Assembly: GCF_017052585.1 (NCBI RefSeq)
Contig: NZ_JAFFHZ010000001.1
Span: 1,426,001-1,490,000, forward strand
Direction of reading: 5' to 3'
DNA length: 64,000 nt
From: Paenibacillus apiarius
GTDB lineage: Bacteria > Bacillota > Bacilli > Paenibacillales > Paenibacillaceae
Below, piece by piece: positions 1-64,000 of this stretch; the stretch's first letter is position 1; each line of letters opens with the position of its first letter. The notes under the pieces were generated by a model. That model did not search any database, was not told the origin of the DNA, and saw only the letters and a list, made by a program, of their open reading frames with translations. Position numbers and translations under genes: made by a program.

Positions 1-320
1 TGCGTGTTCAAATGGCTCTGCAAGACACCGAGCATGCCGCTTGCAATCGGCAGCCCGACGAGCCATACTGCCAGAGTAAGCAATTGATGCATATTTTTAT
101 CCGGAATTGCTTCATCGATAATACGTTGCATCACAAGCGGCGGCAGCAGACCGATGACAGCAGCCGTTAACGCTAACAGTATAATCAACGCCAACCGGGG
201 CCAATAGTTGCGGAACAACGCCCATATCCGCTTAAGCGATACATCCTTTACCTCAGCTCGTTTCGTCGCCCCTTGCGGTTCATTGATTCGCATCGTATTG
301 CCATTCCAAGCTTGACGCAT
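1..320 (-). CDS. ABC exporter half-transporter, N-terminal part (cut by window edge)
   Basis: Only about 106 N-terminal residues are present; the 3' end lies outside the window. A hydrophilic leader of some 30 residues is followed by a first membrane helix (LALIILLALTAAVIGLLPP) and the segment LVMQRIIDEAIPD. This is the usual beginning of the membrane domain of type-1 ABC exporters, in which a membrane domain is fused to an ATPase. The ATPase domain cannot be seen, so lipid, peptide or drug export cannot be told apart. The start is placed at the ATG with AAGGAG 8 nt upstream; an in-frame ATG at 326 would sit only 2 nt from that site. Confidence 0.75.
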   Translation of the reverse strand, partial: MRQAWNGNTMRINEPQGATKRAEVKDVSLKRIWALFRNYWPRLALIILLALTAAVIGLLPPLVMQRIIDEAIPDKNMHQLLTLAVWLVGLPIASGMLGVLQSHLNT

Positions 321-379
321 AGGCATTTCTCCTTATCATGGATGTTTCGATATTGTCATACGTTTTGAAATATTTGGTA

Positions 380-408
380 TTGATCAGACCGACAGCATTC
401 TCTATACT
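380..408 (+). promoter_or_regulatory. SigA-type promoter of the lysine-riboswitch leader
   Basis: TTGATC (380-385) and TATACT (403-408) are separated by 17 bp. They lie directly upstream of the riboswitch that precedes lysP, so transcription would begin near 415. Confidence 0.6.
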
Positions 409-459
409 TAACAGATATATTGTAACAATGATGCATGTCATCTTCATAGTGCAAAAAAT

Positions 460-680
460 CCTCATCCTATCCACGATGAGGTAGAGGTTGCGATTGTTAT
501 GAGTATCTTCGTCAAGGCGGGAAGCGCCGATGAAGCGAAGAGAAAGGAACCGTCGCCGAAGTTCACGCCGCCCGCTTCCGGGGCGTGGGTTGGGGCTGCT
601 GCCGAAAGGCGCTGCACTGTCATGCGGAGATTACCCATCCTCGCATGATGCGCTATCTTTGGAAGGGTATGATGAGGGGA
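460..680 (+). ncRNA. Lysine riboswitch (L-box)
   Basis: The leader carries the conserved blocks of the lysine aptamer in order: GGTAGAGGTTGCG with ATGAGTATC near 479-507, GAAAGGAACCGTCGCCGAAG near 542-561, GGGGCTGCTGCCGAAAGGC near 593-611, and CATGCGGAGAT followed by TGGAAGGGTAT near 619-670. It is followed by an intrinsic terminator and by lysP, the expected arrangement for lysine-repressed uptake. The outer boundaries are approximate: a distal CCTCATCCTATCC/GGGTATGATGAGG pairing may close the aptamer, or 461-480 may form its own hairpin. Confidence 0.93.
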
Positions 681-686
681 CGGTCT

Positions 687-722
687 AACCGTTTGAACGT
701 TATACGCTTCAACGGTTTTTTT
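687..722 (+). terminator. Intrinsic terminator of the lysine riboswitch
   Basis: The stem AACCGTTTGAACG / CGCTTCAACGGTT is followed by a run of T. It lies between the aptamer and lysP and would end transcription when lysine is bound. Confidence 0.85.
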
Positions 723-781
723 GTTGTTCTCTCCTCCTTTCCGGCTATACTAAAGATACCTAAGGAGTGAAATCGGACATC

Positions 782-2230
782 ATGAGTCAAAAACAAGATC
801 AACAGCAGCTGCGCAGAAGTCTGAAGACGCGCCACCTGACAATGATCGCGCTTGGGGGTTCCATCGGAACAGGATTGTTCCTCGCGAGCGGCGGGGCGAT
901 AGCCCAGGCAGGCCCGGGAGGAGCGCTCGCCGCATATATTTCCGTGGGCATTATGGTGTACTTCCTGATGACGAGTCTGGGGGAATTGGCTACGTATATG
1001 CCCGATTCCGGCTCGTTCAGCACATATGCCAGCCGGTACGTCGATCCGGCGTTCGGGTTCGCGCTCGGTTGGAACTTTTGGTTCAACTGGGCGATTACGA
1101 TCGCGTCAGAGCTGGTTGCAGCCACGCTTATTATTAAATATTGGTTTCCTGACAGCAACTCGTTTATATGGAGCTTGTTGTTCTTGAGCATCATTTTCCT
1201 ATTGAATTATTTGTCCGTCAAAGGGTACGGAGAATCGGAATATTGGTTTGCGATTATTAAAATTACGACCGTTATCGTCTTCCTTGTGGTCGGCATTTTG
1301 ATGATCTTCGGCATTTTGGGCAGCGAGCGCATTGGCTTTGAAAATTTCCACGTCGGTGACGCGCCGTTCCACGGCGGATTTTTCGCCATTCTCGGCGTCT
1401 TTATGGCGGCCGGTTATTCGTTCCAAGGGACGGAGTTAGTCGGTGTCGCCGCCGGAGAGAGCGAGAATCCGCGCGAGAGCGTGCCGCGTGCCATCCGTCA
1501 GGTATTTTGGCGCATTTTGCTCTTTTACATCTTGGCGATTTTCGTAATTGCGATAATTATTCCCTATACGCATCCGAGCTTGCTGGCAAGCGATTTGAAC
1601 GATATTAACACTAGCCCGTTCACGCTTGTATTCGAGAAAGCGGGCTTTGCCTTCGCAGCAGCGGTTATGAATGCCGTCATTCTCTCGTCGGTGCTCTCGG
1701 CGGGCAACTCCGGCATGTACGCATCCACGCGTGTGCTGTGGGTGCTTGCAAAGGAAGGCAAGGCGCCGAAATTCCTGGCGAAGCTGAACAAGCGCGGCAT
1801 TCCGATCAATGCGCTGCTCTTGACGACTGCCGTCGGTATGCTCGCCTTTCTCGCCAGCTTCTTCGGAGACGGCGTTGTCTACCTGTGGCTTCTGAACGCA
1901 TCCGGCATGTGCGGCTTCATCGCCTGGCTTGGCATTGCGGTCAGCCATTACCGGTTCCGGCGCGCCTTCGTCAAGCAAGGCCACGATTTGAAGGAGCTGC
2001 CTTACAGAGCCCGCTTCTTCCCGTTCGGGCCGGTATTCGCTTTTACGCTTTGTATGATCGTTATTCTCGGCCAGAACTATCAAGCATTTATCGGCCATAC
2101 GATTGATTGGAAAGGCCTTCTCATGACATACATCGGGCTGCCCCTCTTCTTGGCTGTATGGCTCGGTTACAAATGGAAGCACCGCACGAAGGTCATTCCG
2201 CTTGAGGAATGCAAATTCGACCATAAATAA
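782..2230 (+). CDS. lysP: Lysine-specific amino acid permease
   Basis: This is a 482-residue APC-superfamily transporter with about 12 membrane segments. It opens with the amino acid permease signature (LKTRHLTMIALGGSIGTGL) and closely follows enteric LysP throughout, for example FQGTELVGVAAGESENPRE, SAGNSGMYASTRVLW and IAWLGIAVSHYRFRRAF. The lysine riboswitch in its leader independently supports lysine as substrate. The start is the ATG at 782; an in-frame GTG at 767 is part of the AAGGAG ribosome site and is rejected, although the resulting spacing of about 14 nt is long. Confidence 0.93.
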   Translation: MSQKQDQQQLRRSLKTRHLTMIALGGSIGTGLFLASGGAIAQAGPGGALAAYISVGIMVYFLMTSLGELATYMPDSGSFSTYASRYVDPAFGFALGWNFWFNWAITIASELVAATLIIKYWFPDSNSFIWSLLFLSIIFLLNYLSVKGYGESEYWFAIIKITTVIVFLVVGILMIFGILGSERIGFENFHVGDAPFHGGFFAILGVFMAAGYSFQGTELVGVAAGESENPRESVPRAIRQVFWRILLFYILAIFVIAIIIPYTHPSLLASDLNDINTSPFTLVFEKAGFAFAAAVMNAVILSSVLSAGNSGMYASTRVLWVLAKEGKAPKFLAKLNKRGIPINALLLTTAVGMLAFLASFFGDGVVYLWLLNASGMCGFIAWLGIAVSHYRFRRAFVKQGHDLKELPYRARFFPFGPVFAFTLCMIVILGQNYQAFIGHTIDWKGLLMTYIGLPLFLAVWLGYKWKHRTKVIPLEECKFDHK

Positions 2231-2251
2231 AGATCTTCCCCAGCAAGAAGC

Positions 2252-2319
2252 AAGTCCGCACCTCATCCGTTGCGCGCCATAGACATGGCGGCGCGGCGAA
2301 TAAGGGGGCGGGCTTTTTA
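2252..2319 (+). terminator. Terminator after lysP
   Basis: AAGTCCGC near 2252 can pair with GCGGGCTT near 2308-2315, enclosing a second hairpin (TTGCGCGCCAT/ATGGCGGCGCGG), followed by TTTTTATTTT. Confidence 0.65.
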
Positions 2320-2462
2320 TTTTGTATGGTCTCTGGCCAGTGGATACTGTGCGGCAGGGAAACTAGTACTATAGAAACTTAGCCCAGTGGCTAGATAAAC
2401 GTTGAAGTCGCCTTGCACGGGGTTATATCCACTTTTGTTTTGCAGCAATGCTCCACCAATTG

Positions 2463-2485
2463 GTTAATGATGTATATTCATTAAC
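2463..2485. promoter_or_regulatory. Inverted repeat upstream of cydAB (possible redox operator)
   Basis: GTTAATGA and TCATTAAC form a perfect 8-bp inverted repeat around a 7-nt AT-rich centre, 58 nt before cydA. Cytochrome bd operons of Firmicutes are commonly controlled by redox repressors such as Rex. This half-site differs from the usual TTGTGAA, so the regulator is not assigned. Confidence 0.4.
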
Positions 2486-2542
2486 ATCTTTCCATACACT
2501 AACGTCCGAGCCGACCTTATTCCGAAGCAAAGAGGTGGATGT

Positions 2543-3910
2543 ATGGATCCCGTAACAATGGCCCGTGCCTTATTCGGCACCTCCATGGCCTTTCATATTA
2601 TATTTGCCACGCTAGGGGTTGGACTGCCCCTCATGATAGTGTTCGCCGAAATTATGTACTGGCGCAAGAAAGACCGGGACTATGCCGTGCTCGCGCGGCG
2701 CTGGACGAAGGCGCTCGGCATTCTGCTCGGCGTCGCCATTCCATCCGGCACAATCGTAGGTGTCATGCTCGCCCTATTGTGGCCCGGATTTATGGAAATC
2801 GTTGGACAGGTAATCGCCGTGCCGTTTCAAGTGGAAATCTGGGCCTTCTTCTTCGAGGCGCTGTTCATGGCCATTTACCTGTATGCCGCCGATCGCCTGT
2901 CTTCCGGCATGCGCATCCTGAGCGTGTTCTTCGTCATGGTCGGTGCCAGCGCCTCGGCGGTGCTCATTACCGATGCCCAAGCGTGGATGAACACGCCCAC
3001 CGGCTTCAAGCTAGTGGACGGGAAGATTACCGAAGTCGATCCTTGGGCCGCCGTCTTTAACCCGTCCTTTTTCACGTCCGCCCATCATGTGCTGACAACG
3101 GGCTACATGACCGGCGCGTTCTTCATCGTGACCTCAGCCGCCGTCATGCTGCTTAAAGCCCGGCAAGACGAGCGCGAAGCGGCCTATCACCGCAAAGGCC
3201 TGATGCTCGGACTCGTCATCGGCTTGGCAATGTCGCTGATCACGGCGATGAATGGGCATGCGGCCGCTCAATCCTTGCATAAGCACAATCCGGAGAAGCT
3301 TGCCGCAGCGGAGGGGCTTTTTCAAACGACGACACATGCCCCGCTCGTCATTGGCGGAATTCCCGATCCCGATACGCAGACGATTAAGTATGGCATCGAA
3401 ATTCCCGGCATGCTCAGCTTCCTGGCAGCGAATTCGTTCGATACCGAGGTGAAAGGATTGAACGAGATTCCGCGGGAAGATTGGCCGCCGTTGTTCGTCC
3501 ATACTTTGTTCAATCTCATGGTGTTTATCGGATTCGGCTTGCTGGGCCTCTCGTTCGCGGTCGTCATGTGGCGCGCCTTCACCCGCAAATCGCCACGGCC
3601 GTTCCCGCGCTGGTTGATGCACCTGTTCGTGTGGACTGGCCCATTGTCTATGCTGGGCATCGAAATCGGCTGGATCTTCAGCTGTTCCGCACGGCAGCCT
3701 TGGACGATCTACCGCGTACAGCGCACGACGGATGCCGCCCTGAAGAGCGACAGCATGGGCACGCTGTTCTTACTATTCGTCATCATCTACGTGGTGCTGT
3801 TAATTATGACTTCGCTCGTCATGCGCCACTATTTCAGGCGCCATCCCGTCTCCGCCGATCTGATCGAGCATGCGGAAGATACGAATGACACCAAAGGGGC
3901 ATTCTCATGA
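2543..3910 (+). CDS. cydA: Cytochrome bd-type quinol oxidase subunit I
   Basis: This 455-residue polytopic membrane protein is the haem-bearing subunit of the bd-type terminal oxidase, which oxidises quinol and reduces O2 to water. Family marks seen are the N-terminal FHIIFATLGVG histidine, SAHHVLTTGYMTGAFF for the b558 region, the Q-loop segment NPEKLAAAEGLFQT, and RQPW near residue 396. The usual (A/G)-E-x-GRQPW reads S-C-S-A-R-Q-P-W here, so the Glu is replaced by Cys and the Gly by Ala. The ATG has AGAGGTGG upstream. The stop overlaps cydB by 4 nt, so translation is probably coupled. Confidence 0.95.
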   Translation: MDPVTMARALFGTSMAFHIIFATLGVGLPLMIVFAEIMYWRKKDRDYAVLARRWTKALGILLGVAIPSGTIVGVMLALLWPGFMEIVGQVIAVPFQVEIWAFFFEALFMAIYLYAADRLSSGMRILSVFFVMVGASASAVLITDAQAWMNTPTGFKLVDGKITEVDPWAAVFNPSFFTSAHHVLTTGYMTGAFFIVTSAAVMLLKARQDEREAAYHRKGLMLGLVIGLAMSLITAMNGHAAAQSLHKHNPEKLAAAEGLFQTTTHAPLVIGGIPDPDTQTIKYGIEIPGMLSFLAANSFDTEVKGLNEIPREDWPPLFVHTLFNLMVFIGFGLLGLSFAVVMWRAFTRKSPRPFPRWLMHLFVWTGPLSMLGIEIGWIFSCSARQPWTIYRVQRTTDAALKSDSMGTLFLLFVIIYVVLLIMTSLVMRHYFRRHPVSADLIEHAEDTNDTKGAFS

Positions 3911-4944
3911 GCGACGCTACGATTGCGATTACGGTATTGTGGATCTTCCTGTTTATTTATTCGCTTCTCGGCTCGGTTGATTTCGGCGCCGGCTTCTGGG
4001 CGATGATTTTTGGGCAAAGAAATGCAGGCGGCGATACAAAAGCCGCCGGCCTGGCGAACCGCTTCCTATCGCCATCGTGGAAAATTACCAATACGTTTCT
4101 GGTGCTGTTCGTAGTCGCGCTGGTCGGTTTTTTCCCGCTGGCGACGTTCTCGCTCGCCTCACTGCTCTTGGTGCCCGTCTGCCTGGTGCTCATTTTGCTA
4201 ACGATTCGCAGCGCCTTCATGGTGTACAGCTATTCCGTGCACTCCTATGACCGCGCGCTGCGCATCATTTCCGGGATTACGGGGTTGTTGATTCCCGGCC
4301 TGCTCGTTGCGGTGCTGGCGGTGACGCTGGGCGGGCTCGTAACGGAAGCGCCGAACGGCGCCTTAACGCTGAATTACGGCAAGCTGCTGACCAGCCCGAC
4401 GCTGTATGCGCATTTGGCATTCGGCTACGCCACTGAGCTGTTCTTCTCGGCATTGTTCCTGGCCGACTATGCCCGGGAAGGCCGCGATCTGGCGACGTAT
4501 AGAACGTATCGGCGTTTAGCCGTCATCTTCGGACCGCTCAGCCTTATTGCGGCGGTTGCCGTCACGTTCACGATGCTGCCGGAGGCTGCATGGATTATCG
4601 CCCGCTTCCGGGAACAGTGGCTGTGGTTCCTCCTGTCAGCCGCCGCCTTCGGCATCGGATACGGCTGCTTGTTCATCAAGCGCCGGAAGGGCTTCATCGG
4701 CAGCACGCGCGCAGCCGTTATTTTCATCGCGGTGCAGTATGCATTAGCGAGCTTTGCCTACGGCAGGGCGCACTTGCCCTATATCATCTACCCGCAGCTT
4801 ACGCTGGAGGCTGGCTTTACGAACCCTGCCATCTTCCGTTCGCTGCTGATCGGATACATTGTGAGCACCATCCTGCTTATTCCGGTGTTCATCCTGTTCT
4901 GGAGACTCTTTTTGAAGGACAGGCGCTACCTCGAACAGGAATAA
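3907..4944 (+). CDS. cydB: Cytochrome bd-type quinol oxidase subunit II
   Basis: This 345-residue membrane protein starts within the cydA stop codon (ATGA). The N-terminal SLLGSVDFGAGFW and the later AHLAFGYATELFFSALFLADYA segments are typical of CydB, which completes the oxidase but carries no haem ligands. No cydCD assembly exporter follows; a hairpin terminator and a convergent gene do. The truncated ABC half-transporter at the left edge is not adjacent and should not be read as CydC or CydD. Confidence 0.95.
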   Translation: MSDATIAITVLWIFLFIYSLLGSVDFGAGFWAMIFGQRNAGGDTKAAGLANRFLSPSWKITNTFLVLFVVALVGFFPLATFSLASLLLVPVCLVLILLTIRSAFMVYSYSVHSYDRALRIISGITGLLIPGLLVAVLAVTLGGLVTEAPNGALTLNYGKLLTSPTLYAHLAFGYATELFFSALFLADYAREGRDLATYRTYRRLAVIFGPLSLIAAVAVTFTMLPEAAWIIARFREQWLWFLLSAAAFGIGYGCLFIKRRKGFIGSTRAAVIFIAVQYALASFAYGRAHLPYIIYPQLTLEAGFTNPAIFRSLLIGYIVSTILLIPVFILFWRLFLKDRRYLEQE

Positions 4945-4980
4945 GAAAATCGCCACGCTCGCCGCGAGCAGACGCAACAA

Positions 4981-5021
4981 CAGGCCTTGTCCCACGCATC
5001 GGCGTAACGGGGCAAGGCCTG
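4981..5021. terminator. Hairpin terminator between convergent cydB and the transglutaminase-like gene
   Basis: CAGGCCTTGTCCC and GGGGCAAGGCCTG form a 12-13 bp stem. The following T-tract is poor in both directions, so efficiency is uncertain. Confidence 0.6.
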
Positions 5022-5040
5022 TCCATTGCTATAATACAAG

Positions 5041-6240
5041 TTATTCCGGCATTATAATCTCCACAATCAGATCGTCGTTGTCCTTCAGAGAGGACACGCG
5101 ATACTCCAGCGGAGCGGACAAACCGGCCGCATCCAGCACATCATGCAGATCGGAGCGAAGCTGCAGTTCACTCCCCGTATATCGGAGTTGAAAGTGGTCG
5201 CGCCCGGATTGCCTAGCCGACTGGAAGCGTCCCGTCAAGTCCGTCACATCCCGTATCGCCCTGTCCGGCAGGAGCACGTCTGCGCTCCATACCTGTTCCA
5301 GTTGGCCCGTCAACCGCTTCAATGCCTCGTCATCGCTTTGATGCATGCGCAGCAAAGCCTGTTCATACGGCTCGACCGCCTGCGGGATGTTATCCGATGT
5401 CCATGAATGATCCATGCGCATCTCCGCGTCGGTGCGCAAGTAATAGGTATACCGGACCTGGTCGCCCCGGTCTGGCAGCGGATCATCCCACGTTGCATCA
5501 ATGTGATACCACTTGCCATCCAACTGGATCATATTCCACGCATGAAGCATGCCGCCCGCTTCCCCTTCCACTATGATGGTCCGAATACCGGCTTCTTCGA
5601 ACATCGCCTGCATGAGCAGCGCATAGCCTTGACATACCGTCTTTCCTTCGGTCAGCGCCTCGTAGGCGGTAAACTTCGTCATTGCCTCATCATAGGCGAC
5701 ATGGCTCACGATATAATCGTGTATCGCTTTTACCTTCACATGCGGAGATTCGTCGCTCTTCGTGATGCTTGCCACGATCTCCTTCGCCTGATTCCGCACA
5801 TAAAGCGATTGCGCATACGTTTCACGGTAATCAACATATACAGTGACATTGGCGTAATCATTGCCGCCTTTCCATTTGAACGAATATTTGCTGACATTGT
5901 AGCGTATGAACGGATCGGAATAGAGCGCTTCCGACAACGCCTTGCTGACTTGCTCCGTCAGTGTATCCGTACTTCCAACATATCGGAAGGAAGACATCGT
6001 TTCGCGCAAGGTGAATCGTTCACTCAACCAATCGCGCATCCCTTGATTGTCCCGCAACGTAACTTGAGAGGATTGAGCTTCTACGGTAGGCCATATTGCA
6101 AAGCCTGTAATAATTCCTATGGCAATACCGCCAAAAATCAAGACGCGAATCATGGAGAACCAGGAGCGTTTGCGCTGTAAATCACCCATTTCCCGGGGGC
6201 ACCATACGCCGTTCCGAGCCTTAATATCGAACAACCGCAT
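5041..6240 (-). CDS. Membrane-anchored transglutaminase-like protein
   Basis: The product has about 399 residues. A short cytoplasmic N-terminus is followed by one membrane helix (MIRVLIFGGIAIGIITGFAI), a variable extracytoplasmic region, and a transglutaminase-like core near residues 180-290. The papain-type triad is visible: Cys in GKTVCQGYALLMQ, His in GGMLHAWNMI and Asp in WYHIDATWDD. Such domains act as proteases or cross-linking enzymes at the envelope; the substrate is unknown. The ATG at 6240 follows AAGGTGG closely, and starts at GTG 6246 or ATG 6189 are also possible. Confidence 0.8.
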   Translation of the reverse strand: MRLFDIKARNGVWCPREMGDLQRKRSWFSMIRVLIFGGIAIGIITGFAIWPTVEAQSSQVTLRDNQGMRDWLSERFTLRETMSSFRYVGSTDTLTEQVSKALSEALYSDPFIRYNVSKYSFKWKGGNDYANVTVYVDYRETYAQSLYVRNQAKEIVASITKSDESPHVKVKAIHDYIVSHVAYDEAMTKFTAYEALTEGKTVCQGYALLMQAMFEEAGIRTIIVEGEAGGMLHAWNMIQLDGKWYHIDATWDDPLPDRGDQVRYTYYLRTDAEMRMDHSWTSDNIPQAVEPYEQALLRMHQSDDEALKRLTGQLEQVWSADVLLPDRAIRDVTDLTGRFQSARQSGRDHFQLRYTGSELQLRSDLHDVLDAAGLSAPLEYRVSSLKDNDDLIVEIIMPE

Positions 6241-6480
6241 CACCACCTTCGCTTCGGCGGTGTTGTCCCGCCCATGCTGGTACGAATCGTAACATAGGCA
6301 ATTTGCAGATGCTGTCTAGTTATGGAGCGGATATGATCGAGGAGGTTTCGTTCCGTTTCTATCGTGATCGACAAGCTGTGGCAGCAAGAGAGCCCTTTTT
6401 AGATGATTGGCGTCGCGGATACCCCCTTTCCTATGCAGAGAAAAAGACGACTGATAGCGAATGCGTGCGACATTTGCCTG

Positions 6481-6520
6481 AAAAAAAAGCGCAAGAGGAA
6501 GAGAATTCTTCGTCTTGCGC
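6481..6520 (-). terminator. Terminator of the alpha/beta-hydrolase pseudogene
   Basis: Read on the minus strand, GCGCAAGA-C-GAAGA and TCTTC-C-TCTTGCGC pair and are followed by eight T. It lies immediately after the TAA of the reconstructed hydrolase frame. Confidence 0.85.
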
Positions 6521-6521
6521 C

Positions 6522-7429
6522 TTATGAAGAGCCGGGTTGCAAGTGCTGCCGCAAAAACGGCAGCACTTCCGGCCAGAACGCAGGGTCTCTGTCCGAGCTG
6601 CTGTGGCCGTCTGAATCGACAATCAAATGCGGCTGATGATAGGACAACCGCTGCAGCACATTTTCCAAATCGCTGGCAGGAATATAGCCATCCTTGCGGG
6701 AATGGACCAGCAGCAGCGGGACTCTTCCCTAGTGCGCGCATAATTGCTGGACATGCATTTCGCCAGATCCAGGCCGTCGTAGACAGCAGTTGGAATCTGG
6801 GACCGATACAGCCAAATACGCGGAATGACCGTTGCGAGCGGAAACGCGGGCAGCTTGCGCCGCTTCAGCTCCGCCGCAACCATCGTTAGCGGGCGGGAGG
6901 GCATCGAATCGGTAACGACAGCCTGAACGGACAACCCTTCGTCCAACGCCAAGATGGCGCCGAAGCCGCCCAATGAATGTCCAAGCACTCCGATGCGCCC
7001 GCTATCCACATCCGGACGTTTCCGCACGTAGCGCACCGCCGCAAGCAAATCGTCTCGGAACAACAATGCGGACGGCGCCTTCACGGTTCCGCTCTCGCCA
7101 TGACTGGTCACATCGTACATGAATACATTAAAGCCCGCATCCGCGAGCGGATAAGCATAGCGAAGCACACGCACGCGATTGGAGCCCCAACCGTGTGACA
7201 CGATGATAACCGGAGCCTTTTGTGCCGGCGTATTCCCTTTTCCCCATATGAACCAGCCCTGAAGCGCGGCGCAGCCCTCAAACGTCACCCGCTCAAAAGG
7301 CCGTTCGGGTTCGGCGCTCACCGGAATTTGCCGCGGGGACTGGCTCTTCACTGCCAACGCCCAAGCACCGCCCGCTGCGCTGCTGACGAGAGCCAAAGCG
7401 CTCACACCATAAGTCCACAGCATAGCCAC
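6522..7429 (-). pseudogene. Alpha/beta hydrolase with a frameshift near its 3' end
   Basis: From a GTG start (AGAGG 8 nt upstream) the frame encodes an N-terminal membrane anchor, the oxyanion region VIIVSHGWGSN and the nucleophile elbow GVLGHSLGG. After the residues DLAKCMSS (about 6750) the open frame becomes unrelated sequence. The two other frames carry the rest: first IMRALG, then VPLLLVHSRKDGYIPASDL and the catalytic-His segment DSDGHSSS, ending at TAA 6522. Two extra bases, one near 6749 and one near 6727, would explain this. It is either a recent inactivation or a sequencing error. Confidence 0.75.
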
Positions 7430-7548
7430 ATATATCGCCTCTCTTATATAATTGCCTCACGTTCATTGTCTACTATTATTATTTAATCATATCGGCCTTA
7501 TCCGAAACCCGCATGCGCAAATTTATGTGCGGTTAGACAATCATGCAG

Positions 7549-8253
7549 CTACCCGTTCTCCAACGCTTTTTCCTGTACGGTTAGAACGAAGCGTTCGGCG
7601 TGCCCGGCCAGCCGCTCGAACTGTCCTTCCCGAATATAGTCGGCTCGCACCAGCTTGGAGCCCAAGCCGAAGGCAGAGGCGCCCGCCTTCAAGTAATCCG
7701 CGACATTGCCCATGTCCACGCCGCCTGTCGCAATGATCGGGATGTGCCGCAGCGGGCCGCGGATTTCCCGGATATAATCCGGTCCAAGCGTTCCGAGCGG
7801 GAACAGCTTGACCGCTTTCGCCCCGGCTTTCCAGGCGCGCACGATTTCCGTCGGTGTAAGCACGCCCGGCCACACATCCACACCTTGCTCCGCAGCACAG
7901 GAAATGACCTCCTCGTCCAAATTCGGAGAAATGAGGAACTGGGCGCCGCTGGCGAGCGCTTCTCGGGCTTCAGCCATATCCGTTACCGTTCCTGCGCCGA
8001 TATATGCCTTACCGTCGAACCGTTCCCGCCAACGATGGATAATCTTCGCAGCGTCTTCCGTGTTCATGGTCACCTCCATGAAGCGGACGCCGCCCTTCAC
8101 CAGCGCTTCTCCGGCAAGAGCGGCCGCTTCTCCAGTAAAGCCGCGGAAAATAGCCACGATGCGTGCCGTTAGCATCTGTTCCGTTATAGACAGATCGGCT
8201 GCCGTTATCAGGCTATCTCTTCTCATCGCTGCTTCATCGGTGTCCTTCATCAT
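7549..8253 (-). CDS. Bifunctional KDPG/KHG (2-keto-3-deoxy-6-phosphogluconate) aldolase
   Basis: This class I aldolase has about 234 residues. It cleaves 2-keto-3-deoxy-6-phosphogluconate to pyruvate and glyceraldehyde 3-phosphate. Visible marks are ARIVAIFRG, the glutamate segment FMEVTMNT, GAGTVTD, the Schiff-base lysine in AKAVKLFPLG, and IATGGVDMGNVADYLKAGA. The start at 8253 has GAGGGGG 8 nt upstream; an upstream in-frame ATG at 8292 lacks a comparable site. It lies 48 nt downstream of the ROK kinase, probably in one transcript, which suggests an acidic-sugar or amino-sugar catabolic unit. Confidence 0.9.
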   Translation of the reverse strand: MMKDTDEAAMRRDSLITAADLSITEQMLTARIVAIFRGFTGEAAALAGEALVKGGVRFMEVTMNTEDAAKIIHRWRERFDGKAYIGAGTVTDMAEAREALASGAQFLISPNLDEEVISCAAEQGVDVWPGVLTPTEIVRAWKAGAKAVKLFPLGTLGPDYIREIRGPLRHIPIIATGGVDMGNVADYLKAGASAFGLGSKLVRADYIREGQFERLAGHAERFVLTVQEKALENG

Positions 8254-8301
8254 CTGCCATGCCCCCTCTCTTGTTGTTCCGATGTCATTCAACTGCCTGC
8301 C

Positions 8302-9288
8302 TTATATTGCGCTTCCGGCAGTTGAATGACGCAGCTTTTCCGCCCGGTTCTTCGCGAAAGCCGCGCTGCCGATCACTCCGCCGTCATCAATCAGCTCACC
8401 CTGGCGGATCGTCAACCGCTCCAAGTAACCATGATAGACCGAACGCTGCAACGTCTCTCGCACCGATTGGAACAACCGGTCTCCAGCCAGCGCCCCGCCG
8501 CCGCCAATCACGATAACGTCCGGACTGAGGAGTGAAATGGAGTACGCCAACCCTTTGCCAAGCACTTGACCGGTATAGGTCAGAATGTCAACAGCCAGCG
8601 CGTCGCCTTCGTCATAAGCTTGCGAGACATGAGCGGCGGTCAATTCCCCGCGCTCGTGCGAATCGCGCAAAATGCTGTCCCGGCCCGCGTCCAGCGCTTG
8701 CTTAGCTTGGCGCACGATACCCGTGGCGGAGACGACCGTCTCCAGGCAGCCTGCAAGTCCGCAGCCGCACGGCGTCGACTCGCCGTCAATCGCGACATGT
8801 CCCAATTCACCTGCCATGAAACCGCTCCCGTAATACAATTCTCCGTTCACCACGGTAGCGGCTGCCAGCCCTGTGCCGATGGTCACGCCGTGCACGACGC
8901 CCGCGCCACGTCCCGCTCCGCTCATCGCCTCGCCATATACATACATGCGCACATCATTATCTATAAAGACAGGCACGCCAACCTTTACGCTTAACCGTCC
9001 CGCAACATCCACATCATGCCACTTCAAATTGGATGCGAAAATGCTGACTCCGCGCTCCGGATCGATAAATCCCGGAATGCCGGCTCCGACGGCAAGCAAA
9101 TGGCTGCGATCCAGCCCCGTTTTCGCGAACAGCTCATCAATCATGTCGGCCATCTTATCCAAAACGTGGTCAACGCCAAGTGCCGCTTCCGTCGGCCGCT
9201 TCACCTTGTCCACCATCTCGTAACGTTCGTTCACGAGTCCGCACACGATATTCGTTCCGCCTAGATCGATTCCTATCATATATTGCAT
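8302..9288 (-). CDS. ROK-family sugar kinase
   Basis: The product has 328 residues. It carries the N-terminal ATP-binding motif IGIDLGGTNI, the catalytic segment FIDNDVRMYVYGE, and the ROK zinc-binding cluster in GHVAIDGESTPCGCGLAGCLE. ROK kinases phosphorylate glucose or related hexoses in the cytoplasm. Coupling to a KDPG aldolase makes a sugar-acid or keto-sugar substrate possible, but specificity cannot be read from sequence. The ATG has AGGTGGAG upstream, and an extended -10 (TGCTATAAT, minus strand, near 9351-9359) may be its promoter. Confidence 0.87.
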   Translation of the reverse strand: MQYMIGIDLGGTNIVCGLVNERYEMVDKVKRPTEAALGVDHVLDKMADMIDELFAKTGLDRSHLLAVGAGIPGFIDPERGVSIFASNLKWHDVDVAGRLSVKVGVPVFIDNDVRMYVYGEAMSGAGRGAGVVHGVTIGTGLAAATVVNGELYYGSGFMAGELGHVAIDGESTPCGCGLAGCLETVVSATGIVRQAKQALDAGRDSILRDSHERGELTAAHVSQAYDEGDALAVDILTYTGQVLGKGLAYSISLLSPDVIVIGGGGALAGDRLFQSVRETLQRSVYHGYLERLTIRQGELIDDGGVIGSAAFAKNRAEKLRHSTAGSAI

Positions 9289-9500
9289 AACTTCTCCACC
9301 TTGCCTTCCCTATAAAGTTTGAAACACTCGTATAGCTGTGATTTATCCGTATTATAGCATGGAGCAGTCAAGTTTTTGATTGAAAAAATCATACTTCACT
9401 GTTTCCCGCTTCAAGTCTTCGCCATCATTTCGCCTTAAATTTGCCTTAAACTTGGAAACAATATTAAAGACGAACTGGAAGCAAATCGCTATAATAGTAC

Positions 9501-9516
9501 TGTGATGTATGTCACA
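9501..9516. promoter_or_regulatory. Perfect Fnr/Crp-type site TGTGATGTATGTCACA
   Basis: This is an exact TGTGA-N6-TCACA palindrome, the site known for Bacillus Fnr and for Crp. Its centre (9508.5) is about 41 nt upstream of a likely start after a TATTTTAAT -10 region near 9539-9547, a class II activator position. It precedes the small membrane protein at 9573. A second identical-consensus site lies at 22607-22622, and the window encodes one Crp/Fnr regulator. Confidence 0.75.
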
Positions 9517-9572
9517 CGCGAGCCCCGATTCAAGAATTATTTTAATTAGGATTGTAAGAGGTGAATGATCAT

Positions 9573-9782
9573 ATGACGTATGTAGACATCAGCAGCATAA
9601 GCCCGCAATTGTTCGTAACGGTGCTTTTTTTCCTGCTAATCGTATGCCCGCTGCTCAGTCTCGGCGTAGTTCGTTTCTTCCAACAGCGTATGAAGGCCGG
9701 AATAACTTATATCGCTTCCGCGGTCGTATCTTACGTCGTCTTTCTCATCATCGCGGATTTTGTGGCCAAGACCTGGAGCTGA
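9573..9782 (+). CDS. Small two-helix membrane protein behind an Fnr-type promoter
   Basis: The product has 69 residues with two clear membrane segments (LFVTVLFFLLIVCPLLSLGVV and ITYIASAVVSYVVFLIIADFV) joined by a basic turn. I do not recognise a family. ATG 9573 has AAGAGGTG 9 nt upstream; an in-frame GTG at 9561 overlaps that site and is rejected. The perfect Fnr/Crp palindrome before it suggests induction under oxygen limitation or nitrosative stress. It stands alone, followed by the M-box transcript. Confidence 0.75.
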   Translation: MTYVDISSISPQLFVTVLFFLLIVCPLLSLGVVRFFQQRMKAGITYIASAVVSYVVFLIIADFVAKTWS

Positions 9783-9833
9783 CTCTTTCTTCGAAGGAAC
9801 CGGCTATTTTATACTCGATAAGCGCCCGAATCA

Positions 9834-9861
9834 TTGACTTATGGTTAAAAGATGCTATAAC
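9834..9861 (+). promoter_or_regulatory. Promoter of the M-box leader
   Basis: TTGACT (9834-9839) and TATAAC (9856-9861) are 16 bp apart, about 30 nt upstream of the M-box. Confidence 0.65.
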
Positions 9862-9890
9862 TATATAGAGTCATGAATGCAATTTCATAT

Positions 9891-10052
9891 TCCTCGTTAG
9901 GTGAGGCTCCTATGTGGAGATATGCTGCTGCCCAAAAATGTCGAGAGACGCCAATGGGTCAACAGAAACCATCGACTTAAGGTGGTTTTTAACGTAGCTG
10001 GATGTCGCATGCGTCATTCCTATGCCACATAGTGCTAAAACTCAACGAATAG
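9891..10052 (+). ncRNA. M-box Mg2+ riboswitch (ykoK leader)
   Basis: The conserved M-box blocks appear in order: CTCGTTAGGTGAGGCTCCTA, GGAGATATGCTGCTGCCCA with AAAAATGTC, GACGCCAATGGGTCAACAGA, CATCGACTTAAGGTGGTTTT, TAGCTGGATG, CCTATGCCACATAGTGCTAA and CTCAACGAA. The 3' P1 strand (CAACGAATAGAGG, 10043-10055) can alternatively pair with CCTCTTCGTTG in the downstream terminator, giving the usual Mg2+-OFF switch. M-boxes normally control mgtE or other Mg2+ transporters, but none follows here. Confidence 0.95.
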
Positions 10053-10111
10053 AGGGCAATGGCACTTGTAGTTGCTATATTTTTTAGCATGTAAATTTGC
10101 TGCGTACACAA

Positions 10112-10140
10112 AACATCCTCTTCGTTGCGGATGTTTTTTT
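10112..10140 (+). terminator. M-box expression-platform terminator
   Basis: AACATCC and GGATGTT pair around a loop and are followed by TTTTT. The 5' arm and loop are complementary to the 3' strand of the M-box P1 helix. Confidence 0.88.
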
Positions 10141-10162
10141 GTATTTCAGGAGGTGATGAGAG

Positions 10163-10252
10163 ATGGATAGTTCCCCCGGCCCCGAACCGCATAGCAAGCA
10201 CAACAGCACATTCATAATTATATTTGGAGAACGTCCGTCTCTTGTCATCTAA
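10163..10252 (+). CDS. 29-codon ORF under M-box control
   Basis: The ATG follows a strong AGGAGGTGA and opens a 29-residue frame: a Pro/His-rich start (MDSSPGPEPHSKHN), a short hydrophobic stretch (STFIIIFGE) and RPSLVI. It is the only credible reading frame directly behind the M-box terminator. It may be a Mg2+-regulated micropeptide, a leader peptide, or the residue of a lost transporter operon. No family is recognised. Confidence 0.4.
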   Translation: MDSSPGPEPHSKHNSTFIIIFGERPSLVI

Positions 10253-10285
10253 CGAAGAGATGGGCCATGAAGGAGGTCCATTACT

Positions 10286-10306
10286 ATGGTATTAGCAACT
10301 GTGTAA
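10286..10306 (+). other. Six-codon mini-ORF with a strong ribosome site
   Basis: AAGGAGGT (10270-10277) is placed 8 nt before ATG, but the frame stops after MVLATV. Such a strong site before a stub suggests the beginning of a deleted gene, or a leader peptide. After it nothing is readable before the convergent terminator. Confidence 0.35.
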
Positions 10307-10360
10307 TAGCAAGGTTGCGTCAAGCCTCGCTTGCCGCCGGGCTGCCTGCATTTTCACAAC

Positions 10361-10389
10361 AAAAAAAGAGGGCACTTGGGCCCTCTTTT
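10361..10389. terminator. Bidirectional terminator
   Basis: AAAAGAGGGC and GCCCTCTTTT pair around ACTTGG, with A/T tracts on both sides. It serves the minus-strand lipoprotein gene and could also end the M-box transcript. Confidence 0.88.
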
Positions 10390-10411
10390 ACTCTATCTTG
10401 ATTCTGTTATG

Positions 10412-11110
10412 CTATCCTTCTTTGTTCTCAGCGTTCTCGTCCCGATTCCCTTCGGACTCGGTCACTTGGAGGCCGGCCCCCTTATAAAAGGCGGACTTCA
10501 TCGTGTTAAACTGAGTGGTATAGTCGTTGAACTGCGACTTGAGCTCCTCCACCTTCCGGTATACTTCATTCCGTTCGGAAATCCCCGTCGTAATCGACTT
10601 CAGCTTCGTGTTTTGCGATTTCAGCTCGTCATAGATGAATTGCTCGCGCTCCAGCCATTGGCCATACTTCTCATGCAACGCCTTGAACGTGTCATATCGC
10701 TTCACATATGCGGTATATGCCTGTTCCGCCTGCTTCTTCAACTCTTCGTCCTCTAGCTTGGCGATGACGTTATCCAATTCTCCCATCTGGCTGCGCGCGT
10801 CATCAAGATGAGTTTTCACTTGCTCCATTGCCTGTTTGCGTTCTTCCAGCGCTTTGTTCGTATTGTCAATCAACGTTTGCACGTTGCGATTGTCTTGCTT
10901 CCCTTGATTCAAAATATTGATATATTGCTGCTCGTCCTTATCTTCCAACGTCTTCAACGTTTCCAAGGAGGCCGTTACGTTTACTTCCGCCGAGGAAGCC
11001 TTTTCGAATGCTTCGAAAATCTTCGTCGTCGGCGCAGCCCCGCATCCGGTCAATCCAACTACTACGGATAACAATGCCGCGATAGCGGCAAATTTCTTCC
11101 AGCTTGCCAA
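10412..11110 (-). CDS. YkyA-type putative cell-wall-binding lipoprotein
   Basis: The product has 232 residues and a lipoprotein signal peptide ending in the lipobox LTGC, so it is probably anchored on the outer face of the membrane. The remainder is long, charged and helical with coiled-coil character (EERKQAMEQVKTHLDDARSQ; DELKSQNTKLKS). This matches the YkyA family of Bacillus, whose role is not established. The TTG start has GGGAGG 8 nt upstream. It lies 24 nt downstream of the polysaccharide deacetylase gene, probably as a two-gene envelope transcript. Confidence 0.75.
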   Translation of the reverse strand: MASWKKFAAIAALLSVVVGLTGCGAAPTTKIFEAFEKASSAEVNVTASLETLKTLEDKDEQQYINILNQGKQDNRNVQTLIDNTNKALEERKQAMEQVKTHLDDARSQMGELDNVIAKLEDEELKKQAEQAYTAYVKRYDTFKALHEKYGQWLEREQFIYDELKSQNTKLKSITTGISERNEVYRKVEELKSQFNDYTTQFNTMKSAFYKGAGLQVTESEGNRDENAENKEG

Positions 11111-11134
11111 TCTCTTAACCTCCCAGTCCGGATG

Positions 11135-11986
11135 CTATAAACGCTTGTCGTGATGGAAATTGCATACGAAATGCGCATTCGGGTCATACACTTCAAATTC
11201 ATAGCCCTTGCTCTGAATATATTCAATAATGGAAGGCAAAGCTTCCAATGTCTGCTGCCGGTCGTGAAGGAGAATCACTTCCACGTCTTCCGTTAACGTT
11301 CCTTTGATCTGCTCAAGAATCCGGTTCGGCTGTCCGATGAACTTCCAGTCGAGCGAATCGAGCGTCCAGTCCCACATCTTAAAGCCCGCATCCGCAATAT
11401 CCTTACGGAACGACTCGCCGATTTGCGGCGCGCTGCCGTATGGTGCCCGTATCAACGTCGGCTTGAAGCCGGTCAGGTTCTCCACGATGCCCTGCGCTTC
11501 CTGGAACTCCTTGATGAAATTCCCTGAACCGCCGCTCTTATACAGCCTGTTATAATCATGCGTCATACTGTGTAGTCCAGGATAATGGCCTTCCTCCACC
11601 ATTCTCTTGACGGCGTCCGGGTAAGTGTTCATATTATCGCCTAGCATGAAATAAGTCGCTTTAATGTCATGTTTCTTCAATAAGTCCATCATATCGTTAG
11701 AGTATTTACTCGGTCCGTCATCGAACGTCAAATAAGCAACCTTGCGAGTCATGCCGTTAAACTCTTTCGGCGTCTCCTTCTCTTTCGCCGCCGAGGCGAA
11801 CGTGGCCACTTCCGTTACGATCAGATCGCTGCCAGAGGCCGATACCGTGCCCAGCAAGCTTTTCCCAGCGGCATATATGCCTATGCCAATCGCCACACAC
11901 AACAAAAACAGAATCGTACGACCTATAAATTTCTTGCGACTTCTCCGGCGACGTTTGCCGACCGTCACCGCTCCTCTATCCACCAT
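11135..11986 (-). CDS. Membrane-anchored polysaccharide deacetylase (NodB fold)
   Basis: A basic N-terminus and one membrane helix (TILFLLCVAIGIGIYAAG) precede an extracytoplasmic carbohydrate esterase 4 domain. Its motifs are TFDDGPS (catalytic and metal Asp), the metal-binding HSMTH, RAPYGS, WDWTLDSLDW and ILLHD. Such enzymes remove N-acetyl groups from peptidoglycan or other glycans and can confer lysozyme resistance. ATG 11986 follows AGAAGGAAGTGG; an upstream in-frame ATG at 12025 is less well supported. About 283 residues. Confidence 0.88.
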   Translation of the reverse strand: MVDRGAVTVGKRRRRSRKKFIGRTILFLLCVAIGIGIYAAGKSLLGTVSASGSDLIVTEVATFASAAKEKETPKEFNGMTRKVAYLTFDDGPSKYSNDMMDLLKKHDIKATYFMLGDNMNTYPDAVKRMVEEGHYPGLHSMTHDYNRLYKSGGSGNFIKEFQEAQGIVENLTGFKPTLIRAPYGSAPQIGESFRKDIADAGFKMWDWTLDSLDWKFIGQPNRILEQIKGTLTEDVEVILLHDRQQTLEALPSIIEYIQSKGYEFEVYDPNAHFVCNFHHDKRL

Positions 11987-12025
11987 TCTACATATCCACT
12001 TCCTTCTAGCGACTTCATTCGACAT

Positions 12026-12440
12026 TACTATAATATAAATCTACCATTTTGGCATTACAGAAACGTTACAAGATACGAGATTTTGTCTAAAATTTAGATA
12101 CAATGTTGTTACCATTTTAGGGAACGTCTGTATTTAGCGCTTACATTTGAAACAGAACATTTTCTTTGCTCCAGCTGCATTTGTGCGGTTATTTCCCCCT
12201 TCTTCCCGATATATGAACGATGGACCTCGAAAATGCATGGCCATTTTAAAACGGCGCACGATTAGGAAATGAATAAGATGGCATCGCGCTTTTGGACAGT
12301 AAAACACGAAAAAAAGAGTTAATTGACGGTCTATTGAGCATAAAAAAAGCCGGCGCTGGTTCATAAACCAACGTCGGCTGACTTCCGCATGATAAGGCGC
12401 AGGCGCAGAGATTTTCAGAGCACGTGTTCAGCAAAAAAAC
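12026..12440. other. Intergenic region without a convincing gene
   Basis: Apart from the terminator at 12342-12379 I see no frame with a ribosome site or family resemblance. A near-palindromic AT-rich stretch (TTGTCTAAAATTTAGATACAA type, about 12083-12103) lies about 100 nt upstream of the deacetylase gene and could be a regulatory site. Confidence 0.4.
12342..12379 (-). terminator. Terminator of the 40-residue membrane protein gene
   Basis: On the minus strand GCCGACGTTGGTT and AACCAGCGCCGGC pair and are followed by TTTTTTT. It lies about 60 nt after the stop of the small gene. Confidence 0.8.
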
Positions 12441-12563
12441 TTAGTTCTTTGTCATTTCATCTAACTTTTCATTTATTTTGGATATTTTTTTACTAATAAT
12501 ATTTTGATTCCCAATAATCCCCGCAAAACCAACAATAAGAATAACACAAATAAAAATACTCAA
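12441..12563 (-). CDS. 40-residue single-pass membrane protein
   Basis: A TTG start with AAGGAGG upstream opens a 40-residue frame: one N-terminal membrane helix (SIFICVILIVGFAGIIGNQ) and a charged amphipathic tail (KKISKINEKLDEMTKN). A terminator follows. The composition is much more AT-rich than neighbouring genes, which may indicate transfer. No family is recognised; short proteins of this shape include bacteriocin-like peptides, toxins and accessory subunits. Confidence 0.55.
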   Translation of the reverse strand: MSIFICVILIVGFAGIIGNQNIISKKISKINEKLDEMTKN

Positions 12564-12810
12564 GCTTTTTCCTCCTTATCGCTAATATTTGTTCTAGCAT
12601 AATGGGTTTTGAATTAGAGAGTATCTCTACTTTTTCATCTGCGTCCGACCACAAGAATTTATTTTTGTTTATGTCAAAATTAAGAGGAGGATATCGGGCC
12701 ACTTGAAAACTGATCTGTGACCCGTAAGAGGGACACTTTGCAAACAGTGACCCTCTTGCGAGTTATTTGTGTTTTAAATCAGATTATTAACGAAAGACGA
12801 GGTAACAAAC

Positions 12811-13031
12811 ATGGGGAATATAAATCGAGCATTATTCAATAAAGAGGAAATGAGGAGACTCGAAGCCAATCCGAACGTGCAGCATGTCTCGGAGACGAAT
12901 ATCACATATATATCACATATACCACGGCGTTCAGGCTTCCGCTCTGCGTATATATGGAAGGCCAAACACCCATAGACATTAAAAAAAAGATGACCCCTGA
13001 TGAATTCAGAGGCCATCTGTTAGCCAGATAG
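12811..13031 (+). mobile_element. Degenerate 5' fragment of an IS3-family orfA
   Basis: The frame from ATG 12811 (FNKEEMRRLEANPNVQHVSE, then TNITY) matches the N-terminus of IS3-group HTH OrfA proteins common in Paenibacillus. A frameshift near 12905 moves the continuation (AFRLPLCVYMEGQTPIDI) to another frame, and the sequence is lost after about 13031. No terminal repeats or orfB are adjacent, so this is an inactive relic. Confidence 0.6.
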
Positions 13032-13271
13032 ACAAAGGCCGTTTTTTCAAACCGTCCAGTTCAATCCCTCAGGCGCGTTTTTTTGCTCTCATCGTCGTTA
13101 TTCCAATCTCCTATGCACACAAAGATGACTAGCCGAATCCCCTAACTCCCATCTCTCGCGGTACATTCCTTGGATCAGATACCAGACAGTACCCCTTTAC
13201 ATGACGATGTTCATCGTAAGCATCTCCCTTGACCTGCTCTTCTTGTCGCGTGCGCCGAGATGTTGCCGGTT

Positions 13272-15410
13272 CTAGTCGTCCTGCTTCGAAAGCGCCGCCT
13301 TCAGCAGCTCGCCCAAATTGTTGCCAATCGGCTCTTGCTTTTCGTATTGCTTGATCAACTGCCGTTCCTCGCGTTTACGGACCTTGCCCCCGCCTTCCTC
13401 CAGCTTCTCCGTAATGTTGCACGGCAGACATTGGACGAATTTCCCCGCCTTGCCGATCTTGAATTCCATTTTTTTGTGGCACTGCGGGCAGCGGCGATTG
13501 GACAGATTCTTCTCCTCGGAACGTTTGTATTCGCACGATTTGCTGGAGCAGATGAGCCGCGTGCCGCGCTTGCCCTTGCGTTCCATGAGGCGGGAGCCGC
13601 ACTCCGGACAGAAGCGGTTGGTCAAATTATGCGGTTTGTATTCGGCGGCACTCGTCTTTACTTCACGGACCAATTGCTCTGTCATCTGCCGGATATGCTT
13701 CATGAATGCGGATGTGCGCGCCTCGCCGCGCGCAATACGTTCCAGCTCCCGCTCCCATTCAGCCGTCAACTCCGGTGAACGCAGCTGTTCAGATACGAGG
13801 TTAATAAGCTGCGTCCCCTTGCCGGTTGGTTGGAGCGAAGAGCCCTGCCGTTCAATCGTATCCGACGAGACCAGCTTCTCGATTATATCTGCGCGTGTCG
13901 CCGGGGTGCCGAGTCCGTGCTTCTCCATCTGAGTGAGAAGCGTTGCTTCCGTATATCGGGCAGGCGGCTTCGTGCGGTCACGGCGGGTGAAGATGCGCTT
14001 CACGTTCAAGCGGTCCCCTTGGGACAGGCTCGGCAAGCGCTGCTGCTCTTCCTTCCAAGACGACCGCGCATCGCCGTCCTCCTCCTCAGACGCGTCATCC
14101 CAATCGTCCTCGTATGCTTTGCGCCAGCCGGAATCCAGCATCGTCCGGCCTTTGGCATATAGGCGCTCGCCTGCCATCTCGACGACAATGTTCATTTGCT
14201 CGTAGCGTACCGGCGGCAGGAAGAGCGAGATAAAGCGGCGCGCGATCAGATCGTACAGCTTCCGCTCATCCGATGAGAGCGCCGACAGCCGCAGCGGTTC
14301 ATCGGTCGGAATGATCGCATGGTGATCCGTCACCTTGCTGTCATCGACGATCCGCTTCGTTACCGGCAGCTTCGAGCGCAACAGCGGTTTGACCAGTGCC
14401 GCATAGGGGCCAACCGCCATGGCGTCCAGCCGTTCCGGCAGCGTATTCGTCATATCGGACGATAAGTGCCGGCTGTCCGTGCGCGGATACGTAACGATCT
14501 TATACTGCTCATACAGGCGCTGCAGCACATTCGAGGTCTGCTTGGCCGAGAAGCCATAGCGGCGGTTCGCGTCACGCTGCAGCTCGGTTAAATCATATGC
14601 GAGCGGATGCGGTTCACTCTTGGCCGCCTTCTTCAATTCCGCGACAACCGCTTGCTTGCCCTGCAAGCGGCTGACCGTCGCTTGAGCCGCTTGCTCGTCG
14701 AACACGCGCGCATCGCCGTTCTTGCCGCGCCAAGCCGCCTCAAAGCCGCCGAAATCCGCGAAAATCAAATCATAATCCTGCGAACGGAAATCGCGGATCT
14801 CCCGCTCCCGATCCATAATCATCGCCAGCGACGGCGTCTGCACCCTGCCTGCGGACAACGGAGTCTCGAACTTGCAGGTCAAAGCGCGCGTAACGTTCAA
14901 GCCAATGAGCCAATCCGCCTCTGCGCGGCAGCGGGCCGATTCATACAGCCGATCGAATTGGCTGCCCGGCTTCAATTGGCGGAAGCCCTCGCGAATCGCT
15001 TTGTCCGTCTGCGACGAAATCCACAGCCGGCGAAACGGCTTGTTCCATTTCACCATCTGCATAATCCAGCGCGCCAGCAGTTCGCCTTCCCGCGCCGCAT
15101 CGGTCGCGATAATGAGCTCCTTCAAGTCTTGACGCTTGCTAAGATGCTGCACCGCCTTGAATTGATGCGCCGATTCGCGCAGCACCTTCAATCTCATCTG
15201 CTCCGGCACCATCGGCAGATCCTCTAAGCGCCAAGTCTGATATTTTTTATCGTAATCTTCCGGTTCGGCCAGGCCGACGAGGTGGCCGAGCGCCCAGGTG
15301 ACCACATATTCCGGTCCTTCAAAATATTGCTTATGAGTCGTGCGGCATCCGAGCACCCGCGCAATTTCGCGGGCGACGGACGGTTTCTCCGCAAGAACGA
15401 GTGATTTCAT
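13272..15410 (-). CDS. topB: DNA topoisomerase III
   Basis: This 712-residue type IA topoisomerase has an N-terminal Toprim domain (MKSLVLAEKPSVAREIARVL with the DAAREGELLARWI metal site). The catalytic tyrosine lies in TYPRTDSRHLS, and SAGRVQTPSL is also present. The C-terminus has two four-Cys zinc modules (CPECGSRL...CSSKSCEYK and CPQCHKKM...CLPC). It relaxes and decatenates single-stranded DNA junctions. It appears monocistronic. The length is normal for TopB of Bacilli. Confidence 0.95.
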   Translation of the reverse strand: MKSLVLAEKPSVAREIARVLGCRTTHKQYFEGPEYVVTWALGHLVGLAEPEDYDKKYQTWRLEDLPMVPEQMRLKVLRESAHQFKAVQHLSKRQDLKELIIATDAAREGELLARWIMQMVKWNKPFRRLWISSQTDKAIREGFRQLKPGSQFDRLYESARCRAEADWLIGLNVTRALTCKFETPLSAGRVQTPSLAMIMDREREIRDFRSQDYDLIFADFGGFEAAWRGKNGDARVFDEQAAQATVSRLQGKQAVVAELKKAAKSEPHPLAYDLTELQRDANRRYGFSAKQTSNVLQRLYEQYKIVTYPRTDSRHLSSDMTNTLPERLDAMAVGPYAALVKPLLRSKLPVTKRIVDDSKVTDHHAIIPTDEPLRLSALSSDERKLYDLIARRFISLFLPPVRYEQMNIVVEMAGERLYAKGRTMLDSGWRKAYEDDWDDASEEEDGDARSSWKEEQQRLPSLSQGDRLNVKRIFTRRDRTKPPARYTEATLLTQMEKHGLGTPATRADIIEKLVSSDTIERQGSSLQPTGKGTQLINLVSEQLRSPELTAEWERELERIARGEARTSAFMKHIRQMTEQLVREVKTSAAEYKPHNLTNRFCPECGSRLMERKGKRGTRLICSSKSCEYKRSEEKNLSNRRCPQCHKKMEFKIGKAGKFVQCLPCNITEKLEEGGGKVRKREERQLIKQYEKQEPIGNNLGELLKAALSKQDD

Positions 15411-15456
15411 AGGTCCAATCCTTCCATTCCCATTTGTTTTTCTTATTATACCATTA

Positions 15457-16245
15457 CTAGAGCGAGCGCACCGCTCCTCCGTCCGCCAATAGGGCCTGAC
15501 CCGTCATATAGCTGTTAGCCGGCGAGGCAAGAAAAGCGATCAGCCTGCCCATTTCCTCCGGCTCCCCGTACCGGCCGATCGGAATGCGCGCCCGCTCATC
15601 TTCCGCGATGCGCTCGGTGCTGACTTGCTGCGCCCGCGCCGCCAATTCATCCAATTGAAGCACGCGATCCGTAGCGAATCGCCCCGGCCCAACTGTATTG
15701 ATCAAGATGTTGTCCTTCGCCAAATCAGGAGCCAGCGTCTTCGCCAAGCCCAATACACCGACCCGCAGCGTAGAGGATATGACCAAATTCTCGATCGGTT
15801 GTTTGTGGGCGGAGGACGTAATGTTCACGATGCGGCCGAACTGCTGCTGACGCATGCAGGGCAACACGGCGCGAATCGCTCGCACGTAGCTGAGCAGCGT
15901 CAATTCAAATCCATGCTGCCAGGCCGCATCATCCATGTCGTCAAATGTGCCCGGGGCCGGACCGCCGCAGTTGTTGACCAAAATATCAATGGTTCCATAG
16001 CGTTCTACCGTTGCCGCCACGACCTTTTCGATATCTGTGGCATTCGTAATATCGGCGACAGAGGAAAGCGGTTCTGTCCCGGTTCGTTCCGCTATGCTGC
16101 GGACCGCTGCGCTTACGGTGTCCTCATGGCGGCCGACCAGCATAATGCGGGCTCCTTCCTCCGCCAACGCGGATGCTGCCGCAAATCCCAAGCCTTTGGA
16201 AGAAGCCAATATGATAGCTGCTTTACCTTGCAATTGTAAATTCAT
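15457..16245 (-). CDS. Divergent short-chain dehydrogenase/reductase lacking the Tyr-Lys pair
   Basis: The protein has about 262 residues with a Rossmann fold: a modified dinucleotide loop (ASSKGLGFA), DITN, NNCGGPAPG and NITSSAHKQP. At the position of YxxxK it reads S-S-T-L-R, so the catalytic Tyr and Lys are replaced by Ser and Arg. The C-terminus (ANSYMTGQALLADGGAVRSL) is typical of FabG-like SDRs. It may have an altered mechanism or only bind a ligand. Start ATG 16245 has AAAGG about 11 nt upstream. Confidence 0.8.
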   Translation of the reverse strand: MNLQLQGKAAIILASSKGLGFAAASALAEEGARIMLVGRHEDTVSAAVRSIAERTGTEPLSSVADITNATDIEKVVAATVERYGTIDILVNNCGGPAPGTFDDMDDAAWQHGFELTLLSYVRAIRAVLPCMRQQQFGRIVNITSSAHKQPIENLVISSTLRVGVLGLAKTLAPDLAKDNILINTVGPGRFATDRVLQLDELAARAQQVSTERIAEDERARIPIGRYGEPEEMGRLIAFLASPANSYMTGQALLADGGAVRSL

Positions 16246-16395
16246 TCTCCAACACACCTTTCCGATTATCGTTTCGATTAAGATAAAGTCACCGTTAGTA
16301 TACCAAATAAAACCACCAGTTGACGGGGGATGCCCCGGAATAGCTTTCCTGCATCACGACACACTAAAAGGTACGGGCTAAAGGAGGACGTTCAG

Positions 16396-16992
16396 TTGAA
16401 ATCAGCCGATGCAAGCCGCCGTTTCAGCATGCTTAATTGGTGGGACAAGGCTCTCTTTTTCTATAAATTCTTGAAATCTCCTCAGCAGATCGGGAGCATC
16501 ATTCCCAGTTCAAAAGCTTTGGCCTCGCAAATGACCAAGCCTGTCGACTGGCTGCTGGCGGAAGCCATAGCCGAACTCGGCTCTGGAACAGGTGTCGTGA
16601 CCAGACAAATCTGTGCAAAAAAGCAAGCGCATGCCGCAATGCTGCTATTCGAAAAGGACGCGGATATGCGGCGCAAGCTGTCCCGTCAATATCCGAATGT
16701 CACCATCGGCGACGACGCGCTGCAGCTCTATTCCACGATGCAGCAGCAGGGATTGAGCCAATTGGACGCCATAATCAGCGGGCTTCCGTTCGCCATGTTT
16801 CCCTTCGCTGTGCGTGAATCGATACTGGACATCGTGGAGCAGTCGTTGAAGCCAAGCGGCGTCTTTGTCACATTCCAATACTCGCTGCATATGCGCAAAC
16901 GGTTAAAAGAACGCTTTGCCATGGAGCATATCCAATTCGTGCTGTGGAATTTTCCACCCGCTTTCGTATATGTGTGCCGAAAAAACAGATGA
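16396..16992 (+). CDS. Class I SAM-dependent methyltransferase (phospholipid N-methyltransferase-like)
   Basis: The product has 198 residues and a TTG start preceded by AAAGGAGG at 8 nt. The N-terminal FLKSPQQIGSIIPSSKALA followed by IAELGSGTGVVTRQI (SAM motif I) and ISGLPFAMFP (motif IV region) is the pattern of the PmtA and rRNA-dimethyltransferase-like group. The probable substrate is a membrane lipid such as phosphatidylethanolamine, but this is inferred from family resemblance only. It diverges from the SDR gene. Confidence 0.75.
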   Translation: MKSADASRRFSMLNWWDKALFFYKFLKSPQQIGSIIPSSKALASQMTKPVDWLLAEAIAELGSGTGVVTRQICAKKQAHAAMLLFEKDADMRRKLSRQYPNVTIGDDALQLYSTMQQQGLSQLDAIISGLPFAMFPFAVRESILDIVEQSLKPSGVFVTFQYSLHMRKRLKERFAMEHIQFVLWNFPPAFVYVCRKNR

Positions 16993-17113
16993 ACAAATAT
17001 AGACCGGAATAATGAAGTCCTCCTTCTCTTCCGCTAACGGTGTCCTGTCTTCCTATGCTATGATTAGTCACGATGACGGGACATTCCTTGTTCCAAGGGA
17101 GGAGGTTTGCCTG

Positions 17114-17849
17114 CTTGCGTTTCAATGGTTATCAACTCAAGTTGTTCGCGATGGCGCTCATGCTGCTGGACCATGTCCATGCCTTCATTCCAGGAGCTCC
17201 CGATTGGTTCCATTGGCTTGGAAGAATCGCTGCGCCCATCTTTTTCTTCTTCCTCGTTGAAGGTTTCTGTTATACGGGCAGCCGGGAGAAGTATATGCTC
17301 CGCATGCTCGTCTTTACAATCATCATGGCCGCGGGAAGCGATGCGCTTGTCCTTCTGTTGCCGGGCGGCAGCATACCCAACAACATCTTTTTATCCATGC
17401 TTGCGGCGCTTATGCTTATGGCGACGCTCGACTGGATGCGCCAATCTCGCCAGTATGCAACAGGTCTCTCGTTAAGCGTCCTCCTTGGCTTGGTGATGGT
17501 GTTCTACGTTGAATTCAGCTGGCTTGCGGTATCGATGACGGTTATCTTTTATGTATTCCGCGGGCATAAAGCCGCGCTCGCAGCTGCTTATGTCGTCTCC
17601 TCTCTGCTGCTGACGTTGGGACCTTATGCGCTTATGCCGGATGCGGCAACCAAATGGACATACGACGAAATGTTCATTTTGCACCCGCAATGGATGATGA
17701 TTGCCGCGATTATTCCGATTCTGCTCTACAACGGATCCCGGGGAAGCAACTCGAAACGAACGAAATATTTATTTTACTTGTTTTATCCCTTACATATCTG
17801 GTTGTTATATACGGTCGGTTACACTGATTTAGACAGGGGGAACCTCTGA
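17114..17849 (+). CDS. TraX-family membrane protein (first tandem copy)
   Basis: The protein has about 244 residues and eight or so membrane helices. It begins FNGYQLKLFAMALMLLDHVH and ends YLFYLFYPLHIWLLY, both typical of the TraX family, named after the F-plasmid protein that N-acetylates pilin. Chromosomal copies in Firmicutes probably acylate unknown surface substrates. The TTG start is chosen by alignment with the next gene and by the GGAGGAGGT site about 9 nt upstream. The stop codon overlaps the next start (TGATG). Confidence 0.85.
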
Positions 17850-18568
17850 TGCGTTTGAACGGATTTCAATTGAAGCTTTTAGGTATGGCGCTGATGCTGC
17901 TTGATCATGTGAAGCAATTCATTCCCGGTATGCCGCTCTGGTTCGGATGGCTGGGAAGAATTGTCGCGCCTATCTTTTTCTATTTCATCGTGGAAGGCTT
18001 CTTCCACACGCGCGACCGTAAAAAATACATGCTGCGTCTGGCGATAGGGGCAGTCATCACCAAGGCAGGCAGCACGCTGCTGCAATTCGCTCTTCCAGAC
18101 AGCTCGCCGATTATGAACAACATCTTCCTGTCGCTTCTCATGGCGCTCCTGCTGCTGACGGCGATTGAATGGACGAAGACAACGGGCCGCATAGCGCTAG
18201 GCACGCTGTATATCGTGCTGGCCATCATCGGCGGAACCTTTACCGAAGCTAGCATTCTCGGCGTCATGATGACATTCGTCTTCTATTTCTGCCGCGGGAA
18301 TAAAGGCAACATGGCCCTTGCTTACGTCCTGTCCATGCTGTTCATTACGCTTGGTTTGGAGTTCAGCAGCCCGAATCCCATGTTCACATATGAGAATTTG
18401 TTCCTGATCAACTACCAATGGATGATGATTTTCGCGATTATCCCGATATTGCTGTACGACGGAACCCGCGGCTATCACGCCCCATGGTCCAAGTACATGT
18501 TCTACGTATTCTATCCCGTTCACATTTGGCTGTTGTACACGTTCGGTTACCTAATTGCTAATCCATAA
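17849..18568 (+). CDS. TraX-family membrane protein (second tandem copy)
   Basis: This 239-residue paralogue is clearly homologous to its neighbour over its whole length (LNGFQLKLLGMALMLLDHVK, WLGRIVAPIFFYFIVEGF, NNIFLSLLMALLL, YMFYVFYPVHIWLLY). The 1-nt TGATG overlap implies coupled translation and a likely heteromeric or paired function. It arose by tandem duplication; the middle loops have diverged most. Confidence 0.87.
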   Translation: MRLNGFQLKLLGMALMLLDHVKQFIPGMPLWFGWLGRIVAPIFFYFIVEGFFHTRDRKKYMLRLAIGAVITKAGSTLLQFALPDSSPIMNNIFLSLLMALLLLTAIEWTKTTGRIALGTLYIVLAIIGGTFTEASILGVMMTFVFYFCRGNKGNMALAYVLSMLFITLGLEFSSPNPMFTYENLFLINYQWMMIFAIIPILLYDGTRGYHAPWSKYMFYVFYPVHIWLLYTFGYLIANP

Positions 18569-18890
18569 ATAGCGGGCGGTGGAAAGGATAACTAGGCATT
18601 CCTTTTGAATCGCTCTCCCCGCTCGCCAGAGTCCCATTTTTCTCGTTTAGCGCCACTCTCCCTTCCCATCAGAAAATTGTTAAAAGGACTTGGCCGTGAG
18701 CCACCCCCTTGGAACAACAGCGTACATTTCTTACGAAAAAGTATTTTTGATTGTAGAACTGCAGCTCCTTTTCTGAACAAAGGGGAGAATGAGGCTAAGC
18801 ACTGGAATAGAGTCTCATACGGATGGTTTGGAAATAAATTACATATCATATATGTTCACAAGTCATTACAACTTCGTAAATATGCAAAAT
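18569..18890. other. Intergenic region without a recognised gene
   Basis: No frame with a ribosome site and plausible composition is seen between the second TraX gene and the terminator at 18897. Confidence 0.4.
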
Positions 18891-18896
18891 GCGCAC

Positions 18897-18924
18897 AAAA
18901 AAAGCCGCAGACGCGCGGCTTTTT
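18897..18924. terminator. Bidirectional terminator
   Basis: AAAAAGCCGC and GCGGCTTTTT pair around a short loop, with A/T tracts on both sides. It separates the traX pair from the Crp/Fnr operon. Confidence 0.85.
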
Positions 18925-18960
18925 GGTCATCCCCCTGTCAAGCAGACAGATGAAGAAAGC

Positions 18961-19677
18961 TTAATCAATATATTCGTTTAGCTTTTGCATATTTCGTATC
19001 GTAATTTCCCGGGTGCCTTTGATTTCAATAATACCCAGCCGTTCAAACTTGCTGAATTTGCGGCTGATGGTTTCCCGCGTAACTCCCACATAGTTGGCCA
19101 TTTCTTCGCGTGAAAGAGGGAGTTCAACCTTTATCCTTCCCTGCGCTCCCTGCGCCGGTTTGCCATATTTATTCCCGAGTTCCAAGATCATATAGGCAAT
19201 ACGTATTTCAGGGTCCTTTGTAGCCAAACTTTGGGCCAGGTTTTCCGTGTGCGCCAATCTTTTCGTAACCGTTTTGAGCAGCTTCAACGAAATATCCGGG
19301 TTGCTTCGGACAAGATGCTCCATATCATCTTTGGTAAACATGCAAATGTCGGTCTTTTTCAGCGCATATGCGCTAAAATTACTCAATTCATCACTGTTGA
19401 AGATATTCAACTCGCCAAAAAAATCTCCATTGGACAGGATATGCAAGATTTGCTCTTTTCCTTGAGGCGTCATTTTCAGCAGTTTGACATGGCCTTGCTT
19501 AATTATGAATAAGGTATCCGAAGGTTGTTCCTCCAGAATCAGCGCTTCGCCTTTCTCATACTTTCTGTGTCTAATCATCGCGCTGACTTTAGCCAAATCC
19601 TCATCAGAAAGAGAAGCGAAAATGGGTACTTTGCGGGTGCATGGCTCCTCGGCGTATTGGCAGGAATTTTCTGTCAT
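18961..19677 (-). CDS. Crp/Fnr-family transcriptional regulator
   Basis: The protein has about 238 residues. A cyclic-nucleotide-type beta barrel (near residues 15-130, with GDFFGELNIF) and a long dimer helix are followed by a C-terminal winged helix. The recognition helix reads TRETISRKFSKF; Arg-Glu and the later Arg match the residues by which Crp reads TGTGA half-sites. Only two N-terminal Cys are present (SCQYAEEPC), so a classical 4Fe-4S ligand set is not complete there. It is the last gene of the flavodiiron operon. ATG 19677 has GGAGTGG upstream. Confidence 0.9.
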   Translation of the reverse strand: MTENSCQYAEEPCTRKVPIFASLSDEDLAKVSAMIRHRKYEKGEALILEEQPSDTLFIIKQGHVKLLKMTPQGKEQILHILSNGDFFGELNIFNSDELSNFSAYALKKTDICMFTKDDMEHLVRSNPDISLKLLKTVTKRLAHTENLAQSLATKDPEIRIAYMILELGNKYGKPAQGAQGRIKVELPLSREEMANYVGVTRETISRKFSKFERLGIIEIKGTREITIRNMQKLNEYID

Positions 19678-19749
19678 CGTATCCACTCCATTCACTCTAT
19701 CTGCTCCATGTACAGTCTGAACGCATGACCGCACAACGTTTCAGTGCCG

Positions 19750-19914
19750 TTAGCCTTCAATAGGCGCAAATTGGGTCTTGTCTTCACCGCACACCGGACA
19801 AACCCAATCCTCGGGAAGATCCTCAAAGGCTGTGCCGGGTAAAATATCTTCATCAGGATCGCCGATGCTCGGATCGTAAATATACCCGCAAGGCTGACAT
19901 ATATATTTTTTCAT
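19750..19914 (-). CDS. Rubredoxin
   Basis: This 54-residue protein has the complete Fe(Cys)4 site: C6-x2-C9-GY and C39-PVC42-G, with the rubredoxin core [14 protein letters not shown] and LPEDWVCP. It is a small one-electron carrier. Its place between an FAD reductase and a flavodiiron protein points to an NAD(P)H-reductase, rubredoxin, flavodiiron electron chain that reduces NO or O2. Start ATG 19914 has GGAGA upstream. Confidence 0.95.
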
Positions 19915-19985
19915 AGTATTCTCTCCTTGTCATTAACTTATAGTGCGTATTCAAAAAGGCCGGCTTTCAGCACCTATGGTTGGGA

Positions 19986-21206
19986 TTATTGCAATCTTCT
20001 TGTGACTTCGTTCATGACTTCCTCTATGCCGCAGATTGCAAAGTCTAATCCATCAAGATTAAGGCTTTGTTCAATAGCGGCTTTATACGGTAAGGAAGCG
20101 GCAACGTTCTCGAATACAATAGCTCCGCACAGGGAGTTGTCTTTCATAAAAATCCGTTTATAACGCTCTTGTGCCGAGTCGGTTATGCTATTGTCGCATT
20201 GCTGTTCTTCCACCAGGCCGATGGAGAATAAGGGGGTGTCAAAGGTGTTGGACAAGGTCATTGGAACCGGCCGTTGGTAAATCGCTTTGTGGTTGGCCAT
20301 ATTGGCCCCGGCCACTTTCCCCTGCTCGATGGCACATCCCCACAGGCCGTCCACCTTGCCTTGGAATTCGGCGCAGTCCCCCGCGGCATAAATATCAATG
20401 TTGTTTGTTTGCATTTGCTCGTTGACGATAATGCCCGTCCCGGCTTCCAGGCCTGCCTCGCGGGCAAGCGCAATGTTCGGAATCACTCCGATTGAATAGA
20501 CGACATGCTCACAGGCAAGAGTCGAGCCGTCTTCAAGCTCTATACCTTCTGCGCGGCTTGTGCCAATAATGCTTTTGACACCTTGCCCAAGTCTCACCTC
20601 TGCTCCGAATTCAACAGCTTTGTTCATCAACATTGCCGAGGATTGGGCATCCAACTGCCGGGGCATAAGCCGTGATCCGGCCTCAATAATAGTGACAGGA
20701 TATCCGGTCTGAATAAGCGACCAGGCGGTTTCCAATCCCTGAATGCCGCCCCCGATGACACAGATCCGATCCCCCATCCGCAAAGCGGCCTTGAACTTGT
20801 CCGCATCATCCCTGTCCCGAATGTTATGCACGTTTGATAAAGAAGCGCCTTGGAGACTCAGCTTGCGATTTGTGGCTCCTGTACACAGCAGAAGCTTATG
20901 ATACGCAATCGTCTGGCCGTCAGCGGTCATAACTGATTTTTTTCCCGTATCAATGGAAGCGATTCGGGTACTGTCATGTACGGCAATTCCGTTATCGCGG
21001 AACCATTTTTCTTTCTTGATCAATACTTTTTCACTGTGCAAGTCTGTAAACAAGCCTTTGGAAAGCTTCACCCTGTTGTACGGAAGGGCCGGCTCCTCCC
21101 CAAAAATGGATATTTGCGTTTCGTCATCATGATCTCTGATTGCTTTGGCTGCATGTACGGAGGCAACTCCGCTGCCAACAATAACATAATGGTTGTTCTC
21201 GGCCAT
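19986..21206 (-). CDS. FAD-dependent NAD(P)H:rubredoxin-type oxidoreductase
   Basis: The 406-residue protein has two dinucleotide folds: the N-terminal FAD motif YVIVGSGVASVHAA and the central NAD(P) motif ICVIGGGIQGLETAW. The second FAD motif, IDIYAAGDCAEF, is also present. It belongs to the rubredoxin reductase/NirB-like flavoprotein group. The stop is about 70 nt before rubredoxin and the start about 30 nt after the flavodiiron gene, so the three form a plausible redox chain. A free-standing nitrite-reductase role is unlikely, since no sirohaem domain is present. Confidence 0.9.
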   Translation of the reverse strand: MAENNHYVIVGSGVASVHAAKAIRDHDDETQISIFGEEPALPYNRVKLSKGLFTDLHSEKVLIKKEKWFRDNGIAVHDSTRIASIDTGKKSVMTADGQTIAYHKLLLCTGATNRKLSLQGASLSNVHNIRDRDDADKFKAALRMGDRICVIGGGIQGLETAWSLIQTGYPVTIIEAGSRLMPRQLDAQSSAMLMNKAVEFGAEVRLGQGVKSIIGTSRAEGIELEDGSTLACEHVVYSIGVIPNIALAREAGLEAGTGIIVNEQMQTNNIDIYAAGDCAEFQGKVDGLWGCAIEQGKVAGANMANHKAIYQRPVPMTLSNTFDTPLFSIGLVEEQQCDNSITDSAQERYKRIFMKDNSLCGAIVFENVAASLPYKAAIEQSLNLDGLDFAICGIEEVMNEVTRRLQ

Positions 21207-21236
21207 ACTTATCTTCCTTTCTATAGTCTGATCTCG

Positions 21237-22472
21237 TTAAACCGCGCTAAGCAGCAGGTCTGTGATGAATTCGGCAGCATTTCTGATTTTTTTGATTTTT
21301 TCTTCTTCTTTTGGCGAGAAGCGCACACGTACAGGGAATTCCACATGCGTCATTCCGGTTGTCTTGATTACGTGCGAGGTGCTTAGCACGGTCATATTCG
21401 TCTGATTCAAATAATCCTGAACGACTTCAATGGCTTCGCCGCTCCAACCGTAAGAGCCGAAGGCTGCTGCAAGCTTCCCTTCCAGGTTCATCTCTTGCAG
21501 CTTCTGCAAAAGGGTCTCCAATGTACCGGTCATGTCCGCATATTTCGTCGAGCTGCCGATCAAGACGGCGTCTGCAGCCCCGATGCTGCTTAATATTTCA
21601 GTCTCGTCAGCCTTGTCCACGTCCCACAGATCCACGCTGATATTGTTTTCAAGAAAACATTCTCTCAGGATATTGGCCATTTTTTTGGTGTTATTTTTAA
21701 GCGTTGCATATACAATCGTTACTTTCTTGTTGTCCTTTGTTTCGGTGCTGAACTCATCATACAAGCTGATGTACTTGGCAATGTCACGCCGAAGTATATA
21801 GCCATGGGAAGGGGCAATGATTTCGATCTCCAAATCCCGGATGGCTTCCATCAGTGTCCGGACATATCTTCTGTGCGGATGGATAATTGCCTGGTAATAT
21901 CCGATGAAATCGGCGGTGATATCATATCCCGCTTCATCCGCAAAGGGATGCTCCACGGCTACATGAGTGCTGAAAATATCGCATGGGAACAATATTTTAT
22001 CCTCGATACAGTAAGTAATCATTGTTTCTTCCGTATGCAGATATGGAGTTTCTTTGAAGAGAAGCGTCTTGCCTCCAATATCAAGCTGGTCGCCATCTTT
22101 GACCACAAGATAATTGCGGTGCTGAAGCTTGTACATTTGTTGAATTTCCGGCACAGCGATTTCCGTGCAGACAATCGTGGCATTGGTTGCCTTGGAAGCC
22201 AGCGCCGCCAGACCGCCTGAGTGATCGGGTTCGGTATGGTTAATAACAATATATTGGATATCCAGCGGATCTATCATTTCGGCTATTTTTTCGGCGTACT
22301 CTCTTCCGAACTCCATATCTACCGTATCAATCACGGTTGGTTTGCCGGTTTTGAGCAAATATGAATTATAGGTCGTACCTTTTGTTAACGTAAGACGATG
22401 AAAGGGAACCTCGCGACTATCAATCTTTCCCACCCAGTAAATATCTTTGGACAGCTTACATTCCGTTAGCAT
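21237..22472 (-). CDS. Flavodiiron protein (A-type flavoprotein; NO/O2 reductase)
   Basis: The product has 411 residues. The N-terminal metallo-beta-lactamase-like domain holds the diiron ligands in NHTEPDHSGG (H-x-E-x-D-H), LHTEE, FPCDIFSTHV and APSHGYI. The C-terminal flavodoxin domain (about 255-400) includes VTIVYATLKNNTKKMA and AAAFGSYGWSGEA. Such proteins reduce NO to N2O or O2 to water with electrons from rubredoxin, encoded two genes downstream. ATG 22472 has AGGAGGT upstream. It is transcribed divergently from the V4R gene. Confidence 0.95.
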   Translation of the reverse strand: MLTECKLSKDIYWVGKIDSREVPFHRLTLTKGTTYNSYLLKTGKPTVIDTVDMEFGREYAEKIAEMIDPLDIQYIVINHTEPDHSGGLAALASKATNATIVCTEIAVPEIQQMYKLQHRNYLVVKDGDQLDIGGKTLLFKETPYLHTEETMITYCIEDKILFPCDIFSTHVAVEHPFADEAGYDITADFIGYYQAIIHPHRRYVRTLMEAIRDLEIEIIAPSHGYILRRDIAKYISLYDEFSTETKDNKKVTIVYATLKNNTKKMANILRECFLENNISVDLWDVDKADETEILSSIGAADAVLIGSSTKYADMTGTLETLLQKLQEMNLEGKLAAAFGSYGWSGEAIEVVQDYLNQTNMTVLSTSHVIKTTGMTHVEFPVRVRFSPKEEEKIKKIRNAAEFITDLLLSAV

Positions 22473-22606
22473 TAGAATAACCTCCTGCGGATCATTTGTT
22501 CATTTGTAACGACACCCTGATTTTATGCCTATTTGCAGGGGAAAAAGAGGATTGAAATCAAATTTTCGAAAATAAAAAAATGGTTCCGAAGCCGGATTGC
22601 GATTTA

Positions 22607-22622
22607 TGTGACTGGAATCACA
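22607..22622. promoter_or_regulatory. Fnr/Crp-type site TGTGACTGGAATCACA
   Basis: An exact TGTGA-N6-TCACA site is centred at 22614.5. The TATAAT at 22643-22648 would start transcription near 22655, placing the site at about -41, the classic activator position for the V4R gene. On the other side it is about 140 nt from the flavodiiron start and may serve both directions. Confidence 0.8.
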
Positions 22623-22642
22623 AATTGTAAGGAGCAGTCCAA

Positions 22643-22648
22643 TATAAT
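22643..22648 (+). promoter_or_regulatory. -10 element of the V4R-cupin promoter
   Basis: TATAAT lies 20 nt after the Fnr-type palindrome; no good -35 is present, as expected for an activator-dependent promoter. Confidence 0.6.
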
Positions 22649-22694
22649 AGAAGTAAATTCAATCATTCAGCAGAGAAGAACAGGCGGTGTACAT

Positions 22695-23159
22695 ATGAAT
22701 CAAGCAACTGTTGCACAAGAGTTTACGTTTGACGATATGAAAAAAATTTCAAGAACAAAATTGGGGCACACTGTTCCGATGGAGCTGTACAGAGCAGTTC
22801 GTTTAATTGGAATGTATCAAGGGCTTCCCATGAAAGGGAAGGGAACTACAGTTACGATTGGCAGAAAAATCGGCGAAAGCTTACCCGTTCATTCGTTAGA
22901 GGAGTTGCTGGATGTATTCCGTGAATTAAAAATAGGAGATCCTCAAATTGTTCATGAGGAAGAGCACAAAATTCATGTTGCTGTGAAAGACTGTTTTTGT
23001 GAAGGGTTACCTGAAATGGAGGGCAATATGGTGTGTGATCTGGAAGGAGCGATCATGGAGGGGGCGATGAACAAAATTAAAAATAAGAGGGTTTTTGTCA
23101 AGGAAATAAAATGCAATGTTAACGGAGACGACTGCTGCGAATATGAAATTCGTTTTTAA
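22695..23159 (+). CDS. V4R-domain protein with a cysteine cluster
   Basis: The product has 154 residues. The C-terminal half resembles the V4R (4-vinyl reductase) small-molecule/metal-binding fold, with six cysteines: KDCFCEG, NMVCDLEGA, EIKCNVNG and DDCCEY. This spacing suggests metal or Fe-S binding. The N-terminal half (VPMELYRAVRLIGMYQGLP) resembles the alpha/beta part of V4R and haem-NO-binding folds. ATG 22695 follows AGGCGGTG and lies about 40 nt after the predicted transcript start. Its divergence from the flavodiiron operon suggests an NO or redox sensor or carrier; this is inference. Confidence 0.7.
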   Translation: MNQATVAQEFTFDDMKKISRTKLGHTVPMELYRAVRLIGMYQGLPMKGKGTTVTIGRKIGESLPVHSLEELLDVFRELKIGDPQIVHEEEHKIHVAVKDCFCEGLPEMEGNMVCDLEGAIMEGAMNKIKNKRVFVKEIKCNVNGDDCCEYEIRF

Positions 23160-23228
23160 GTGAAAAGCGGCCTTTTTGAACATGGACTTTAAGTGAACAT
23201 TAATTACCTAACAGGAGAGTGATATCTA

Positions 23229-23570
23229 ATGCAAAAGAATAACCTTGCCCAGTTTCAAGAATATCAGGAGAACAAATTTACGAAACGCATTATTCACAAG
23301 GAAGCGGAAAATGTAATTTTCATTTTGAATTTTAGTCCGGGAGCCGAGCTGCCGACACATAATCATCCGGGCGCCAACGTGTATATTCTGGTGCTTGACG
23401 GAAAGGGGACCGTAACCAGCAATGGGGCGGAAACAGCAGTAGTAGAAGGGGATATCATTCATATCACTGGAGACGAGAGTTTCTCTTATCGCAACGGTGC
23501 AGACACCGTTTCCAGCCTTTATGTGGTATTAACGAAAACGCCCAACGAGCGTTACGCCCAAAATATCTGA
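23229..23570 (+). CDS. Cupin-domain protein
   Basis: This single-domain cupin has 113 residues with metal-ligand motif 1 in LPTHNHPGANVYILVLDGKG and motif 2 in VEGDIIHITGDESFSY. The second motif lacks the usual His, so metal binding may be incomplete. It follows the V4R gene by 69 nt with its own AGGAGAG site and is probably co-transcribed. Small cupins of this type are found beside anaerobic or nitrosative-stress genes; the ligand is unknown. Confidence 0.8.
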   Translation: MQKNNLAQFQEYQENKFTKRIIHKEAENVIFILNFSPGAELPTHNHPGANVYILVLDGKGTVTSNGAETAVVEGDIIHITGDESFSYRNGADTVSSLYVVLTKTPNERYAQNI

Positions 23571-23574
23571 CAGT

Positions 23575-23645
23575 TGCTTCCAAGCGTGAGTTATAGGCCT
23601 GAGACATGTACTGGAAGCCCTGATCCGAATCGAGCAAGGCTTCCG
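23575..23645 (-). mobile_element. Fragment of IS3-family transposase (orfB core)
   Basis: The minus strand encodes LLDSDQGFQYMSQAYNSRLE. This is the segment around the second catalytic Asp of IS3/IS150 integrases (HSDQGFQYTSQAY in intact copies). Only this scrap remains, between the cupin gene and tatA, next to the decayed tat block. Confidence 0.7.
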
Positions 23646-23686
23646 AGACGTCTCTTTTTCGCACCCGGATAATACCATTTGAAAAG

Positions 23687-23890
23687 TTAAATGAGCTTTT
23701 TCAGATCTTCGATGTTATCTTTCTCCGCCTCATCCTTCACGTCATCCACGATACCTCTTGTCGAGTTGCGGAATTCACGCAGGGTATCCCCGAAGGCGCG
23801 GCCAAGCTGGGGCAGCTTCGCCGGCCCAAATATGACAAGGGCGATGAGCAGGATAATAATCAAACCCGATACGCCAATATTGTTCAACAT
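23687..23890 (-). CDS. tatA: Sec-independent translocase protein TatA
   Basis: The protein has 67 residues: an N-terminal membrane helix (GVSGLIIILLIALVIFGPAKLPQLGRAFG with the FGP hinge), an amphipathic helix, and an acidic tail. TatA forms the pore for folded Tat substrates. ATG 23890 has GGAGG upstream. The gene is intact although the tatC beside it is not, so it must work with a TatC encoded elsewhere or be redundant. Confidence 0.93.
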   Translation of the reverse strand: MLNNIGVSGLIIILLIALVIFGPAKLPQLGRAFGDTLREFRNSTRGIVDDVKDEAEKDNIEDLKKLI

Positions 23891-23908
23891 ATGAGCTTCC
23901 TCCATTCG

Positions 23909-24140
23909 TTAACTGTTGGTAGGCAAGGCCGTCAGCCTGCGATAGTACAAGCTCGATATGACGGCACTGCATTCAAACAAGATGATTAACGGCATCTCGA
24001 ACGCGACGCCAAGCGAAAATACGACGTTGAACATGAACGTTAAGCACCGGTCGATCCCATACGTCTCCATTGCGCCGATGCTCTGGTTCATTTTCATCAA
24101 AAAGTGGATCATCATCAGAAATACGACGAAATAGCTGAAT
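23909..24140 (-). pseudogene. tatC remnant with 5' and internal deletions
   Basis: The frame reads FSYFVVFLMMIHFLMKMNQS, then ETYGIDRCLTFMFNVVFSLGV and FEMPLIILFE, all central TatC sequence. It then jumps to CSAVISSLYYRRL, which matches the C-terminal end of TatC. The N-terminal half and the helices between the two PLI(I/M)L(F/Y)E-like segments are missing. No start codon belongs to it; it is joined in another frame to the preceding gene fragment. Confidence 0.8.
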
Positions 24141-24359
24141 GAAATACATGAGCACCTGATTGAAATCGGCTAGTAACGGCTGCTCTTCCGGAGTAGCAGC
24201 ATCCGGCTGTTCCTCCGGTTTCGTCAGCGTATTATTAAGGATGTTGAGGACTGCTCCTATAATTCCGCCGCCGACGACTCCCCCGAGCGCCGCACCGGAC
24301 ACTTTCAAGAAATTGCGCCGGGAGCTGCTTCGAGGCTGGTTTTCTTTATATTCTGGCAC
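24141..24359 (-). pseudogene. 5' fragment of gluconate 2-dehydrogenase subunit 3 (Tat signal)
   Basis: The first 73 residues carry a twin-arginine signal (SSRRNFLKVSGAALGGVVGG) and end in ADFNQVLMYF. This matches the start of the gamma subunit of membrane-bound gluconate dehydrogenases of Paenibacillus-like bacteria. At about 24140 the sequence switches to tatC in another frame. The rest of this subunit and the large GMC flavoprotein subunit are absent. Confidence 0.7.
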
Positions 24360-24505
24360 AATGATCCTCCTCGTCTTTCATCCATTTCTTCTCTTTCATG
24401 CTGGTAAACTTACTATTTCCGCCCTATCCGAATCTATGCACAAAAAAAGCAGAGCCTCTGCCCCGCCTCATGCCAGCATCTATTTGTCCGCGAATCGAAG
24501 CTAAT

Positions 24506-24889
24506 TCACTTCTTCGCCGCCAGCCAATCGGTAAGCGACTTGATCTCATCTTCACTCAGTATGCCTTTGAATGCCGTCATCCCGTTGCCGCCGTTGTGGA
24601 TAATATTCGAAATTTCTTCCGGCGTCCTTTTTGCCCCTACCTTCTGCAAATTGGGTCCTGCCTGTCCGCTTAAATCGGCAGCATGACAAGCGAGGCAATT
24701 CTGCTTGTATACCGCTTCGGCATTTGCAGTAGTCGTGGCTTCTCCTTGCGTCTCTCCTTGCGTTGTTCCTGGCGTTTGACCTTGATTTTCTTTTTGTGCC
24801 TGTTCCTTATCCGTGTTGGTCTTTGATCCGCATGCGGTTAGTCCAAGGAGCAGAACGACTGCCAGCAGCATCATTGTAACTTTCTTCAT
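24506..24889 (-). CDS. Lipoprotein cytochrome c (c551 type)
   Basis: The protein has about 127 residues. A signal peptide ends in the lipobox LTAC, followed by a Gln/Thr-rich linker and a mono-haem domain with CLACH and the probable axial Met in NGMTAFKG. It is an electron carrier on the outer membrane face, similar to Bacillus CccB. Its position before the gluconate-dehydrogenase fragment suggests it once accepted electrons from that enzyme. ATG 24889 has AGAGGTG upstream. Confidence 0.92.
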   Translation of the reverse strand: MKKVTMMLLAVVLLLGLTACGSKTNTDKEQAQKENQGQTPGTTQGETQGEATTTANAEAVYKQNCLACHAADLSGQAGPNLQKVGAKRTPEEISNIIHNGGNGMTAFKGILSEDEIKSLTDWLAAKK

Positions 24890-25096
24890 TATTTGCACCT
24901 CTAATCATCCTAGGAATAGCGTTAGGTTATCCGAAAGAATTGCCGTTCATTCTTGATAAAGAAACAGAAACGCCATTTTAAATTGTGTGCAATTAAATTG
25001 ACCACAAGTAAATAGTGTGATATAAATGAAATAGAAATGAAATAGAAATGAACGACTCCAAAATACATGGAGCATGTGAATGCAAAGGAGAGAATA

Positions 25097-25576
25097 ATGA
25101 TGACAACAGTATATGATTTCTCAGTCAAGACGCCGAGCGGTGACATGAAATCCTTGCGCGACTACGAAGGACAGGTCATTCTGATCGTCAATACGGCAAG
25201 CAAATGCGGCTTTACGCCCCAATTCGCAGAGCTGCAGCAATTGTACGATACCTATAAAGAGCGCGGTTTGGTCATTCTCGGATTTCCATGTGATCAGTTC
25301 AATAAGCAGGAGTTCGACGATATTGGTGAAACAATGGAATTTTGCCAATTGAACTACGGTGTCACCTTCCCGATGTTTGCCAAAGTGGACGTGAAAGGTC
25401 CGGATGCGGAGCCGCTCTTTACGCATTTGATCTCGGAGAAAAAAGGACTGCTCGGCAGCGATGTCAAATGGAACTTCACCAAGTTCCTGATGGACCGTTC
25501 CGGTCAGGTCGTAAAGCGCTATGCGCCTCAGACGAATCCCGCCAAAATGGAAGAGGAAATAATAGCCTTGCTGTAA
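25097..25576 (+). CDS. Glutathione peroxidase-family peroxidase
   Basis: The 159-residue thiol peroxidase has the catalytic set of the family: Cys37 in NTASKCGFTPQ, Gln in GFPCDQFNKQE, and Trp-Asn in VKWNFTKF. Bacterial Cys-type members usually draw electrons from thioredoxin or bacillithiol and remove organic and lipid peroxides. AAAGGAG precedes ATG 25097. The MarR/OhrR gene follows by 24 nt, so the pair is probably one peroxide-responsive operon. Confidence 0.93.
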   Translation: MMTTVYDFSVKTPSGDMKSLRDYEGQVILIVNTASKCGFTPQFAELQQLYDTYKERGLVILGFPCDQFNKQEFDDIGETMEFCQLNYGVTFPMFAKVDVKGPDAEPLFTHLISEKKGLLGSDVKWNFTKFLMDRSGQVVKRYAPQTNPAKMEEEIIALL

Positions 25577-25600
25577 GGCGCAATTAAGGAGCTGCTTACG

Positions 25601-26086
25601 ATGTCAACACAGCATGGAGCTCACGAAGCAAACGATAACGATAACCTGCTGAAGCTGGATAATCAATTATGCTTCGCCGTTTATGCCGCGTCGCGGGAAA
25701 TGACGAAGCTGTACCGTCCGCTGCTGGAGCGGCTGGAAATCACCTATCCGCAATATTTAACTCTGCTGGCGCTATGGGAGCGGGATGGAATGACGGTCAA
25801 GTCGCTGGGCGCCCGCCTGTATCTCGATTCCGGCACATTGACGCCGATGCTGAAACGCATGGAGCAGCAAGGGTTGCTTGAACGCAGGCGCGATCCAGAG
25901 GACGAGCGCAAAGTCGTGATTACGCTCACGGACAAAGGCTGGGCCATGAAGGACGAGGCGAGGTGCATCCCTCAGCAATTGGCAGGGCAGGTGTGCAAGC
26001 TGACCGATGCTCCCGACAAGCTGCTGCAGGAGCTTCATTCCCTTCTGGCGCTGCTGCGGCACGCGAATGAGGGCGCTGATGAATAA
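25601..26086 (+). CDS. OhrR-like MarR-family regulator
   Basis: The 161-residue winged-helix repressor has an N-terminal segment LDNQLCFAVYAASREMTKLY carrying the peroxide-sensing Cys (Cys24; Cys15 in Bacillus OhrR), followed by LTYPQYLTLLALWE-type helices (here LEITYPQYL) and the MarR wing RRDPEDERKVVITLT. The single conserved Cys suggests the one-Cys OhrR subclass, which senses organic hydroperoxides. Its likely target is its own operon with the peroxidase. Confidence 0.9.
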   Translation: MSTQHGAHEANDNDNLLKLDNQLCFAVYAASREMTKLYRPLLERLEITYPQYLTLLALWERDGMTVKSLGARLYLDSGTLTPMLKRMEQQGLLERRRDPEDERKVVITLTDKGWAMKDEARCIPQQLAGQVCKLTDAPDKLLQELHSLLALLRHANEGADE

Positions 26087-26090
26087 GACG

Positions 26091-26118
26091 TTGACTTCCG
26101 GGAATGATGTCATATAAT
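26091..26118 (+). promoter_or_regulatory. Promoter of the serS T-box leader
   Basis: TTGACT (26091-26096) and TATAAT (26113-26118), 16 bp apart, start transcription near 26125. Confidence 0.75.
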
Positions 26119-26124
26119 TAAAGT

Positions 26125-26375
26125 TGTTTATAACGTTTGATCAATCATTGCATGTACAATCCGATATCGTCATTATGCCGATGATGAGCATCCAACTCAG
26201 AGGCGTTCTCGTCAAGGCATCGGCATTCCGATGCTCCTAAGTTAACCGGCACCGCCCGTTACCGCGGAACCAAGAGGATCCATCGCGCCTATGCGCGTGG
26301 ATCAAGTTGGGTGGCACCGCGAGCTTGCGCTCCTCGTCCCAATCGGATGAGGGGCGCTTTCTGTTTATTTACGGA
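26125..26375 (+). ncRNA. T-box riboswitch of serS
   Basis: The leader contains the T-box sequence GGGTGGCACCGCG (about 26309-26322) within the antiterminator. A terminator follows (GCGCTCCTCGTCC / GGATGAGGGGCGC, then TTTCTGTTTATTT). Uncharged tRNA-Ser would stabilise the antiterminator and allow serS transcription. I could not place the specifier codon with certainty. Confidence 0.93.
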
Positions 26376-26404
26376 TATGCGAACGGTAAAGGAGACGAGG
26401 AACG

Positions 26405-27682
26405 ATGTTGGACATCAAATGGATACGAATGAATGCGGATAAGGTGCAGCGGGCGGCCCGGCTCAAAGGGATGGCTTTCAATGTGCAGGAGCTTCTAGCT
26501 TGGGATGCGAAGCGCAGAGACCTGCTGCAGAATACGGAAGCGATGCGGCAGGAGCGCAATAAGGCTTCGGGGCAAATCGCTGCGCATATGCGCGCAGGAG
26601 AAAAGGAGCCAGCCGAACGGTTAAAGGAGCAGGTCCGGCAGTTGAACGAAGAGCTTGGCCGAGCGGAGCAGGAATTGGACGAAGCTGAACGGCAGTACCG
26701 CCATCTCTTGCTGCTCGTGCCGAATCTGCCCGCGGATGATTCACCTGTCGGCGTCTCGGATGCGGACAATATCGAAGTGCGGCGGGTCGGAGCGGCCCGC
26801 GCGTTCGACTTCCCCCTGCTCGATCATGTGGAATTAGGCGAACGGCTCGACCTGTTCGATATCCCCCGCGGCGTGAAGGTAGGCGGCGCACGGAGCTATT
26901 ATTTGAAAAATGCCGGGCTCCTGCTGCATCGCGCCGTGCAGCAATTCGCGATCGACATGCTGACGGATCGCGGCTTCACCATCATGGATGTGCCGCTCAT
27001 GGTGCGCCGGGACGCCCTCATCGGCACGGGCTTCTTCCCGCTCGGTGAAGACCAATGTTACGCCATCCCGGAGGAGCAGCTATGGCTTGTCGGCACTTCG
27101 GAGGTAAGCCTTGTCTCTTATTATGGCGACGAGATCGTCGATATGAGCAAGCCGATACGGCTCGCTGGCGCGTCGCCCTGCTTCCGGCGCGAGGTCGGCT
27201 CGGCCGGGCGGGACGTGCGCGGCTTATACCGCGTGCATCAATTCGCCAAGGTGGAGCAGGTCATTCTCGCGCCGAACGATGCTGCGGTGTCGAACCGTCT
27301 GTTGGAAGAGATGGTCGGCCATGCCGAGAGCATCCTGGAGGCGCTGGAGCTGCCTTACCGCGTCGTGGCGGTCTGCACGGGCGACATGTCGCAGAAGACG
27401 TTCAAGCAGTACGACATCGAGACATGGATGCCTAGCCGCGGGGCTTATGGCGAGACTCACTCGGCGTCGAACCTGCACGACTTCCAGGCGCGGCGCATGA
27501 ACATCCGCTACCGCGACGCGGAGGGCCAGCTGCAATATTGCCACACCTTGAACAATACGGCGGTCGCTACACCGCGCATCCTCATTCCGCTGCTGGAGAA
27601 CCATCAGCAGGCGGATGGCTCGATCCGCATTCCCGAGGCGCTTCGCCCTTATATGCGCGGCTTGGCAGAGATCCGGCCGTAA
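26405..27682 (+). CDS. serS: Seryl-tRNA synthetase
   Basis: This 425-residue class II synthetase charges tRNA-Ser with serine. The N-terminal 100 residues form the charged coiled-coil arm that binds the long variable arm of the tRNA. The core has class II motif 2 (PCFRREVGSAGRDVRGLYRVHQF) and motif 3 (TNNTAVATPRILIPLLEN, read here as NNTAVATPR). The length is normal and regulation is by the T-box upstream. ATG 26405 has GGAGACGAGG upstream. Confidence 0.96.
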   Translation: MLDIKWIRMNADKVQRAARLKGMAFNVQELLAWDAKRRDLLQNTEAMRQERNKASGQIAAHMRAGEKEPAERLKEQVRQLNEELGRAEQELDEAERQYRHLLLLVPNLPADDSPVGVSDADNIEVRRVGAARAFDFPLLDHVELGERLDLFDIPRGVKVGGARSYYLKNAGLLLHRAVQQFAIDMLTDRGFTIMDVPLMVRRDALIGTGFFPLGEDQCYAIPEEQLWLVGTSEVSLVSYYGDEIVDMSKPIRLAGASPCFRREVGSAGRDVRGLYRVHQFAKVEQVILAPNDAAVSNRLLEEMVGHAESILEALELPYRVVAVCTGDMSQKTFKQYDIETWMPSRGAYGETHSASNLHDFQARRMNIRYRDAEGQLQYCHTLNNTAVATPRILIPLLENHQQADGSIRIPEALRPYMRGLAEIRP

Positions 27683-27707
27683 GAGACGCTATATACGGCA
27701 ACATGAC

Positions 27708-27761
27708 AGATGCCCGCCCGCTACCCTGTCCTCATCTGACAAGGGTAGCGGGCGGGCATCT
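27708..27761 (+). other. Long perfect hairpin without a T-tract
   Basis: Two 20-nt arms (27708-27727 and 27742-27761; core GCCCGCCCGCTACCC / GGGTAGCGGGCGGGC) are perfectly complementary around a 14-nt loop. No run of T follows on either strand. It lies just after serS and may act as a terminator, RNA-stability element or small insertion. Confidence 0.6.
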
Positions 27762-27908
27762 GGTTAATAGCCGAATGTCGCCTAATCGGAGACGAGTTCC
27801 TATGTGTTATTGGAAAATGGACAGTTGAAGGTTCCATTTGAGCGGCCAACCGGCATTTTAACTGGATGAAATGTGCATCCATCCTTAGGCACGCACCGCT
27901 TCCGGCCG

Positions 27909-28415
27909 TCAGTATCCGGAACGCTTGTTGCGTCTGCCGATCGCGCCCGCCAGGAGGAAGCCTGTGACGACGAGCAGAATGCCGATGCTGTCAACGCCGA
28001 CATCGATGGCGTGACCCGTCCGGCCGGGGACAAAGCTCTGGTGCCACTCGTCCGACATCGCATAGAGCAAGGTGAACAACGCCCCGAGCACGATAGCGCC
28101 TGCCCGTTTCAGATACAGCGCCAAACCTAATTGAATCGCTAAAAAAGCAAGAATCGCATACTCTGTAACATGGGCCGCCTTACGGATGAAAAATTCCACA
28201 AAATCATAGGGTTTCGTCCAGGTGACAAGCCCGCCGTCATAATAGAACTCGACCTGCGGAAGCCAACGCGCCACCATATCCATTGGCAGCCATGCCGCTA
28301 GCGTAGGCCGGAGATCCTGATGCGTGTAGGGCTCCGACGATTTATAGAAAATAACCCCCATCCAGAGCAGCGTCAACACGAACCACCAAATGGCCCGTTT
28401 ATTGCGCAAATTCAT
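27909..28415 (-). CDS. VanZ-family membrane protein
   Basis: The protein has 168 residues and four or five membrane segments. The VanZ signature is present: FIRKAAHVTEYAILAFL and YAMSDEWHQSFVPGRTGHA followed by IDVGVDSIG. VanZ-like proteins confer low-level teicoplanin or lipoglycopeptide tolerance in some hosts, but most chromosomal copies have unknown roles. It lies 16 nt after the stalk-domain gene, probably co-transcribed. Confidence 0.88.
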   Translation of the reverse strand: MNLRNKRAIWWFVLTLLWMGVIFYKSSEPYTHQDLRPTLAAWLPMDMVARWLPQVEFYYDGGLVTWTKPYDFVEFFIRKAAHVTEYAILAFLAIQLGLALYLKRAGAIVLGALFTLLYAMSDEWHQSFVPGRTGHAIDVGVDSIGILLVVTGFLLAGAIGRRNKRSGY

Positions 28416-28431
28416 TATTTGCAGACCTCCC

Positions 28432-29394
28432 TCATGCCTTGCCGTCTGGCTGTTCTCCGTCTGTTCTTTTCTCGCCAGGTATCGCTATAATCGCATCCGC
28501 ATGAGAGCGCAGCGATTTCGTCACTTCGAACTTGCCCAGCTGCGCAGTGGTGCCATCCACGCCGACTTTGCCGTAGGTGACAACATCCTGAACCGGGAAC
28601 GAATGGTTGAAGTAGACCGCCTTCTCTTCTTGTTCCGGCTTATTGCCAATCTCTTCGATGAATTTATCGGAGGCAGTGCCCCTGCGTCCTTGCCACATCA
28701 CTTCGGCCAAGCCGTCGCCATTGATAACGACATAGCTCATGATGTCTTTGACGCTGTAATAATAGCGCAGCGCCTCCCCTTCAGGGAACTGAATGCTAAC
28801 CGCAAATCCTTCCGCGCGCGGCAGCAGCTCCCGGTTCGGATGTACGGTTGGCAGACGAAGTGCTTCCTTGCGCGCATCCTCCAAGCTTCCGGTTCGAATG
28901 ACCTCATCCCGCTTTACACGTTCCGGCGTGCGGATGACGGCCGTCTTCTTCGCCTCGTTCCATACCACTTTGCCTCCCAAGGCTTCGCTGATGAAACGCA
29001 GCGGCACATACGTGTGGCCATCGATAAGGCGCACCGGCGCGTCCAAGTTTACTTGTTTCCCGTTAACCAAAGCGTGCGCTTCGTTAGCCACCAGCTTGAC
29101 CGTCCTCGTTTTGTCGGGAGGATACACCCATACCGTCTTGCTCTTCGCATCCCAATTATACGTGATATCCTGTTTATCTTTTTTGTCCTGCTCGTCAAAG
29201 TAGCTGTAATCGTCGAATGCAAAGAGAGGAACCATAATGTGGTTTTCTTCCCATTTCCATTCCGAAATATCGAACCCGTTCAAGTACACCTTCATATCGC
29301 TCTTCGACGGGGCCGCTTGCGCTGAGTGTGCCGCTGTTCCGGCGAATCCGAGCCACAAGGACAGACAAAGCGCGGCGGCTAGCCATTTTCTCAT
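28432..29394 (-). CDS. Secreted stalk-domain protein (copper amine oxidase N-like domain)
   Basis: The 320-residue protein has a cleavable signal peptide (ALCLSLWLGFAGTAAHSAQA). A copper amine oxidase N-like stalk domain near residues 95-165 contains HALVNGKQVNLDAPVRLIDG and TYVPLRFISEALGG. The remaining C-terminal region is unassigned. The stalk domain is a structural envelope module in Paenibacillus and does not imply oxidase activity. It is preceded by an unusual leader (29533-29690). Confidence 0.82.
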   Translation of the reverse strand: MRKWLAAALCLSLWLGFAGTAAHSAQAAPSKSDMKVYLNGFDISEWKWEENHIMVPLFAFDDYSYFDEQDKKDKQDITYNWDAKSKTVWVYPPDKTRTVKLVANEAHALVNGKQVNLDAPVRLIDGHTYVPLRFISEALGGKVVWNEAKKTAVIRTPERVKRDEVIRTGSLEDARKEALRLPTVHPNRELLPRAEGFAVSIQFPEGEALRYYYSVKDIMSYVVINGDGLAEVMWQGRRGTASDKFIEEIGNKPEQEEKAVYFNHSFPVQDVVTYGKVGVDGTTAQLGKFEVTKSLRSHADAIIAIPGEKRTDGEQPDGKA

Positions 29395-29532
29395 CTCACT
29401 TCTGCTCCTCTCTTACGTGGATATCCATTTGTCTTGAAGCTTCTTATTCTCTTCTTTAAATGCTTCTCTCTTTTATAGACCGAACCCTTCTTGCAAATGT
29501 TGCAAATTTCGACGCATTCCGTCCCAAGCGTA

Positions 29533-29690
29533 AAAAACATCCCCCGCAGCGATGAATATCGCCCGAGGGATGCTCCACAGGTCTGACGTTATGGGATAAT
29601 CGAAGCGATAAATGAGCCATGGGAAAGTAAGATTGCAATAAAACCCCATTGGGGTGTTCCACAGGTGCCCCTCCTTTCTGCAAGAAACAG
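29533..29690 (-). promoter_or_regulatory. Leader with two ACCTGTGGA-plus-hairpin units
   Basis: On the minus strand, AAAGGAGGGGC is followed by ACCTGTGGAA and a hairpin ACCCC-AAT-GGGGT with TTTATT. About 60 nt later ACCTGTGGAG is followed by a strong terminator (CATCCC...GGGATG stem, then TTTTTT, ending near 29533). An AT-rich promoter-like stretch lies upstream (29690-29740). Both units precede the stalk-protein gene. It may be a repeated attenuator or a small RNA; no known riboswitch class is recognised. Confidence 0.45.
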
Positions 29691-29822
29691 TAAATAATAA
29701 ATTATTATCTTAATAAAACATTTTCAATGGTTTTTTTGCAAAACGAGAAAAATAAAAGCCCCGTAACGGCCGCGGCACATTACGAGACTTCGCAAAACTA
29801 TGCATAAACTTCATGTGACGTA

Positions 29823-32252
29823 TTAGAGCTTCACCCGCTGCAGCCGCAGCGCATTCAGCACGACAGACACCGAGCTGAGCGCCATCGCCGCGCCCGCAAT
29901 CCATGGAGCCAGCAAGCCGAGCGCCGCGATTGGGATGCCGATCGAATTGTAGGCAAGCGCCCAGAATAAGTTCTGGCGAATGTTGCTCATCGTCTTGCGG
30001 CTCATATAAATCGCATCCGGGATGCTGTTCAGGTCGCCGCGCATCAGCGTCACATCAGCCGCTTCCATCGCGACGTCGGTTCCGGTGCCGATGGCCATTC
30101 CGATATCCGCCATCGCCAGCGCCGGCGCGTCATTGATGCCATCGCCGACCATCGCAACTTTCTTGCCTCGCGCCTGCAGCTTCTTCACCTCTGCCGCCTT
30201 GCCTTCCGGCAGCACTTCGGCCAATACATGCTCGATGCCGGCTTGGGCCGCAATTGCCTGAGCCGTGCGTTCATTGTCCCCGGTAATCATGATGACTTCG
30301 ATGCCCATTTGCTTCAAGCGCGCAACTGCCGTTTTCGAAGTATTCTTAATCGTATCGGCAACGGCGACGATGCCCTCATATTGGCGATCGACCGCGATCA
30401 GCATGGCCGTCTTGCCGTCTTGCTCGAGTCTGGCCATGCGTTCGAACGCATGCTGGGCCTGCACATCATATTTGCCCATCAGCTTGCGTGTACCGGCAAG
30501 CACCTCCTTGCCTTCCACGACAGCGCGGATTCCATACCCCGGTATCGCTTCAAATTCATCCGCTGCCGTCAGGGCGATTCCTTGCGCTATAATTCCGTTC
30601 ACAATCGCTTCGGCCAGCGGATGCTCGGAATCTTTCTCGGCAGACCCGACCAAGCGCAGAAATGCTGCTTCATCGATGCCCTCAGCAACGACATCCGTCA
30701 ATTCCGGCTTGCCCTTCGTAATCGTGCCCGTCTTGTCGAGTATGATGGCTTCGATTTTGTGCGTCGATTCGAGATGTTCGCCGCCCTTGAACAAAATGCC
30801 CAACTCGGCAGCGCGGCCCGATCCGGCCATAATCGAAGTCGGCGTAGCCAAGCCGAGGGCGCACGGACATGCGATGACCAGAACGGCAATCGAGATTTCA
30901 AGCGCACCCGCGAAGTTGCCCGGATCTACCGCGAAATACCATACGAAGAATGACACGATCGCGATGCCGACCACAATCGGAACGAAGATGCCGGAGATGA
31001 CGTCGGCAACCCGTTGAATCGGGGCTTTCGAGCCTTGCGCTTCCTCCACGACTTTGATGATTTGCGCCAAGGCGGTGTCTCTGCCGACCTTGGTCGCGCG
31101 AATTTTCAATCTGCCGTTTTTGTTAATCGTTGCGCCGATGACAGGGTCCCCGGCATTTTTATCGACGGGAATGCTTTCTCCCGTCAACATCGATTCGTCG
31201 ACGGACGATGTGCCTTCCAGCACCTCTCCATCCACCGGGATTTTTTCGCCCGGCTTCACCAGCACGACATCTCCGGCAAGGACTTCCTCCACCGGAATGG
31301 TCAGCTCCTGTCCGTCGCGGACGACGAGAGCCGTCTTGGCCTGCAATCCCATCAGCTTCTTAATCGCCTCGGAGGTGCGGCCTTTAGCAAGCGATTCGAA
31401 CAGTTTACCCAGAATGACAAGTGTAATGAGCACGGCGCTTGTCTCGTAATACATCTCTGGACCATGATGCCCGTTGGCGCCTTGCAGGGCCCATTGGACG
31501 GTCAAATAGAGGCTGTAAAAATAAGCAGCAGACGTTCCCAGCGCAACCAACACGTCCATGTTGGCGCTCTTGTTGCTGAGCGCCTTGTATGCGCCGACAT
31601 AAAATTGCTTCCCGATATAGAATTGTACCGGCGTGGCCAACGCCAGCTGGAACCACGGATTCATGAACAATTCAGGCAGCCATATCCATGACGTGAAGGA
31701 AAAGTGGCTGACCATCGCCCACAGAAGCGGGAAGGACAGAATGGCAGATGCAATCAGCTTGCGCTTTTGGCGTGTCACTTCCCGCTTGCGGCGCTCCGCC
31801 GGATCCCCCTGCTCCCGCTTCGGCACGGCCGTATAACCGAGCTTCTCCACCCGCTCTTGCATATCTTGAACCGACAAGTCCGCCGGATTGTATTCCACAT
31901 GAGCCGTTTCCATTGCAAAATTGACAGTGGCTGAAGCTACGCCCGGGATTTTGTTGAGCGTCTTCTCGATTCGAGTTGCGCAGGCCGCACAAGTCATCCC
32001 GCCAAGCTGGAAGTCGACTGTATCCTTCACGGTGCCGTAGCCCAGCTTCTGAATCGCTTCCTCCATCCTCCCCGTGCCGGTCTTGTCTGGATCATACGTG
32101 ACGGTCGCACGTTCCATGGCGAAGTTCACATTCGCTTCCGCAACACCCTCGAGTTTGCTTAGCCCTTTCTCAATCCGATTTGCGCAAGCGGCACAGGTCA
32201 TGCCTGAAATTTGTAAAGAGGTTTGCTTTGTCGCCTTACCCGTTGCGTCCAT
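29823..32252 (-). CDS. copA: Copper-exporting P1B-type ATPase
   Basis: The 809-residue pump has two N-terminal heavy-metal-binding domains, each with GMTCAAC (Cys20/23 and Cys88/91). The transport-site motif is [12 protein letters not shown], the phosphorylation site [11 protein letters not shown], followed by SEHPLAEA and the hinge [10 protein letters not shown]. The C-terminal [10 protein letters not shown] and [12 protein letters not shown] complete the Cu(I) site typical of CopA. It exports Cu(I) and receives it from CopZ, encoded about 70 nt upstream in the same operon. Confidence 0.97.
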
Positions 32253-32323
32253 ATCCTAACACCTCACCTGCTTCTTAGCATCGTTATGAGAAGAAAGCCG
32301 CCCTTGCGTCGGACGGCTTGTCA

Positions 32324-32524
32324 TTACACGATGTCGTAGCCTTGATCTTCAATTGCTTCCTTAATTGCATCCAGCGTCAGTTGGTTCTCATCGTACTCCA
32401 CCATTACTTTGCCTGCGGCCAAATCGACTTTACCGCTCGCACCCAATTCTTTCATCGCATTTTCAATGGAGCTTACGCAGTGGTTGCAGCTCATTCCTTC
32501 TACGTTCAATGTCACAGTTTGCAT
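32324..32524 (-). CDS. copZ: Copper chaperone CopZ
   Basis: The 66-residue ferredoxin-like heavy-metal-associated domain binds Cu(I) through GMSCNHC (Cys13 and Cys16) and delivers it to CopA. The start is the ATG with AAGGAGAG upstream; the open frame extends 29 codons further 5', but that part has no family resemblance. First gene of the copZ-copA operon. Confidence 0.95.
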   Translation of the reverse strand: MQTVTLNVEGMSCNHCVSSIENAMKELGASGKVDLAAGKVMVEYDENQLTLDAIKEAIEDQGYDIV

Positions 32525-32685
32525 CTTAATTCGCTCTCCTTTATTTATCATTTCATAACATGGTTCATTCTCATCGTTACGTGCGGTGTGCATTCTTCTA
32601 GTGTGCCGCATTCACGACCGACGAAACACGCGGCGGTCCCGTTCTGGAATATCGCGTCCGGAAGAAGTTCACCTCCTTGTTTTTT

Positions 32686-32714
32686 AGTATACCCCTCTAC
32701 CCTATATTAGTCAA
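32686..32714 (-). promoter_or_regulatory. copZA promoter with probable CsoR operator
   Basis: On the minus strand TTGACT and TATACT are 17 bp apart. The spacer contains ATAGGGTAGAGGGGTAT, a G-tract pseudo-palindrome of the kind bound by CsoR (GTA-rich ends around G/C runs). CsoR is encoded just upstream, and Cu(I) would release it. Confidence 0.65.
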
Positions 32715-32787
32715 CACTTTAATACCATAGGACCCCATCCTATCTTGCATGTGCGAGACAAAAGGGATTCATACGAATCCCCCAACT

Positions 32788-33111
32788 TCATTTCATCAAT
32801 TTATTCATCGTCGTCAATATTTCATCAATTACTTCGTGATCGCCTTCTTGGATGCGCTCGATGACGCAGCTCTTCATATGATGCTCCAGCAACAGCTTAC
32901 CGACGCCGTTCAAGGCCGCTTGAATCGATGAGATCTGATTCAACACATCGTCGCAATACGTATCCTTCTCAATCAAGCCCTTGACGCCGCGTATTTGCCC
33001 CTCGATTCGATTGAGACGGGTAATTAAATTCTTCTTCGTCTTCTCGGAGTGGTGGCTCTTGCGATCATTCGAGACTGCACAACAGTCAAGTTCTTGGTTA
33101 TTCTCGTCCAT
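32788..33111 (-). CDS. csoR: Copper-sensing repressor CsoR
   Basis: This 107-residue all-helical repressor has the family Cu(I) ligands Cys53 (DTYCDDVLNQ), His78 and Cys82 (HHMKSCV), and the helix NLITRLNRIEGQIRGVKGLI. It binds apo to copper-resistance promoters. ATG 33111 has AGGAGGAG upstream; the longer open frame is not supported. It is encoded separately upstream of copZ, with the copZA promoter between them. Confidence 0.95.
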   Translation of the reverse strand: MDENNQELDCCAVSNDRKSHHSEKTKKNLITRLNRIEGQIRGVKGLIEKDTYCDDVLNQISSIQAALNGVGKLLLEHHMKSCVIERIQEGDHEVIDEILTTMNKLMK

Positions 33112-33383
33112 ACAATCTCCTCCTAGAGGTTTGTTCTTAAAGATTCCCGTTCCAAAGGCTCCTCTTTTGAACAAGCACATCTATATATGAATCACAGTGT
33201 AGCATAGTCCCCCCACCTATGCAAAGCGGTTGTTCGGCGGACACGGAGCCAAATAAATGGCGAACATGCTCAAACCGTGCGCAAGCGCGCCTGCTCATGG
33301 AAAAGCAAATCCAACAAAAAAAAGCCCTGCGCTCCCATTCGGAAATGAAGACCTGAATGTTCCCTTCACTTGGAACCATGCTG

Positions 33384-34058
33384 TTATGCCATCGCTCTCT
33401 TGAGGCGGCACTTCATCATCCATCTGCGCTCGTGACGCTTCTTATAGCGCGGCAGCGCTTGGTAGATCTGAACCGCCTCATCCCAGGCGCGCTTCGCTTC
33501 CTCTTTCTTCCCGATCTGCGCGTATAACATTCCGAGGCGATAATAGGCTTCGCAGGACGAGGATTGGATATGGCGGAACGATTGCAGCGCTTCAATCGCT
33601 TTATTCTTATCCGACTGTGAGTGCATGGCGGCCAGGCGCAAATAAGGCTCCCCGTATTTCACGCGCGGATTGATGTCCAACGCTGTTCGAATCGCTTCTT
33701 CTCCCCTTGCGGTGTCGCCGGTATGAATATAACTGGTGCCGAGGTCGTCCCAGTATTCAGCCGAATGGTCCATCGACTCCTGCAGCGGTTCCAGCAGGCT
33801 GCGGGCTTCACGGTAGCGCTTCCGCTCCATGAGCAGCCGCGCCATGTCTTGCTTGGCGGAGACGTCATGAGGATTCGTGTTCAGTTGCTGCCTCAGCTTC
33901 GAAATACGGTTCATTCTTTGCAACGGCTTAACCATGCTCGGTGACAGACCAATAAATTGCCGATCAATAATATAGACGATGAGAAGCAAAACGATAATGG
34001 CCAAAAACGGATTGCCAAACAGCCAATACAGCATGCCGAACCCAATTATCTTACTCAT
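33384..34058 (-). CDS. Membrane-anchored TPR protein
   Basis: The protein has about 224 residues. An N-terminal membrane segment (YWLFGNPFLAIIVLLLIVYI) is followed by tetratricopeptide-like helical repeats (for example YREARSLLEPLQESMDHSAE, YWDDLGTSYIHTGDTARGEE, YYRLGMLYAQIGKKEEAKRA). TPR units mediate protein contacts; the partner is unknown. No strong ribosome site is seen, so GTG 34070 or ATG 34058 are both possible. It ends with a basic tail. Confidence 0.75.
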   Translation of the reverse strand: MSKIIGFGMLYWLFGNPFLAIIVLLLIVYIIDRQFIGLSPSMVKPLQRMNRISKLRQQLNTNPHDVSAKQDMARLLMERKRYREARSLLEPLQESMDHSAEYWDDLGTSYIHTGDTARGEEAIRTALDINPRVKYGEPYLRLAAMHSQSDKNKAIEALQSFRHIQSSSCEAYYRLGMLYAQIGKKEEAKRAWDEAVQIYQALPRYKKRHERRWMMKCRLKRAMA

Positions 34059-34240
34059 GGCAACGTTCACATCCCCATCAAAGTTGAATCCATCATACCA
34101 TATTTTTGCTATTCCTGTGAATTCGGCGGTTATGGCGCGCCATCCCGTCTATGACCGCAGCGCTTGCAAACCAGCAAGCATTTCGATAATGTAGACAAGA
34201 CCGTTATCATTTCACCTCATCGCAGAAGGAGACATACACA

Positions 34241-34807
34241 GTGACAACACATTCTGAAAAAGAAAAAATGATTCGCGGCGAGTTGTACATGGCAGGAGAC
34301 GAGGAGCTGGTACGCGATCGTGAGCAGGCAAGACGGCTGACACGTCTATATAACCAAACGTCGGAGACGGACTATGAAGTACGCAGCCGGCTGCTGCACA
34401 CGTTATTCGGAACGGTCGGCGAAGGAATATATATCGAACCGACCTTCCGCTGCGATTACGGCTATAACATTTATGTGGGCAAAGGGTTCTATGCGAACTT
34501 CGATTGCGTCATGCTGGACGTGTGCGAAATCCGTATTGGCGACAACTGCTTTCTCGCGCCGGGCGTCCACATTTATACCGCAACCCACCCGCTTCATCCG
34601 TTGGAACGAATCTCCGGCTATGAATATGGCAAGCCGGTCGCGATTGGCGACCGCGTCTGGATCGGCGGACGTTCCATCATTAACCCGGGCGTGACAATCG
34701 GCAATAACGTCGTCATCGCTTCCGGTTCAGTCGTCACGAAGGATGTGCCGGAAAATGTTGTGGTCGGAGGGAACCCGGCGCGCATCATCAAAACAATCGA
34801 AGTGTAA
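34241..34807 (+). CDS. Maltose/galactoside O-acetyltransferase family protein
   Basis: The 188-residue left-handed beta-helix acetyltransferase shows the Maa/LacA pattern: N-terminal [38 protein letters not shown], the catalytic His in YTATHPLHP, and hexapeptide repeats to the C-terminus ([20 protein letters not shown]). It transfers acetyl from acetyl-CoA to a sugar. The GTG start has AGAAGGAGA upstream. A bidirectional terminator follows. Confidence 0.92.
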
Positions 34808-34833
34808 ACCTGCGCATCATGCCATGCATCATG

Positions 34834-34881
34834 AAAGGGGCTATCCCGCCAGCAGCGCTATCTGCTGTGGAACGCCCCTTT
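34834..34881. terminator. Terminator between convergent genes
   Basis: AAAGGGGC and GCCCCTTT enclose a second hairpin (CAGCAG/CTGCTG). It lies between the acetyltransferase and the converging TagO-type gene. Confidence 0.75.
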
Positions 34882-34905
34882 GTCTATGTATCTATCGCAC
34901 CTATT

Positions 34906-35865
34906 CTACACTTGCAGCAAGGTTAAAATAATCGAGGTCAGACCGAAGCACAGGTTAATGAGCAGCAGAAAAGCAACAGCCTGCTTCTGATTCAAGCCGA
35001 CCGCGAGCAGGCGATAATGCGCTTGGGAGGCATCCGCCTTATACACCGGTTTCCCTTGCAGGAAGCGGCGGATGACAACGAAGACGTTGTCGAATATCGG
35101 TACGCCAAGTGCAAGAATCGGGATGAACAAAGACAATACCGTCGCTTGCTTGAAGGCGCCGTCCAATGCGATGACCCCGAGAATGAAGCCCAAGAATGTC
35201 GCGCCTGCATCTCCCATAAATACCTTCGCCGGCGGTTTGTTATAACGCAAGTAGCCAACGGAAACGCCCACCAAAATAATCGCCATCATGGCGGATACGC
35301 TCTGTCCCTGCGCCAAGGCGACCGCAAAGAGCGTCCCTCCGGATATCGCCGTCAGACCGCCTGCCAGACCGTCCATTCCATCAGAAAAATTAATGACGGT
35401 CGTAACGCCGAATATCCACATGACCGTCAAGATGAATTGCAGCCATCCAGGCAGACTGACGAATTCATGCGTGAACGGATTCGTGAATCCTTCAAATTTA
35501 ATGCCGGAGCTAAACACTATGATTGCAGCGCACACCTGCACTAACAGCTTGGGCAGTGCGGGAAATTCTTTGCCATGCGTCTTATACCAATCATCCACCG
35601 TACCGATTAGCAAGATGAGCAGCCCGCCGCCAAAAATGGCGATCGACTCTACCATGACATTGCGCACGAGCAGCACGTAAGTGATGAAGAAACCGATAAA
35701 GATGGCAATGCTCGCCGTTAACGGGATCGGTTCCCGATGTATCTTCCGTTCACTGTCTTTCCGCGGCTTGTCTACAAAATCAATGCGAAATGCCATCTTC
35801 CGCAGCGGCGGGATGAGGAACATCACGATTAGAGATGAAATCAAAAAAGCCGATAGGTAGAGCAT
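34906..35865 (-). CDS. tagO: Undecaprenyl-phosphate N-acetylhexosamine-1-phosphate transferase (TagO/WecA type)
   Basis: The 319-residue membrane enzyme has about ten helices. It shows the MraY/WecA-family loops DFVDKPRKDSERKIHREPIP, GTVDDWY, INFSDGMDGLAGG, KVFMGDAGATFLGF and a cytoplasmic His motif (SQAHYRLL). It starts wall teichoic acid or other cell-wall polymer synthesis by moving a sugar phosphate to the lipid carrier. The absence of a neighbouring murein operon argues against MraY. Confidence 0.9.
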   Translation of the reverse strand: MLYLSAFLISSLIVMFLIPPLRKMAFRIDFVDKPRKDSERKIHREPIPLTASIAIFIGFFITYVLLVRNVMVESIAIFGGGLLILLIGTVDDWYKTHGKEFPALPKLLVQVCAAIIVFSSGIKFEGFTNPFTHEFVSLPGWLQFILTVMWIFGVTTVINFSDGMDGLAGGLTAISGGTLFAVALAQGQSVSAMMAIILVGVSVGYLRYNKPPAKVFMGDAGATFLGFILGVIALDGAFKQATVLSLFIPILALGVPIFDNVFVVIRRFLQGKPVYKADASQAHYRLLAVGLNQKQAVAFLLLINLCFGLTSIILTLLQV

Positions 35866-36088
35866 AAATTCCTCCTATATAACGCTTTCTTCGAGTAAAA
35901 CAACCATACGATTCATTATAAGGATTTTCCCGCTTACGGCAACTGACCCCCCCAAGATTTTTGTCTCTGATTGCGCTTGATTCCAGCAGCATCGTTATGA
36001 TTTGTTTGTGTAGCGGGAAGCATCTTCCTTCATTCCGGAGTTTCCAGCCTCCTCGTATTTTCCCATTTTACCATAATTGGCGAACGTC

Positions 36089-36481
36089 TCAACACGTCGC
36101 CTCGCCAGCGCATGGCTGGCATCGATAAGCCCGCACGGCGTATAGCTTCACGAACCCTCTCCGCTTCAGAATACGAGCCGCCTTCCGCACTTCCCTCGCA
36201 CTGGACCCGAGTATGACGACCGAATCCAGCACCGACAGCTCCTTCCTCCACACATAAGGCAATCGGCCCACATAAATAGAGGTCGAGCCCTCTAAATGGC
36301 ATTCCATATAATCTACGGGATCCCTTATGTCGATCAGCTTGACGGCGGGATCCATCTGTACGAACTCGCACACGGCCGTCGGCGTAACATAGGTCAGGCC
36401 GGCAACCGGCCGCATTTGCCAAATGCGAGACATGATTAGAAACAGACTGACAAGCGCCCCTAGCTCTATCCACCAATTCAC
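36089..36481 (-). CDS. Membrane-anchored rhodanese-like protein lacking the active Cys (YqhL type)
   Basis: The product has about 130 residues. GTG 36481 has AAGGAGG 7 nt upstream, so an open frame that extends 50 codons further 5' is not used. An N-terminal helix (IELGALVSLFLIMSRIW) anchors a rhodanese fold (VKLIDIRDPVDYMECHLEGS, SIYVGRLP). Where active rhodaneses have C-x2-G-x-R the sequence reads ILGSSAREVR, without Cys. Sulfur transfer is therefore unlikely; a binding or regulatory role is more probable. Confidence 0.78.
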   Translation of the reverse strand: MNWWIELGALVSLFLIMSRIWQMRPVAGLTYVTPTAVCEFVQMDPAVKLIDIRDPVDYMECHLEGSTSIYVGRLPYVWRKELSVLDSVVILGSSAREVRKAARILKRRGFVKLYAVRAYRCQPCAGEATC

Positions 36482-36685
36482 GTCAATTCCTCCTTCATGC
36501 AAGCATTCGCAACCACATACCCCACCAGGTATAAAAATCATAGTAGCTATCATTGCTAAAGTCAACCCTCCTGCTGTCCAAAATAGAGGCTTCCCAGCAG
36601 CTCGCAAAAAATAGAAATACGGCGCTGCCATATGCTATCATCAGAGTAGCAATACGAAGCTGATAAGAAAGGTGTGAATCGTTGG

Positions 36686-37606
36686 ATGCAATATCGCAAA
36701 CTCGGCAAGACCGGATTGAAAGTGTCCGTCATCGGCGTCGGAACGTGGCAGTTCGGCGGTGAGTGGGGTCATGATTACACGCAGCAGGAAGTAGACCGTA
36801 TTTTACATAAAGCAAAAAACACAGGCATTAACCTGATCGATACGGCGGAATGCTATGGCGATCATTTGTCCGAAGCGTTCATCGGTGAATTTCTGCAGCG
36901 CGACCGGCGGGAAGATTGGGTCGTCGCCACGAAGTTCGGCCATAAGTTCCACTCTCATCTCCAGCGGACGACCCAATACGGCGCCCAAGAGGTGCTGCAG
37001 CAGTTGGAAGATTCCTTGCGCGCATTGCGGACGGACTATATTGACCTATATCAATTCCATTCCGGAGACGACCAAGCGTTCGACAATGACGATTTGTGGA
37101 CGATGCTGGACAAACAGGTGCAAGCCGGCAAGATCCGCCATATCGGCTTGTCATTGAACAAGAGCAACAGCATGCATCAGACTTCGGCTGCCAGCAAGGT
37201 TGGCGCCGGCGCAATCCAGGTCGTCTACAACCGTCTCGATCGCGGACCGGAAGCAGACGTCTTTCCCGCTTGCATGGATCAGGACTTAGGCGTATTGGCG
37301 CGTGTTCCGCTCGCGAGCGGCTATTTGAGCGGCAAATACAGACCTGGAGCCGAATTCGCCGCGAACGATGTGCGCCATAATCATGACCGGGCCGCAGTCG
37401 ATGAGAAGCTGAAGCAGGCCGAAGAAATTAAGCGCACGGAAGTGCCGCAGGATGTCAACATGGCTGAATGGGCGCTCGCTTGGTGTCTGCGGCACGAAGC
37501 GGTTACCTGTGTCATTCCCGGCTGCAAAAATGAAGCCCAAGTCGAAAGCAATGCCCGCGCCGCCCTGCTGGCTCCAACGGATCATCCACAAATATGGCGG
37601 CACTAG
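36686..37606 (+). CDS. Aldo/keto reductase
   Basis: The 306-residue TIM-barrel NAD(P)H reductase has the AKR tetrad: Asp in NLIDTAECYGDHLSE with its Tyr, Lys in VVATKFGHK, and His in LYQFHSGDD. Cofactor elements CVIPGCKNEAQVESN lie near the C-terminus. It resembles the bacterial general stress AKR group (YhdN/IolS). ATG 36686 is preferred; an in-frame GTG at 36674 abuts AAAGG. A strong terminator follows. Confidence 0.92.
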   Translation: MQYRKLGKTGLKVSVIGVGTWQFGGEWGHDYTQQEVDRILHKAKNTGINLIDTAECYGDHLSEAFIGEFLQRDRREDWVVATKFGHKFHSHLQRTTQYGAQEVLQQLEDSLRALRTDYIDLYQFHSGDDQAFDNDDLWTMLDKQVQAGKIRHIGLSLNKSNSMHQTSAASKVGAGAIQVVYNRLDRGPEADVFPACMDQDLGVLARVPLASGYLSGKYRPGAEFAANDVRHNHDRAAVDEKLKQAEEIKRTEVPQDVNMAEWALAWCLRHEAVTCVIPGCKNEAQVESNARAALLAPTDHPQIWRH

Positions 37607-37619
37607 GGCAGGAAGAGCC

Positions 37620-37653
37620 AGACACGCCTGTGAAGCGTAGGCGTGTCTTTTTT
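37620..37653 (+). terminator. Terminator after the aldo/keto reductase
   Basis: AGACACGCCT and AGGCGTGTCT pair around GTGAAGCGT, followed by TTTTTT. Confidence 0.9.
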
Positions 37654-37735
37654 GAACGACAGTATGTAATTATTTTCACATAATGTATGATTCATTTTAA
37701 GTAACTTAATTATTGTTTATATATTTATATTATTT

Positions 37736-37766
37736 ACTTACTTTTATAAAGTAAGTGTGGTATACT
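37736..37766 (+). promoter_or_regulatory. Nitroreductase promoter with a perfect 21-bp palindrome
   Basis: Arms ACTTACTTT (37736-37744) and AAAGTAAGT (37748-37756) surround TAT. A TATACT -10 follows at 37761-37766, so the palindrome covers the -35 region and should act as a repressor site. Quinone-responsive HxlR- or MarR-type repressors (YodB, MhqR) control similar nitroreductases in Bacillus; no such regulator gene is adjacent. Confidence 0.7.
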
Positions 37767-37808
37767 TTTCTTAACAAATATCCCGATGAATTCGAGGAGG
37801 AGAACGAA

Positions 37809-38438
37809 ATGAGTAATGATTTCTTGACTGTCATTAAAGAAAGACGATCCGCCAATAAATTTCTTCCAAATGTTGAAATATCCACCGAGGAGCTTGACGA
37901 TATGTTCTCGCTCGTCAAATTCGCGCCATCCGCATTCAATCTTCAGCATGCGCACTATGTGACCGTCACGGACAAAGCGTTGATGGATCAGCTCTATGCA
38001 GCTGCCTATAAGCAGTATAAGGTCAAAACCGCCTCGGCTGCCATTGTCGTATTGGGTGATACGGAAGCCCACCTGAAAGCGGGAGAATTGAACGAAGGGC
38101 TGCTTCATCTTGGGATCTTGAGCAAACAAGAGTACGATAAGACAGTGGAAGGCACGACGCAATTTTATGAACAACGGGGAGACACGTTCAAGAGAGAGGA
38201 TGCCATTCGCAACGCAAGCCTGTCCGCGATGCAATTCATGCTCATCGCCAAAGCGAAGGGCTGGGATACTTGCCCGATGATCGGATTCGATCCCGATCAA
38301 GTACAATCCATCCTGAACATCCCTGACAATTACGTACCGGTCATGTTGATCACGATCGGAAAGGAGGATACTTCCAGTCAGCGTCCGCGCGGTTACCGCA
38401 AGCCGGTCCGCGAATTCGTGACGCATAATTCGTTCTAA
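37809..38438 (+). CDS. Nitroreductase-family NAD(P)H oxidoreductase (YodC/MhqN-like)
   Basis: The 209-residue FMN protein has the family N-terminus IKERRSANKFLPN, FAPSAFNLQHAHYV, the central ASLSAMQFMLIAKAKGWDTCPM and the FMN-phosphate segment RPRGYRKP. Members reduce quinones and nitroaromatics; the YodC/MhqN group is induced by quinone stress. GGAGGAG precedes ATG 37809. A palindromic operator covers its promoter and a bidirectional terminator follows. Confidence 0.92.
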   Translation: MSNDFLTVIKERRSANKFLPNVEISTEELDDMFSLVKFAPSAFNLQHAHYVTVTDKALMDQLYAAAYKQYKVKTASAAIVVLGDTEAHLKAGELNEGLLHLGILSKQEYDKTVEGTTQFYEQRGDTFKREDAIRNASLSAMQFMLIAKAKGWDTCPMIGFDPDQVQSILNIPDNYVPVMLITIGKEDTSSQRPRGYRKPVREFVTHNSF

Positions 38439-38475
38439 CTTCCGATTGGTTTGATGCGGTCCCGCCATTCAAACC

Positions 38476-38517
38476 GGGTGCTTGCGCCGTTATGCGGTTG
38501 AAACGGCGCAAGCACCC
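38476..38517. terminator. Bidirectional terminator before the ger operon end
   Basis: GGGTGCTTGCGCCGTT and AACGGCGCAAGCACCC form a 16-bp perfect stem. It ends both the nitroreductase and the converging ger operon. Confidence 0.85.
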
Positions 38518-38524
38518 AGTTTCT

Positions 38525-39631
38525 TTATTCGCGCAGCTCCCGCATCTGACTCTTCAGAAAGGATACCATCCACAATCCAAGCGGCAGGAATAGAAACAAT
38601 ACAATCGTGAGCATCGGCCAAATGCGGGTATCCCACCAAATCTGATAGGATGTATTCGGATAGAGGATTAACGAAAGCACCATGCAAATAATCGCCCAAG
38701 GGAAAATCATCGATCGGCCGTCTTTTAATTGAAGCACATGCTCGAGCGCCTTAATGCCGAAGTAAAAGTACATGCTCATTTTGAAATATAAGGTAGTCAG
38801 CCAAAGCGTCGCCATCAATACTTCAATTCGGGTAATGAATTCTGCAAGATTGATTTTCTGCGCAAGCATATAACTCGGAAAAGAGGCTCTTGCCGTACTC
38901 TCGCTGCCCAATACTAAAATGCACATGAACGTCATCAGAAACAAAAAGAAACCGCCGATTGCATGTCCGATTACGAAGGCGCGGATTTTGGACTTGCGGT
39001 GACCGTCAACCTGAGGATACAACGTCCAAAATGAAAACAGCGTCAGCGTCGTGAAGCTTAAATAATGCAGAATTGTCCGGATATAAGCGGCTCCATTCGC
39101 TTCAAACACCGGAAGAATATTATCGAGCTTGGCTTGGGGAAACACGAATATCGTCAAGGCGACAAACGTGAGTGTCATTATGACGGCAAACAGTTCTCCG
39201 GCTCTCGCTACCGTTTTCATTCCCAGACGCAATCCGATGACGACCGCCAGTATAAACATCGCTTGCACCGCGATACGCGGTGTCTCGGGAATGATTTGAG
39301 TCGTCATGAACGAACCCAAATAACTTAACAAGGAAGCTACTCCGTCCAGAAACGACACGAAAGCGTACAACAGAATGAGCACGCTCCCCAGCCACTTTCC
39401 AACCGTGTTATCTATGTAATCGAAAATCGTTTTTTCGCGGACCGCCCCCAGCCATTTTCCATAGAGTAGAGCCGCACCTGCACTCAATAGTACCGCTATC
39501 ATCACCGCAAGCCATCCATCCTGCTTGCTGTAGTACGCCGCGGCAGACGGCACATACAGGACGGATGAGCCTACCGTATGCAATACAACCAAACATAATA
39601 GTTGGCGAACATCAATCCGTTCCCTTCTCAT
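38525..39631 (-). CDS. Spore germination permease, GerAB/GerKB family
   Basis: The 368-residue, ten-helix APC-like protein (RIDVRQLLCLVVLHTVGSSVL at the start) is the B subunit of a germinant receptor in the inner spore membrane, thought to bind the germinant. It is the last gene of the operon, and its start overlaps the stop of the small upstream gene by 4 nt. The length is standard. Confidence 0.92.
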   Translation of the reverse strand: MRRERIDVRQLLCLVVLHTVGSSVLYVPSAAAYYSKQDGWLAVMIAVLLSAGAALLYGKWLGAVREKTIFDYIDNTVGKWLGSVLILLYAFVSFLDGVASLLSYLGSFMTTQIIPETPRIAVQAMFILAVVIGLRLGMKTVARAGELFAVIMTLTFVALTIFVFPQAKLDNILPVFEANGAAYIRTILHYLSFTTLTLFSFWTLYPQVDGHRKSKIRAFVIGHAIGGFFLFLMTFMCILVLGSESTARASFPSYMLAQKINLAEFITRIEVLMATLWLTTLYFKMSMYFYFGIKALEHVLQLKDGRSMIFPWAIICMVLSLILYPNTSYQIWWDTRIWPMLTIVLFLFLPLGLWMVSFLKSQMRELRE

Positions 39632-39873
39632 TGCTCCACCATCCTGTCCAAGCTGTCGATAATGAGGTGGCTAAGCGGCTCCATCATCCAGGCAAACCAC
39701 TGATTCGGATTCGGCAGCGGCACATCCAACAAATAGACGAGAGCCAGTACCATAGCGCCCGTAAACATGATGCTAAAATATCGCAGCTCCTTCGAGCGAT
39801 TCTGACGCCGCAATTGCGGAACTTCAAACCACAGAATCAGAGCGCCGATAACGGCCAGAATCAAGATAGCCAT
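39628..39873 (-). CDS. Small membrane protein of the ger operon (possible D-type subunit)
   Basis: The 81-residue protein has two predicted helices (ILILAVIGALILWFEVP and YFSIMFTGAMVLALVYLLDVP) and a short acidic tail. It is encoded 3 nt after the C subunit gene and overlaps the B subunit gene. Germinant-receptor D subunits are small two-helix proteins of this size, which fits, but sequence identity to known D proteins cannot be judged here. Confidence 0.75.
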   Translation of the reverse strand: MAILILAVIGALILWFEVPQLRRQNRSKELRYFSIMFTGAMVLALVYLLDVPLPNPNQWFAWMMEPLSHLIIDSLDRMVEQ

Positions 39874-39876
39874 CCG

Positions 39877-41079
39877 CTACTCCTCCTTCTCGTAAAATTT
39901 AAGGTAGGAATTGAGCTGTGTTCCTGTTTCGTTCAAGCTGACCTTCGTCGTAATATGAACCGGGACGTCGGGATAAATGGCGGTCCATCGGCTTTTTATC
40001 TTCTTCCACTCCGCAAAATCGGCCTTATGCAGCGCCTTCCCAAATCCAAAAATATCGGAACGGAATATACGCTGCGCCTTATAGACGGATGCGCGAAGCA
40101 AATCGGAAAAAGACTTCTCCGCATCCCGTTCCACGCGAGCAATGACTTCCGGATTAATCAGATCAATATTGCAAGCGGCTTCTGCCACATTCACATCTAC
40201 CGATATGTCAATCCGTATTTCGGGCTTGCCGTTGCGGAAATGGCCGGTCACCGAACTGTCGGCCCGCTTTACCTCCAATCCGATACTGCCCCCGTCTGGA
40301 CATGGCGCAATCCCGATCGTGCTGCTTATATTCCCCGTAATATAGTTAAATCCCTTGCTCTCCTCCTCATTGAGCCATCCGATCAGCTTATCTTTTTTGA
40401 ATACGCCCAGTGTAGTAAATTTCGTTATGGTCAGATCTGACGTTTTTTGCGTATTGTCGACCTTGTTTGCGGATTGTCCGGGATTTTGGACAGTGACACC
40501 GGGGAGTACCGGTTCCTTGCCGATGAGGAACGTCTGCTGCAAAAAGTCATTCAACAGCACGCCTCTTGTCGGGGCCCAGTTCTTCTCCGACTGCTCCAAC
40601 GCCTTGAACAGCTTATTTGCCGGCATGCGTTCAAACGGCGTTATGACTTCGAGCACGTGATGCGCGGACGTATTGCGGGCTATGACAACATAAAAATCTC
40701 CTCTAATTTCGTGATCGCGCGACAGATCGAGCAAATATTTCAACCCATCTCTGGCTACCTCTTCGCTAATAACCAGAATGCGCATATGGGATAAATAAAC
40801 TTTGCGCGGAATTTGCACGGTCATACGGCGGAACGCTTCCAACAAGACGCGCCCCTTCTCTTGAACGACTAATACGGGCGCAGCCGTCGAGCCCCCCTTT
40901 TTGGCGGCAACCGCGCTGACGTTGGCGAGCTGCGCGGATACGATATATTCGCCGTCCTGCTTGTCGATTCCGATGCCAAGGGCAATCCCCAGCGTATCCA
41001 ACTCCCTGCGGTTCCAGCACGATGTCAGCAGCAGGGCAAGCATCATGAGAGCCAGAAGGGCTCCCGCCATTCGTTTCAT
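39877..41079 (-). CDS. Germinant receptor lipoprotein, GerAC family
   Basis: The 400-residue lipoprotein has the signal peptide ALLALMMLALLLTSCW, the lipobox Cys followed by the WNRRELD that is characteristic of Ger(x)C proteins, and the GIALGIGIDK strand. It is anchored on the outer face of the inner spore membrane. ATG 41079 has GGAGG upstream; a longer open frame in the gerA coding region is rejected. Confidence 0.93.
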   Translation of the reverse strand: MKRMAGALLALMMLALLLTSCWNRRELDTLGIALGIGIDKQDGEYIVSAQLANVSAVAAKKGGSTAAPVLVVQEKGRVLLEAFRRMTVQIPRKVYLSHMRILVISEEVARDGLKYLLDLSRDHEIRGDFYVVIARNTSAHHVLEVITPFERMPANKLFKALEQSEKNWAPTRGVLLNDFLQQTFLIGKEPVLPGVTVQNPGQSANKVDNTQKTSDLTITKFTTLGVFKKDKLIGWLNEEESKGFNYITGNISSTIGIAPCPDGGSIGLEVKRADSSVTGHFRNGKPEIRIDISVDVNVAEAACNIDLINPEVIARVERDAEKSFSDLLRASVYKAQRIFRSDIFGFGKALHKADFAEWKKIKSRWTAIYPDVPVHITTKVSLNETGTQLNSYLKFYEKEE

Positions 41080-41096
41080 TGGGTATCCTCCATGCT

Positions 41097-42641
41097 TCAT
41101 GATTGAGATGCAGACGAATCCTGGTCGCCATTCTTCTCTGTCGACTCGTCTGGCGGTTGTCTGTATACATTGGTGTGCAGCAGGCTCGGCCGCGTATACA
41201 TCATCCACCACGGTGCGCGGATCAACGCATCCTTCTGATCCGGCAAACGAACGGGCGCGATCGGAGACATATACGGCTTGCCGAACGATTCCAGATGGCA
41301 CATGTGCATCACCAAAATAACCATTCCGATAAATATCCCATAGAAGCCGAATGAGGCTGCCAACCCCATAAAGACGAACCGGAGCAGCCTAATGGAAATG
41401 CCGACTTCCGGATTCGGAAAGATCAGGCTGGTAATTGCGGTAATCGAGACGATGATGACCATGACGGGGGATACCAAGTCCGCTTCAACGGCGGCCTGTC
41501 CCAATACTAGGGCGCCAACAATCGAGATCGCCGTCCCGACAGCGCGCGGCATCCGTATCCCTGCCTCATACAGCAGCCGGAATGTAAGCTCCATCATAAC
41601 CGCTTCCACAAATGCGGGAAAAGGGACTCCCTCCCGTTGCGCTGCAAGGCTGATCAACAGCTGGGTCGGTATCATTTCCTGATGGAAGGTCGTCAAGGCG
41701 ATGTAAATAGATGGAGTCAACAAGGTAATGAAAAAAGAAGCAAAGCGGAGGAAGCGCGAAAAACCGAAATCATAGCGCTGGTAGTAATCCTCCGCCGATT
41801 GCATCAACTCGGAAAAGAGGGATGGAACAATCAATACGTGCGGCGATCCGTCAACCAGAATGACGATTCTTCCTTCCAATAGTGCAGCAGCCGCAACATC
41901 GGGCCGTTCCGTATTGTTTACCGTAGGAAAAAGACCGAAGGTGGTGTCCTGAATGAATTCTTCCACATAGTTGCTTTCCAGCACACCGTCGATGTTAATG
42001 CACTCCAAGCGCGAATGAAGTTCGGCCAGCACGCCTTCGTCCACGATCCCTTGAATATACATGACGATCGCGGACGTCTTCGTCAATACTCCGAGCTCCT
42101 TCGATTCGAGCCGAAGATCCGGATGTTTAATCCGCTTGCGCAGCAGCGCCGTATTGACGCGAATGGTCTCTGTGAATGCTTCCTGCGGTCCTTTGATTAC
42201 CGTTTGAGAGGTTGGCTCGCTGACCGGGCGATGCTCCCAGCCGTTCGTGCATACCGCATACGCCTCTTCATGGCCGTCGATAAGCAGCGCCGTCTTGCCG
42301 CACAGCACCGCATGCAGCAGATCATCCAGCCGCTTAAGCGGCTGCACATCCCCTGCCGCAATGCCCAGCTGCTGTATCCAAGCTCCCGGATCAGACGTCC
42401 GGTTCGTTGTCATGTTCAGATCCACGCGGTCAGATCGCACCAGAAAGGACTGGATCAAATAATATACAATTGTCGGGTTGACCATTCCATCCAAATAAAT
42501 AAAGGCAACGTCCGTCTCCCCGTCCTGACCGGCCTTCAATTGCCGAATGACGAGATCGGAGCTGTCGCCGAGCGCCTGGCGCACATCATCCAGCTGCGCC
42601 TTCAAATCAGTGTGCAGCGGTTGCTTGTCCTGTTCCGTCAT
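41097..42641 (-). CDS. Germinant receptor A subunit, GerAA family
   Basis: The 514-residue protein has a soluble N-terminal half and a membrane C-terminal half. GerA-family marks include VAFIYLDGMVNPTIVYYLI, GRIVILVDGSPHVLIVPSLF, and the helix region FFITLLTPSIYIALTTFHQE. It is the first gene of the A-C-X-B operon. Two starts are possible: ATG 42680 or, better placed behind GGGGAAGG, ATG 42641. Confidence 0.93.
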   Translation of the reverse strand: MTEQDKQPLHTDLKAQLDDVRQALGDSSDLVIRQLKAGQDGETDVAFIYLDGMVNPTIVYYLIQSFLVRSDRVDLNMTTNRTSDPGAWIQQLGIAAGDVQPLKRLDDLLHAVLCGKTALLIDGHEEAYAVCTNGWEHRPVSEPTSQTVIKGPQEAFTETIRVNTALLRKRIKHPDLRLESKELGVLTKTSAIVMYIQGIVDEGVLAELHSRLECINIDGVLESNYVEEFIQDTTFGLFPTVNNTERPDVAAAALLEGRIVILVDGSPHVLIVPSLFSELMQSAEDYYQRYDFGFSRFLRFASFFITLLTPSIYIALTTFHQEMIPTQLLISLAAQREGVPFPAFVEAVMMELTFRLLYEAGIRMPRAVGTAISIVGALVLGQAAVEADLVSPVMVIIVSITAITSLIFPNPEVGISIRLLRFVFMGLAASFGFYGIFIGMVILVMHMCHLESFGKPYMSPIAPVRLPDQKDALIRAPWWMMYTRPSLLHTNVYRQPPDESTEKNGDQDSSASQS

Positions 42642-43044
42642 AAATCCTTCCCCAAGCGGGCCCCCTCCTATTTGTTTCATTTTTTTATCCTGAAAAGGAG
42701 TTTTTTATGGTATGCCCATCCGCGAGCAAAGGCATGCGCCGGCACCTTTCTCCTATAGAACTAGAAATCGTCTCATCCTGGGGGATGGATGCGTCTGCTT
42801 GGGGCAGGCCGATGGCAGACTGCGGCAGAATCTGCCGCGACCCAAATATTGTGAATCTCCCGCTCTTAGGATATAGTCATCTTTAAGATGATTGATGAGC
42901 AGGAAAGGAAGGGCAGGATATGAAGAAAAGGCTAAACAAGTTATAACGCTTACGTAAGGCATATCGCTCCGGTTATCATTCCCGAGCGCCTCCTGATTGG
43001 GCTCGTATTTTCGAAAACTATAATTGGGAGGTTGTTGTTACGAA
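42642..43044. other. Intergenic region between the divergent ger operon and the adenylyltransferase
   Basis: It should hold a sporulation-type (SigG) promoter for ger, which I cannot fix. On the plus strand an eight-codon frame (MKKRLNKL, about 42920-42946) follows AGGAAAGGAAGGGCAGG, about 100 nt before the resistance gene, and might be a leader peptide. Nothing else is recognised. Confidence 0.3.
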
Positions 43045-43917
43045 ATGAGAACCGAAAAAGAAATGATGGATCTAATACTAACCACTGCCGCACAAGATGA
43101 GCGAATTCGCGCTGTCATTATGAACGGATCACGTGCCAATCCCAATGTAAAGAAAGACTTTTTTCAGGATTATGATATTGTATATGTCGTCAAAGCCATC
43201 GAATCATTTACATCGGATCATAGCTGGGTTGATCGGCTTGGCGACAGAATGATCATGCAAATGCCCGAGGATATTATTCTTGTTCCAGCTGAAGAGGATG
43301 GATGTTTTCCTTATCTTATGCAGTTCACAGACGGCAATCGGATAGATCTTACGCTAGTGCCTATAGAGAAGGCGGATGAACTTGTGGGGCGTGACAGCTT
43401 GAGTATCCTCCTTCTGGATAAAGATAAAATATTCGCGCCGTTTCCTCCGGCGAGTGATGAAGACTATCTTATCGGGCAACCGACTGCCAAGCTATTCTCG
43501 GATTGCTGCAATGAGTTTTGGTGGTGCAGCGCAAATGTTGCAAAAGGGCTGTGGCGGGAAGAACTGCCATATGCAAAAGCGATGCTTGAAGGTCCTGTGA
43601 GAAGCATGCTGAACAGCATGCTTGAATGGCATATTGGGATTGCGGCCAATTTTACTGTGAGCGCAGGCAAGTTCGGCAAATACTTCGAACAACACCTTGA
43701 AGATCAGATATGGAATGAGTTCGTAAATACTTATTCCGATGCTGATTACGAGAATATATGGCAATCGCTCTTTGCAATGTGCGGTTTGTTCAGACACGTT
43801 GCCGTAAATATCGCAGATCATTATGGCTATGAATATCCGCATGTTGACGATGAAAGAGTTACCGCACACCTTCATCATGTGAAATCCCTGCCTAAAGACG
43901 CTGCCGAGATGCACTGA
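43045..43917 (+). CDS. Aminoglycoside 6-adenylyltransferase family protein (AadK-like)
   Basis: The 290-residue nucleotidyltransferase has the ANT(6) pattern: IRAVIMNGSRANPN, the catalytic Asp pair in FQDYDIVYVV, the third acidic residue in NRIDLTLVP, and FNEFWWCSANVAKGL-type helices (here CNEFWWCSANVAKGLWREE). Active members adenylylate streptomycin at the 6-position. The gene is chromosomal, with no mobile element around it, so it is probably intrinsic. ATG 43045 has GGGAGG upstream. Confidence 0.9.
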   Translation: MRTEKEMMDLILTTAAQDERIRAVIMNGSRANPNVKKDFFQDYDIVYVVKAIESFTSDHSWVDRLGDRMIMQMPEDIILVPAEEDGCFPYLMQFTDGNRIDLTLVPIEKADELVGRDSLSILLLDKDKIFAPFPPASDEDYLIGQPTAKLFSDCCNEFWWCSANVAKGLWREELPYAKAMLEGPVRSMLNSMLEWHIGIAANFTVSAGKFGKYFEQHLEDQIWNEFVNTYSDADYENIWQSLFAMCGLFRHVAVNIADHYGYEYPHVDDERVTAHLHHVKSLPKDAAEMH

Positions 43918-43993
43918 ATTAGATGGGCATAACCCCCATCTGGACTGCATGAAATCCAACGGGGAATCAGTATTAACTCTAATAAAGAGTGCA

Positions 43994-44028
43994 AGAACCA
44001 TTAAGCCGCGGCTTAATGGTTCTTTTTA
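43994..44028 (+). terminator. Terminator after the adenylyltransferase
   Basis: A 30-nt perfect palindrome (AGAACCATTAAGCCG and its complement) is followed by TTTTT. Confidence 0.88.
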
Positions 44029-44158
44029 TAACCGCTTGCACTTCTGTTCTCTCTGCTGGGTGGATTCCCTTTGCAAATTTTACTAGACAGAGAAAAAATA
44101 CCCCTTCTTATCATACATTGAGGTTAGCGCTCAATAGCAGTGATTAGAAAGGGTGCCG

Positions 44159-44416
44159 TTACAGCATGATACCGTATTCAGTTACTTGATTGATTTGCAG
44201 CCGATCCATATGAATGATGTCATTCCACTGTTCGTTATTTACTGTAAAGTTCGCTTTCGTCTCTTGCTGTTCTTTGTCCTTGATAGAGCAAATGGAGAGC
44301 ATATTGCACGGATCCAAAAGACTTTGAAGAGCGCTGCCATGTCCTCCATTCTCTTGCTGTTCCCGATGTATTCTGCCTTTTTTCATATCTGGCGGCTTTG
44401 TTTTGTATGAGTTCAA
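44159..44416 (-). CDS. Hypothetical 85-residue hydrophilic protein
   Basis: The frame has an even, soluble composition: KKGRIHREQQENGG, LDPCNMLSICSIKDKEQQET, then NFTVNNEQWNDIIHMDRLQI. The opposite strand reads as hydrophobic shadow sequence. The TTG start has only a weak GTAAGG, and a start at the internal ATG (44383) is possible. No family is recognised. It stands alone between two terminated genes. Confidence 0.45.
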   Translation of the reverse strand: MNSYKTKPPDMKKGRIHREQQENGGHGSALQSLLDPCNMLSICSIKDKEQQETKANFTVNNEQWNDIIHMDRLQINQVTEYGIML

Positions 44417-44602
44417 GCCTTACAGCTTGCCCGCCTTGTTATTAGATGCATGAGAGATGAAAAAGGTTTGCTTTTTTAAGAATTTTTTAAGCAAATGTTC
44501 GCAAGAGTAACGTTCCATCATGGACGCCCCCGTTTGTCCCAGCCTCCACTCGGATATGGTGCGATGGAAACAACATATATTCCGTTGGCAAGCGATCATT
44601 AA

Positions 44603-45460
44603 TCATTGCACTTGCTTGGCAAGCGTCCGCTTGGCCTTGGTTACGATTCTTGCCGTCTCTTTCGTGTCCGATGTCCGCAGCCAATCGTCACATACTTGCA
44701 GGACCCATCCCGGATTCGACTTGCTCGCATCGTTCAGCCAATTGCCTGCCGAATCTTGAACATACTTGGCCGGGTCGGAATTGACGCCTTCCAATAGCGG
44801 CAGCGCCAATTCCGGTTCGAGCTTTAACTGCTCGATATGCTTGCACCAGACTCCTCTCGGCCTTGTCGATTCAATGGCAAATCTCCGGACATTGGCATCC
44901 GGATCCGTCACCCAGCTCTGATAGAGGGAGATCGCCGCCGGAAGCTCGCGAATAATCGATTCGCGGACCGCCATCCAACCGATTTCTCTTACACCGAAGT
45001 GCTTGTCGGCAGCAAATGGCTTCATCTGTATTAGCTTCTCCTCCAAGGAAAGCTCCTCGTTCAAGCCGATTAGATACGTTGCCCAACAACGTACGCTATC
45101 GGACAGATGAGCGGCTAGAAAATTCATGGCAGCAGTGAATTCCTGTTGACTGCGATTCAGCAGATCTACCCGGATCGCTTCGGCAATAAGCGGGATAATC
45201 TTCATCGTGCTTCTCTGCTTGAGTTGGTTGATCTCCAGCCCTAACGGCTGCACTAAATGATGAAGCCCAACTTCAGGCAGGACATGCCGCAGCAGAATCA
45301 CATGATCGACAGCCAGCCATTCCGTCAAATTGACGCTTTCAATCGCACCCTGATGCAATAACTCAAGCACCTCTTCCGGGATATCCGCAGCCTTGCTTGA
45401 CCCCTTGCGTGCCAGCACCTTATCGGGAACTTGCTTTGTAATCTGATGCTGTTCCTCCAT
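44603..45460 (-). CDS. AlkD-like HEAT-repeat DNA alkylation repair protein
   Basis: The 285-residue all-helical protein has HEAT-like repeats, including FGVREIGWMAVRESIIRELP and DPDANVRRFAIESTRPRGVW, with SNPGWVLQVCDDWL at the C-terminus. This matches the DNA alkylation repair enzyme superfamily (AlkC/AlkD), which removes 3-methyladenine-type lesions. ATG 45460 has AGGAGG 7 nt upstream. It is transcribed alone. Confidence 0.8.
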   Translation of the reverse strand: MEEQHQITKQVPDKVLARKGSSKAADIPEEVLELLHQGAIESVNLTEWLAVDHVILLRHVLPEVGLHHLVQPLGLEINQLKQRSTMKIIPLIAEAIRVDLLNRSQQEFTAAMNFLAAHLSDSVRCWATYLIGLNEELSLEEKLIQMKPFAADKHFGVREIGWMAVRESIIRELPAAISLYQSWVTDPDANVRRFAIESTRPRGVWCKHIEQLKLEPELALPLLEGVNSDPAKYVQDSAGNWLNDASKSNPGWVLQVCDDWLRTSDTKETARIVTKAKRTLAKQVQ

Positions 45461-45952
45461 GTCCATGCCTCCTCATCCTTATAGCCGAAACCATTCCGGC
45501 CGTTCACAAACATATGTTCTTGTTTGATTTCAGTATATACCGTATCTTAGGCTTTATACAACCAGCTATTCGGGACTTCGCTCTTTTTTCATTCCCGGTT
45601 CCATGTTCCTTGCAGGATACAGACTGATAACCGTAGGACTTACCCATGCAGGAGACCGGAGGCTCAATCTGCTTTTAATTACATGCGGCTTATTGTAAAT
45701 GACACCGCTGTTCAGTACAATATGATACACACCAAGAGCACTGTAACGCACGACAACAGCATTCCAGGCGAGGAAGGGAGGCACAATCCGAGGGATGATG
45801 CGCACCCGCATTCGCTGCTGTTCATCATTTTCCGAAAAGAGCAGTCCTCATCTCATCCCGGCAAGGCCACAAGAGGGAGCAAGGTCCTCCCCCTTGCTTC
45901 AGGCGTATACTCCATGACAATGAATACGGATACAAAGGAGTGTATCATCGGC
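45461..45952. other. Intergenic region upstream of the M60 peptidase gene
   Basis: The open frame of the peptidase continues upstream to 45683, but there it has no family resemblance and no ribosome site. A short minus-strand frame (45566-45811) is equally unsupported. No gene is assigned here. Confidence 0.35.
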
Positions 45953-48460
45953 ATGAACATGAATACGAAAATGATTATGATCTCCGCAATCTGCTCCATG
46001 ACTCTGGCATTGTCCTTGTTCTCGACTTCTATATTCGCGGATCCGGTACCTGCGTCATCATCAGTGAGGCCCGAGCAGCCGCTCAACGCCAAAATTGCAA
46101 CCGCTTCCTTCACTGAGCGCGACCTGGATCTGTTGAGCCGGGATATGACAGGCCTTCCCCTTGACGGCGATTCCTATAACGGCGGCGTCGCAGCCATAGG
46201 CCAGAATGCCTTCGCCGTGGCGGCCAGCCCCAAATCGACACCCATAATGGCAGCGGCCCGTTACGGACAAGGCCGGGTTGTCACGGTCGGAAGCGAATCG
46301 TATTTCAACTTGAGCGAATCCGATCAACCGAACGGCAAGGCGACGATTGCGCGCAATATCCTGCTGTGGGCGACAGAAGGCTTGACCACGAGCTATCAGG
46401 ACGCGCTTGCCGGCAAAGGTCGCATCGCCCTCCTTACGAAGACAGAAGACTTCAAGGCACGATCCGATCTTCCGGTAGATATTACACGAATCGACAGTTG
46501 GAGGGAAGCCGATAAGAGCGGCAAGCCAATGCTTGACCCCGGCAAGTTCCCCGTCGCCTTCATTGACTATAAATTCGTCAGTAAAGACGAAGTGCCGGCG
46601 CTGCTTGATTACATACACAAAGGAGGCAGGCTGGTCGTCGCTCTCAAAGGATGGGTATTGGAGCAATTCCCTAATGTATCGCTGGATACCGCCCAGTCTT
46701 CGGCATCCCTCGGAACGGACTATCCGCTTCAGCAGCTGCTCAATTCGGCCGGCTTGAGCTTGATGAACAATCAGGCGACGACGTGGGACGGTACGGCCCC
46801 GTTCCTCAATGCCAATCAAGCGGCGGCCTACGAAATCGGCAATTTGATCTCCGAAGCCAAATGGATAGAAGCCGGCACCAAAACGATCGATGAAGTTCGC
46901 ATCGGCTTTCCGGATTCGAATGCAGAACAGAAAATGGCCATTTTAACCTCTACGTTGAGTTCTACGCTCGGCGCTCTTACTCCGTCCAGTTCGATTTATG
47001 ATCAAGTCCAATCCGATTCCCATCAATTCACTCATGTGGCGCTTCCGGTCGATCCGCAAAAGAAGCCGTACAGCGCTTCCCTGCTTCCGGTCGTCATGGA
47101 CCGCATCTACCAGAATCCGTCCGGAACGAAGTCGCCGTTCGCCGATGCCTTTCCAGGCAAGGTGTCCGTTGAGGCTCCTGTCATTAACGACAAGGTTGTC
47201 GAGGTCGATTTCGATTACTCCACTTATGATTACCTGCGCCAAGGAACCGTTCCGAAAAATTGGATCAGCACCGGATTGTACGCGGAAGCGGGCAAGACGA
47301 TTACCGTCACTGTGCCAGGGGGAACGCCCGACTTGGATGTGCAGATCGGCGCTCATACCGATAATCTGAAGGGCCTGCCGATCGACAAGTGGTCCCGCGC
47401 GCCGCTCGTGACGACACGGATGTCATTGAAGCCGGGCGCCAATACGATAACGAGCCCCTATGGCGGATTGGTCTATTTGATTCCGGCGAAGCCGCAATCA
47501 GGCAAGAAGGCTGCGGTTCATCTGAGCGGCGCCGTCAATGCTCCGTACTATGTGCTGGGAACGACGGACAAGGAAGAATGGAAGAATACCGTGCGCAACT
47601 ATTCGGCGCCTTGGGCAGAGCTGCAATCAAGACGCGTCATCATCACCGTTCCGTCCGAATATGTGCGCAATCTGGATAGCCCGGAGGAGTTCCTGAAATT
47701 ATGGGATGTCATGCTCGATCAATACGACAAACTGGCGGGCGTCGCGCCGAACAAGCCGGAGCCGCACCGCAGCGTTACGCTTCCGTACCGTTATGCCGGC
47801 GATGCCCAGATCAGCGCCGGCTTCATGCATGCCGGTTATCCGATCATGTTCTTCAACGATCCGTCGGCTATCGATGCGGTAACCGTGAATGGCATCAAGA
47901 CGCTCGACGGATGGGGCTGGTGGCACGAGACGGGTCATGAATACCAGCAATACGCTTGGACATGGGGCGCAGTCGGCGAAGCGACGGTCAATATATACTC
48001 CCTGTTCATTCAAGACTATTTTGGCAACCATTCGCGTCTTCTCACCAAGAAGACTTCAGACGGCAAAACGTATTACGACGTCGCCTTCGAATATTTGAAC
48101 AACAGCACTCCAAATAAAAACTTCAACAACGGCGATCAGAACGACGTCTGGACGCGTCTGATCATGTTCCGCCAGCTGCAGATCGCCTACGGCTGGGATC
48201 TGTACACGAAGCTGCACACTTCCGTCCGCGACATGCCGCAAGCGCAGCTCCCGCAGAACGATCAGGAGCGAATCGATCTATTCGTGGCCAAGACCTCGGA
48301 GCTCAGCGGCAACAATCTGCTAGAATTTTTTGATACATGGGGCTTGAAATATTCGGATAAGGCCAAAGCCAAGGTGCTCGGCTTGAAGCTGCCGAAGCCC
48401 GCGGCCGCTATTTGGACGTTGAAGGACAGCCTTGTTCCGGGAGGAAGCGAACAAAATTGA
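45953..48460 (+). CDS. Secreted M60-family zinc metallopeptidase (enhancin/mucinase-like)
   Basis: The product has about 835 residues. A signal peptide (MIMISAICSMTLALSLFSTSIFA) is followed by a glutamine-amidotransferase-like N-terminal region (about 30-330) and an M60 domain. Its gluzincin site is His658-Glu-Thr-Gly-His662 in WWHETGHEYQQ with Glu676 in GAVGEATVN. M60 enzymes cut glycosylated proteins such as mucins. AAGGAG lies 12 nt before ATG 45953. No dockerin, carbohydrate-binding or wall-anchor domain is seen, so it is probably released. A terminator follows. Confidence 0.92.
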   Translation: MNMNTKMIMISAICSMTLALSLFSTSIFADPVPASSSVRPEQPLNAKIATASFTERDLDLLSRDMTGLPLDGDSYNGGVAAIGQNAFAVAASPKSTPIMAAARYGQGRVVTVGSESYFNLSESDQPNGKATIARNILLWATEGLTTSYQDALAGKGRIALLTKTEDFKARSDLPVDITRIDSWREADKSGKPMLDPGKFPVAFIDYKFVSKDEVPALLDYIHKGGRLVVALKGWVLEQFPNVSLDTAQSSASLGTDYPLQQLLNSAGLSLMNNQATTWDGTAPFLNANQAAAYEIGNLISEAKWIEAGTKTIDEVRIGFPDSNAEQKMAILTSTLSSTLGALTPSSSIYDQVQSDSHQFTHVALPVDPQKKPYSASLLPVVMDRIYQNPSGTKSPFADAFPGKVSVEAPVINDKVVEVDFDYSTYDYLRQGTVPKNWISTGLYAEAGKTITVTVPGGTPDLDVQIGAHTDNLKGLPIDKWSRAPLVTTRMSLKPGANTITSPYGGLVYLIPAKPQSGKKAAVHLSGAVNAPYYVLGTTDKEEWKNTVRNYSAPWAELQSRRVIITVPSEYVRNLDSPEEFLKLWDVMLDQYDKLAGVAPNKPEPHRSVTLPYRYAGDAQISAGFMHAGYPIMFFNDPSAIDAVTVNGIKTLDGWGWWHETGHEYQQYAWTWGAVGEATVNIYSLFIQDYFGNHSRLLTKKTSDGKTYYDVAFEYLNNSTPNKNFNNGDQNDVWTRLIMFRQLQIAYGWDLYTKLHTSVRDMPQAQLPQNDQERIDLFVAKTSELSGNNLLEFFDTWGLKYSDKAKAKVLGLKLPKPAAAIWTLKDSLVPGGSEQN

Positions 48461-48491
48461 CTTCAAGCTTCACGATAGGAGTAAGGTAAAA

Positions 48492-48522
48492 AGAGGGGGG
48501 AGTCTCCCCCTCCTTTTCGTTT
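48492..48522 (+). terminator. Terminator after the M60 peptidase gene
   Basis: AGAGGGGGGA and TCCCCCTCCT pair around GTC, followed by TTTTCGTTT. Confidence 0.8.
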
Positions 48523-48642
48523 GGCGCGCCGTTCCTCCCTCTCAGGCAGCTCACCTATGTGCTGGCAGATCGCCCTAAGATCGTTCATAATAGATGGATA
48601 TACAGATGAATGTTGATCAACCTACATGGGAGGGCGGATACG

Positions 48643-49917
48643 ATGATTCGAGCGGTTCTGTTTGACTTTGACGGAACGTTGGCGGATACGCTGCCGCTAT
48701 CTTTGCATGCGTTTACAGCGGTATTCAAACGATATGATAACCGGATCGTCACGAACAAAGAAATTGTCGCCATGTTCGGACCGACGGAGGAGGGCATCCT
48801 CACAGCCAACCTTCGGCATGCCGGACTATTGCCGCAAGCGGTCGAAGAATACTTCGAGCTGTACCGCAATTGGCATCCAAGCTTCGTGCGTTCGTCGGCG
48901 GATATTCGCGGCTTGCTGCAAGCCTTGAAGGAGAGAGGCCTGGCAGTTGGCGTCGTGACGGGCAAAGGCCGGAGAGCCTACGATATTTCGGTCGGCATGC
49001 TCGGGCTGGCCCCGTTCATTGATGCGGCCGTTACGGGAGACGACGTGAAGCGGGCTAAGCCTGATCCGGAAGGAATTGCGACAGCGCTGCACGCTCTGCA
49101 GGCAGATCCCGCCGAGGCCATATGGATCGGAGACAGCGAAGCTGACATTGTTGCTGGTGTGGCTGCCAGGGTCTATACCGCAGGCGCGAAGTGGTTCGAC
49201 ACGGTGCAGTCCGAGCATTTCGCGACGGTGCCGAATGCAATCTTCACCCGAACTGCGGAATTGTTGGAACTAATCGATTGCAGCAATACAGGGAGTACGA
49301 ATGAAATAAAGTGGCTTCAATGGGCGAAACGGCTGCAAGCGCTGGCTCAAACCGGGCTCACCTACACGAAGGACGTATATGACCGGGAGCGCTATGAGGA
49401 ATTGCGGGGAATGAGCGTAGACATGATGGCCAACTATTCTGAAGTTAACAAGGAACAGATCGAGCTCGCTTTTGCGGCCGAGGATGGTTACGCGACACCC
49501 AAGGTCGATATACGCGGCGTAGTCTTCAAGGATGACCGGATTTTGCTCGTTCGGGAAAAAGCCGACGGCGCATGGTCGTTACCCGGCGGATGGGCGGATA
49601 TCGGGTTCTCGCCGGCAGAAATAGCCGTTAAGGAAATTCAAGAGGAGTCCGGCTATGAGACGGAAGCGGTCAGACTGCTGGCGATTATGGATAAGCGGCT
49701 TCACCATCATCCTCCGGAGCCTTACCATGTGTATAAGCTGTTCATTCAATGCAGGGTGGTGGGCGGAGAAGCATTAAGCGGCGTAGAAACGAGCGCCGTC
49801 CGTTTCTTTCGTGAAGATGAGCTCCCTGAGCTTTCTGTCGAACGCAATACGGCACGGCAAATTCGGACGATGTTCGAATTTTTGAGACAGCCCGACAAGC
49901 CGGTCATTCTCGATTAA
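48643..49917 (+). CDS. HAD phosphatase-Nudix hydrolase fusion
   Basis: The 424-residue protein joins two enzymes. Residues 1-215 form a HAD phosphatase of the PpaX/Gph type (VLFDFDGTLADT, VVTGKGRRA, KRAKPDPEGI, IWIGDSEADI). Residues 225-424 form a Nudix protein whose N-terminal helix pair (WLQWAKRLQALAQTGLTYTK) resembles Bacillus YjhB. The Nudix box reads GWADIGFSPAEIAVKEIQEE-SG, keeping the catalytic EE but with Phe for the first Glu. It may clean up phosphorylated nucleotide derivatives. GGGAGG precedes ATG 48643. Confidence 0.88.
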   Translation: MIRAVLFDFDGTLADTLPLSLHAFTAVFKRYDNRIVTNKEIVAMFGPTEEGILTANLRHAGLLPQAVEEYFELYRNWHPSFVRSSADIRGLLQALKERGLAVGVVTGKGRRAYDISVGMLGLAPFIDAAVTGDDVKRAKPDPEGIATALHALQADPAEAIWIGDSEADIVAGVAARVYTAGAKWFDTVQSEHFATVPNAIFTRTAELLELIDCSNTGSTNEIKWLQWAKRLQALAQTGLTYTKDVYDRERYEELRGMSVDMMANYSEVNKEQIELAFAAEDGYATPKVDIRGVVFKDDRILLVREKADGAWSLPGGWADIGFSPAEIAVKEIQEESGYETEAVRLLAIMDKRLHHHPPEPYHVYKLFIQCRVVGGEALSGVETSAVRFFREDELPELSVERNTARQIRTMFEFLRQPDKPVILD

Positions 49918-49977
49918 TTCATTCGGCTGTGCTATTATAAACTTCGTCATGTCAGCACAGAACGGAGTTGCATCAGC

Positions 49978-50550
49978 TTGGCACAGTTATACTTTCGATA
50001 TGGCGCGATGAACAGCGGGAAATCCATCGAAATCTTAAAAGTCGCACACAACTATGAGGAACAGAACAAGTCGGTCCTTATCTTCACTTCCGTCTTGGAT
50101 GACCGGGACGAAGTCGGATATGTGTCTTCCCGCATCGGATTAAGACGCGAAGCGATACCGATTCATCCGCATACGGATGTGTTCGAGATTGTGCGCCGCC
50201 AGCCCGAGCCGGCGTCTTGCGTGCTTGTGGATGAGGTGCAGTTCCTGAAAAAGGAGCACATTATGCAGCTTACCTCCATTGTGGATGAGCTCGACATTCC
50301 GGTTATGGGGTTTGGACTTAAGAATGATTTCCGCAACGAATTGTTCGAGGGAAGCCGATATATGCTGCTGTATGCAGACAAACTGGAGGAAATGAAGACG
50401 ATCTGCTGGTTCTGCGAGCGAAAGGCGACGATGAACCTGCGAGTAGACGGCAACGGCAATCCTGTATATACGGGCGATCAGATTCTGATCGGCGGCAACG
50501 ACCGCTACTATCCGGTATGCCGGAAATGCCACAGGAACCCGCCACTATAA
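49978..50550 (+). CDS. tdk: Thymidine kinase
   Basis: The 190-residue TK1-type enzyme phosphorylates thymidine in the salvage pathway. It has the P-loop YGAMNSGKS, the catalytic Glu region VDEVQFLKK and a C-terminal zinc site ([10 protein letters not shown] and CRKCH). The TTG start has CGGAG 10 nt upstream. It is not beside the usual rpmE/prfA neighbours, though the length is normal. Confidence 0.94.
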
Positions 50551-50647
50551 CGTCAAGACACAGGTGCCCGGCTTATCCGACGATGAGATCGGAGCCGGGC
50601 GTTTGCGTCCCATTCATGGATTGCTTCTGTTCTTGACGTCCTCGTGA

Positions 50648-50962
50648 CTAGAAGAAATAACGCAGCAGCATCATGGAAAGGATGCCCACCGCCACCGTCC
50701 CCATCAGACTGCGGGTCAGGACGGCTACGAGCACCGTAGGCAATGCGGCCCACAATCGGATGAAGCCCGAATCGGCCGCATTCAACAGCAATTCCTGCGA
50801 CAGCAAAGCAGCCATGATCGCGATCGGAATATAATGAAGCCAGCGCATCGACCATTCAGGCAGCTTCATTTTGCTTAACACGACAAGCGGAAATACCCGC
50901 GGAATCATCGTCACGACTGCGCCTCCCACTATTATTAGCATGAGCTCCCATCTCACTTCCAC
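50648..50962 (-). CDS. azlD: AzlD-family amino-acid export subunit
   Basis: The 104-residue protein has four membrane segments (MLIIVGGAVVTMIPRVFPLVV typifies the family) and overlaps the azlC stop by about 10 nt. AzlCD exports branched-chain amino acids or their analogues; this small subunit is required together with AzlC. The exact start (GTG 50962, GTG 50956 or ATG 50941) is uncertain. Confidence 0.88.
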   Translation of the reverse strand: MEVRWELMLIIVGGAVVTMIPRVFPLVVLSKMKLPEWSMRWLHYIPIAIMAALLSQELLLNAADSGFIRLWAALPTVLVAVLTRSLMGTVAVGILSMMLLRYFF

Positions 50963-51663
50963 TTCTCAATCACCATCCCTATCGCAGCCGCCAGCATCGT
51001 CGCGGCAATGACATCTATTCCAGACGGCAGCACCGTATGCAGGCCAACGGTCAGCAGCAAGGCGCACATTAGGACAGCCAGATCGTGTCTCCGTCCGGGC
51101 CGATCCGCCATTTGCAGAACGAGCAGGCCGATGAACATCGCCGGCAAGGCGTAATCGAGGCCGAACGCTTCCGGCTTGCCAATCCATTGCCCAAAAATAC
51201 CGCCGGCAATATTGGCAAGCAGCCAATTCAAATAGGCTGTTATATTCAAGCCGAGCATCCAGCCGTTATCGGCATAACCTGTCCGCGAGAGCCGATTCGC
51301 CGCGACTGCAAACGTCTCATCGGTCAACAGGAAGCCATGAATCGTATTCTTCCAAGCAGGCAAATGCCGAAAATAAGGCGCCAGCGCTGCGCTCAGCAGC
51401 AAATAACGCAAATTCGCGATAAATATGGTGGCGATAATGGACGTAATCGGGGCCCCGGCCGCGAACATGCCCACTGCAATAAACTGTGCGGAACCGGCAT
51501 ACAGCACCACGGACATGAGCGCAATTTCCGCTATGGTCAATCCCGCCGTCCGCTCCACGACACCGGCAGCGAAGCCGATGCTTAAATATCCGAGCACCGT
51601 CGGCAGGCAATCTTTCACGCCCAGCCAAAAAAGTCGTTCCTGCACCGCAGCATTCTCCTTCAT
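50953..51663 (-). CDS. azlC: AzlC-family branched-chain amino acid exporter
   Basis: The 236-residue membrane protein has the AzlC signature DCLPTVLGYLSIGFAAGVV and SAQFIAVGMFAAGAP followed by NLRYLLLSAAL. It forms the large subunit of a proton-coupled exporter for branched-chain amino acids and analogues. ATG 51663 has GGGGAG 7 nt upstream. A 23-bp element (51688-51710) in its promoter is repeated before the TrmB-type regulator gene upstream. Confidence 0.92.
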   Translation of the reverse strand: MKENAAVQERLFWLGVKDCLPTVLGYLSIGFAAGVVERTAGLTIAEIALMSVVLYAGSAQFIAVGMFAAGAPITSIIATIFIANLRYLLLSAALAPYFRHLPAWKNTIHGFLLTDETFAVAANRLSRTGYADNGWMLGLNITAYLNWLLANIAGGIFGQWIGKPEAFGLDYALPAMFIGLLVLQMADRPGRRHDLAVLMCALLLTVGLHTVLPSGIDVIAATMLAAAIGMVIEKWK

Positions 51664-51687
51664 CCCAAAGCTCCCCTCTTATTAGAT

Positions 51688-51710
51688 GTTATTATTCTAA
51701 CGACTATAAT
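51688..51710. promoter_or_regulatory. Shared 23-bp element in the azlCD promoter
   Basis: The plus strand reads GTTATTAT-TC-TAA-CG-ACTATAAT, 25 nt before the azlC start codon. It agrees at 19 of 23 positions with the element at 52585-52607 before the regulator gene, including orientation and distance to the start codon. This is a strong candidate operator. Confidence 0.7.
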
Positions 51711-51737
51711 TTCTTCAAAAAAAAGGCTCAATCTGCG

Positions 51738-52553
51738 TCATTCCGCATTGAACCGAAGCCCAGTAACGACGTGCACCAGATCAGGCTTCGTGCGCCAGAG
51801 CCGGTCCAAGCGTTCCGGACCGTATTCTCTTGTAACCTCTTCGACCATGATGTCATGCCGTATGTACTCCGTTGCCACCAATACCAAGGCCGGATCACGG
51901 GTCTTGACCGCCCAAGCCGGAGCATGATTGGAGAAGCTGGCGATGAGAACTTCCTCCCCGTCGCGCGATACAATTGTTAAATGTCCGCCCATTCGTTGTT
52001 CTACGACATCGGGAGTCATGTAATTATGATGATAGGTATTGCCTAGTTCAATCTCAGGCGCGCCGAACAGAATCGAGAAGACACTCACCCCTGCCTGAAC
52101 GCGCTGTTGAATTGCCGGCTGAATCGGCGGAACTTGCGGTTCCCATACCGATAACCACAATTCCTCCTTCGCGTTCTCGATCATGTCATTCATTTCATCA
52201 ATCACGCGCTGATCGCTGCGGACATGCCAGATGACATCCACTTCACGCTCACTTTCCATCCCCGATAACGCATGCTCCAAATAATCGAATGACTGTTCAT
52301 ACGATTTGCGCAGCCGATTCATTAGTTCCGTCGCAGGCACTGGCGCATATTTCACGGGTTCGGACGGCACCGTATAGATCGCCCCTTTATCCAATAGCTT
52401 GCCGAGCACTTCATAGATCATCGACCTCGGCACGCCAGAGCGCTTGCTTATCTCGTATCCGGTAACCGGAGAGGTCCGCAAAAGGCCCACATAGGCCTTC
52501 GCTTCATATTGAGAGAAACCCAGCTTATGCAGCTCCGCAACAATTTCGTCCAT
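51738..52553 (-). CDS. TrmB-family transcriptional regulator
   Basis: The 271-residue protein has an N-terminal winged helix (LGFSQYEAKAYVGLLRTSPV with TGYEISKRSGVPRSMIYEVL), a coiled linker and a C-terminal TrmB/phospholipase-D-like ligand domain (ENAKEELWLSVWEP). Such regulators bind sugars or other small ligands. Its position directly upstream of azlC and a shared promoter element indicate it controls azlCD and itself. ATG 52553 has AAAGGAAG upstream. Confidence 0.87.
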   Translation of the reverse strand: MDEIVAELHKLGFSQYEAKAYVGLLRTSPVTGYEISKRSGVPRSMIYEVLGKLLDKGAIYTVPSEPVKYAPVPATELMNRLRKSYEQSFDYLEHALSGMESEREVDVIWHVRSDQRVIDEMNDMIENAKEELWLSVWEPQVPPIQPAIQQRVQAGVSVFSILFGAPEIELGNTYHHNYMTPDVVEQRMGGHLTIVSRDGEEVLIASFSNHAPAWAVKTRDPALVLVATEYIRHDIMVEEVTREYGPERLDRLWRTKPDLVHVVTGLRFNAE

Positions 52554-52584
52554 GAATGTCACGCTTCCTTTTTCGCACATAGTA

Positions 52585-52607
52585 GTTATTATAATAATTA
52601 CTATAAT
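52585..52607. promoter_or_regulatory. Shared 23-bp element in the TrmB-type regulator promoter
   Basis: The plus strand reads GTTATTAT-AA-TAA-TT-ACTATAAT, 32 nt before the start codon. Positions 52584-52602 are nearly palindromic (AGT-N-ATTATAATAAT-N-ACT), as expected for a dimer site. Confidence 0.7.
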
Positions 52608-52744
52608 CCAATATTTATATTTGTCAAATCATTCGCACGAATCGATGTACGTTGAACGAAATTCGATTTTCGTGGCGGGACTGACTGCCGTGGCCGTGAA
52701 ACACAATGGTGGAAGTTCAATTATTCAGCTTATATCGATGAATA

Positions 52745-52775
52745 GAAAAGAGCTGTCGAGAAATTCTCGACAGCT
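52745..52775 (-). terminator. Terminator of the SPOCS-protein gene
   Basis: On the minus strand AGCTGTCGAGAA and TTCTCGACAGCT form a near-perfect stem followed by CTTTTCT. It begins a few nt after the stop codon. Confidence 0.85.
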
Positions 52776-52783
52776 AAGCTGCA

Positions 52784-53617
52784 TTACCGATCTCTGCAAT
52801 CTCTTTTGAGGTCTTTGTGGCCTTTGTGGTCTTTAAGGTCTTTGTGATCTTTGTCGTGGTCTTTGTCATGATCTTTGTCGTGGTCTTTGTGGTGGTCTTT
52901 GCAATCATCGTCATCTTTATGGCCCCATGGCAATGGAACTTGTTGCTTTTGCAGTACTTTTACCGTTACGTGCATGACGATTTTTTCCCGCAGTTTGCGG
53001 AACGTTTTCTCTTTACGAGGCAGGTCATCATCGTAGAAGAAGTCTTCGCCAAGGTCGAGTTCATGGAATCTGACCTTCACCAGTTCGCAGAAAGGCTGTT
53101 CGTTAAAGAATACTTCATGGCTGAAGAATGTCTTTTCAAGTTGAGGCGACATTTCATCTTTATCCAAAAATTCAAACTCTTCCACTTTTTCGTTGGAAAG
53201 CTCAGGCTTCACTTTGCCGAATTTGATTTCTGTGACGCATTGGAAAGGCACGTGTGCTGTCGTATGAAGAATTCTTCCGCACACGGCAGTCTCCGTTGGA
53301 GATGTGTCGGCTGTAGCATATTCAATATTTTTACGGATAAACCCTCTGAGGTATAATTTGGCTTTCGTTACCCATTTGCCATGGAAATCGACCGGAACCA
53401 ATTTGCACTGCTCCAAGAACACTTTTTTCTTTATCCGTTTAATTTCCAATGCAGGCTCATCTAAGCTAATCAGAGCTTCAACGTTAACTTGAACTTCACG
53501 CTCTGCCAATACTAAAGGAACTTTAATCGTTGGCCAATGTGGATCGTGTTTTTCGTTCTCGCATTCAGCTAGTGTTGTTGACTCAACTACGCGGCAATCC
53601 CCATCATTACAGGACAT
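52784..53617 (-). CDS. SPOCS-domain spore coat protein with a His-Lys-Asp repeat tail
   Basis: The protein has about 277 residues. The central part (about 30-215) resembles DUF3794/SPOCS coat proteins such as CsxC (KLYLRGFIRKNIEYATADTS, GRILHTTAHVPFQCVTEIKF). The last 50 residues are a low-complexity run of KDH/DKD units with two Cys, encoded near 52800-52920. It probably self-assembles in the outer spore layers, and the tail may bind metal. ATG 53617 has AGGAGG 8 nt upstream; an in-frame ATG at 53647 is rejected. Confidence 0.8.
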   Translation of the reverse strand: MSCNDGDCRVVESTTLAECENEKHDPHWPTIKVPLVLAEREVQVNVEALISLDEPALEIKRIKKKVFLEQCKLVPVDFHGKWVTKAKLYLRGFIRKNIEYATADTSPTETAVCGRILHTTAHVPFQCVTEIKFGKVKPELSNEKVEEFEFLDKDEMSPQLEKTFFSHEVFFNEQPFCELVKVRFHELDLGEDFFYDDDLPRKEKTFRKLREKIVMHVTVKVLQKQQVPLPWGHKDDDDCKDHHKDHDKDHDKDHDKDHKDLKDHKGHKDLKRDCRDR

Positions 53618-53722
53618 CTCTTCATCCTCCTCGTAATAGCTGCTCATCTTGTTCGTGCAATACTATATTATTACGGAGAAGTATAATTGCTTTGGCGCTT
53701 GTCTTGGAGAATTTGCCCCTTT

Positions 53723-54955
53723 TCATCCAATGCTCAAAGGGATCAACTGCTTCCGGAACCACCACACCCGGCCCGACACGTGAATCATGCCTCTAGCCAT
53801 CTGACCGTCGGCTTGATCCCGCTCCAACACGGCTTTTACATGCCAATCTCCCGTTTCTGCCCGTATGCTTGGCTGATAGGGCGGGAGTATGTCACAGGAC
53901 TTTGGATCTAAAGGCCGTTTCTCGGAAAAAGGACGGAGCACCGTGCTTGAAAAAGGAATAAACGTCATTTGATGCCGCAAATCGGGACTGTCCAGCGTTG
54001 TGCCTATAGCGGTTAACCTGACTTGACCCGTAAGCCAGACGAATGTTGACTCAGCTTCGTCAATACGTGTGTCCTCTATCATGAGCTTTGCCTCATAGCG
54101 CACGTCTTTCCAGTCATGCTCCCACTGCACTTGAATGAATTGCTCCCAGCCGATATCCCAGATGGCATCCAATAAGGATACTTCCGTGAAGGATGCTGCC
54201 TGATCTTCATTGCGGTATGATACGCAGGCTTGGGTCATAATCGGTTCCATTTTACTTGCCTGGACATGATCTTCCATACGCGCTGACTGCTTCGGCTGCG
54301 GAGGGTCCATTTCTTCCAATGGATCTGCATCTGTCTGCACAGGATGCGGATCGGTATCTGCCTGCACAGGAAGCGAATCGTCAACCGGGGTGTGCAGCTC
54401 TATTGCCGGCGGTGTGTCCATAGCCATAGTGGTCGAAGGCGCTTGCGCAACCAGTTCCTCCTGCGGCAGCCTTACCGTCTCGATCACGGCCGCTTCTGCC
54501 GGCGGATCAATGTGGCGGAAGAGCACCTCCGGATCGGCAGTCGTCTGCTTGGCGGGACGATGCTCATATGCATAAAAGATTCGCTTGCGCCGCCGATTAG
54601 TCCGCTTCGCCGGAGCTTTCCGTTTCGGATAGCGTTTCGGCGGAGCAATAGATAGAGCCTTGGGGCGGTTACGCTGTGGAATACGTATGGCAGCGCTGGA
54701 GGAAGGCTTTTTCCTGCGAGCCGCTAGCTGGCTCAATCGATGATATGGTTGGATTGACAGCTTCTGTGCCTTTCTTGGGACAGAGTGATGCGGTCTCCGG
54801 CGGGAACCTCTATGTTTGCGGGCACGTATCACTGTTGGGGCCATGACAGGCCGGCAGCAGGCCAGCTTATAACAGTTGAGAATGGTCAGATTCGGATTAA
54901 TCCAGGGGGCGGGCAATTTACGAACGCATATCTTACTTTCGATATTTCTCTTCAT
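53723..54955 (-). CDS. Unrecognised basic, Pro-rich spore-cluster protein
   Basis: The protein has about 410 residues. Residues 45-140 are very rich in Arg, Lys, Pro and Ser (for example APPKRYPKRKAPAKRTNRRR), 150-250 are acidic and Pro-rich (PVQADTDPHPVQTDADPLEE), and 265-410 form a compact domain (FIQVQWEHDWKDVRYEAKLM; RGMIHVSGRVWWFRKQLIPL) that could be a distant SPOCS-like fold. It lies between the SPOCS gene and the divergent collagen-like gene, so a coat or exosporium role is inferred. ATG 54955 has GAGGTG upstream. Confidence 0.6.
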   Translation of the reverse strand: MKRNIESKICVRKLPAPWINPNLTILNCYKLACCRPVMAPTVIRARKHRGSRRRPHHSVPRKAQKLSIQPYHRLSQLAARRKKPSSSAAIRIPQRNRPKALSIAPPKRYPKRKAPAKRTNRRRKRIFYAYEHRPAKQTTADPEVLFRHIDPPAEAAVIETVRLPQEELVAQAPSTTMAMDTPPAIELHTPVDDSLPVQADTDPHPVQTDADPLEEMDPPQPKQSARMEDHVQASKMEPIMTQACVSYRNEDQAASFTEVSLLDAIWDIGWEQFIQVQWEHDWKDVRYEAKLMIEDTRIDEAESTFVWLTGQVRLTAIGTTLDSPDLRHQMTFIPFSSTVLRPFSEKRPLDPKSCDILPPYQPSIRAETGDWHVKAVLERDQADGQMARGMIHVSGRVWWFRKQLIPLSIG

Positions 54956-55227
54956 AGTGAGTGGCACCTCGCCAATGTTCCATCAAACCCTTTTGCATAT
55001 GCATAGCTAATACTAAAGTATGTCATCGCCTGTAGACGAGTGTTAAGGCAACCGCCTCTTTTTTCATTGCGCCGTTACTAGGGGGATTGCCCGATGGTTT
55101 CTCCCCAGTCCAATGCCTATTTATTGATATAAATAGTCTCCTGTCTATCTCCGCTTAGTCATTCGTCCACCCTGTTTGAGTGCAGACGCCGTACTATATA
55201 GAAAAATGATAGGGAGGTGTCTCTGAC

Positions 55228-56253
55228 TTGGGCCGCACTGCATTAAGAAGAAGACACTGCCGCAAAAAAACGATAATCGTCTGCCGGTGGATAAAAAAAC
55301 GGAACAAATGCTTGCGAAAAAAAACGGGAAAAGGCCGATGCTCTCATAAAAAAAACAAGTTGATTCGCCGTACCAAGCCGCGAGTGTGTCACTCTGATTC
55401 CAGGCTGCAAGGAGCGCAAGGTACCGCGGATCCCCCAGGATTGCAACGACCGGCTGGACCGCAAGGTGCCGCGGATCCCCCAGGACTGCAAGGACCGGCT
55501 GGACCGCAAGGCACTGCCGGCTCCGCGGGATTGCAAGGATCGTCAGGACCTCAAGGTACTGCGGGACCCTCCGGATTACAAGGAGCGGCTGGACCGCAAG
55601 GTACTGCAGGACCCGCGGGATTGCAAGGAGCGGCTGGACCGCAAGGCGCTGCGGGACCCGCGGGATTGCGAGGAGCGACAGGACCGCAAGGACCGCAAGG
55701 TATTTCAGGCGCACAGGGGATTCCCGGACCGGCTGGACCTCAGGGACCGCCGGGAGAACCGGGACCGCAAGGGCAGCAAGGACCGCCGGGCTCCTCTTCG
55801 GATTGCTGTGTCCCGCCGATGCAGTACATCCTGTCTCAGCTGGAAGGAGTCCAGGTAACGTTGGGAACGACAAGCAACCCCCCTGGAAATTTTAGTAACT
55901 CGATCATTGTCAGTGTGAGCGATTCTTTAGTGACGGTCCGAAGAGATACGAGACTGTTCGTCATTCCCATCAGTGAAGTGGTTGCCGTCGCGGCTCCTCA
56001 GGTCGAGGACGTTGCGCTGCTGGAGCCGCCGTCGCCCTCAAGCGACTGCATTGAAGCTCCGCTGCGTGAATTTCTTGACGCCAACATCGGGACGGCAGTC
56101 GATATTACTACCGTCGGCTTCGGACTGTTCGCCAATATTCAGAACGCCGTCGTGTCCAGAACCGGCGAGGGGATCGTCATCTTGGATGTTACGCAAGCCA
56201 TCGATTTCGCAGCGGTATCTCTCTGTAAAATCACCTCCCTCTTATCATGCTAG
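55228..56253 (+). CDS. Collagen-like exosporium-type protein
   Basis: The 341-residue protein starts at TTG, with AGGGAGGTG upstream. Residues 1-57 are strongly basic ([23 protein letters not shown]), unlike the BclA leader. Residues 60-190 are Gly-x-y collagen repeats, including five 15-residue units, and the C-terminal domain (about 193-341) contains four Cys (DCC, DC, LC). Two ADPP units break the Gly register. Collagen-like proteins of this kind form hair-like filaments on spores of Bacillales. It diverges from the basic Pro-rich gene. Confidence 0.87.
55438..55662 (+). repeat. Five 45-bp tandem repeats in the collagen-like gene
   Basis: Each 45-bp unit encodes GLQ-x-x-(A/S)-GPQG-x-A-x-x-x (residues 71-145); consensus [15 protein letters not shown]. 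The units are well conserved in DNA, so copy number may vary between strains. Repetition creates a long meaningless open frame on the opposite strand. Confidence 0.85.
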
Positions 56254-56305
56254 GAGCGTTTATAAGCTTAGCGGGTATCGTGTCGGGTAATCAACTCGAT
56301 TAATA

Positions 56306-56350
56306 AACCGAGAGAATGACGGGACTTCATCCCGCCCCTCTCGGTTTTTG
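56306..56350. terminator. Bidirectional terminator after the collagen-like gene
   Basis: AACCGAGAG and CTCTCGGTT enclose a second stem (CGGGA/TCCCG), followed by TTTTTG. It also fits the end of the small minus-strand frame at 56359. Confidence 0.85.
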
Positions 56351-56358
56351 CCATTTCA

Positions 56359-56508
56359 TTAAGGCAACCGCCGCGACCGATGAAGCCTGCCGATGAACAG
56401 CAAGCCGTCATACTGGTCACGCATGATCCATTCCTCTTCGAGCACGCCCCAAGACTTGGCAATGCGGGCTGCCAAGCCCCGGGCAATATGCTGGCGCCAT
56501 ATTTTCAA
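56359..56508 (-). CDS. Possible 49-residue protein
   Basis: TTG 56508 follows GGGGGCGGGAG and opens a 49-residue frame (KIWRQHIARGLAARIAKSWG, then MRDQYDGLLFIGRL) that ends 9 nt before the bidirectional terminator. The composition is protein-like and basic, but no family is recognised and a shadow frame cannot be excluded. Confidence 0.35.
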   Translation of the reverse strand: MKIWRQHIARGLAARIAKSWGVLEEEWIMRDQYDGLLFIGRLHRSRRLP

Positions 56509-56599
56509 AACAAAAAACTCCCGCCCCCTAAAGGGACGAGAGCATATCTCGCGTGCTGCGCTATCACGAAATTGCAATGTCTATGATTCGCCCTGCCGG

Positions 56600-56962
56600 T
56601 TATAGCGGGCTCAAATGCTCGTGCACGAGCTTCCACCCGCCGTCTGCGCGCTTGAACGCATTCGTGGCGCGGCCGCAGCCTTCTCTCCACTCGCCTTTGT
56701 AGTACCCTTCCCATTTATACGTATAGGTGCATACGGCCACGTCTTTCCCAGCCGCGATCCATGTTACGTCCACTGCACTGTATACTTCCTCTTGGATCGT
56801 CTGCCATGCCTGTTCGAAATAGTTTTTTATCTCTTCCAGCGATGTGCAGGTCTTGTCCGTAAACCAATATACGGCAGCGGGATCGAGCAGTGGTTGGACA
56901 TTGGAAAAATCATGCGTGTTCGTCGCTGCGATGTACTGGGCAAGTGTATCTTTATAATCCAA
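56600..56962 (-). CDS. NTF2-like (SnoaL/DUF4440-type) protein
   Basis: The 120-residue protein has the cone-shaped NTF2-like fold pattern: an N-terminal helix (DTLAQYIAATNTHDFSNVQ), VYWFTDKTCTSLEEIKNYFE and C-terminal strands (GCGRATNAFKRADGGWKLVHEHLS). Such proteins are small enzymes or binding proteins; many single-domain copies have no known function. The TTG start has GGAGGAGGG upstream. It is monocistronic. Confidence 0.82.
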   Translation of the reverse strand: MDYKDTLAQYIAATNTHDFSNVQPLLDPAAVYWFTDKTCTSLEEIKNYFEQAWQTIQEEVYSAVDVTWIAAGKDVAVCTYTYKWEGYYKGEWREGCGRATNAFKRADGGWKLVHEHLSPL

Positions 56963-57011
56963 AATAAAGCCCTCCTCCGTCTATCATCCTTTTCCAAATA
57001 TTATAGCAAAA

Positions 57012-58199
57012 TCAGCCTGCCGCCTGCACTCTTTCATGTCCCGTCACCAGCACGATCAATCCGCACAGGAGCGTCAGCGACGCGAACACAAGCGCGCCAT
57101 CGTAGCTTCCGGTGTGCGCCATCAATACACCGGTAACGATCGGTCCGATGATCTGTCCGGCCCCATAGACTGCCGTTGCATAGCCGATAATCGTGCTGCT
57201 CGCCTGCGGAAACATGCGCCGGACTAACGACATGGTCAGCATCGTAATCCCCATAAACGTCGCTCCGAATAAAAAAGCGCCTGTCAATACGCCCACTGCA
57301 TTCGGAAAAAGGACAGGCAGAATGACCCCGAAAATTTGAGCGCAAAAGGCCGCGTATAGTGCCTGCATGCTGCCATACTTCTTCTCTGTCCAGCTCCACA
57401 GCCAACAGGAGGGAGCAGCCGCCAGACCGACGAATACCCAGCTCAAAGCGGAAAATTCGCTAACCTCCGGTATTTGATCCACGATGGCCACTAAAAATGT
57501 GGCGCTGACAATATAGCCCATGCCTTCGCAGCCGTATGCGACAATAAGGCGCATCAGCATGCCACGGTTACCTGCGATGTCCTGATAATCCCGCTCGATC
57601 CGCTCGTTTTCGCCGCATGCTGTCTGCGGTTCCTTAAGAAACAGCAGCGGGAATGAACCCAGCAGCATCGATACACAGCCAAGCCCGCCCCACGCCCATT
57701 TCCACCCTCCGAACCCGTTCAACACGGGCACGATCCATCCGCTCAGCATGATCCCCAACCCGACGCCGCTGAAGAGCCAACCGGACCAGGACGAACGCCC
57801 GCGCCGGGCCAACCCGTCCAACACGATCCCGGAAGCAAAGACGAATACAAGCCCGCTGCTGAAGCCTGACACGAAGCGCAGGACAGACCATGACACGAAC
57901 TCGCCCGCAACGCCCATCAGCGCCGTCGTCAGCACGTTGGCAAGCAGATAGAGCTTCAAGTGAAATACCTTGCCTCTGCGCCAAGGCAGCATGCCCGCGG
58001 CTAAAGATCCGAGCAGATAACCAATATAATTATACGATGACAGATAACCAGCCCCTGTCTCGGACAATCCCGCATTATGCGTCATCAGAGGCAAGAGCGG
58101 AGTATAGGCGAATCTGCCGATGCCCATCACAATAATGAGAGAGAGCATTCCCCCTGCAAGAAGATAGGCCGGATGATTGCTGTCCACCCGATTTCCCAT
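57012..58199 (-). CDS. YbfB/YjiJ-family MFS transporter
   Basis: The 395-residue, 12-helix transporter has the family N-terminus LSLIIVMGIGRFAYTPLLPLM and SYNYIGYLLGSLAAG. Members are putative exporters of small metabolites or drugs. It is transcribed divergently from a LysR regulator with a palindrome between them, so it is the probable target. ATG start with a nearby AGGTGA-type site. Confidence 0.88.
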   Translation of the reverse strand: MGNRVDSNHPAYLLAGGMLSLIIVMGIGRFAYTPLLPLMTHNAGLSETGAGYLSSYNYIGYLLGSLAAGMLPWRRGKVFHLKLYLLANVLTTALMGVAGEFVSWSVLRFVSGFSSGLVFVFASGIVLDGLARRGRSSWSGWLFSGVGLGIMLSGWIVPVLNGFGGWKWAWGGLGCVSMLLGSFPLLFLKEPQTACGENERIERDYQDIAGNRGMLMRLIVAYGCEGMGYIVSATFLVAIVDQIPEVSEFSALSWVFVGLAAAPSCWLWSWTEKKYGSMQALYAAFCAQIFGVILPVLFPNAVGVLTGAFLFGATFMGITMLTMSLVRRMFPQASSTIIGYATAVYGAGQIIGPIVTGVLMAHTGSYDGALVFASLTLLCGLIVLVTGHERVQAAG

Positions 58200-58290
58200 A
58201 GTAAAAACATCACCTTTATTTATAATTTCCCCTTTCTCCTCATCATAAGGATGCTAAACTGGTTAGTAAAATGATATATTTTCATGTTTC

Positions 58291-58309
58291 ATATCAATTA
58301 TTTTGATAT
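58291..58309. promoter_or_regulatory. LysR-type operator in the divergent promoter region
   Basis: ATATCAA and TTGATAT form a perfect inverted repeat around TTATT, 21 nt before the LysR gene, and fit the T-N11-A rule of LysR boxes. It probably controls both the regulator and the MFS gene. Confidence 0.6.
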
Positions 58310-58330
58310 CAGGATTGCGAGGAGAACGCG

Positions 58331-59200
58331 ATGAACATCGAGGATTTATATACGTTTCACGTTGTCGCCCGGGAACAGAGCATATCCAAAGCGGCGGAAA
58401 CGCTCAACTTCGTCCAATCGAACATTACCGCCCGAATCAAGCGGCTCGAGCAGGAGTACGAGACACTGCTCTTCTATCGCCATCGGCACGGTGTGACGCT
58501 GACGTCAACCGGCAAGGCGCTTATGGCCTATACTGAACAAATCCTTCAGCTCATCGATGAATCCAAGAAAGCAATTATTCACTCGAACTCCCCGCGAGGC
58601 CCGTTGGCTATCGGCGCGATGGAAACGGCGGCCGCCGTGCGCCTGCCCCCGCTGCTGGCCGCTTATGGCGCCCGATATCCGGAGGTTGAGCTGCTCCTGC
58701 ATACGGACAGAACGAGCGAGCTTGTCAAAATGGTGTTGAACCGTGAAATCGAAGGCGCATTTATTGCCGGGGAAGCCAATCATCCCTCCTTATGTGAAAT
58801 ACCCGTCTTCAAGGAGAAATTGGTGTTCGTCGTGCCCAGGAACTTGACGTCCCGTCTCGTCCGGGACGATTTGAAGCGGCATAACTTGATCGTGTTCAAG
58901 TCCGGCTGCTTCTACCGCACAACGATGGAGGATTGGCTGCGTGCCGAGGGCATCGTTCCGAACAGAACGATGGAGCTGAACACGCTCGAGGGAATTATCG
59001 GCTGTGTCAAAGCCGGGTTGGGCATGTCCATGCTGACCGAATCCGTAGTCGATCAGCTCGATCGGAATCATGACCTGGCCCGGTACCCGCTGCCTGGAAC
59101 CGCCGGGAGCGTCACGACCCGATTCATCTATCATAAAGACATCGTAAAGACCGCCGCGTTCAACAGGTTCGTCTCGATGTGCCAAGATGAGCAGCCGTGA
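58331..59200 (+). CDS. LysR-family transcriptional regulator
   Basis: The 289-residue regulator has an N-terminal HTH (FHVVAREQSISKAAETLNFV with QSNITARIKRLEQEY) and a two-lobed effector domain (GPLAIGAMETAAAVRLPPLL onwards). The gene is divergent from the MFS transporter. The nature of the co-inducer cannot be read from sequence. GAGGAG precedes ATG 58331. Confidence 0.92.
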   Translation: MNIEDLYTFHVVAREQSISKAAETLNFVQSNITARIKRLEQEYETLLFYRHRHGVTLTSTGKALMAYTEQILQLIDESKKAIIHSNSPRGPLAIGAMETAAAVRLPPLLAAYGARYPEVELLLHTDRTSELVKMVLNREIEGAFIAGEANHPSLCEIPVFKEKLVFVVPRNLTSRLVRDDLKRHNLIVFKSGCFYRTTMEDWLRAEGIVPNRTMELNTLEGIIGCVKAGLGMSMLTESVVDQLDRNHDLARYPLPGTAGSVTTRFIYHKDIVKTAAFNRFVSMCQDEQP

Positions 59201-59369
59201 GAACAGCTGCCGCGGACTTTCAAAGCCAAGCGGCTCCTTCATGGCAATATTTCCTTTTGCTTGACTGCAAACGTTTTGCGCCATGCTATACTTAAATGGA
59301 TTGAATTGCTCGGGCCATGCTTATGTCACGAACAATTTTTCACGACAATGGAATAAGGAGTGCACAATA

Positions 59370-60815
59370 ATGAATTGGATGGCTGAAGTTACCGCAAGAC
59401 AAGACGAGCTGTTGAATGATTTGAAAGGGCTGCTCCGTTTTGAAAGCGTCAAGGACACCAGCACCAGCGGACCTGGACAGCCGATGGGCCAGGAAATCGC
59501 CCGGGCGCTTGATTATATTCTGGAGCTGTCCCGACGCGAGCAGTTCCGCGTCAACAATCTGGACGGCTACGTCGGATATGCCGAATACGGGGATTCCGAC
59601 AGCGGCGAGTATATCGGCGTGCTGTGCCATTTGGACGTCGTTCCGGCCACTGGCCAATGGACTACGCCGCCGTTCCAACCCGATGTCCGTGACGGCAAGC
59701 TGTACGCGCGCGGCGCGATTGATGACAAAGGCCCTACGCTCGCAGCCTTCTATGGTCTGAAAATCGTAAAAGAACTGGGGCTGCCGTTAAAGCATAACGT
59801 GCGGATTATATTCGGCACCGACGAAGAGAGCGGCATGGAATGCATGAAGACGTATACGCAGCGCGAGAAGATGCCCATGGCCGGCTTTGCGCCGGATGCC
59901 GACTTCCCGATTACCCATGCGGAGAAGGGGCAAATCAACACGAAATTTCTCCTGAAGCGGAGTGGCGGCTCCTCCGAAGCAGCAGATCCAGCGGACGGAA
60001 CTCGATTCGAATTGATTGCCTTCCATGGCGGCGGCATCGCCAACATGGTCCCGGAATCGGCTGCAGCGACCGTAGCGGGTGAAGCGTCTGCTCTTGCGGA
60101 CATGGCGGAACAATTCCAAGCCTACTGCGCCGAACAGAAGCTGAACGGCACCGCAGAGGTGAAGGATGGCCGGATAGAGCTCGGGATGAAGGGCAAGTCC
60201 GCGCACGGCATGGAGCCGCACGTCGGCATCAATGCCGCATTGAAGCTTGTCCGCTTCCTGCGGGATTACCGCTTCCAGCCTGATGCCGAGCGGTACATCG
60301 GCTTCATTGGCCAGCATCTGGTCGACGACCATCTGGGCGCGGCGCTCGGCATTCAGTTCCAGGATGACATTACTGGTCCCCTGACTGTAAATGCAGGCAT
60401 TTTCGAATATGGAGCGGAGATCGAACCGTTCTTTCACTTGAACATCCGCTTCCCTGTTACGCAGCAATGCGACGACATCCTCGCAATGCTTGAAGCGAAA
60501 ATGGCTCCCTACAATATCGTGATGGATGATGATCTGGATCTGAAGCAACCCCATCATGTGGACCAAAGCCATCCCATGATCAAGATATTGCAAAAGGTAT
60601 ACGAGGAAGAGACGAAGCTGGAACCGACACTGCTCACGACCGGCGGCGGCACGTACGCGGCCTTCATGGACAATGGTGTCGCCTTCGGCGCCCTCTTCCC
60701 CGGCAGGGAAGAGACGGCGCATCAAGTGGATGAGCACATCGAAATCGACGACTTGTTGAAAGCGGCCGCCATCTATGCCAGAGCGATCTACGAATTGGCC
60801 AACTTGGATTCCTAA
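59370..60815 (+). CDS. pepV: Dipeptidase PepV (M20 family)
   Basis: The 481-residue dizinc peptidase has the metal ligands His in VLCHLDVVPATGQW, the bridging Asp in YARGAIDDKGP, the Glu pair in GTDEESGMEC, Asp in GFAPDADFPITHAEKG, and the C-terminal His in GREETAHQVDEHI. It hydrolyses dipeptides in the cytoplasm. AAGGAG precedes ATG 59370; an upstream in-frame extension to 59283 has no ribosome site. Confidence 0.94.
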   Translation: MNWMAEVTARQDELLNDLKGLLRFESVKDTSTSGPGQPMGQEIARALDYILELSRREQFRVNNLDGYVGYAEYGDSDSGEYIGVLCHLDVVPATGQWTTPPFQPDVRDGKLYARGAIDDKGPTLAAFYGLKIVKELGLPLKHNVRIIFGTDEESGMECMKTYTQREKMPMAGFAPDADFPITHAEKGQINTKFLLKRSGGSSEAADPADGTRFELIAFHGGGIANMVPESAAATVAGEASALADMAEQFQAYCAEQKLNGTAEVKDGRIELGMKGKSAHGMEPHVGINAALKLVRFLRDYRFQPDAERYIGFIGQHLVDDHLGAALGIQFQDDITGPLTVNAGIFEYGAEIEPFFHLNIRFPVTQQCDDILAMLEAKMAPYNIVMDDDLDLKQPHHVDQSHPMIKILQKVYEEETKLEPTLLTTGGGTYAAFMDNGVAFGALFPGREETAHQVDEHIEIDDLLKAAAIYARAIYELANLDS

Positions 60816-60843
60816 TGCATTCCGTAACAGAAAACTAGCTTGC

Positions 60844-60888
60844 GAGGCTGCTCCTTACGTCAATGAATGACGAAGGGCGGCCTCTTTT
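60844..60888 (+). terminator. Terminator after pepV
   Basis: GAGGCTGCTCCTTACGTCA and TGACGAAGGGCGGCCTC pair with small bulges, followed by TTTT. Confidence 0.75.
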
Positions 60889-61042
60889 GCTGCATAACCC
60901 GAAATATTGGAAAGATCCACGGGTATACTACAGATATCACTATCTTTCTGAAGCAATTCCAATGAAGCCTGCCGTAAAGAGAAATACGCGCCCGGTTCGT
61001 TGCATAAAATCCAATGCAGGATGAGAATAGGAGGGAAAACGC

Positions 61043-61372
61043 ATGAGTGACTTGTTGAAAAAAGCCGTCTCGCTCGGTTGGGGCCTGACAATGGCCAGCA
61101 AGGAAAAGGTGGAAAGCCTCGTGGACGAACTGGTGAAGCGCGGGGAGCTCGCGCCTGCAGAATCCAAAGAATGGATGAACCGGCTCATCGAAAAAGGCGA
61201 GAAAGAACAAGCCGAGTTCAAAACGATGATTCAAGAGCAAGTGAAGCGCAAATTACAGGACATGGACGTGGCGGCAAAGTCCGAACTGGCCGCGTTGGAA
61301 GCGCGCATCGCCGAATTGGAGGCTCGTCTCGCCCGCTTGGAGACGGAAGCGGAGCAGGATCGTGTGGATTAG
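61043..61372 (+). CDS. Phasin-like coiled-coil protein
   Basis: The 109-residue helical protein starts LLKKAVSLGWGLTMASKEKV and continues as a charged coiled coil (LAALEARIAELEARLARLET), matching phasin-like or PHA-regulator-like proteins of Firmicutes. It overlaps the start of the ABC1/UbiB kinase gene by 11 nt. This tight coupling is seen repeatedly in Bacilli and suggests the two proteins work together, perhaps at membranes or lipid bodies. ATG 61043 has AGGAGGG upstream. Confidence 0.82.
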   Translation: MSDLLKKAVSLGWGLTMASKEKVESLVDELVKRGELAPAESKEWMNRLIEKGEKEQAEFKTMIQEQVKRKLQDMDVAAKSELAALEARIAELEARLARLETEAEQDRVD

Positions 61373-63026
61373 ACATACCCGCCGCTACCGGGACATCGCC
61401 ATGGCGCTTATGCGTCATGGCTTTGGCTATATGGTCGAGGAAATGGGGCTCTTCCAGGTGCTGTCGCTCCCCCGCCGCCTGATTACGCGCGAAGCGCCGG
61501 AGACGAAGACGGTAGGAGAACGGATTCGGTTAGTATTGGAAGAGCTTGGTCCGGCCTTCATCAAGCTGGGGCAGCTGCTCAGCACTCGCTCCGACTTGTT
61601 CCCGGACTCCGTCATCCGGGAGCTGGTCAAGCTGCAGGATCAGGTTCCCCCCTTCCCGGCGCACGAAGCGCGCCGCATCATTGAAGCGGAGCTCAATAGG
61701 CCCATCGGAGACGTCTTCAGTTCCTTCGATGATGAACCGGTGGCGGCGGCTTCCATTGGCCAGGTGCATCTGGCCAAGCTGCACGGCGGGGAAGCGGTAG
61801 CGATTAAAGTGCAACGGCCGGGCATTCATCCTGTCATCGAGCGCGATCTGGAGATTGTCAAGGGCTTGACCGCCATCGCCGAGAGACGCTGGGCATGGGT
61901 GGCGGAATATCAGATTCCGCAAATGATCGCGGAATTCTCCAAATCGATGAAGGCGGAGCTGGACTACAACCACGAAGGACGCAATACAGAAAAGATCGCA
62001 CGGCAGTTCCTGCATGTGCAAGGCATACATATCCCCCGGATTTATTGGCAGCATACCTCCTCTCGCGTGCTCACGATGGAATATGTGCAAGGCGTAAAAT
62101 TGAGCCGGCACGAGGACATCGCCGCACAAGGGCATGATTTGAAGGCACTAGCCGAACGCTTCGTCCATGCGATGCTCCACCAAATGTTCATCGAAGGCTT
62201 GTTCCATGCCGATCCGCATCCCGGCAATCTGCTTGTATTGGATGACGGCAGATTGGCCTTTCTCGACTTCGGGATGGTCGGCCGCTTGAATGGCGACATG
62301 AAGGATTATTTATCAGACCTCATCATCTCCTTGATGAGGCAGCGGACAAGCGGGATCATCCGGGCGATTGCAGGGCTTGGCGTCGTCCCAGACCGCACCG
62401 ATATGACGCAGCTGAAGCGGGATCTGGATCGGCTGCGCGCGCAGTATTACGACATTCCTTTTACCGACATCAGCCTGGGGCAGTCGCTCCACGATCTGTT
62501 TGCGGTCGCCCAGCGGCACCGGATTACGCTTCCTCCCGATCTTATTATGCTGGCGAAGGCGCTCATTACGATGGAAGGCGTCGTGGAGGAGCTGGACCCG
62601 ACGCTCAGCATTCTGGATATGGCGGAGCCATTCGGGCGCAAACTGCTATTGGAAAAATACAGTCCCCGCAGGGTCCGGAAAAAGCTGCTCGGCGGAGCTT
62701 CCGACTTCCTGCAGGCGCTGACTGATCTGCCGAAGCAGGCCAATCAGCTTGCCCGCATCCTGAGCAGCGGCAAAGTAAGAGTCGAAGTCGAATTGCCGGA
62801 ACTGGATCATGCGCTGCATAAGCTCGATCAGATTAGCAACCGGCTCTCCTTCAGCATCGTGCTGCTCGCCTTCAGCATCATTATGGTCGGGCTCATTGTC
62901 GGTTCCTCGCTCACCAGAAAGCCGACGCTGCTATGGGATGTTCCCGCGATCGAGATCGGATTCGTGGTCGCTGCCTTCATGTTTCTGTGGCTGCTGTACG
63001 GGATTTTCAAATCCGGCAGATTTTAA
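61362..63026 (+). CDS. ABC1/UbiB (AarF) family protein kinase-like protein
   Basis: The 554-residue protein has the atypical-kinase core. The KxGQ motif reads FIKLGQLLSTRSDLFPD, the Ala-rich loop AAASIGQVH, then EAVAIKVQRPGI, EFSKSMKAELDYNHEGRN-type ExD, the catalytic HADPHPGN, and FLDFGMVG. Two membrane helices close the C-terminus. UbiB-type proteins support isoprenoid quinone synthesis or lipid handling by ATPase activity. The GTG start has GGAGCAGG upstream and overlaps the phasin-like gene. Confidence 0.93.
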   Translation: MWIRHTRRYRDIAMALMRHGFGYMVEEMGLFQVLSLPRRLITREAPETKTVGERIRLVLEELGPAFIKLGQLLSTRSDLFPDSVIRELVKLQDQVPPFPAHEARRIIEAELNRPIGDVFSSFDDEPVAAASIGQVHLAKLHGGEAVAIKVQRPGIHPVIERDLEIVKGLTAIAERRWAWVAEYQIPQMIAEFSKSMKAELDYNHEGRNTEKIARQFLHVQGIHIPRIYWQHTSSRVLTMEYVQGVKLSRHEDIAAQGHDLKALAERFVHAMLHQMFIEGLFHADPHPGNLLVLDDGRLAFLDFGMVGRLNGDMKDYLSDLIISLMRQRTSGIIRAIAGLGVVPDRTDMTQLKRDLDRLRAQYYDIPFTDISLGQSLHDLFAVAQRHRITLPPDLIMLAKALITMEGVVEELDPTLSILDMAEPFGRKLLLEKYSPRRVRKKLLGGASDFLQALTDLPKQANQLARILSSGKVRVEVELPELDHALHKLDQISNRLSFSIVLLAFSIIMVGLIVGSSLTRKPTLLWDVPAIEIGFVVAAFMFLWLLYGIFKSGRF

Positions 63027-63040
63027 GCGGCACAAAACTG

Positions 63041-63071
63041 TTGACCCTAACGTAACGTGATAGATTACGAT
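63041..63071 (+). promoter_or_regulatory. MerR-type promoter with a 19-bp spacer
   Basis: TTGACC (63041-63046) and TACGAT (63066-63071) are 19 bp apart. The spacer holds a dyad around CTAACGTAACGTGATAG, like the sites of TipA/SoxR-type MerR regulators. It lies just before the MerR gene, indicating autoregulation. Confidence 0.75.
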
Positions 63072-63092
63072 AAAGGCAAGGAGGTGAGGCGG

Positions 63093-63875
63093 ATGGCGTA
63101 CAAAGTAAAAGAAGTGGCCGATTGGGTCCGAATCAGCGTGCGCACGCTCCATCACTATGATGAGATTGGGCTTCTGAAGCCGGACACCGTCACCCCGGCA
63201 GGATACAGACTGTATTCGGACGGCAATTTGGAGATGCTGCAGCAGATCTTGTTCTTCAAGGAGATCGGCTTCACGTTGGAGGATATTAAGCGAATTGTAG
63301 GCCAGCCGAATTTTGATCGGAAGCATGCTCTGCAGTCGCACCGGGAGCTGCTTCTCAAGAAGAGAGAACGGCTTGAGGAGATTATTCGCACGGTCGAGCG
63401 AACGATAGTATCTTTAGAAGGAGGTATAGATATGGAAAAGAAAGAGATGTTCGAGGGCTTCGATATGGCAGACATCGAGGCGCACCAAAAGAAATATGCC
63501 GAAGAAGCGCGCGAGAAATATGGTCGTGATATCGTCGATCGCACAATGGATCGGACATCCAAGTATGGTAAAGACGACTGGGCCGCGATTATGGCGAGCC
63601 AAGCGGCCATATACAACAAAATCATCGCTGCGATGGATCGGGGTCCCGCAGACCCGCAGGTCCAGGAGGCCATCGGCGAATGGAGACGTCATATTACGAG
63701 CAACTTCTATGATTGCACGCTCGATGTGTTCCGCGGCCTCGGCGATTTGTACGTTGCTGACGCTCGCTTCACGAAGAGCATCGATCAATACCAGCCGGGC
63801 TTGGCCCAATTTATGCGGGAAGCGATGCACATCTATTGTGATACCGAAGAGAAGCTGACTCCTGCCGATAGATAA
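63093..63875 (+). CDS. MerR-family regulator with a TipAS-like effector domain
   Basis: The 260-residue protein has an N-terminal MerR winged helix (YKVKEVADWVRISVRTLHHY with DEIGLLKP), a long dimer coiled coil (about 75-118) and a C-terminal all-helical TipAS domain (about 125-255; YDCTLDVFRGLGDLYVADAR with FTKSIDQYQPGLAQFM). Such regulators (TipA, Mta) sense antibiotics or hydrophobic drugs and activate efflux genes. ATG 63093 has AAGGAGGTGAG upstream. No transporter lies next to it inside the window. Confidence 0.9.
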   Translation: MAYKVKEVADWVRISVRTLHHYDEIGLLKPDTVTPAGYRLYSDGNLEMLQQILFFKEIGFTLEDIKRIVGQPNFDRKHALQSHRELLLKKRERLEEIIRTVERTIVSLEGGIDMEKKEMFEGFDMADIEAHQKKYAEEAREKYGRDIVDRTMDRTSKYGKDDWAAIMASQAAIYNKIIAAMDRGPADPQVQEAIGEWRRHITSNFYDCTLDVFRGLGDLYVADARFTKSIDQYQPGLAQFMREAMHIYCDTEEKLTPADR

Positions 63876-63896
63876 GGTGCTATTATCCAAATGCGC

Positions 63897-63928
63897 GAGC
63901 CTTAGAATCGGTTCTAAGGCTCTATTCA
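63897..63928 (+). terminator. Terminator after the MerR gene
   Basis: GAGCCTTAGAA and TTCTAAGGCTC pair around TCGG, followed by TATTCATT. The remaining 72 nt of the window hold no recognised feature. Confidence 0.75.
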
Positions 63929-64000
63929 TTTGCCCGCCAGCAAACATGACGGGGCCCCATCACTTTTCTGAATTTTTTTTATTCTGCATCCGCTTAAACA

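Follow-up and report, generated by a model that had tools for sequence, protein, structure and literature searches.

A possible single-domain MsvR-like V4R sensor divergent from a flavodiiron operon in Paenibacillus apiarius

Among the closest described relatives of the locus analysed here is the MsvR system. MsvR is a redox regulator of methanogens that combines a V4R domain with a helix-turn-helix (HTH). MsvR regulates its own gene. In Methanothermobacter it also regulates the flavodiiron gene fpaA, from a divergent promoter region (PMC3729527). The V4R domain of MsvR has three conserved redox cysteines (C206, C232, C240): the C206A substitution has a clear effect on DNA binding in response to redox state, whereas the effects at the other two are less clear (PMC3729527). 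The same paper reports that MaMsvR did not bind the promoters of FpaA homologues, so that the MsvR-flavodiiron link is not general even among methanogens (PMC3729527). The V4R domains of DmpR and MopR bind phenols, and DmpR binds zinc through Cys151, Cys177 and Cys185, that is, with a 26/8 spacing.

For the electron-transfer genes we take the flavorubredoxin system NorVW of Escherichia coli, with its regulator NorR, to be the system for comparison. How Gram-positive nitrate respirers control NO and redox responses is, to our knowledge, little understood outside Fnr, ResDE and NsrR. Literature searches returned no paper on a V4R domain with flavodiiron, and nothing to the point on V4R with carbon monoxide dehydrogenase, on flavodiiron with Paenibacillus, or on Paenibacillus, Fnr, nitrate respiration and nitric oxide together. 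The first-pass annotation knew of no described role for this V4R-cupin pair with a flavodiiron system. This is half right: because MsvR, itself a V4R protein, regulates fpaA (PMC3729527), the pairing of V4R and flavodiiron is already known in another form from methanogenic archaea.

The flavodiiron operon and the divergent promoters

In P. apiarius, a minus-strand operon for a flavodiiron protein (FDP), a reductase, a rubredoxin and a Crp/Fnr regulator is divergent from plus-strand genes for a V4R protein and a cupin. The window, i.e., the whole 64-kb stretch of DNA that was analysed, contains the following features at this locus:

18903..18920, minus strand: AGCCGC...GCGGCT followed by a run of T, which is the likely terminator for the FDP operon (found by eye; absent from the list of the terminator scan)
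18961..19677, minus strand: Crp/Fnr regulator, 238 aa, ATG at 19677 (PF00027, cNMP_binding; PF13545, HTH_Crp_2)
19750..19914, minus strand: rubredoxin, 54 aa (PF00301, 3.7e-23; NF045768, 104.3 bits against a cut-off of 90)
19986..21206, minus strand: NADH:rubredoxin/flavorubredoxin reductase-like flavoprotein, 406 aa (Pyr_redox_2, 3.4e-58; Rubredoxin_C, 5.7e-13)
21237..22472, minus strand: FDP, 411 aa, two domains without fused rubredoxin (Pfam ODP, 2.6e-24; Flavodoxin_1, 2.1e-9; Lactamase_B)
22695..23159, plus strand: V4R-domain protein, 154 aa (Pfam V4R, NCBIfam MsvR, AlphaFold2, Foldseek, conservation)
23229..23570, plus strand: small cupin, 113 aa, with conserved HxHP and near-invariant E83 (Cupin_2, 1.6e-11; alignments)

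The FDP joins an ODP (beta-lactamase-like) domain to a flavodoxin domain, the Pfam composition of a flavodiiron protein, and the HxExDH ligand motif can be read in it by eye. Its NCBIfam match to flavorubredoxin (PRK11921, 2.4e-83) lies under that model's cut-off, as does NorW among the NCBIfam matches of the reductase. The gene order is the same in 20/21 other loci. Residues Cys 6, 13 and 112 of the Crp/Fnr protein are invariant in 21/21 sequences (the window protein and 20 FDP-linked relatives) and may be ligands of an Fe-S cluster of the Fnr kind; its recognition helix reads VTRETISRKF. The Pfam domains of all four genes support the initial description of an electron chain for NO/O2 reduction with its own Crp/Fnr, as far as sequence can tell.

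The intergenic region carries a separate set of predicted elements for each direction:

22607..22622, plus strand: Fnr box TGTGACTGGAATCACA upstream of V4R, an exact palindromic match
22643..22648, plus strand: predicted TATAAT -10 of the V4R-cupin transcript, starting 28 nt from the Fnr-box centre
22547..22562, minus strand: conserved FDP-promoter motif TTTGATTTCAATCCTC, FNR-like TTGAT-N4-ATCCT, a candidate operator of the operon's Crp/Fnr
22520..22525, minus strand: candidate -10 of the FDP operon, TAAAAT, 29 nt from the motif centre (29 nt in 18/25)

The sequence TGTGACTGGAATCACA is one of two exact matches within the 64-kb window. Fnr boxes with up to two mismatches show no excess over the whole window (18 found, 21.4 expected), and simple scans of it for promoters and terminators gave 10 and 7 hits against 10.3 and 6.7 in shuffles. 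Because the window-wide Fnr-box counts gave no excess, conservation across genomes was used. A box with at most one mismatch occurs in 23/56 V4R upstream regions, a set that includes the locus itself twice, one duplicated G014 locus and one probably duplicated G011 locus, as compared with about 1.9% of random 300-bp windows. This conservation argues against chance. The TGTGAN6TCACA palindrome lies at a class-II distance from the V4R -10, with conserved spacing, as expected of a candidate Fnr-regulated promoter. Thus, the perfect Fnr-type promoter first proposed for V4R and cupin stands, being exact here and enriched upstream of V4R homologues. Even with two mismatches allowed, 18/56 upstream regions lack the box, including those of a close relative (L013) and of an FDP-linked locus (L045). 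These 18 comprise 11 Bacillaceae, one Ammoniphilus (L059) and 6 Paenibacillus, and so the Fnr link is a feature of Paenibacillaceae that is not universal there. The FDP promoter has its own operator-like motif, distinct from the Fnr box of V4R. KTGATTNNAATCCT is exact in 22/25 regions upstream of FDP, while only 0.3% of random 260-bp windows contain it, and the FDP-promoter copy of TKTGATTNNAATCCTC is the sole exact one in its genome. The Crp/Fnr of the operon probably acts on this TTGAT-N4-ATCCT site.

The V4R domain and the cupin

The V4R match (PF02830, 9.4e-8) reaches 32.5 bits, above the Pfam gathering cut-off of 31, and the best NCBIfam match is MsvR (NF053755, 1.3e-11). Pfam and NCBIfam give no HTH match; the V4R domain is the only one, and the protein lacks an output domain. 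An AlphaFold2 model (pLDDT 82.7) has the V4R/Bet3 fold as judged by Foldseek, with 2osd (8.6e-7) and 2oso (2.1e-6) matched at TM 0.56-0.60 and rmsd 7.4-7.9. Its matches include the V4R protein MJ1460, PoxR/MopR and H-NOX, and the rmsd is large, about 4-9 over the best matches. Residues C100, C102, C114, E137, C140 and C148 are invariant. The five cysteines among them are found in 48/48 sequences, and C102, C114 and C148 are kept in at least 90% of 28 aligned sequences. The protein is thus Cys-rich, as annotated at first, but the conserved cysteines number five and not six, because Cys147 is Cys in just 10/56. In the alignment of homologues, the 37 invariant columns include neither a His nor a Trp.

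A metal-dependent cupin has three His and one Glu spread over two motifs. The cupin of this locus, whose PDB sequence search yields remote cupin matches (best 1.4e-7), has two invariant His (HxH), and lacks both the Glu of motif 1 and any third invariant His. A classical metal cupin is disfavored by this incomplete ligand set; for the metal binding that the first-pass annotation noted as frequent in cupins, the HxH pair is present but not the rest. E83, which lies further along the sequence, could act as a different metal ligand.

Our tentative preference, held at somewhat less than even confidence, is that V4R is a thiol/metal sensor that resembles MsvR but consists of one domain, and that it belongs to the Fnr/nitrate-respiration regulon. 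The locus would then be an Fnr-family-controlled unit of anaerobic/nitrate-respiring growth, whose minus-strand operon would supply a flavodiiron NO/O2 scavenger together with the proteins that pass electrons to it and a three-Cys Crp/Fnr of its own. The V4R protein would be a stand-alone sensory domain of the MsvR type that lacks the DNA-binding part. Its metal and ligand, the thiol switch, and its partner and output are all inferred. Zinc or another metal would be bound by C114, E137, C140 and C148, while C100 and C102, the additional CxC pair, would form a redox- or NO-sensitive thiol switch. When oxidised or nitrosated, the protein would change shape and signal in trans via protein contact, like H-NOX proteins, with the cupin as a co-expressed accessory of V4R. 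In favour of this view are the MsvR match, the 26/8 cysteine spacing, the Foldseek matches, the regulation of a flavodiiron gene by Methanothermobacter MsvR, the sharing of genomes with FDP and narG, the homologous domains in signalling proteins and the Fnr box; against it are the rare V4R-FDP linkage, the losses of V4R in relatives, the upstream regions that lack a box, the large rmsd values and the lack of an output domain. A sensor is the best reading among the roles first suggested (NO or iron sensor, repair factor or carrier), although a haem-NO sensor of the H-NOX type is unlikely.

Genomic distribution and alternative roles

In an order-wide scan, V4R occurs in 59/256 genomes. Within 5.5 kb of V4R in 49 public loci, a cupin is found in 17/49 and FDP in 1/49; accordingly, the pairing of V4R with a cupin is not peculiar to flavodiiron loci, and a specific V4R-FDP linkage is weakened. 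Among 20 FDP cassettes, within the stretch taken, 3 have a cupin and 1 has V4R. By coordinates, V4R and FDP are adjacent in 5/31 family genomes that have both (draft contigs could hide some), and FDP was not found in 20 distant Firmicute V4R loci (L212-L231; window query, >45 bits, greedily chosen ORFs). The neighbourhood survey proposed in the first-pass annotation therefore divides: adjacency is rare, but the two genes do share genomes. V4R is present in 31/36 FDP genomes (absent from 5/36) versus 40/209 without FDP (odds ratio 26), or in 29/36 versus 33/209 when only full-length V4R is counted; both sets of counts ignore ancestry. In the own genus the figures are 6/7 and 0/12. Similarly, V4R is present in 57/88 narG genomes versus 14/157 without narG, counts that again ignore ancestry, and this association has a smaller p-value than that with FDP. 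For this reason, the link between V4R and FDP may be a consequence of nitrate respiration.

V4R can also be lost. It is broken beside intact FDP and cupin in two relatives (G008, G012) and absent beside them in two more, one with another V4R elsewhere in its genome (G014) and one with no V4R match among its search results (G222). Since these relatives retain FDP and cupin, V4R is accessory.

A serious possibility, which we nevertheless hold with less than even confidence, is that V4R and cupin belong to a general Fnr/nitrate-respiration regulon and bind a small (hydrophobic) metabolite, the FDP adjacency being incidental to a shared Fnr-controlled intergenic region. The rarity of FDP beside V4R and cupin fits this, as do the losses of V4R beside FDP in several species, the presence of narG in 57/71 V4R genomes (in 8/57 genomes with both, V4R and narG are, by coordinates, no more than about 3 kb apart) and the phenol binding of the DmpR/MopR domains. 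Co-occurrence with FDP even when unlinked speaks against it, and phenol sensing by this V4R is weakened because DmpR/MopR anchor phenol with a His and a Trp for which the homologues of this V4R have no invariant equivalent. Two points lowered our confidence in the MsvR-type sensor and raised it in this regulon role. The Glu of the DmpR zinc site, printed as Glu172, lies five residues before Cys177, whereas E137 lies three before C140; and MaMsvR does not bind FpaA-homologue promoters.

It is improbable that the five invariant cysteines hold an iron-sulphur cluster or iron-thiolate that senses NO (or CO) directly. Their invariance, the retention of C102, C114 and C148, and the CO dehydrogenase neighbours of homologous domains (below) would suit such a centre, but C114, C140 and C148 fit the 26/8 spacing of the known zinc site of DmpR. 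Still more doubtful is a role of V4R and cupin in carrying metal to the diiron site of FDP or in repairing it. The HxH pair of the cupin, the co-occurrence with FDP and the persistence of cupin next to FDP in relatives with a broken or missing V4R point that way, against the few cassettes with cupin or V4R and the intact cassettes where V4R is lost. A haem-based NO sensor like H-NOX is very unlikely, because no invariant column is His, despite the superfamily fold and the links of V4R to nitrate respiration, to FDP and to c-di-GMP enzymes.

If V4R is a thiol/metal gas sensor, as we prefer, it would connect FDP and nitrate respiration in bacteria with MsvR-FpaA in archaea, and would explain why V4R domains neighbour CO dehydrogenase and c-di-GMP enzymes. 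V4R relatives adjoin c-di-GMP enzymes (GGDEF/EAL/HD proteins) in 10/49 loci, and homologous domains are fused to sigma-54 activator and SpoIIE-type phosphatase domains, the sigma-54-type regulators adjoining CO dehydrogenase in 8/9 loci. More doubtfully, the Cys-rich V4R family, related in fold to H-NOX but based on thiols and metal and not on haem, might be a general gas/redox sensory module of Firmicutes. It would act in cis in the SpoIIE-type phosphatase and in sigma-54 CO dehydrogenase regulators. In Bacillaceae and Firmicutes further away it would act in trans, alongside c-di-GMP enzymes, and in nitrate-respiring Paenibacillus it would be under Fnr, together with the flavodiiron scavenger of NO/O2. 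The V4R protein is a small soluble candidate for direct tests of metal, NO, CO and redox responses.

Comparison with known systems

Like NorVW and NorR of E. coli, the locus combines FDP, NADH:rubredoxin reductase, rubredoxin and a dedicated regulator. However, the rubredoxin is a separate protein and the regulator is a Crp/Fnr and not the sigma-54 NorR. On the V4R side, YslB/DUF2507 of Bacillus has a V4R-type fold in common (3njc, Foldseek), but in sequence the match is weak (0.0062; 17 bits, where the cut-off is 35). The relation to haem-NO-binding domains noted at the outset is supported by the match of the model to Nostoc H-NOX (2o09; E 1.5e-4, TM 0.50, rmsd 5.5). Both are small, of the stand-alone sensor type, and have relatives that adjoin c-di-GMP enzymes; V4R differs in having no invariant haem-ligating His and in being cysteine-based. 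The sensory domain of DmpR/MopR/PoxR shares the modelled fold (Foldseek E about 1e-5), but the window protein has no AAA+ or DNA-binding domain.

MsvR is likewise comparable. In the Methanothermobacter MsvR-fpaA system, as in the window locus, a V4R protein and a flavodiiron gene are associated and divergently arranged, and C206/C232/C240 of MsvR have the same 26/8 spacing as C114/C140/C148, a likeness of spacing. The match to NF053755 reaches 44.7 bits, far from the equivalog cut-off of 220, and covers profile positions 135-236 alone, the C-terminal V4R region. In contrast to MsvR, the window protein is bacterial, lacks the N-terminal DNA-binding domain (helix-turn-helix), has a CxC pair as an additional invariant element and is encoded behind an Fnr box.

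Flavodiiron operon and the divergent V4R–cupin pair

The arrangement of a V4R gene with a flavodiiron protein (FDP) operon is real, conserved and partly explained. The locus lies in a 6.58 Mb genome and comprises the following features:

18961–19677, minus strand, Crp/Fnr protein
19750–19914, minus strand, rubredoxin
19986–21206, minus strand, NADH:rubredoxin reductase-like flavoprotein
21237–22472, minus strand, FDP
22607–22622, upstream of V4R, Fnr box TGTGACTGGAATCACA
22643–22648, past the Fnr box, TATAAT
22695–23159, plus strand, V4R protein
23229–23570, plus strand, cupin

The first-pass annotation described an electron chain with its own Crp/Fnr regulator, and the four-gene cassette is present as proposed, with a rubredoxin that is not fused to the FDP. 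The FDP surroundings were compared in 20 other Paenibacillaceae genomes, drawn from the 36 with FDP. The order FDP–reductase–rubredoxin–Crp/Fnr is kept in 19 of these loci, with the Crp/Fnr gene on the opposite strand in three of the 19 complete cassettes (L141–L143); in the twentieth, the contig ends past the reductase. Adding the named P. monticola locus (L045), which has the same four genes, the cassette is kept in 20/21, and the FDP operon with its own Crp/Fnr is well conserved. In the FDP-linked Crp/Fnr, three cysteines are invariant (21/21) and the recognition helix is of the ETISR type. Upstream of FDP, KTGATTNNAATCCT occurs exactly in 22/25 regions, compared with 0.3% of random 260-bp windows drawn from the fetched loci, and a −10-like hexamer begins 29 nt from the motif centre in 18/25. 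Judged from its sequence, the motif reads as a putative FNR-type half site with a deviant second half. A longer FDP-promoter motif has one exact copy in the genome, at the FDP promoter, and 11 copies with at most one mismatch (2 for a reversed control pattern). We infer that the operon's Crp/Fnr acts on the candidate FDP-promoter motif.

An Fnr-type promoter had also been assigned to the V4R–cupin pair, and the box followed by TATAAT bears this out. Across 56 V4R upstream regions (own locus included twice; the G014 locus, and probably that of G011, repeated via the named collection), the Fnr box is exact in 12, at one mismatch in 11 and at two in 15 (random windows: 0.7, 1.2, and 8.6%, respectively). 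The top-scoring −10-like hexamer begins 28–29 nt from the box centre in 18 of the 23/56 regions that carry no more than one mismatch. No box at up to two mismatches was found in 18/56 regions, namely 11 Bacillaceae loci, Ammoniphilus and 6 Paenibacillus loci; these include L013, with a V4R protein 84% identical, and the FDP-linked L045.

Other features of the window include a second exact TGTGAN6TCACA at 9501–9516, a possible further Fnr target. By eye, 17073–18568 holds a tandem pair of paralogous TraX-like membrane proteins; 23687–24359 a decayed-looking arrangement of a tatA-like gene and then a remnant that resembles tatC and overlaps an ORF carrying a Tat-type signal sequence; and 24506–24898, near the V4R–FDP locus, a small cytochrome c that is a lipoprotein and has the haem motif CLACH.

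Co-occurrence, linkage and loss of V4R

The family searches for V4R, FDP and narG were taken to cover the same 245 genomes, because handles and counts agree. V4R was found in 71 (9 matched only partly), FDP in 36 and narG in 88. With shared ancestry ignored throughout, V4R occurs in 31/36 FDP genomes vs. 40/209 others (odds ratio 26, Fisher p = 9e-15; full-length V4R alone, 29/36 vs. 33/209), and in 57/88 narG genomes vs. 14/157 others (p = 3e-20). By class, V4R is present in 27/30 genomes with FDP and narG, 4/6 with FDP only, 30/58 with narG only and 10/151 with neither. Within the genus, again ignoring shared ancestry, the counts are 6/7 FDP genomes vs. 0/12 others (p = 2.6e-4), or 4/7 for full-length V4R only (p = 0.009). 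Adjacency is rare: by coordinates, V4R lies within 10 kb of FDP in 5/31 genomes with both (G000, the own genome, G006, G008, G012, G207), a count in which draft contigs could conceal further cases, and FDP is near V4R (5.5 kb; some loci short) in 1/49 public loci, that of P. monticola.

V4R is internally deleted in G008 and G012, adjoining an intact FDP and cupin. In G014 it is missing beside an intact FDP and cupin, with the cupin directly after the Fnr promoter and a second, distant V4R elsewhere in the genome; G222, with FDP and cupin, gave no V4R match in the family search. It follows that FDP does not itself require V4R, and in this group the cupin stays beside FDP more consistently. V4R decay or loss recurs in Paenibacillaceae: the partial matches are in G008, G012, G266, G129, G150, G255, G257, G260 and G106, and G014 is without the FDP-adjacent copy. 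The cupin, degenerate in the window, occurs in 90/245 family genomes. By coordinates, at least 20 of these have it no more than about 5 kb from narG. About 14 of these narG-near cupins are remote homologues (about 38–42% identity) and may be paralogues.

Other genomic settings of the V4R domain

Within 2.5 kb (5.5 kb for cupin and FDP), the 49 public V4R loci have a Crp/Fnr gene in 19, a cupin in 17, a PAS-GGDEF-EAL protein in 10 (9 Bacillaceae, 1 Ammoniphilus; one protein scanned with Pfam, the others assigned by clustering) and a protoglobin chemotaxis sensor in 9. Stand-alone V4R genes lie beside c-di-GMP enzymes (L023, L024, L029, L031, L033, L036, L042, L051, L052, L059), as H-NOX genes are known to do. 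In more distant Firmicutes, the V4R neighbors are GGDEF-EAL, GGDEF and HD proteins (L226, L227 and L214, respectively). V4R–cupin–Fnr islands, some with the protoglobin sensor, also occur within the ribosomal protein/fusA/tuf cluster (gene names assigned by eye; L035, L038, L039, L041, L043, L044, L047, L048, L049, L053, L055, L057).

A phylum-wide scan found the V4R domain in 29/398 genomes, where it also forms the N-terminal region of sigma-54 regulators and, in L217, is fused to SpoIIE. Nine of 20 fetched loci are of the sigma-54 type: Pfam gave V4R and sigma-54 domains in both regulators scanned, with PAS in one, and the other seven were judged by eye. CooS plus CooF and/or CooC-like genes are close to 8/9 (L218–L225, three families by genome handles); the ninth (L229) stops at a contig end. 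The L223 CooS matches TIGR01702 at 2.4e-222 and served as the reference by which the remaining CooS were identified (similarity >700 bits); L215, with a match of 72 bits, was left out of the count. V4R in sigma-54 regulators of Clostridiales appears in a printed domain list (PMC6615313), and our literature search found no publication on a V4R–CO dehydrogenase link. The regulators beside these carbon-monoxide dehydrogenase genes may form a so far undescribed class that responds to CO or redox state.

The V4R protein compared with MsvR and DmpR

Residues C100, C102, C114, E137, C140, and C148 are common to 56 V4R homologues (own locus as L001 omitted; low-scoring or fragmentary loci below the score limit). 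The protein had been described as six-Cys; five of the cysteines are kept, but position 147 is C in only 10/56. After sequences closer than 97% were dropped, 37 columns are invariant across 48 sequences, with no His or Trp among them. The AlphaFold2 model (mean pLDDT 82.7) matches V4R MJ1460, TRAPP Bet3, PoxR/MopR, YslB and H-NOX in Foldseek, at E-values between about 1e-6 and 1e-4 but with large rmsd. Among named genomes, the nearest V4R relatives come from Paenibacillus, and the top NCBIfam match is MsvR (1.3e-11, far under the cut-off).

The three conserved MsvR cysteines C206/C232/C240 (PMC3729527) and the DmpR zinc cysteines 151/177/185 (PMC7264223) share the 26/8 spacing of C114/C140/C148. 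The DmpR Glu, as printed, is two residues further off than E137 would predict (PMC7264223). The first-pass annotation knew of no described role for the V4R–cupin pair with a flavodiiron system, overlooking a divergent V4R–FDP precedent: from a divergent promoter region, MthMsvR controls both its own gene and fpaA, whose product is a flavodiiron F420H2 oxidase, while promoters of FpaA homologues were not bound by MaMsvR (PMC3729527). Our best supported reading, put forward tentatively, is that the V4R protein behind the Fnr box is an MsvR-like sensor. Because it lacks the DNA-binding domain that is part of MsvR, the window protein is not itself an MsvR, but it may work like the sensor half of one.
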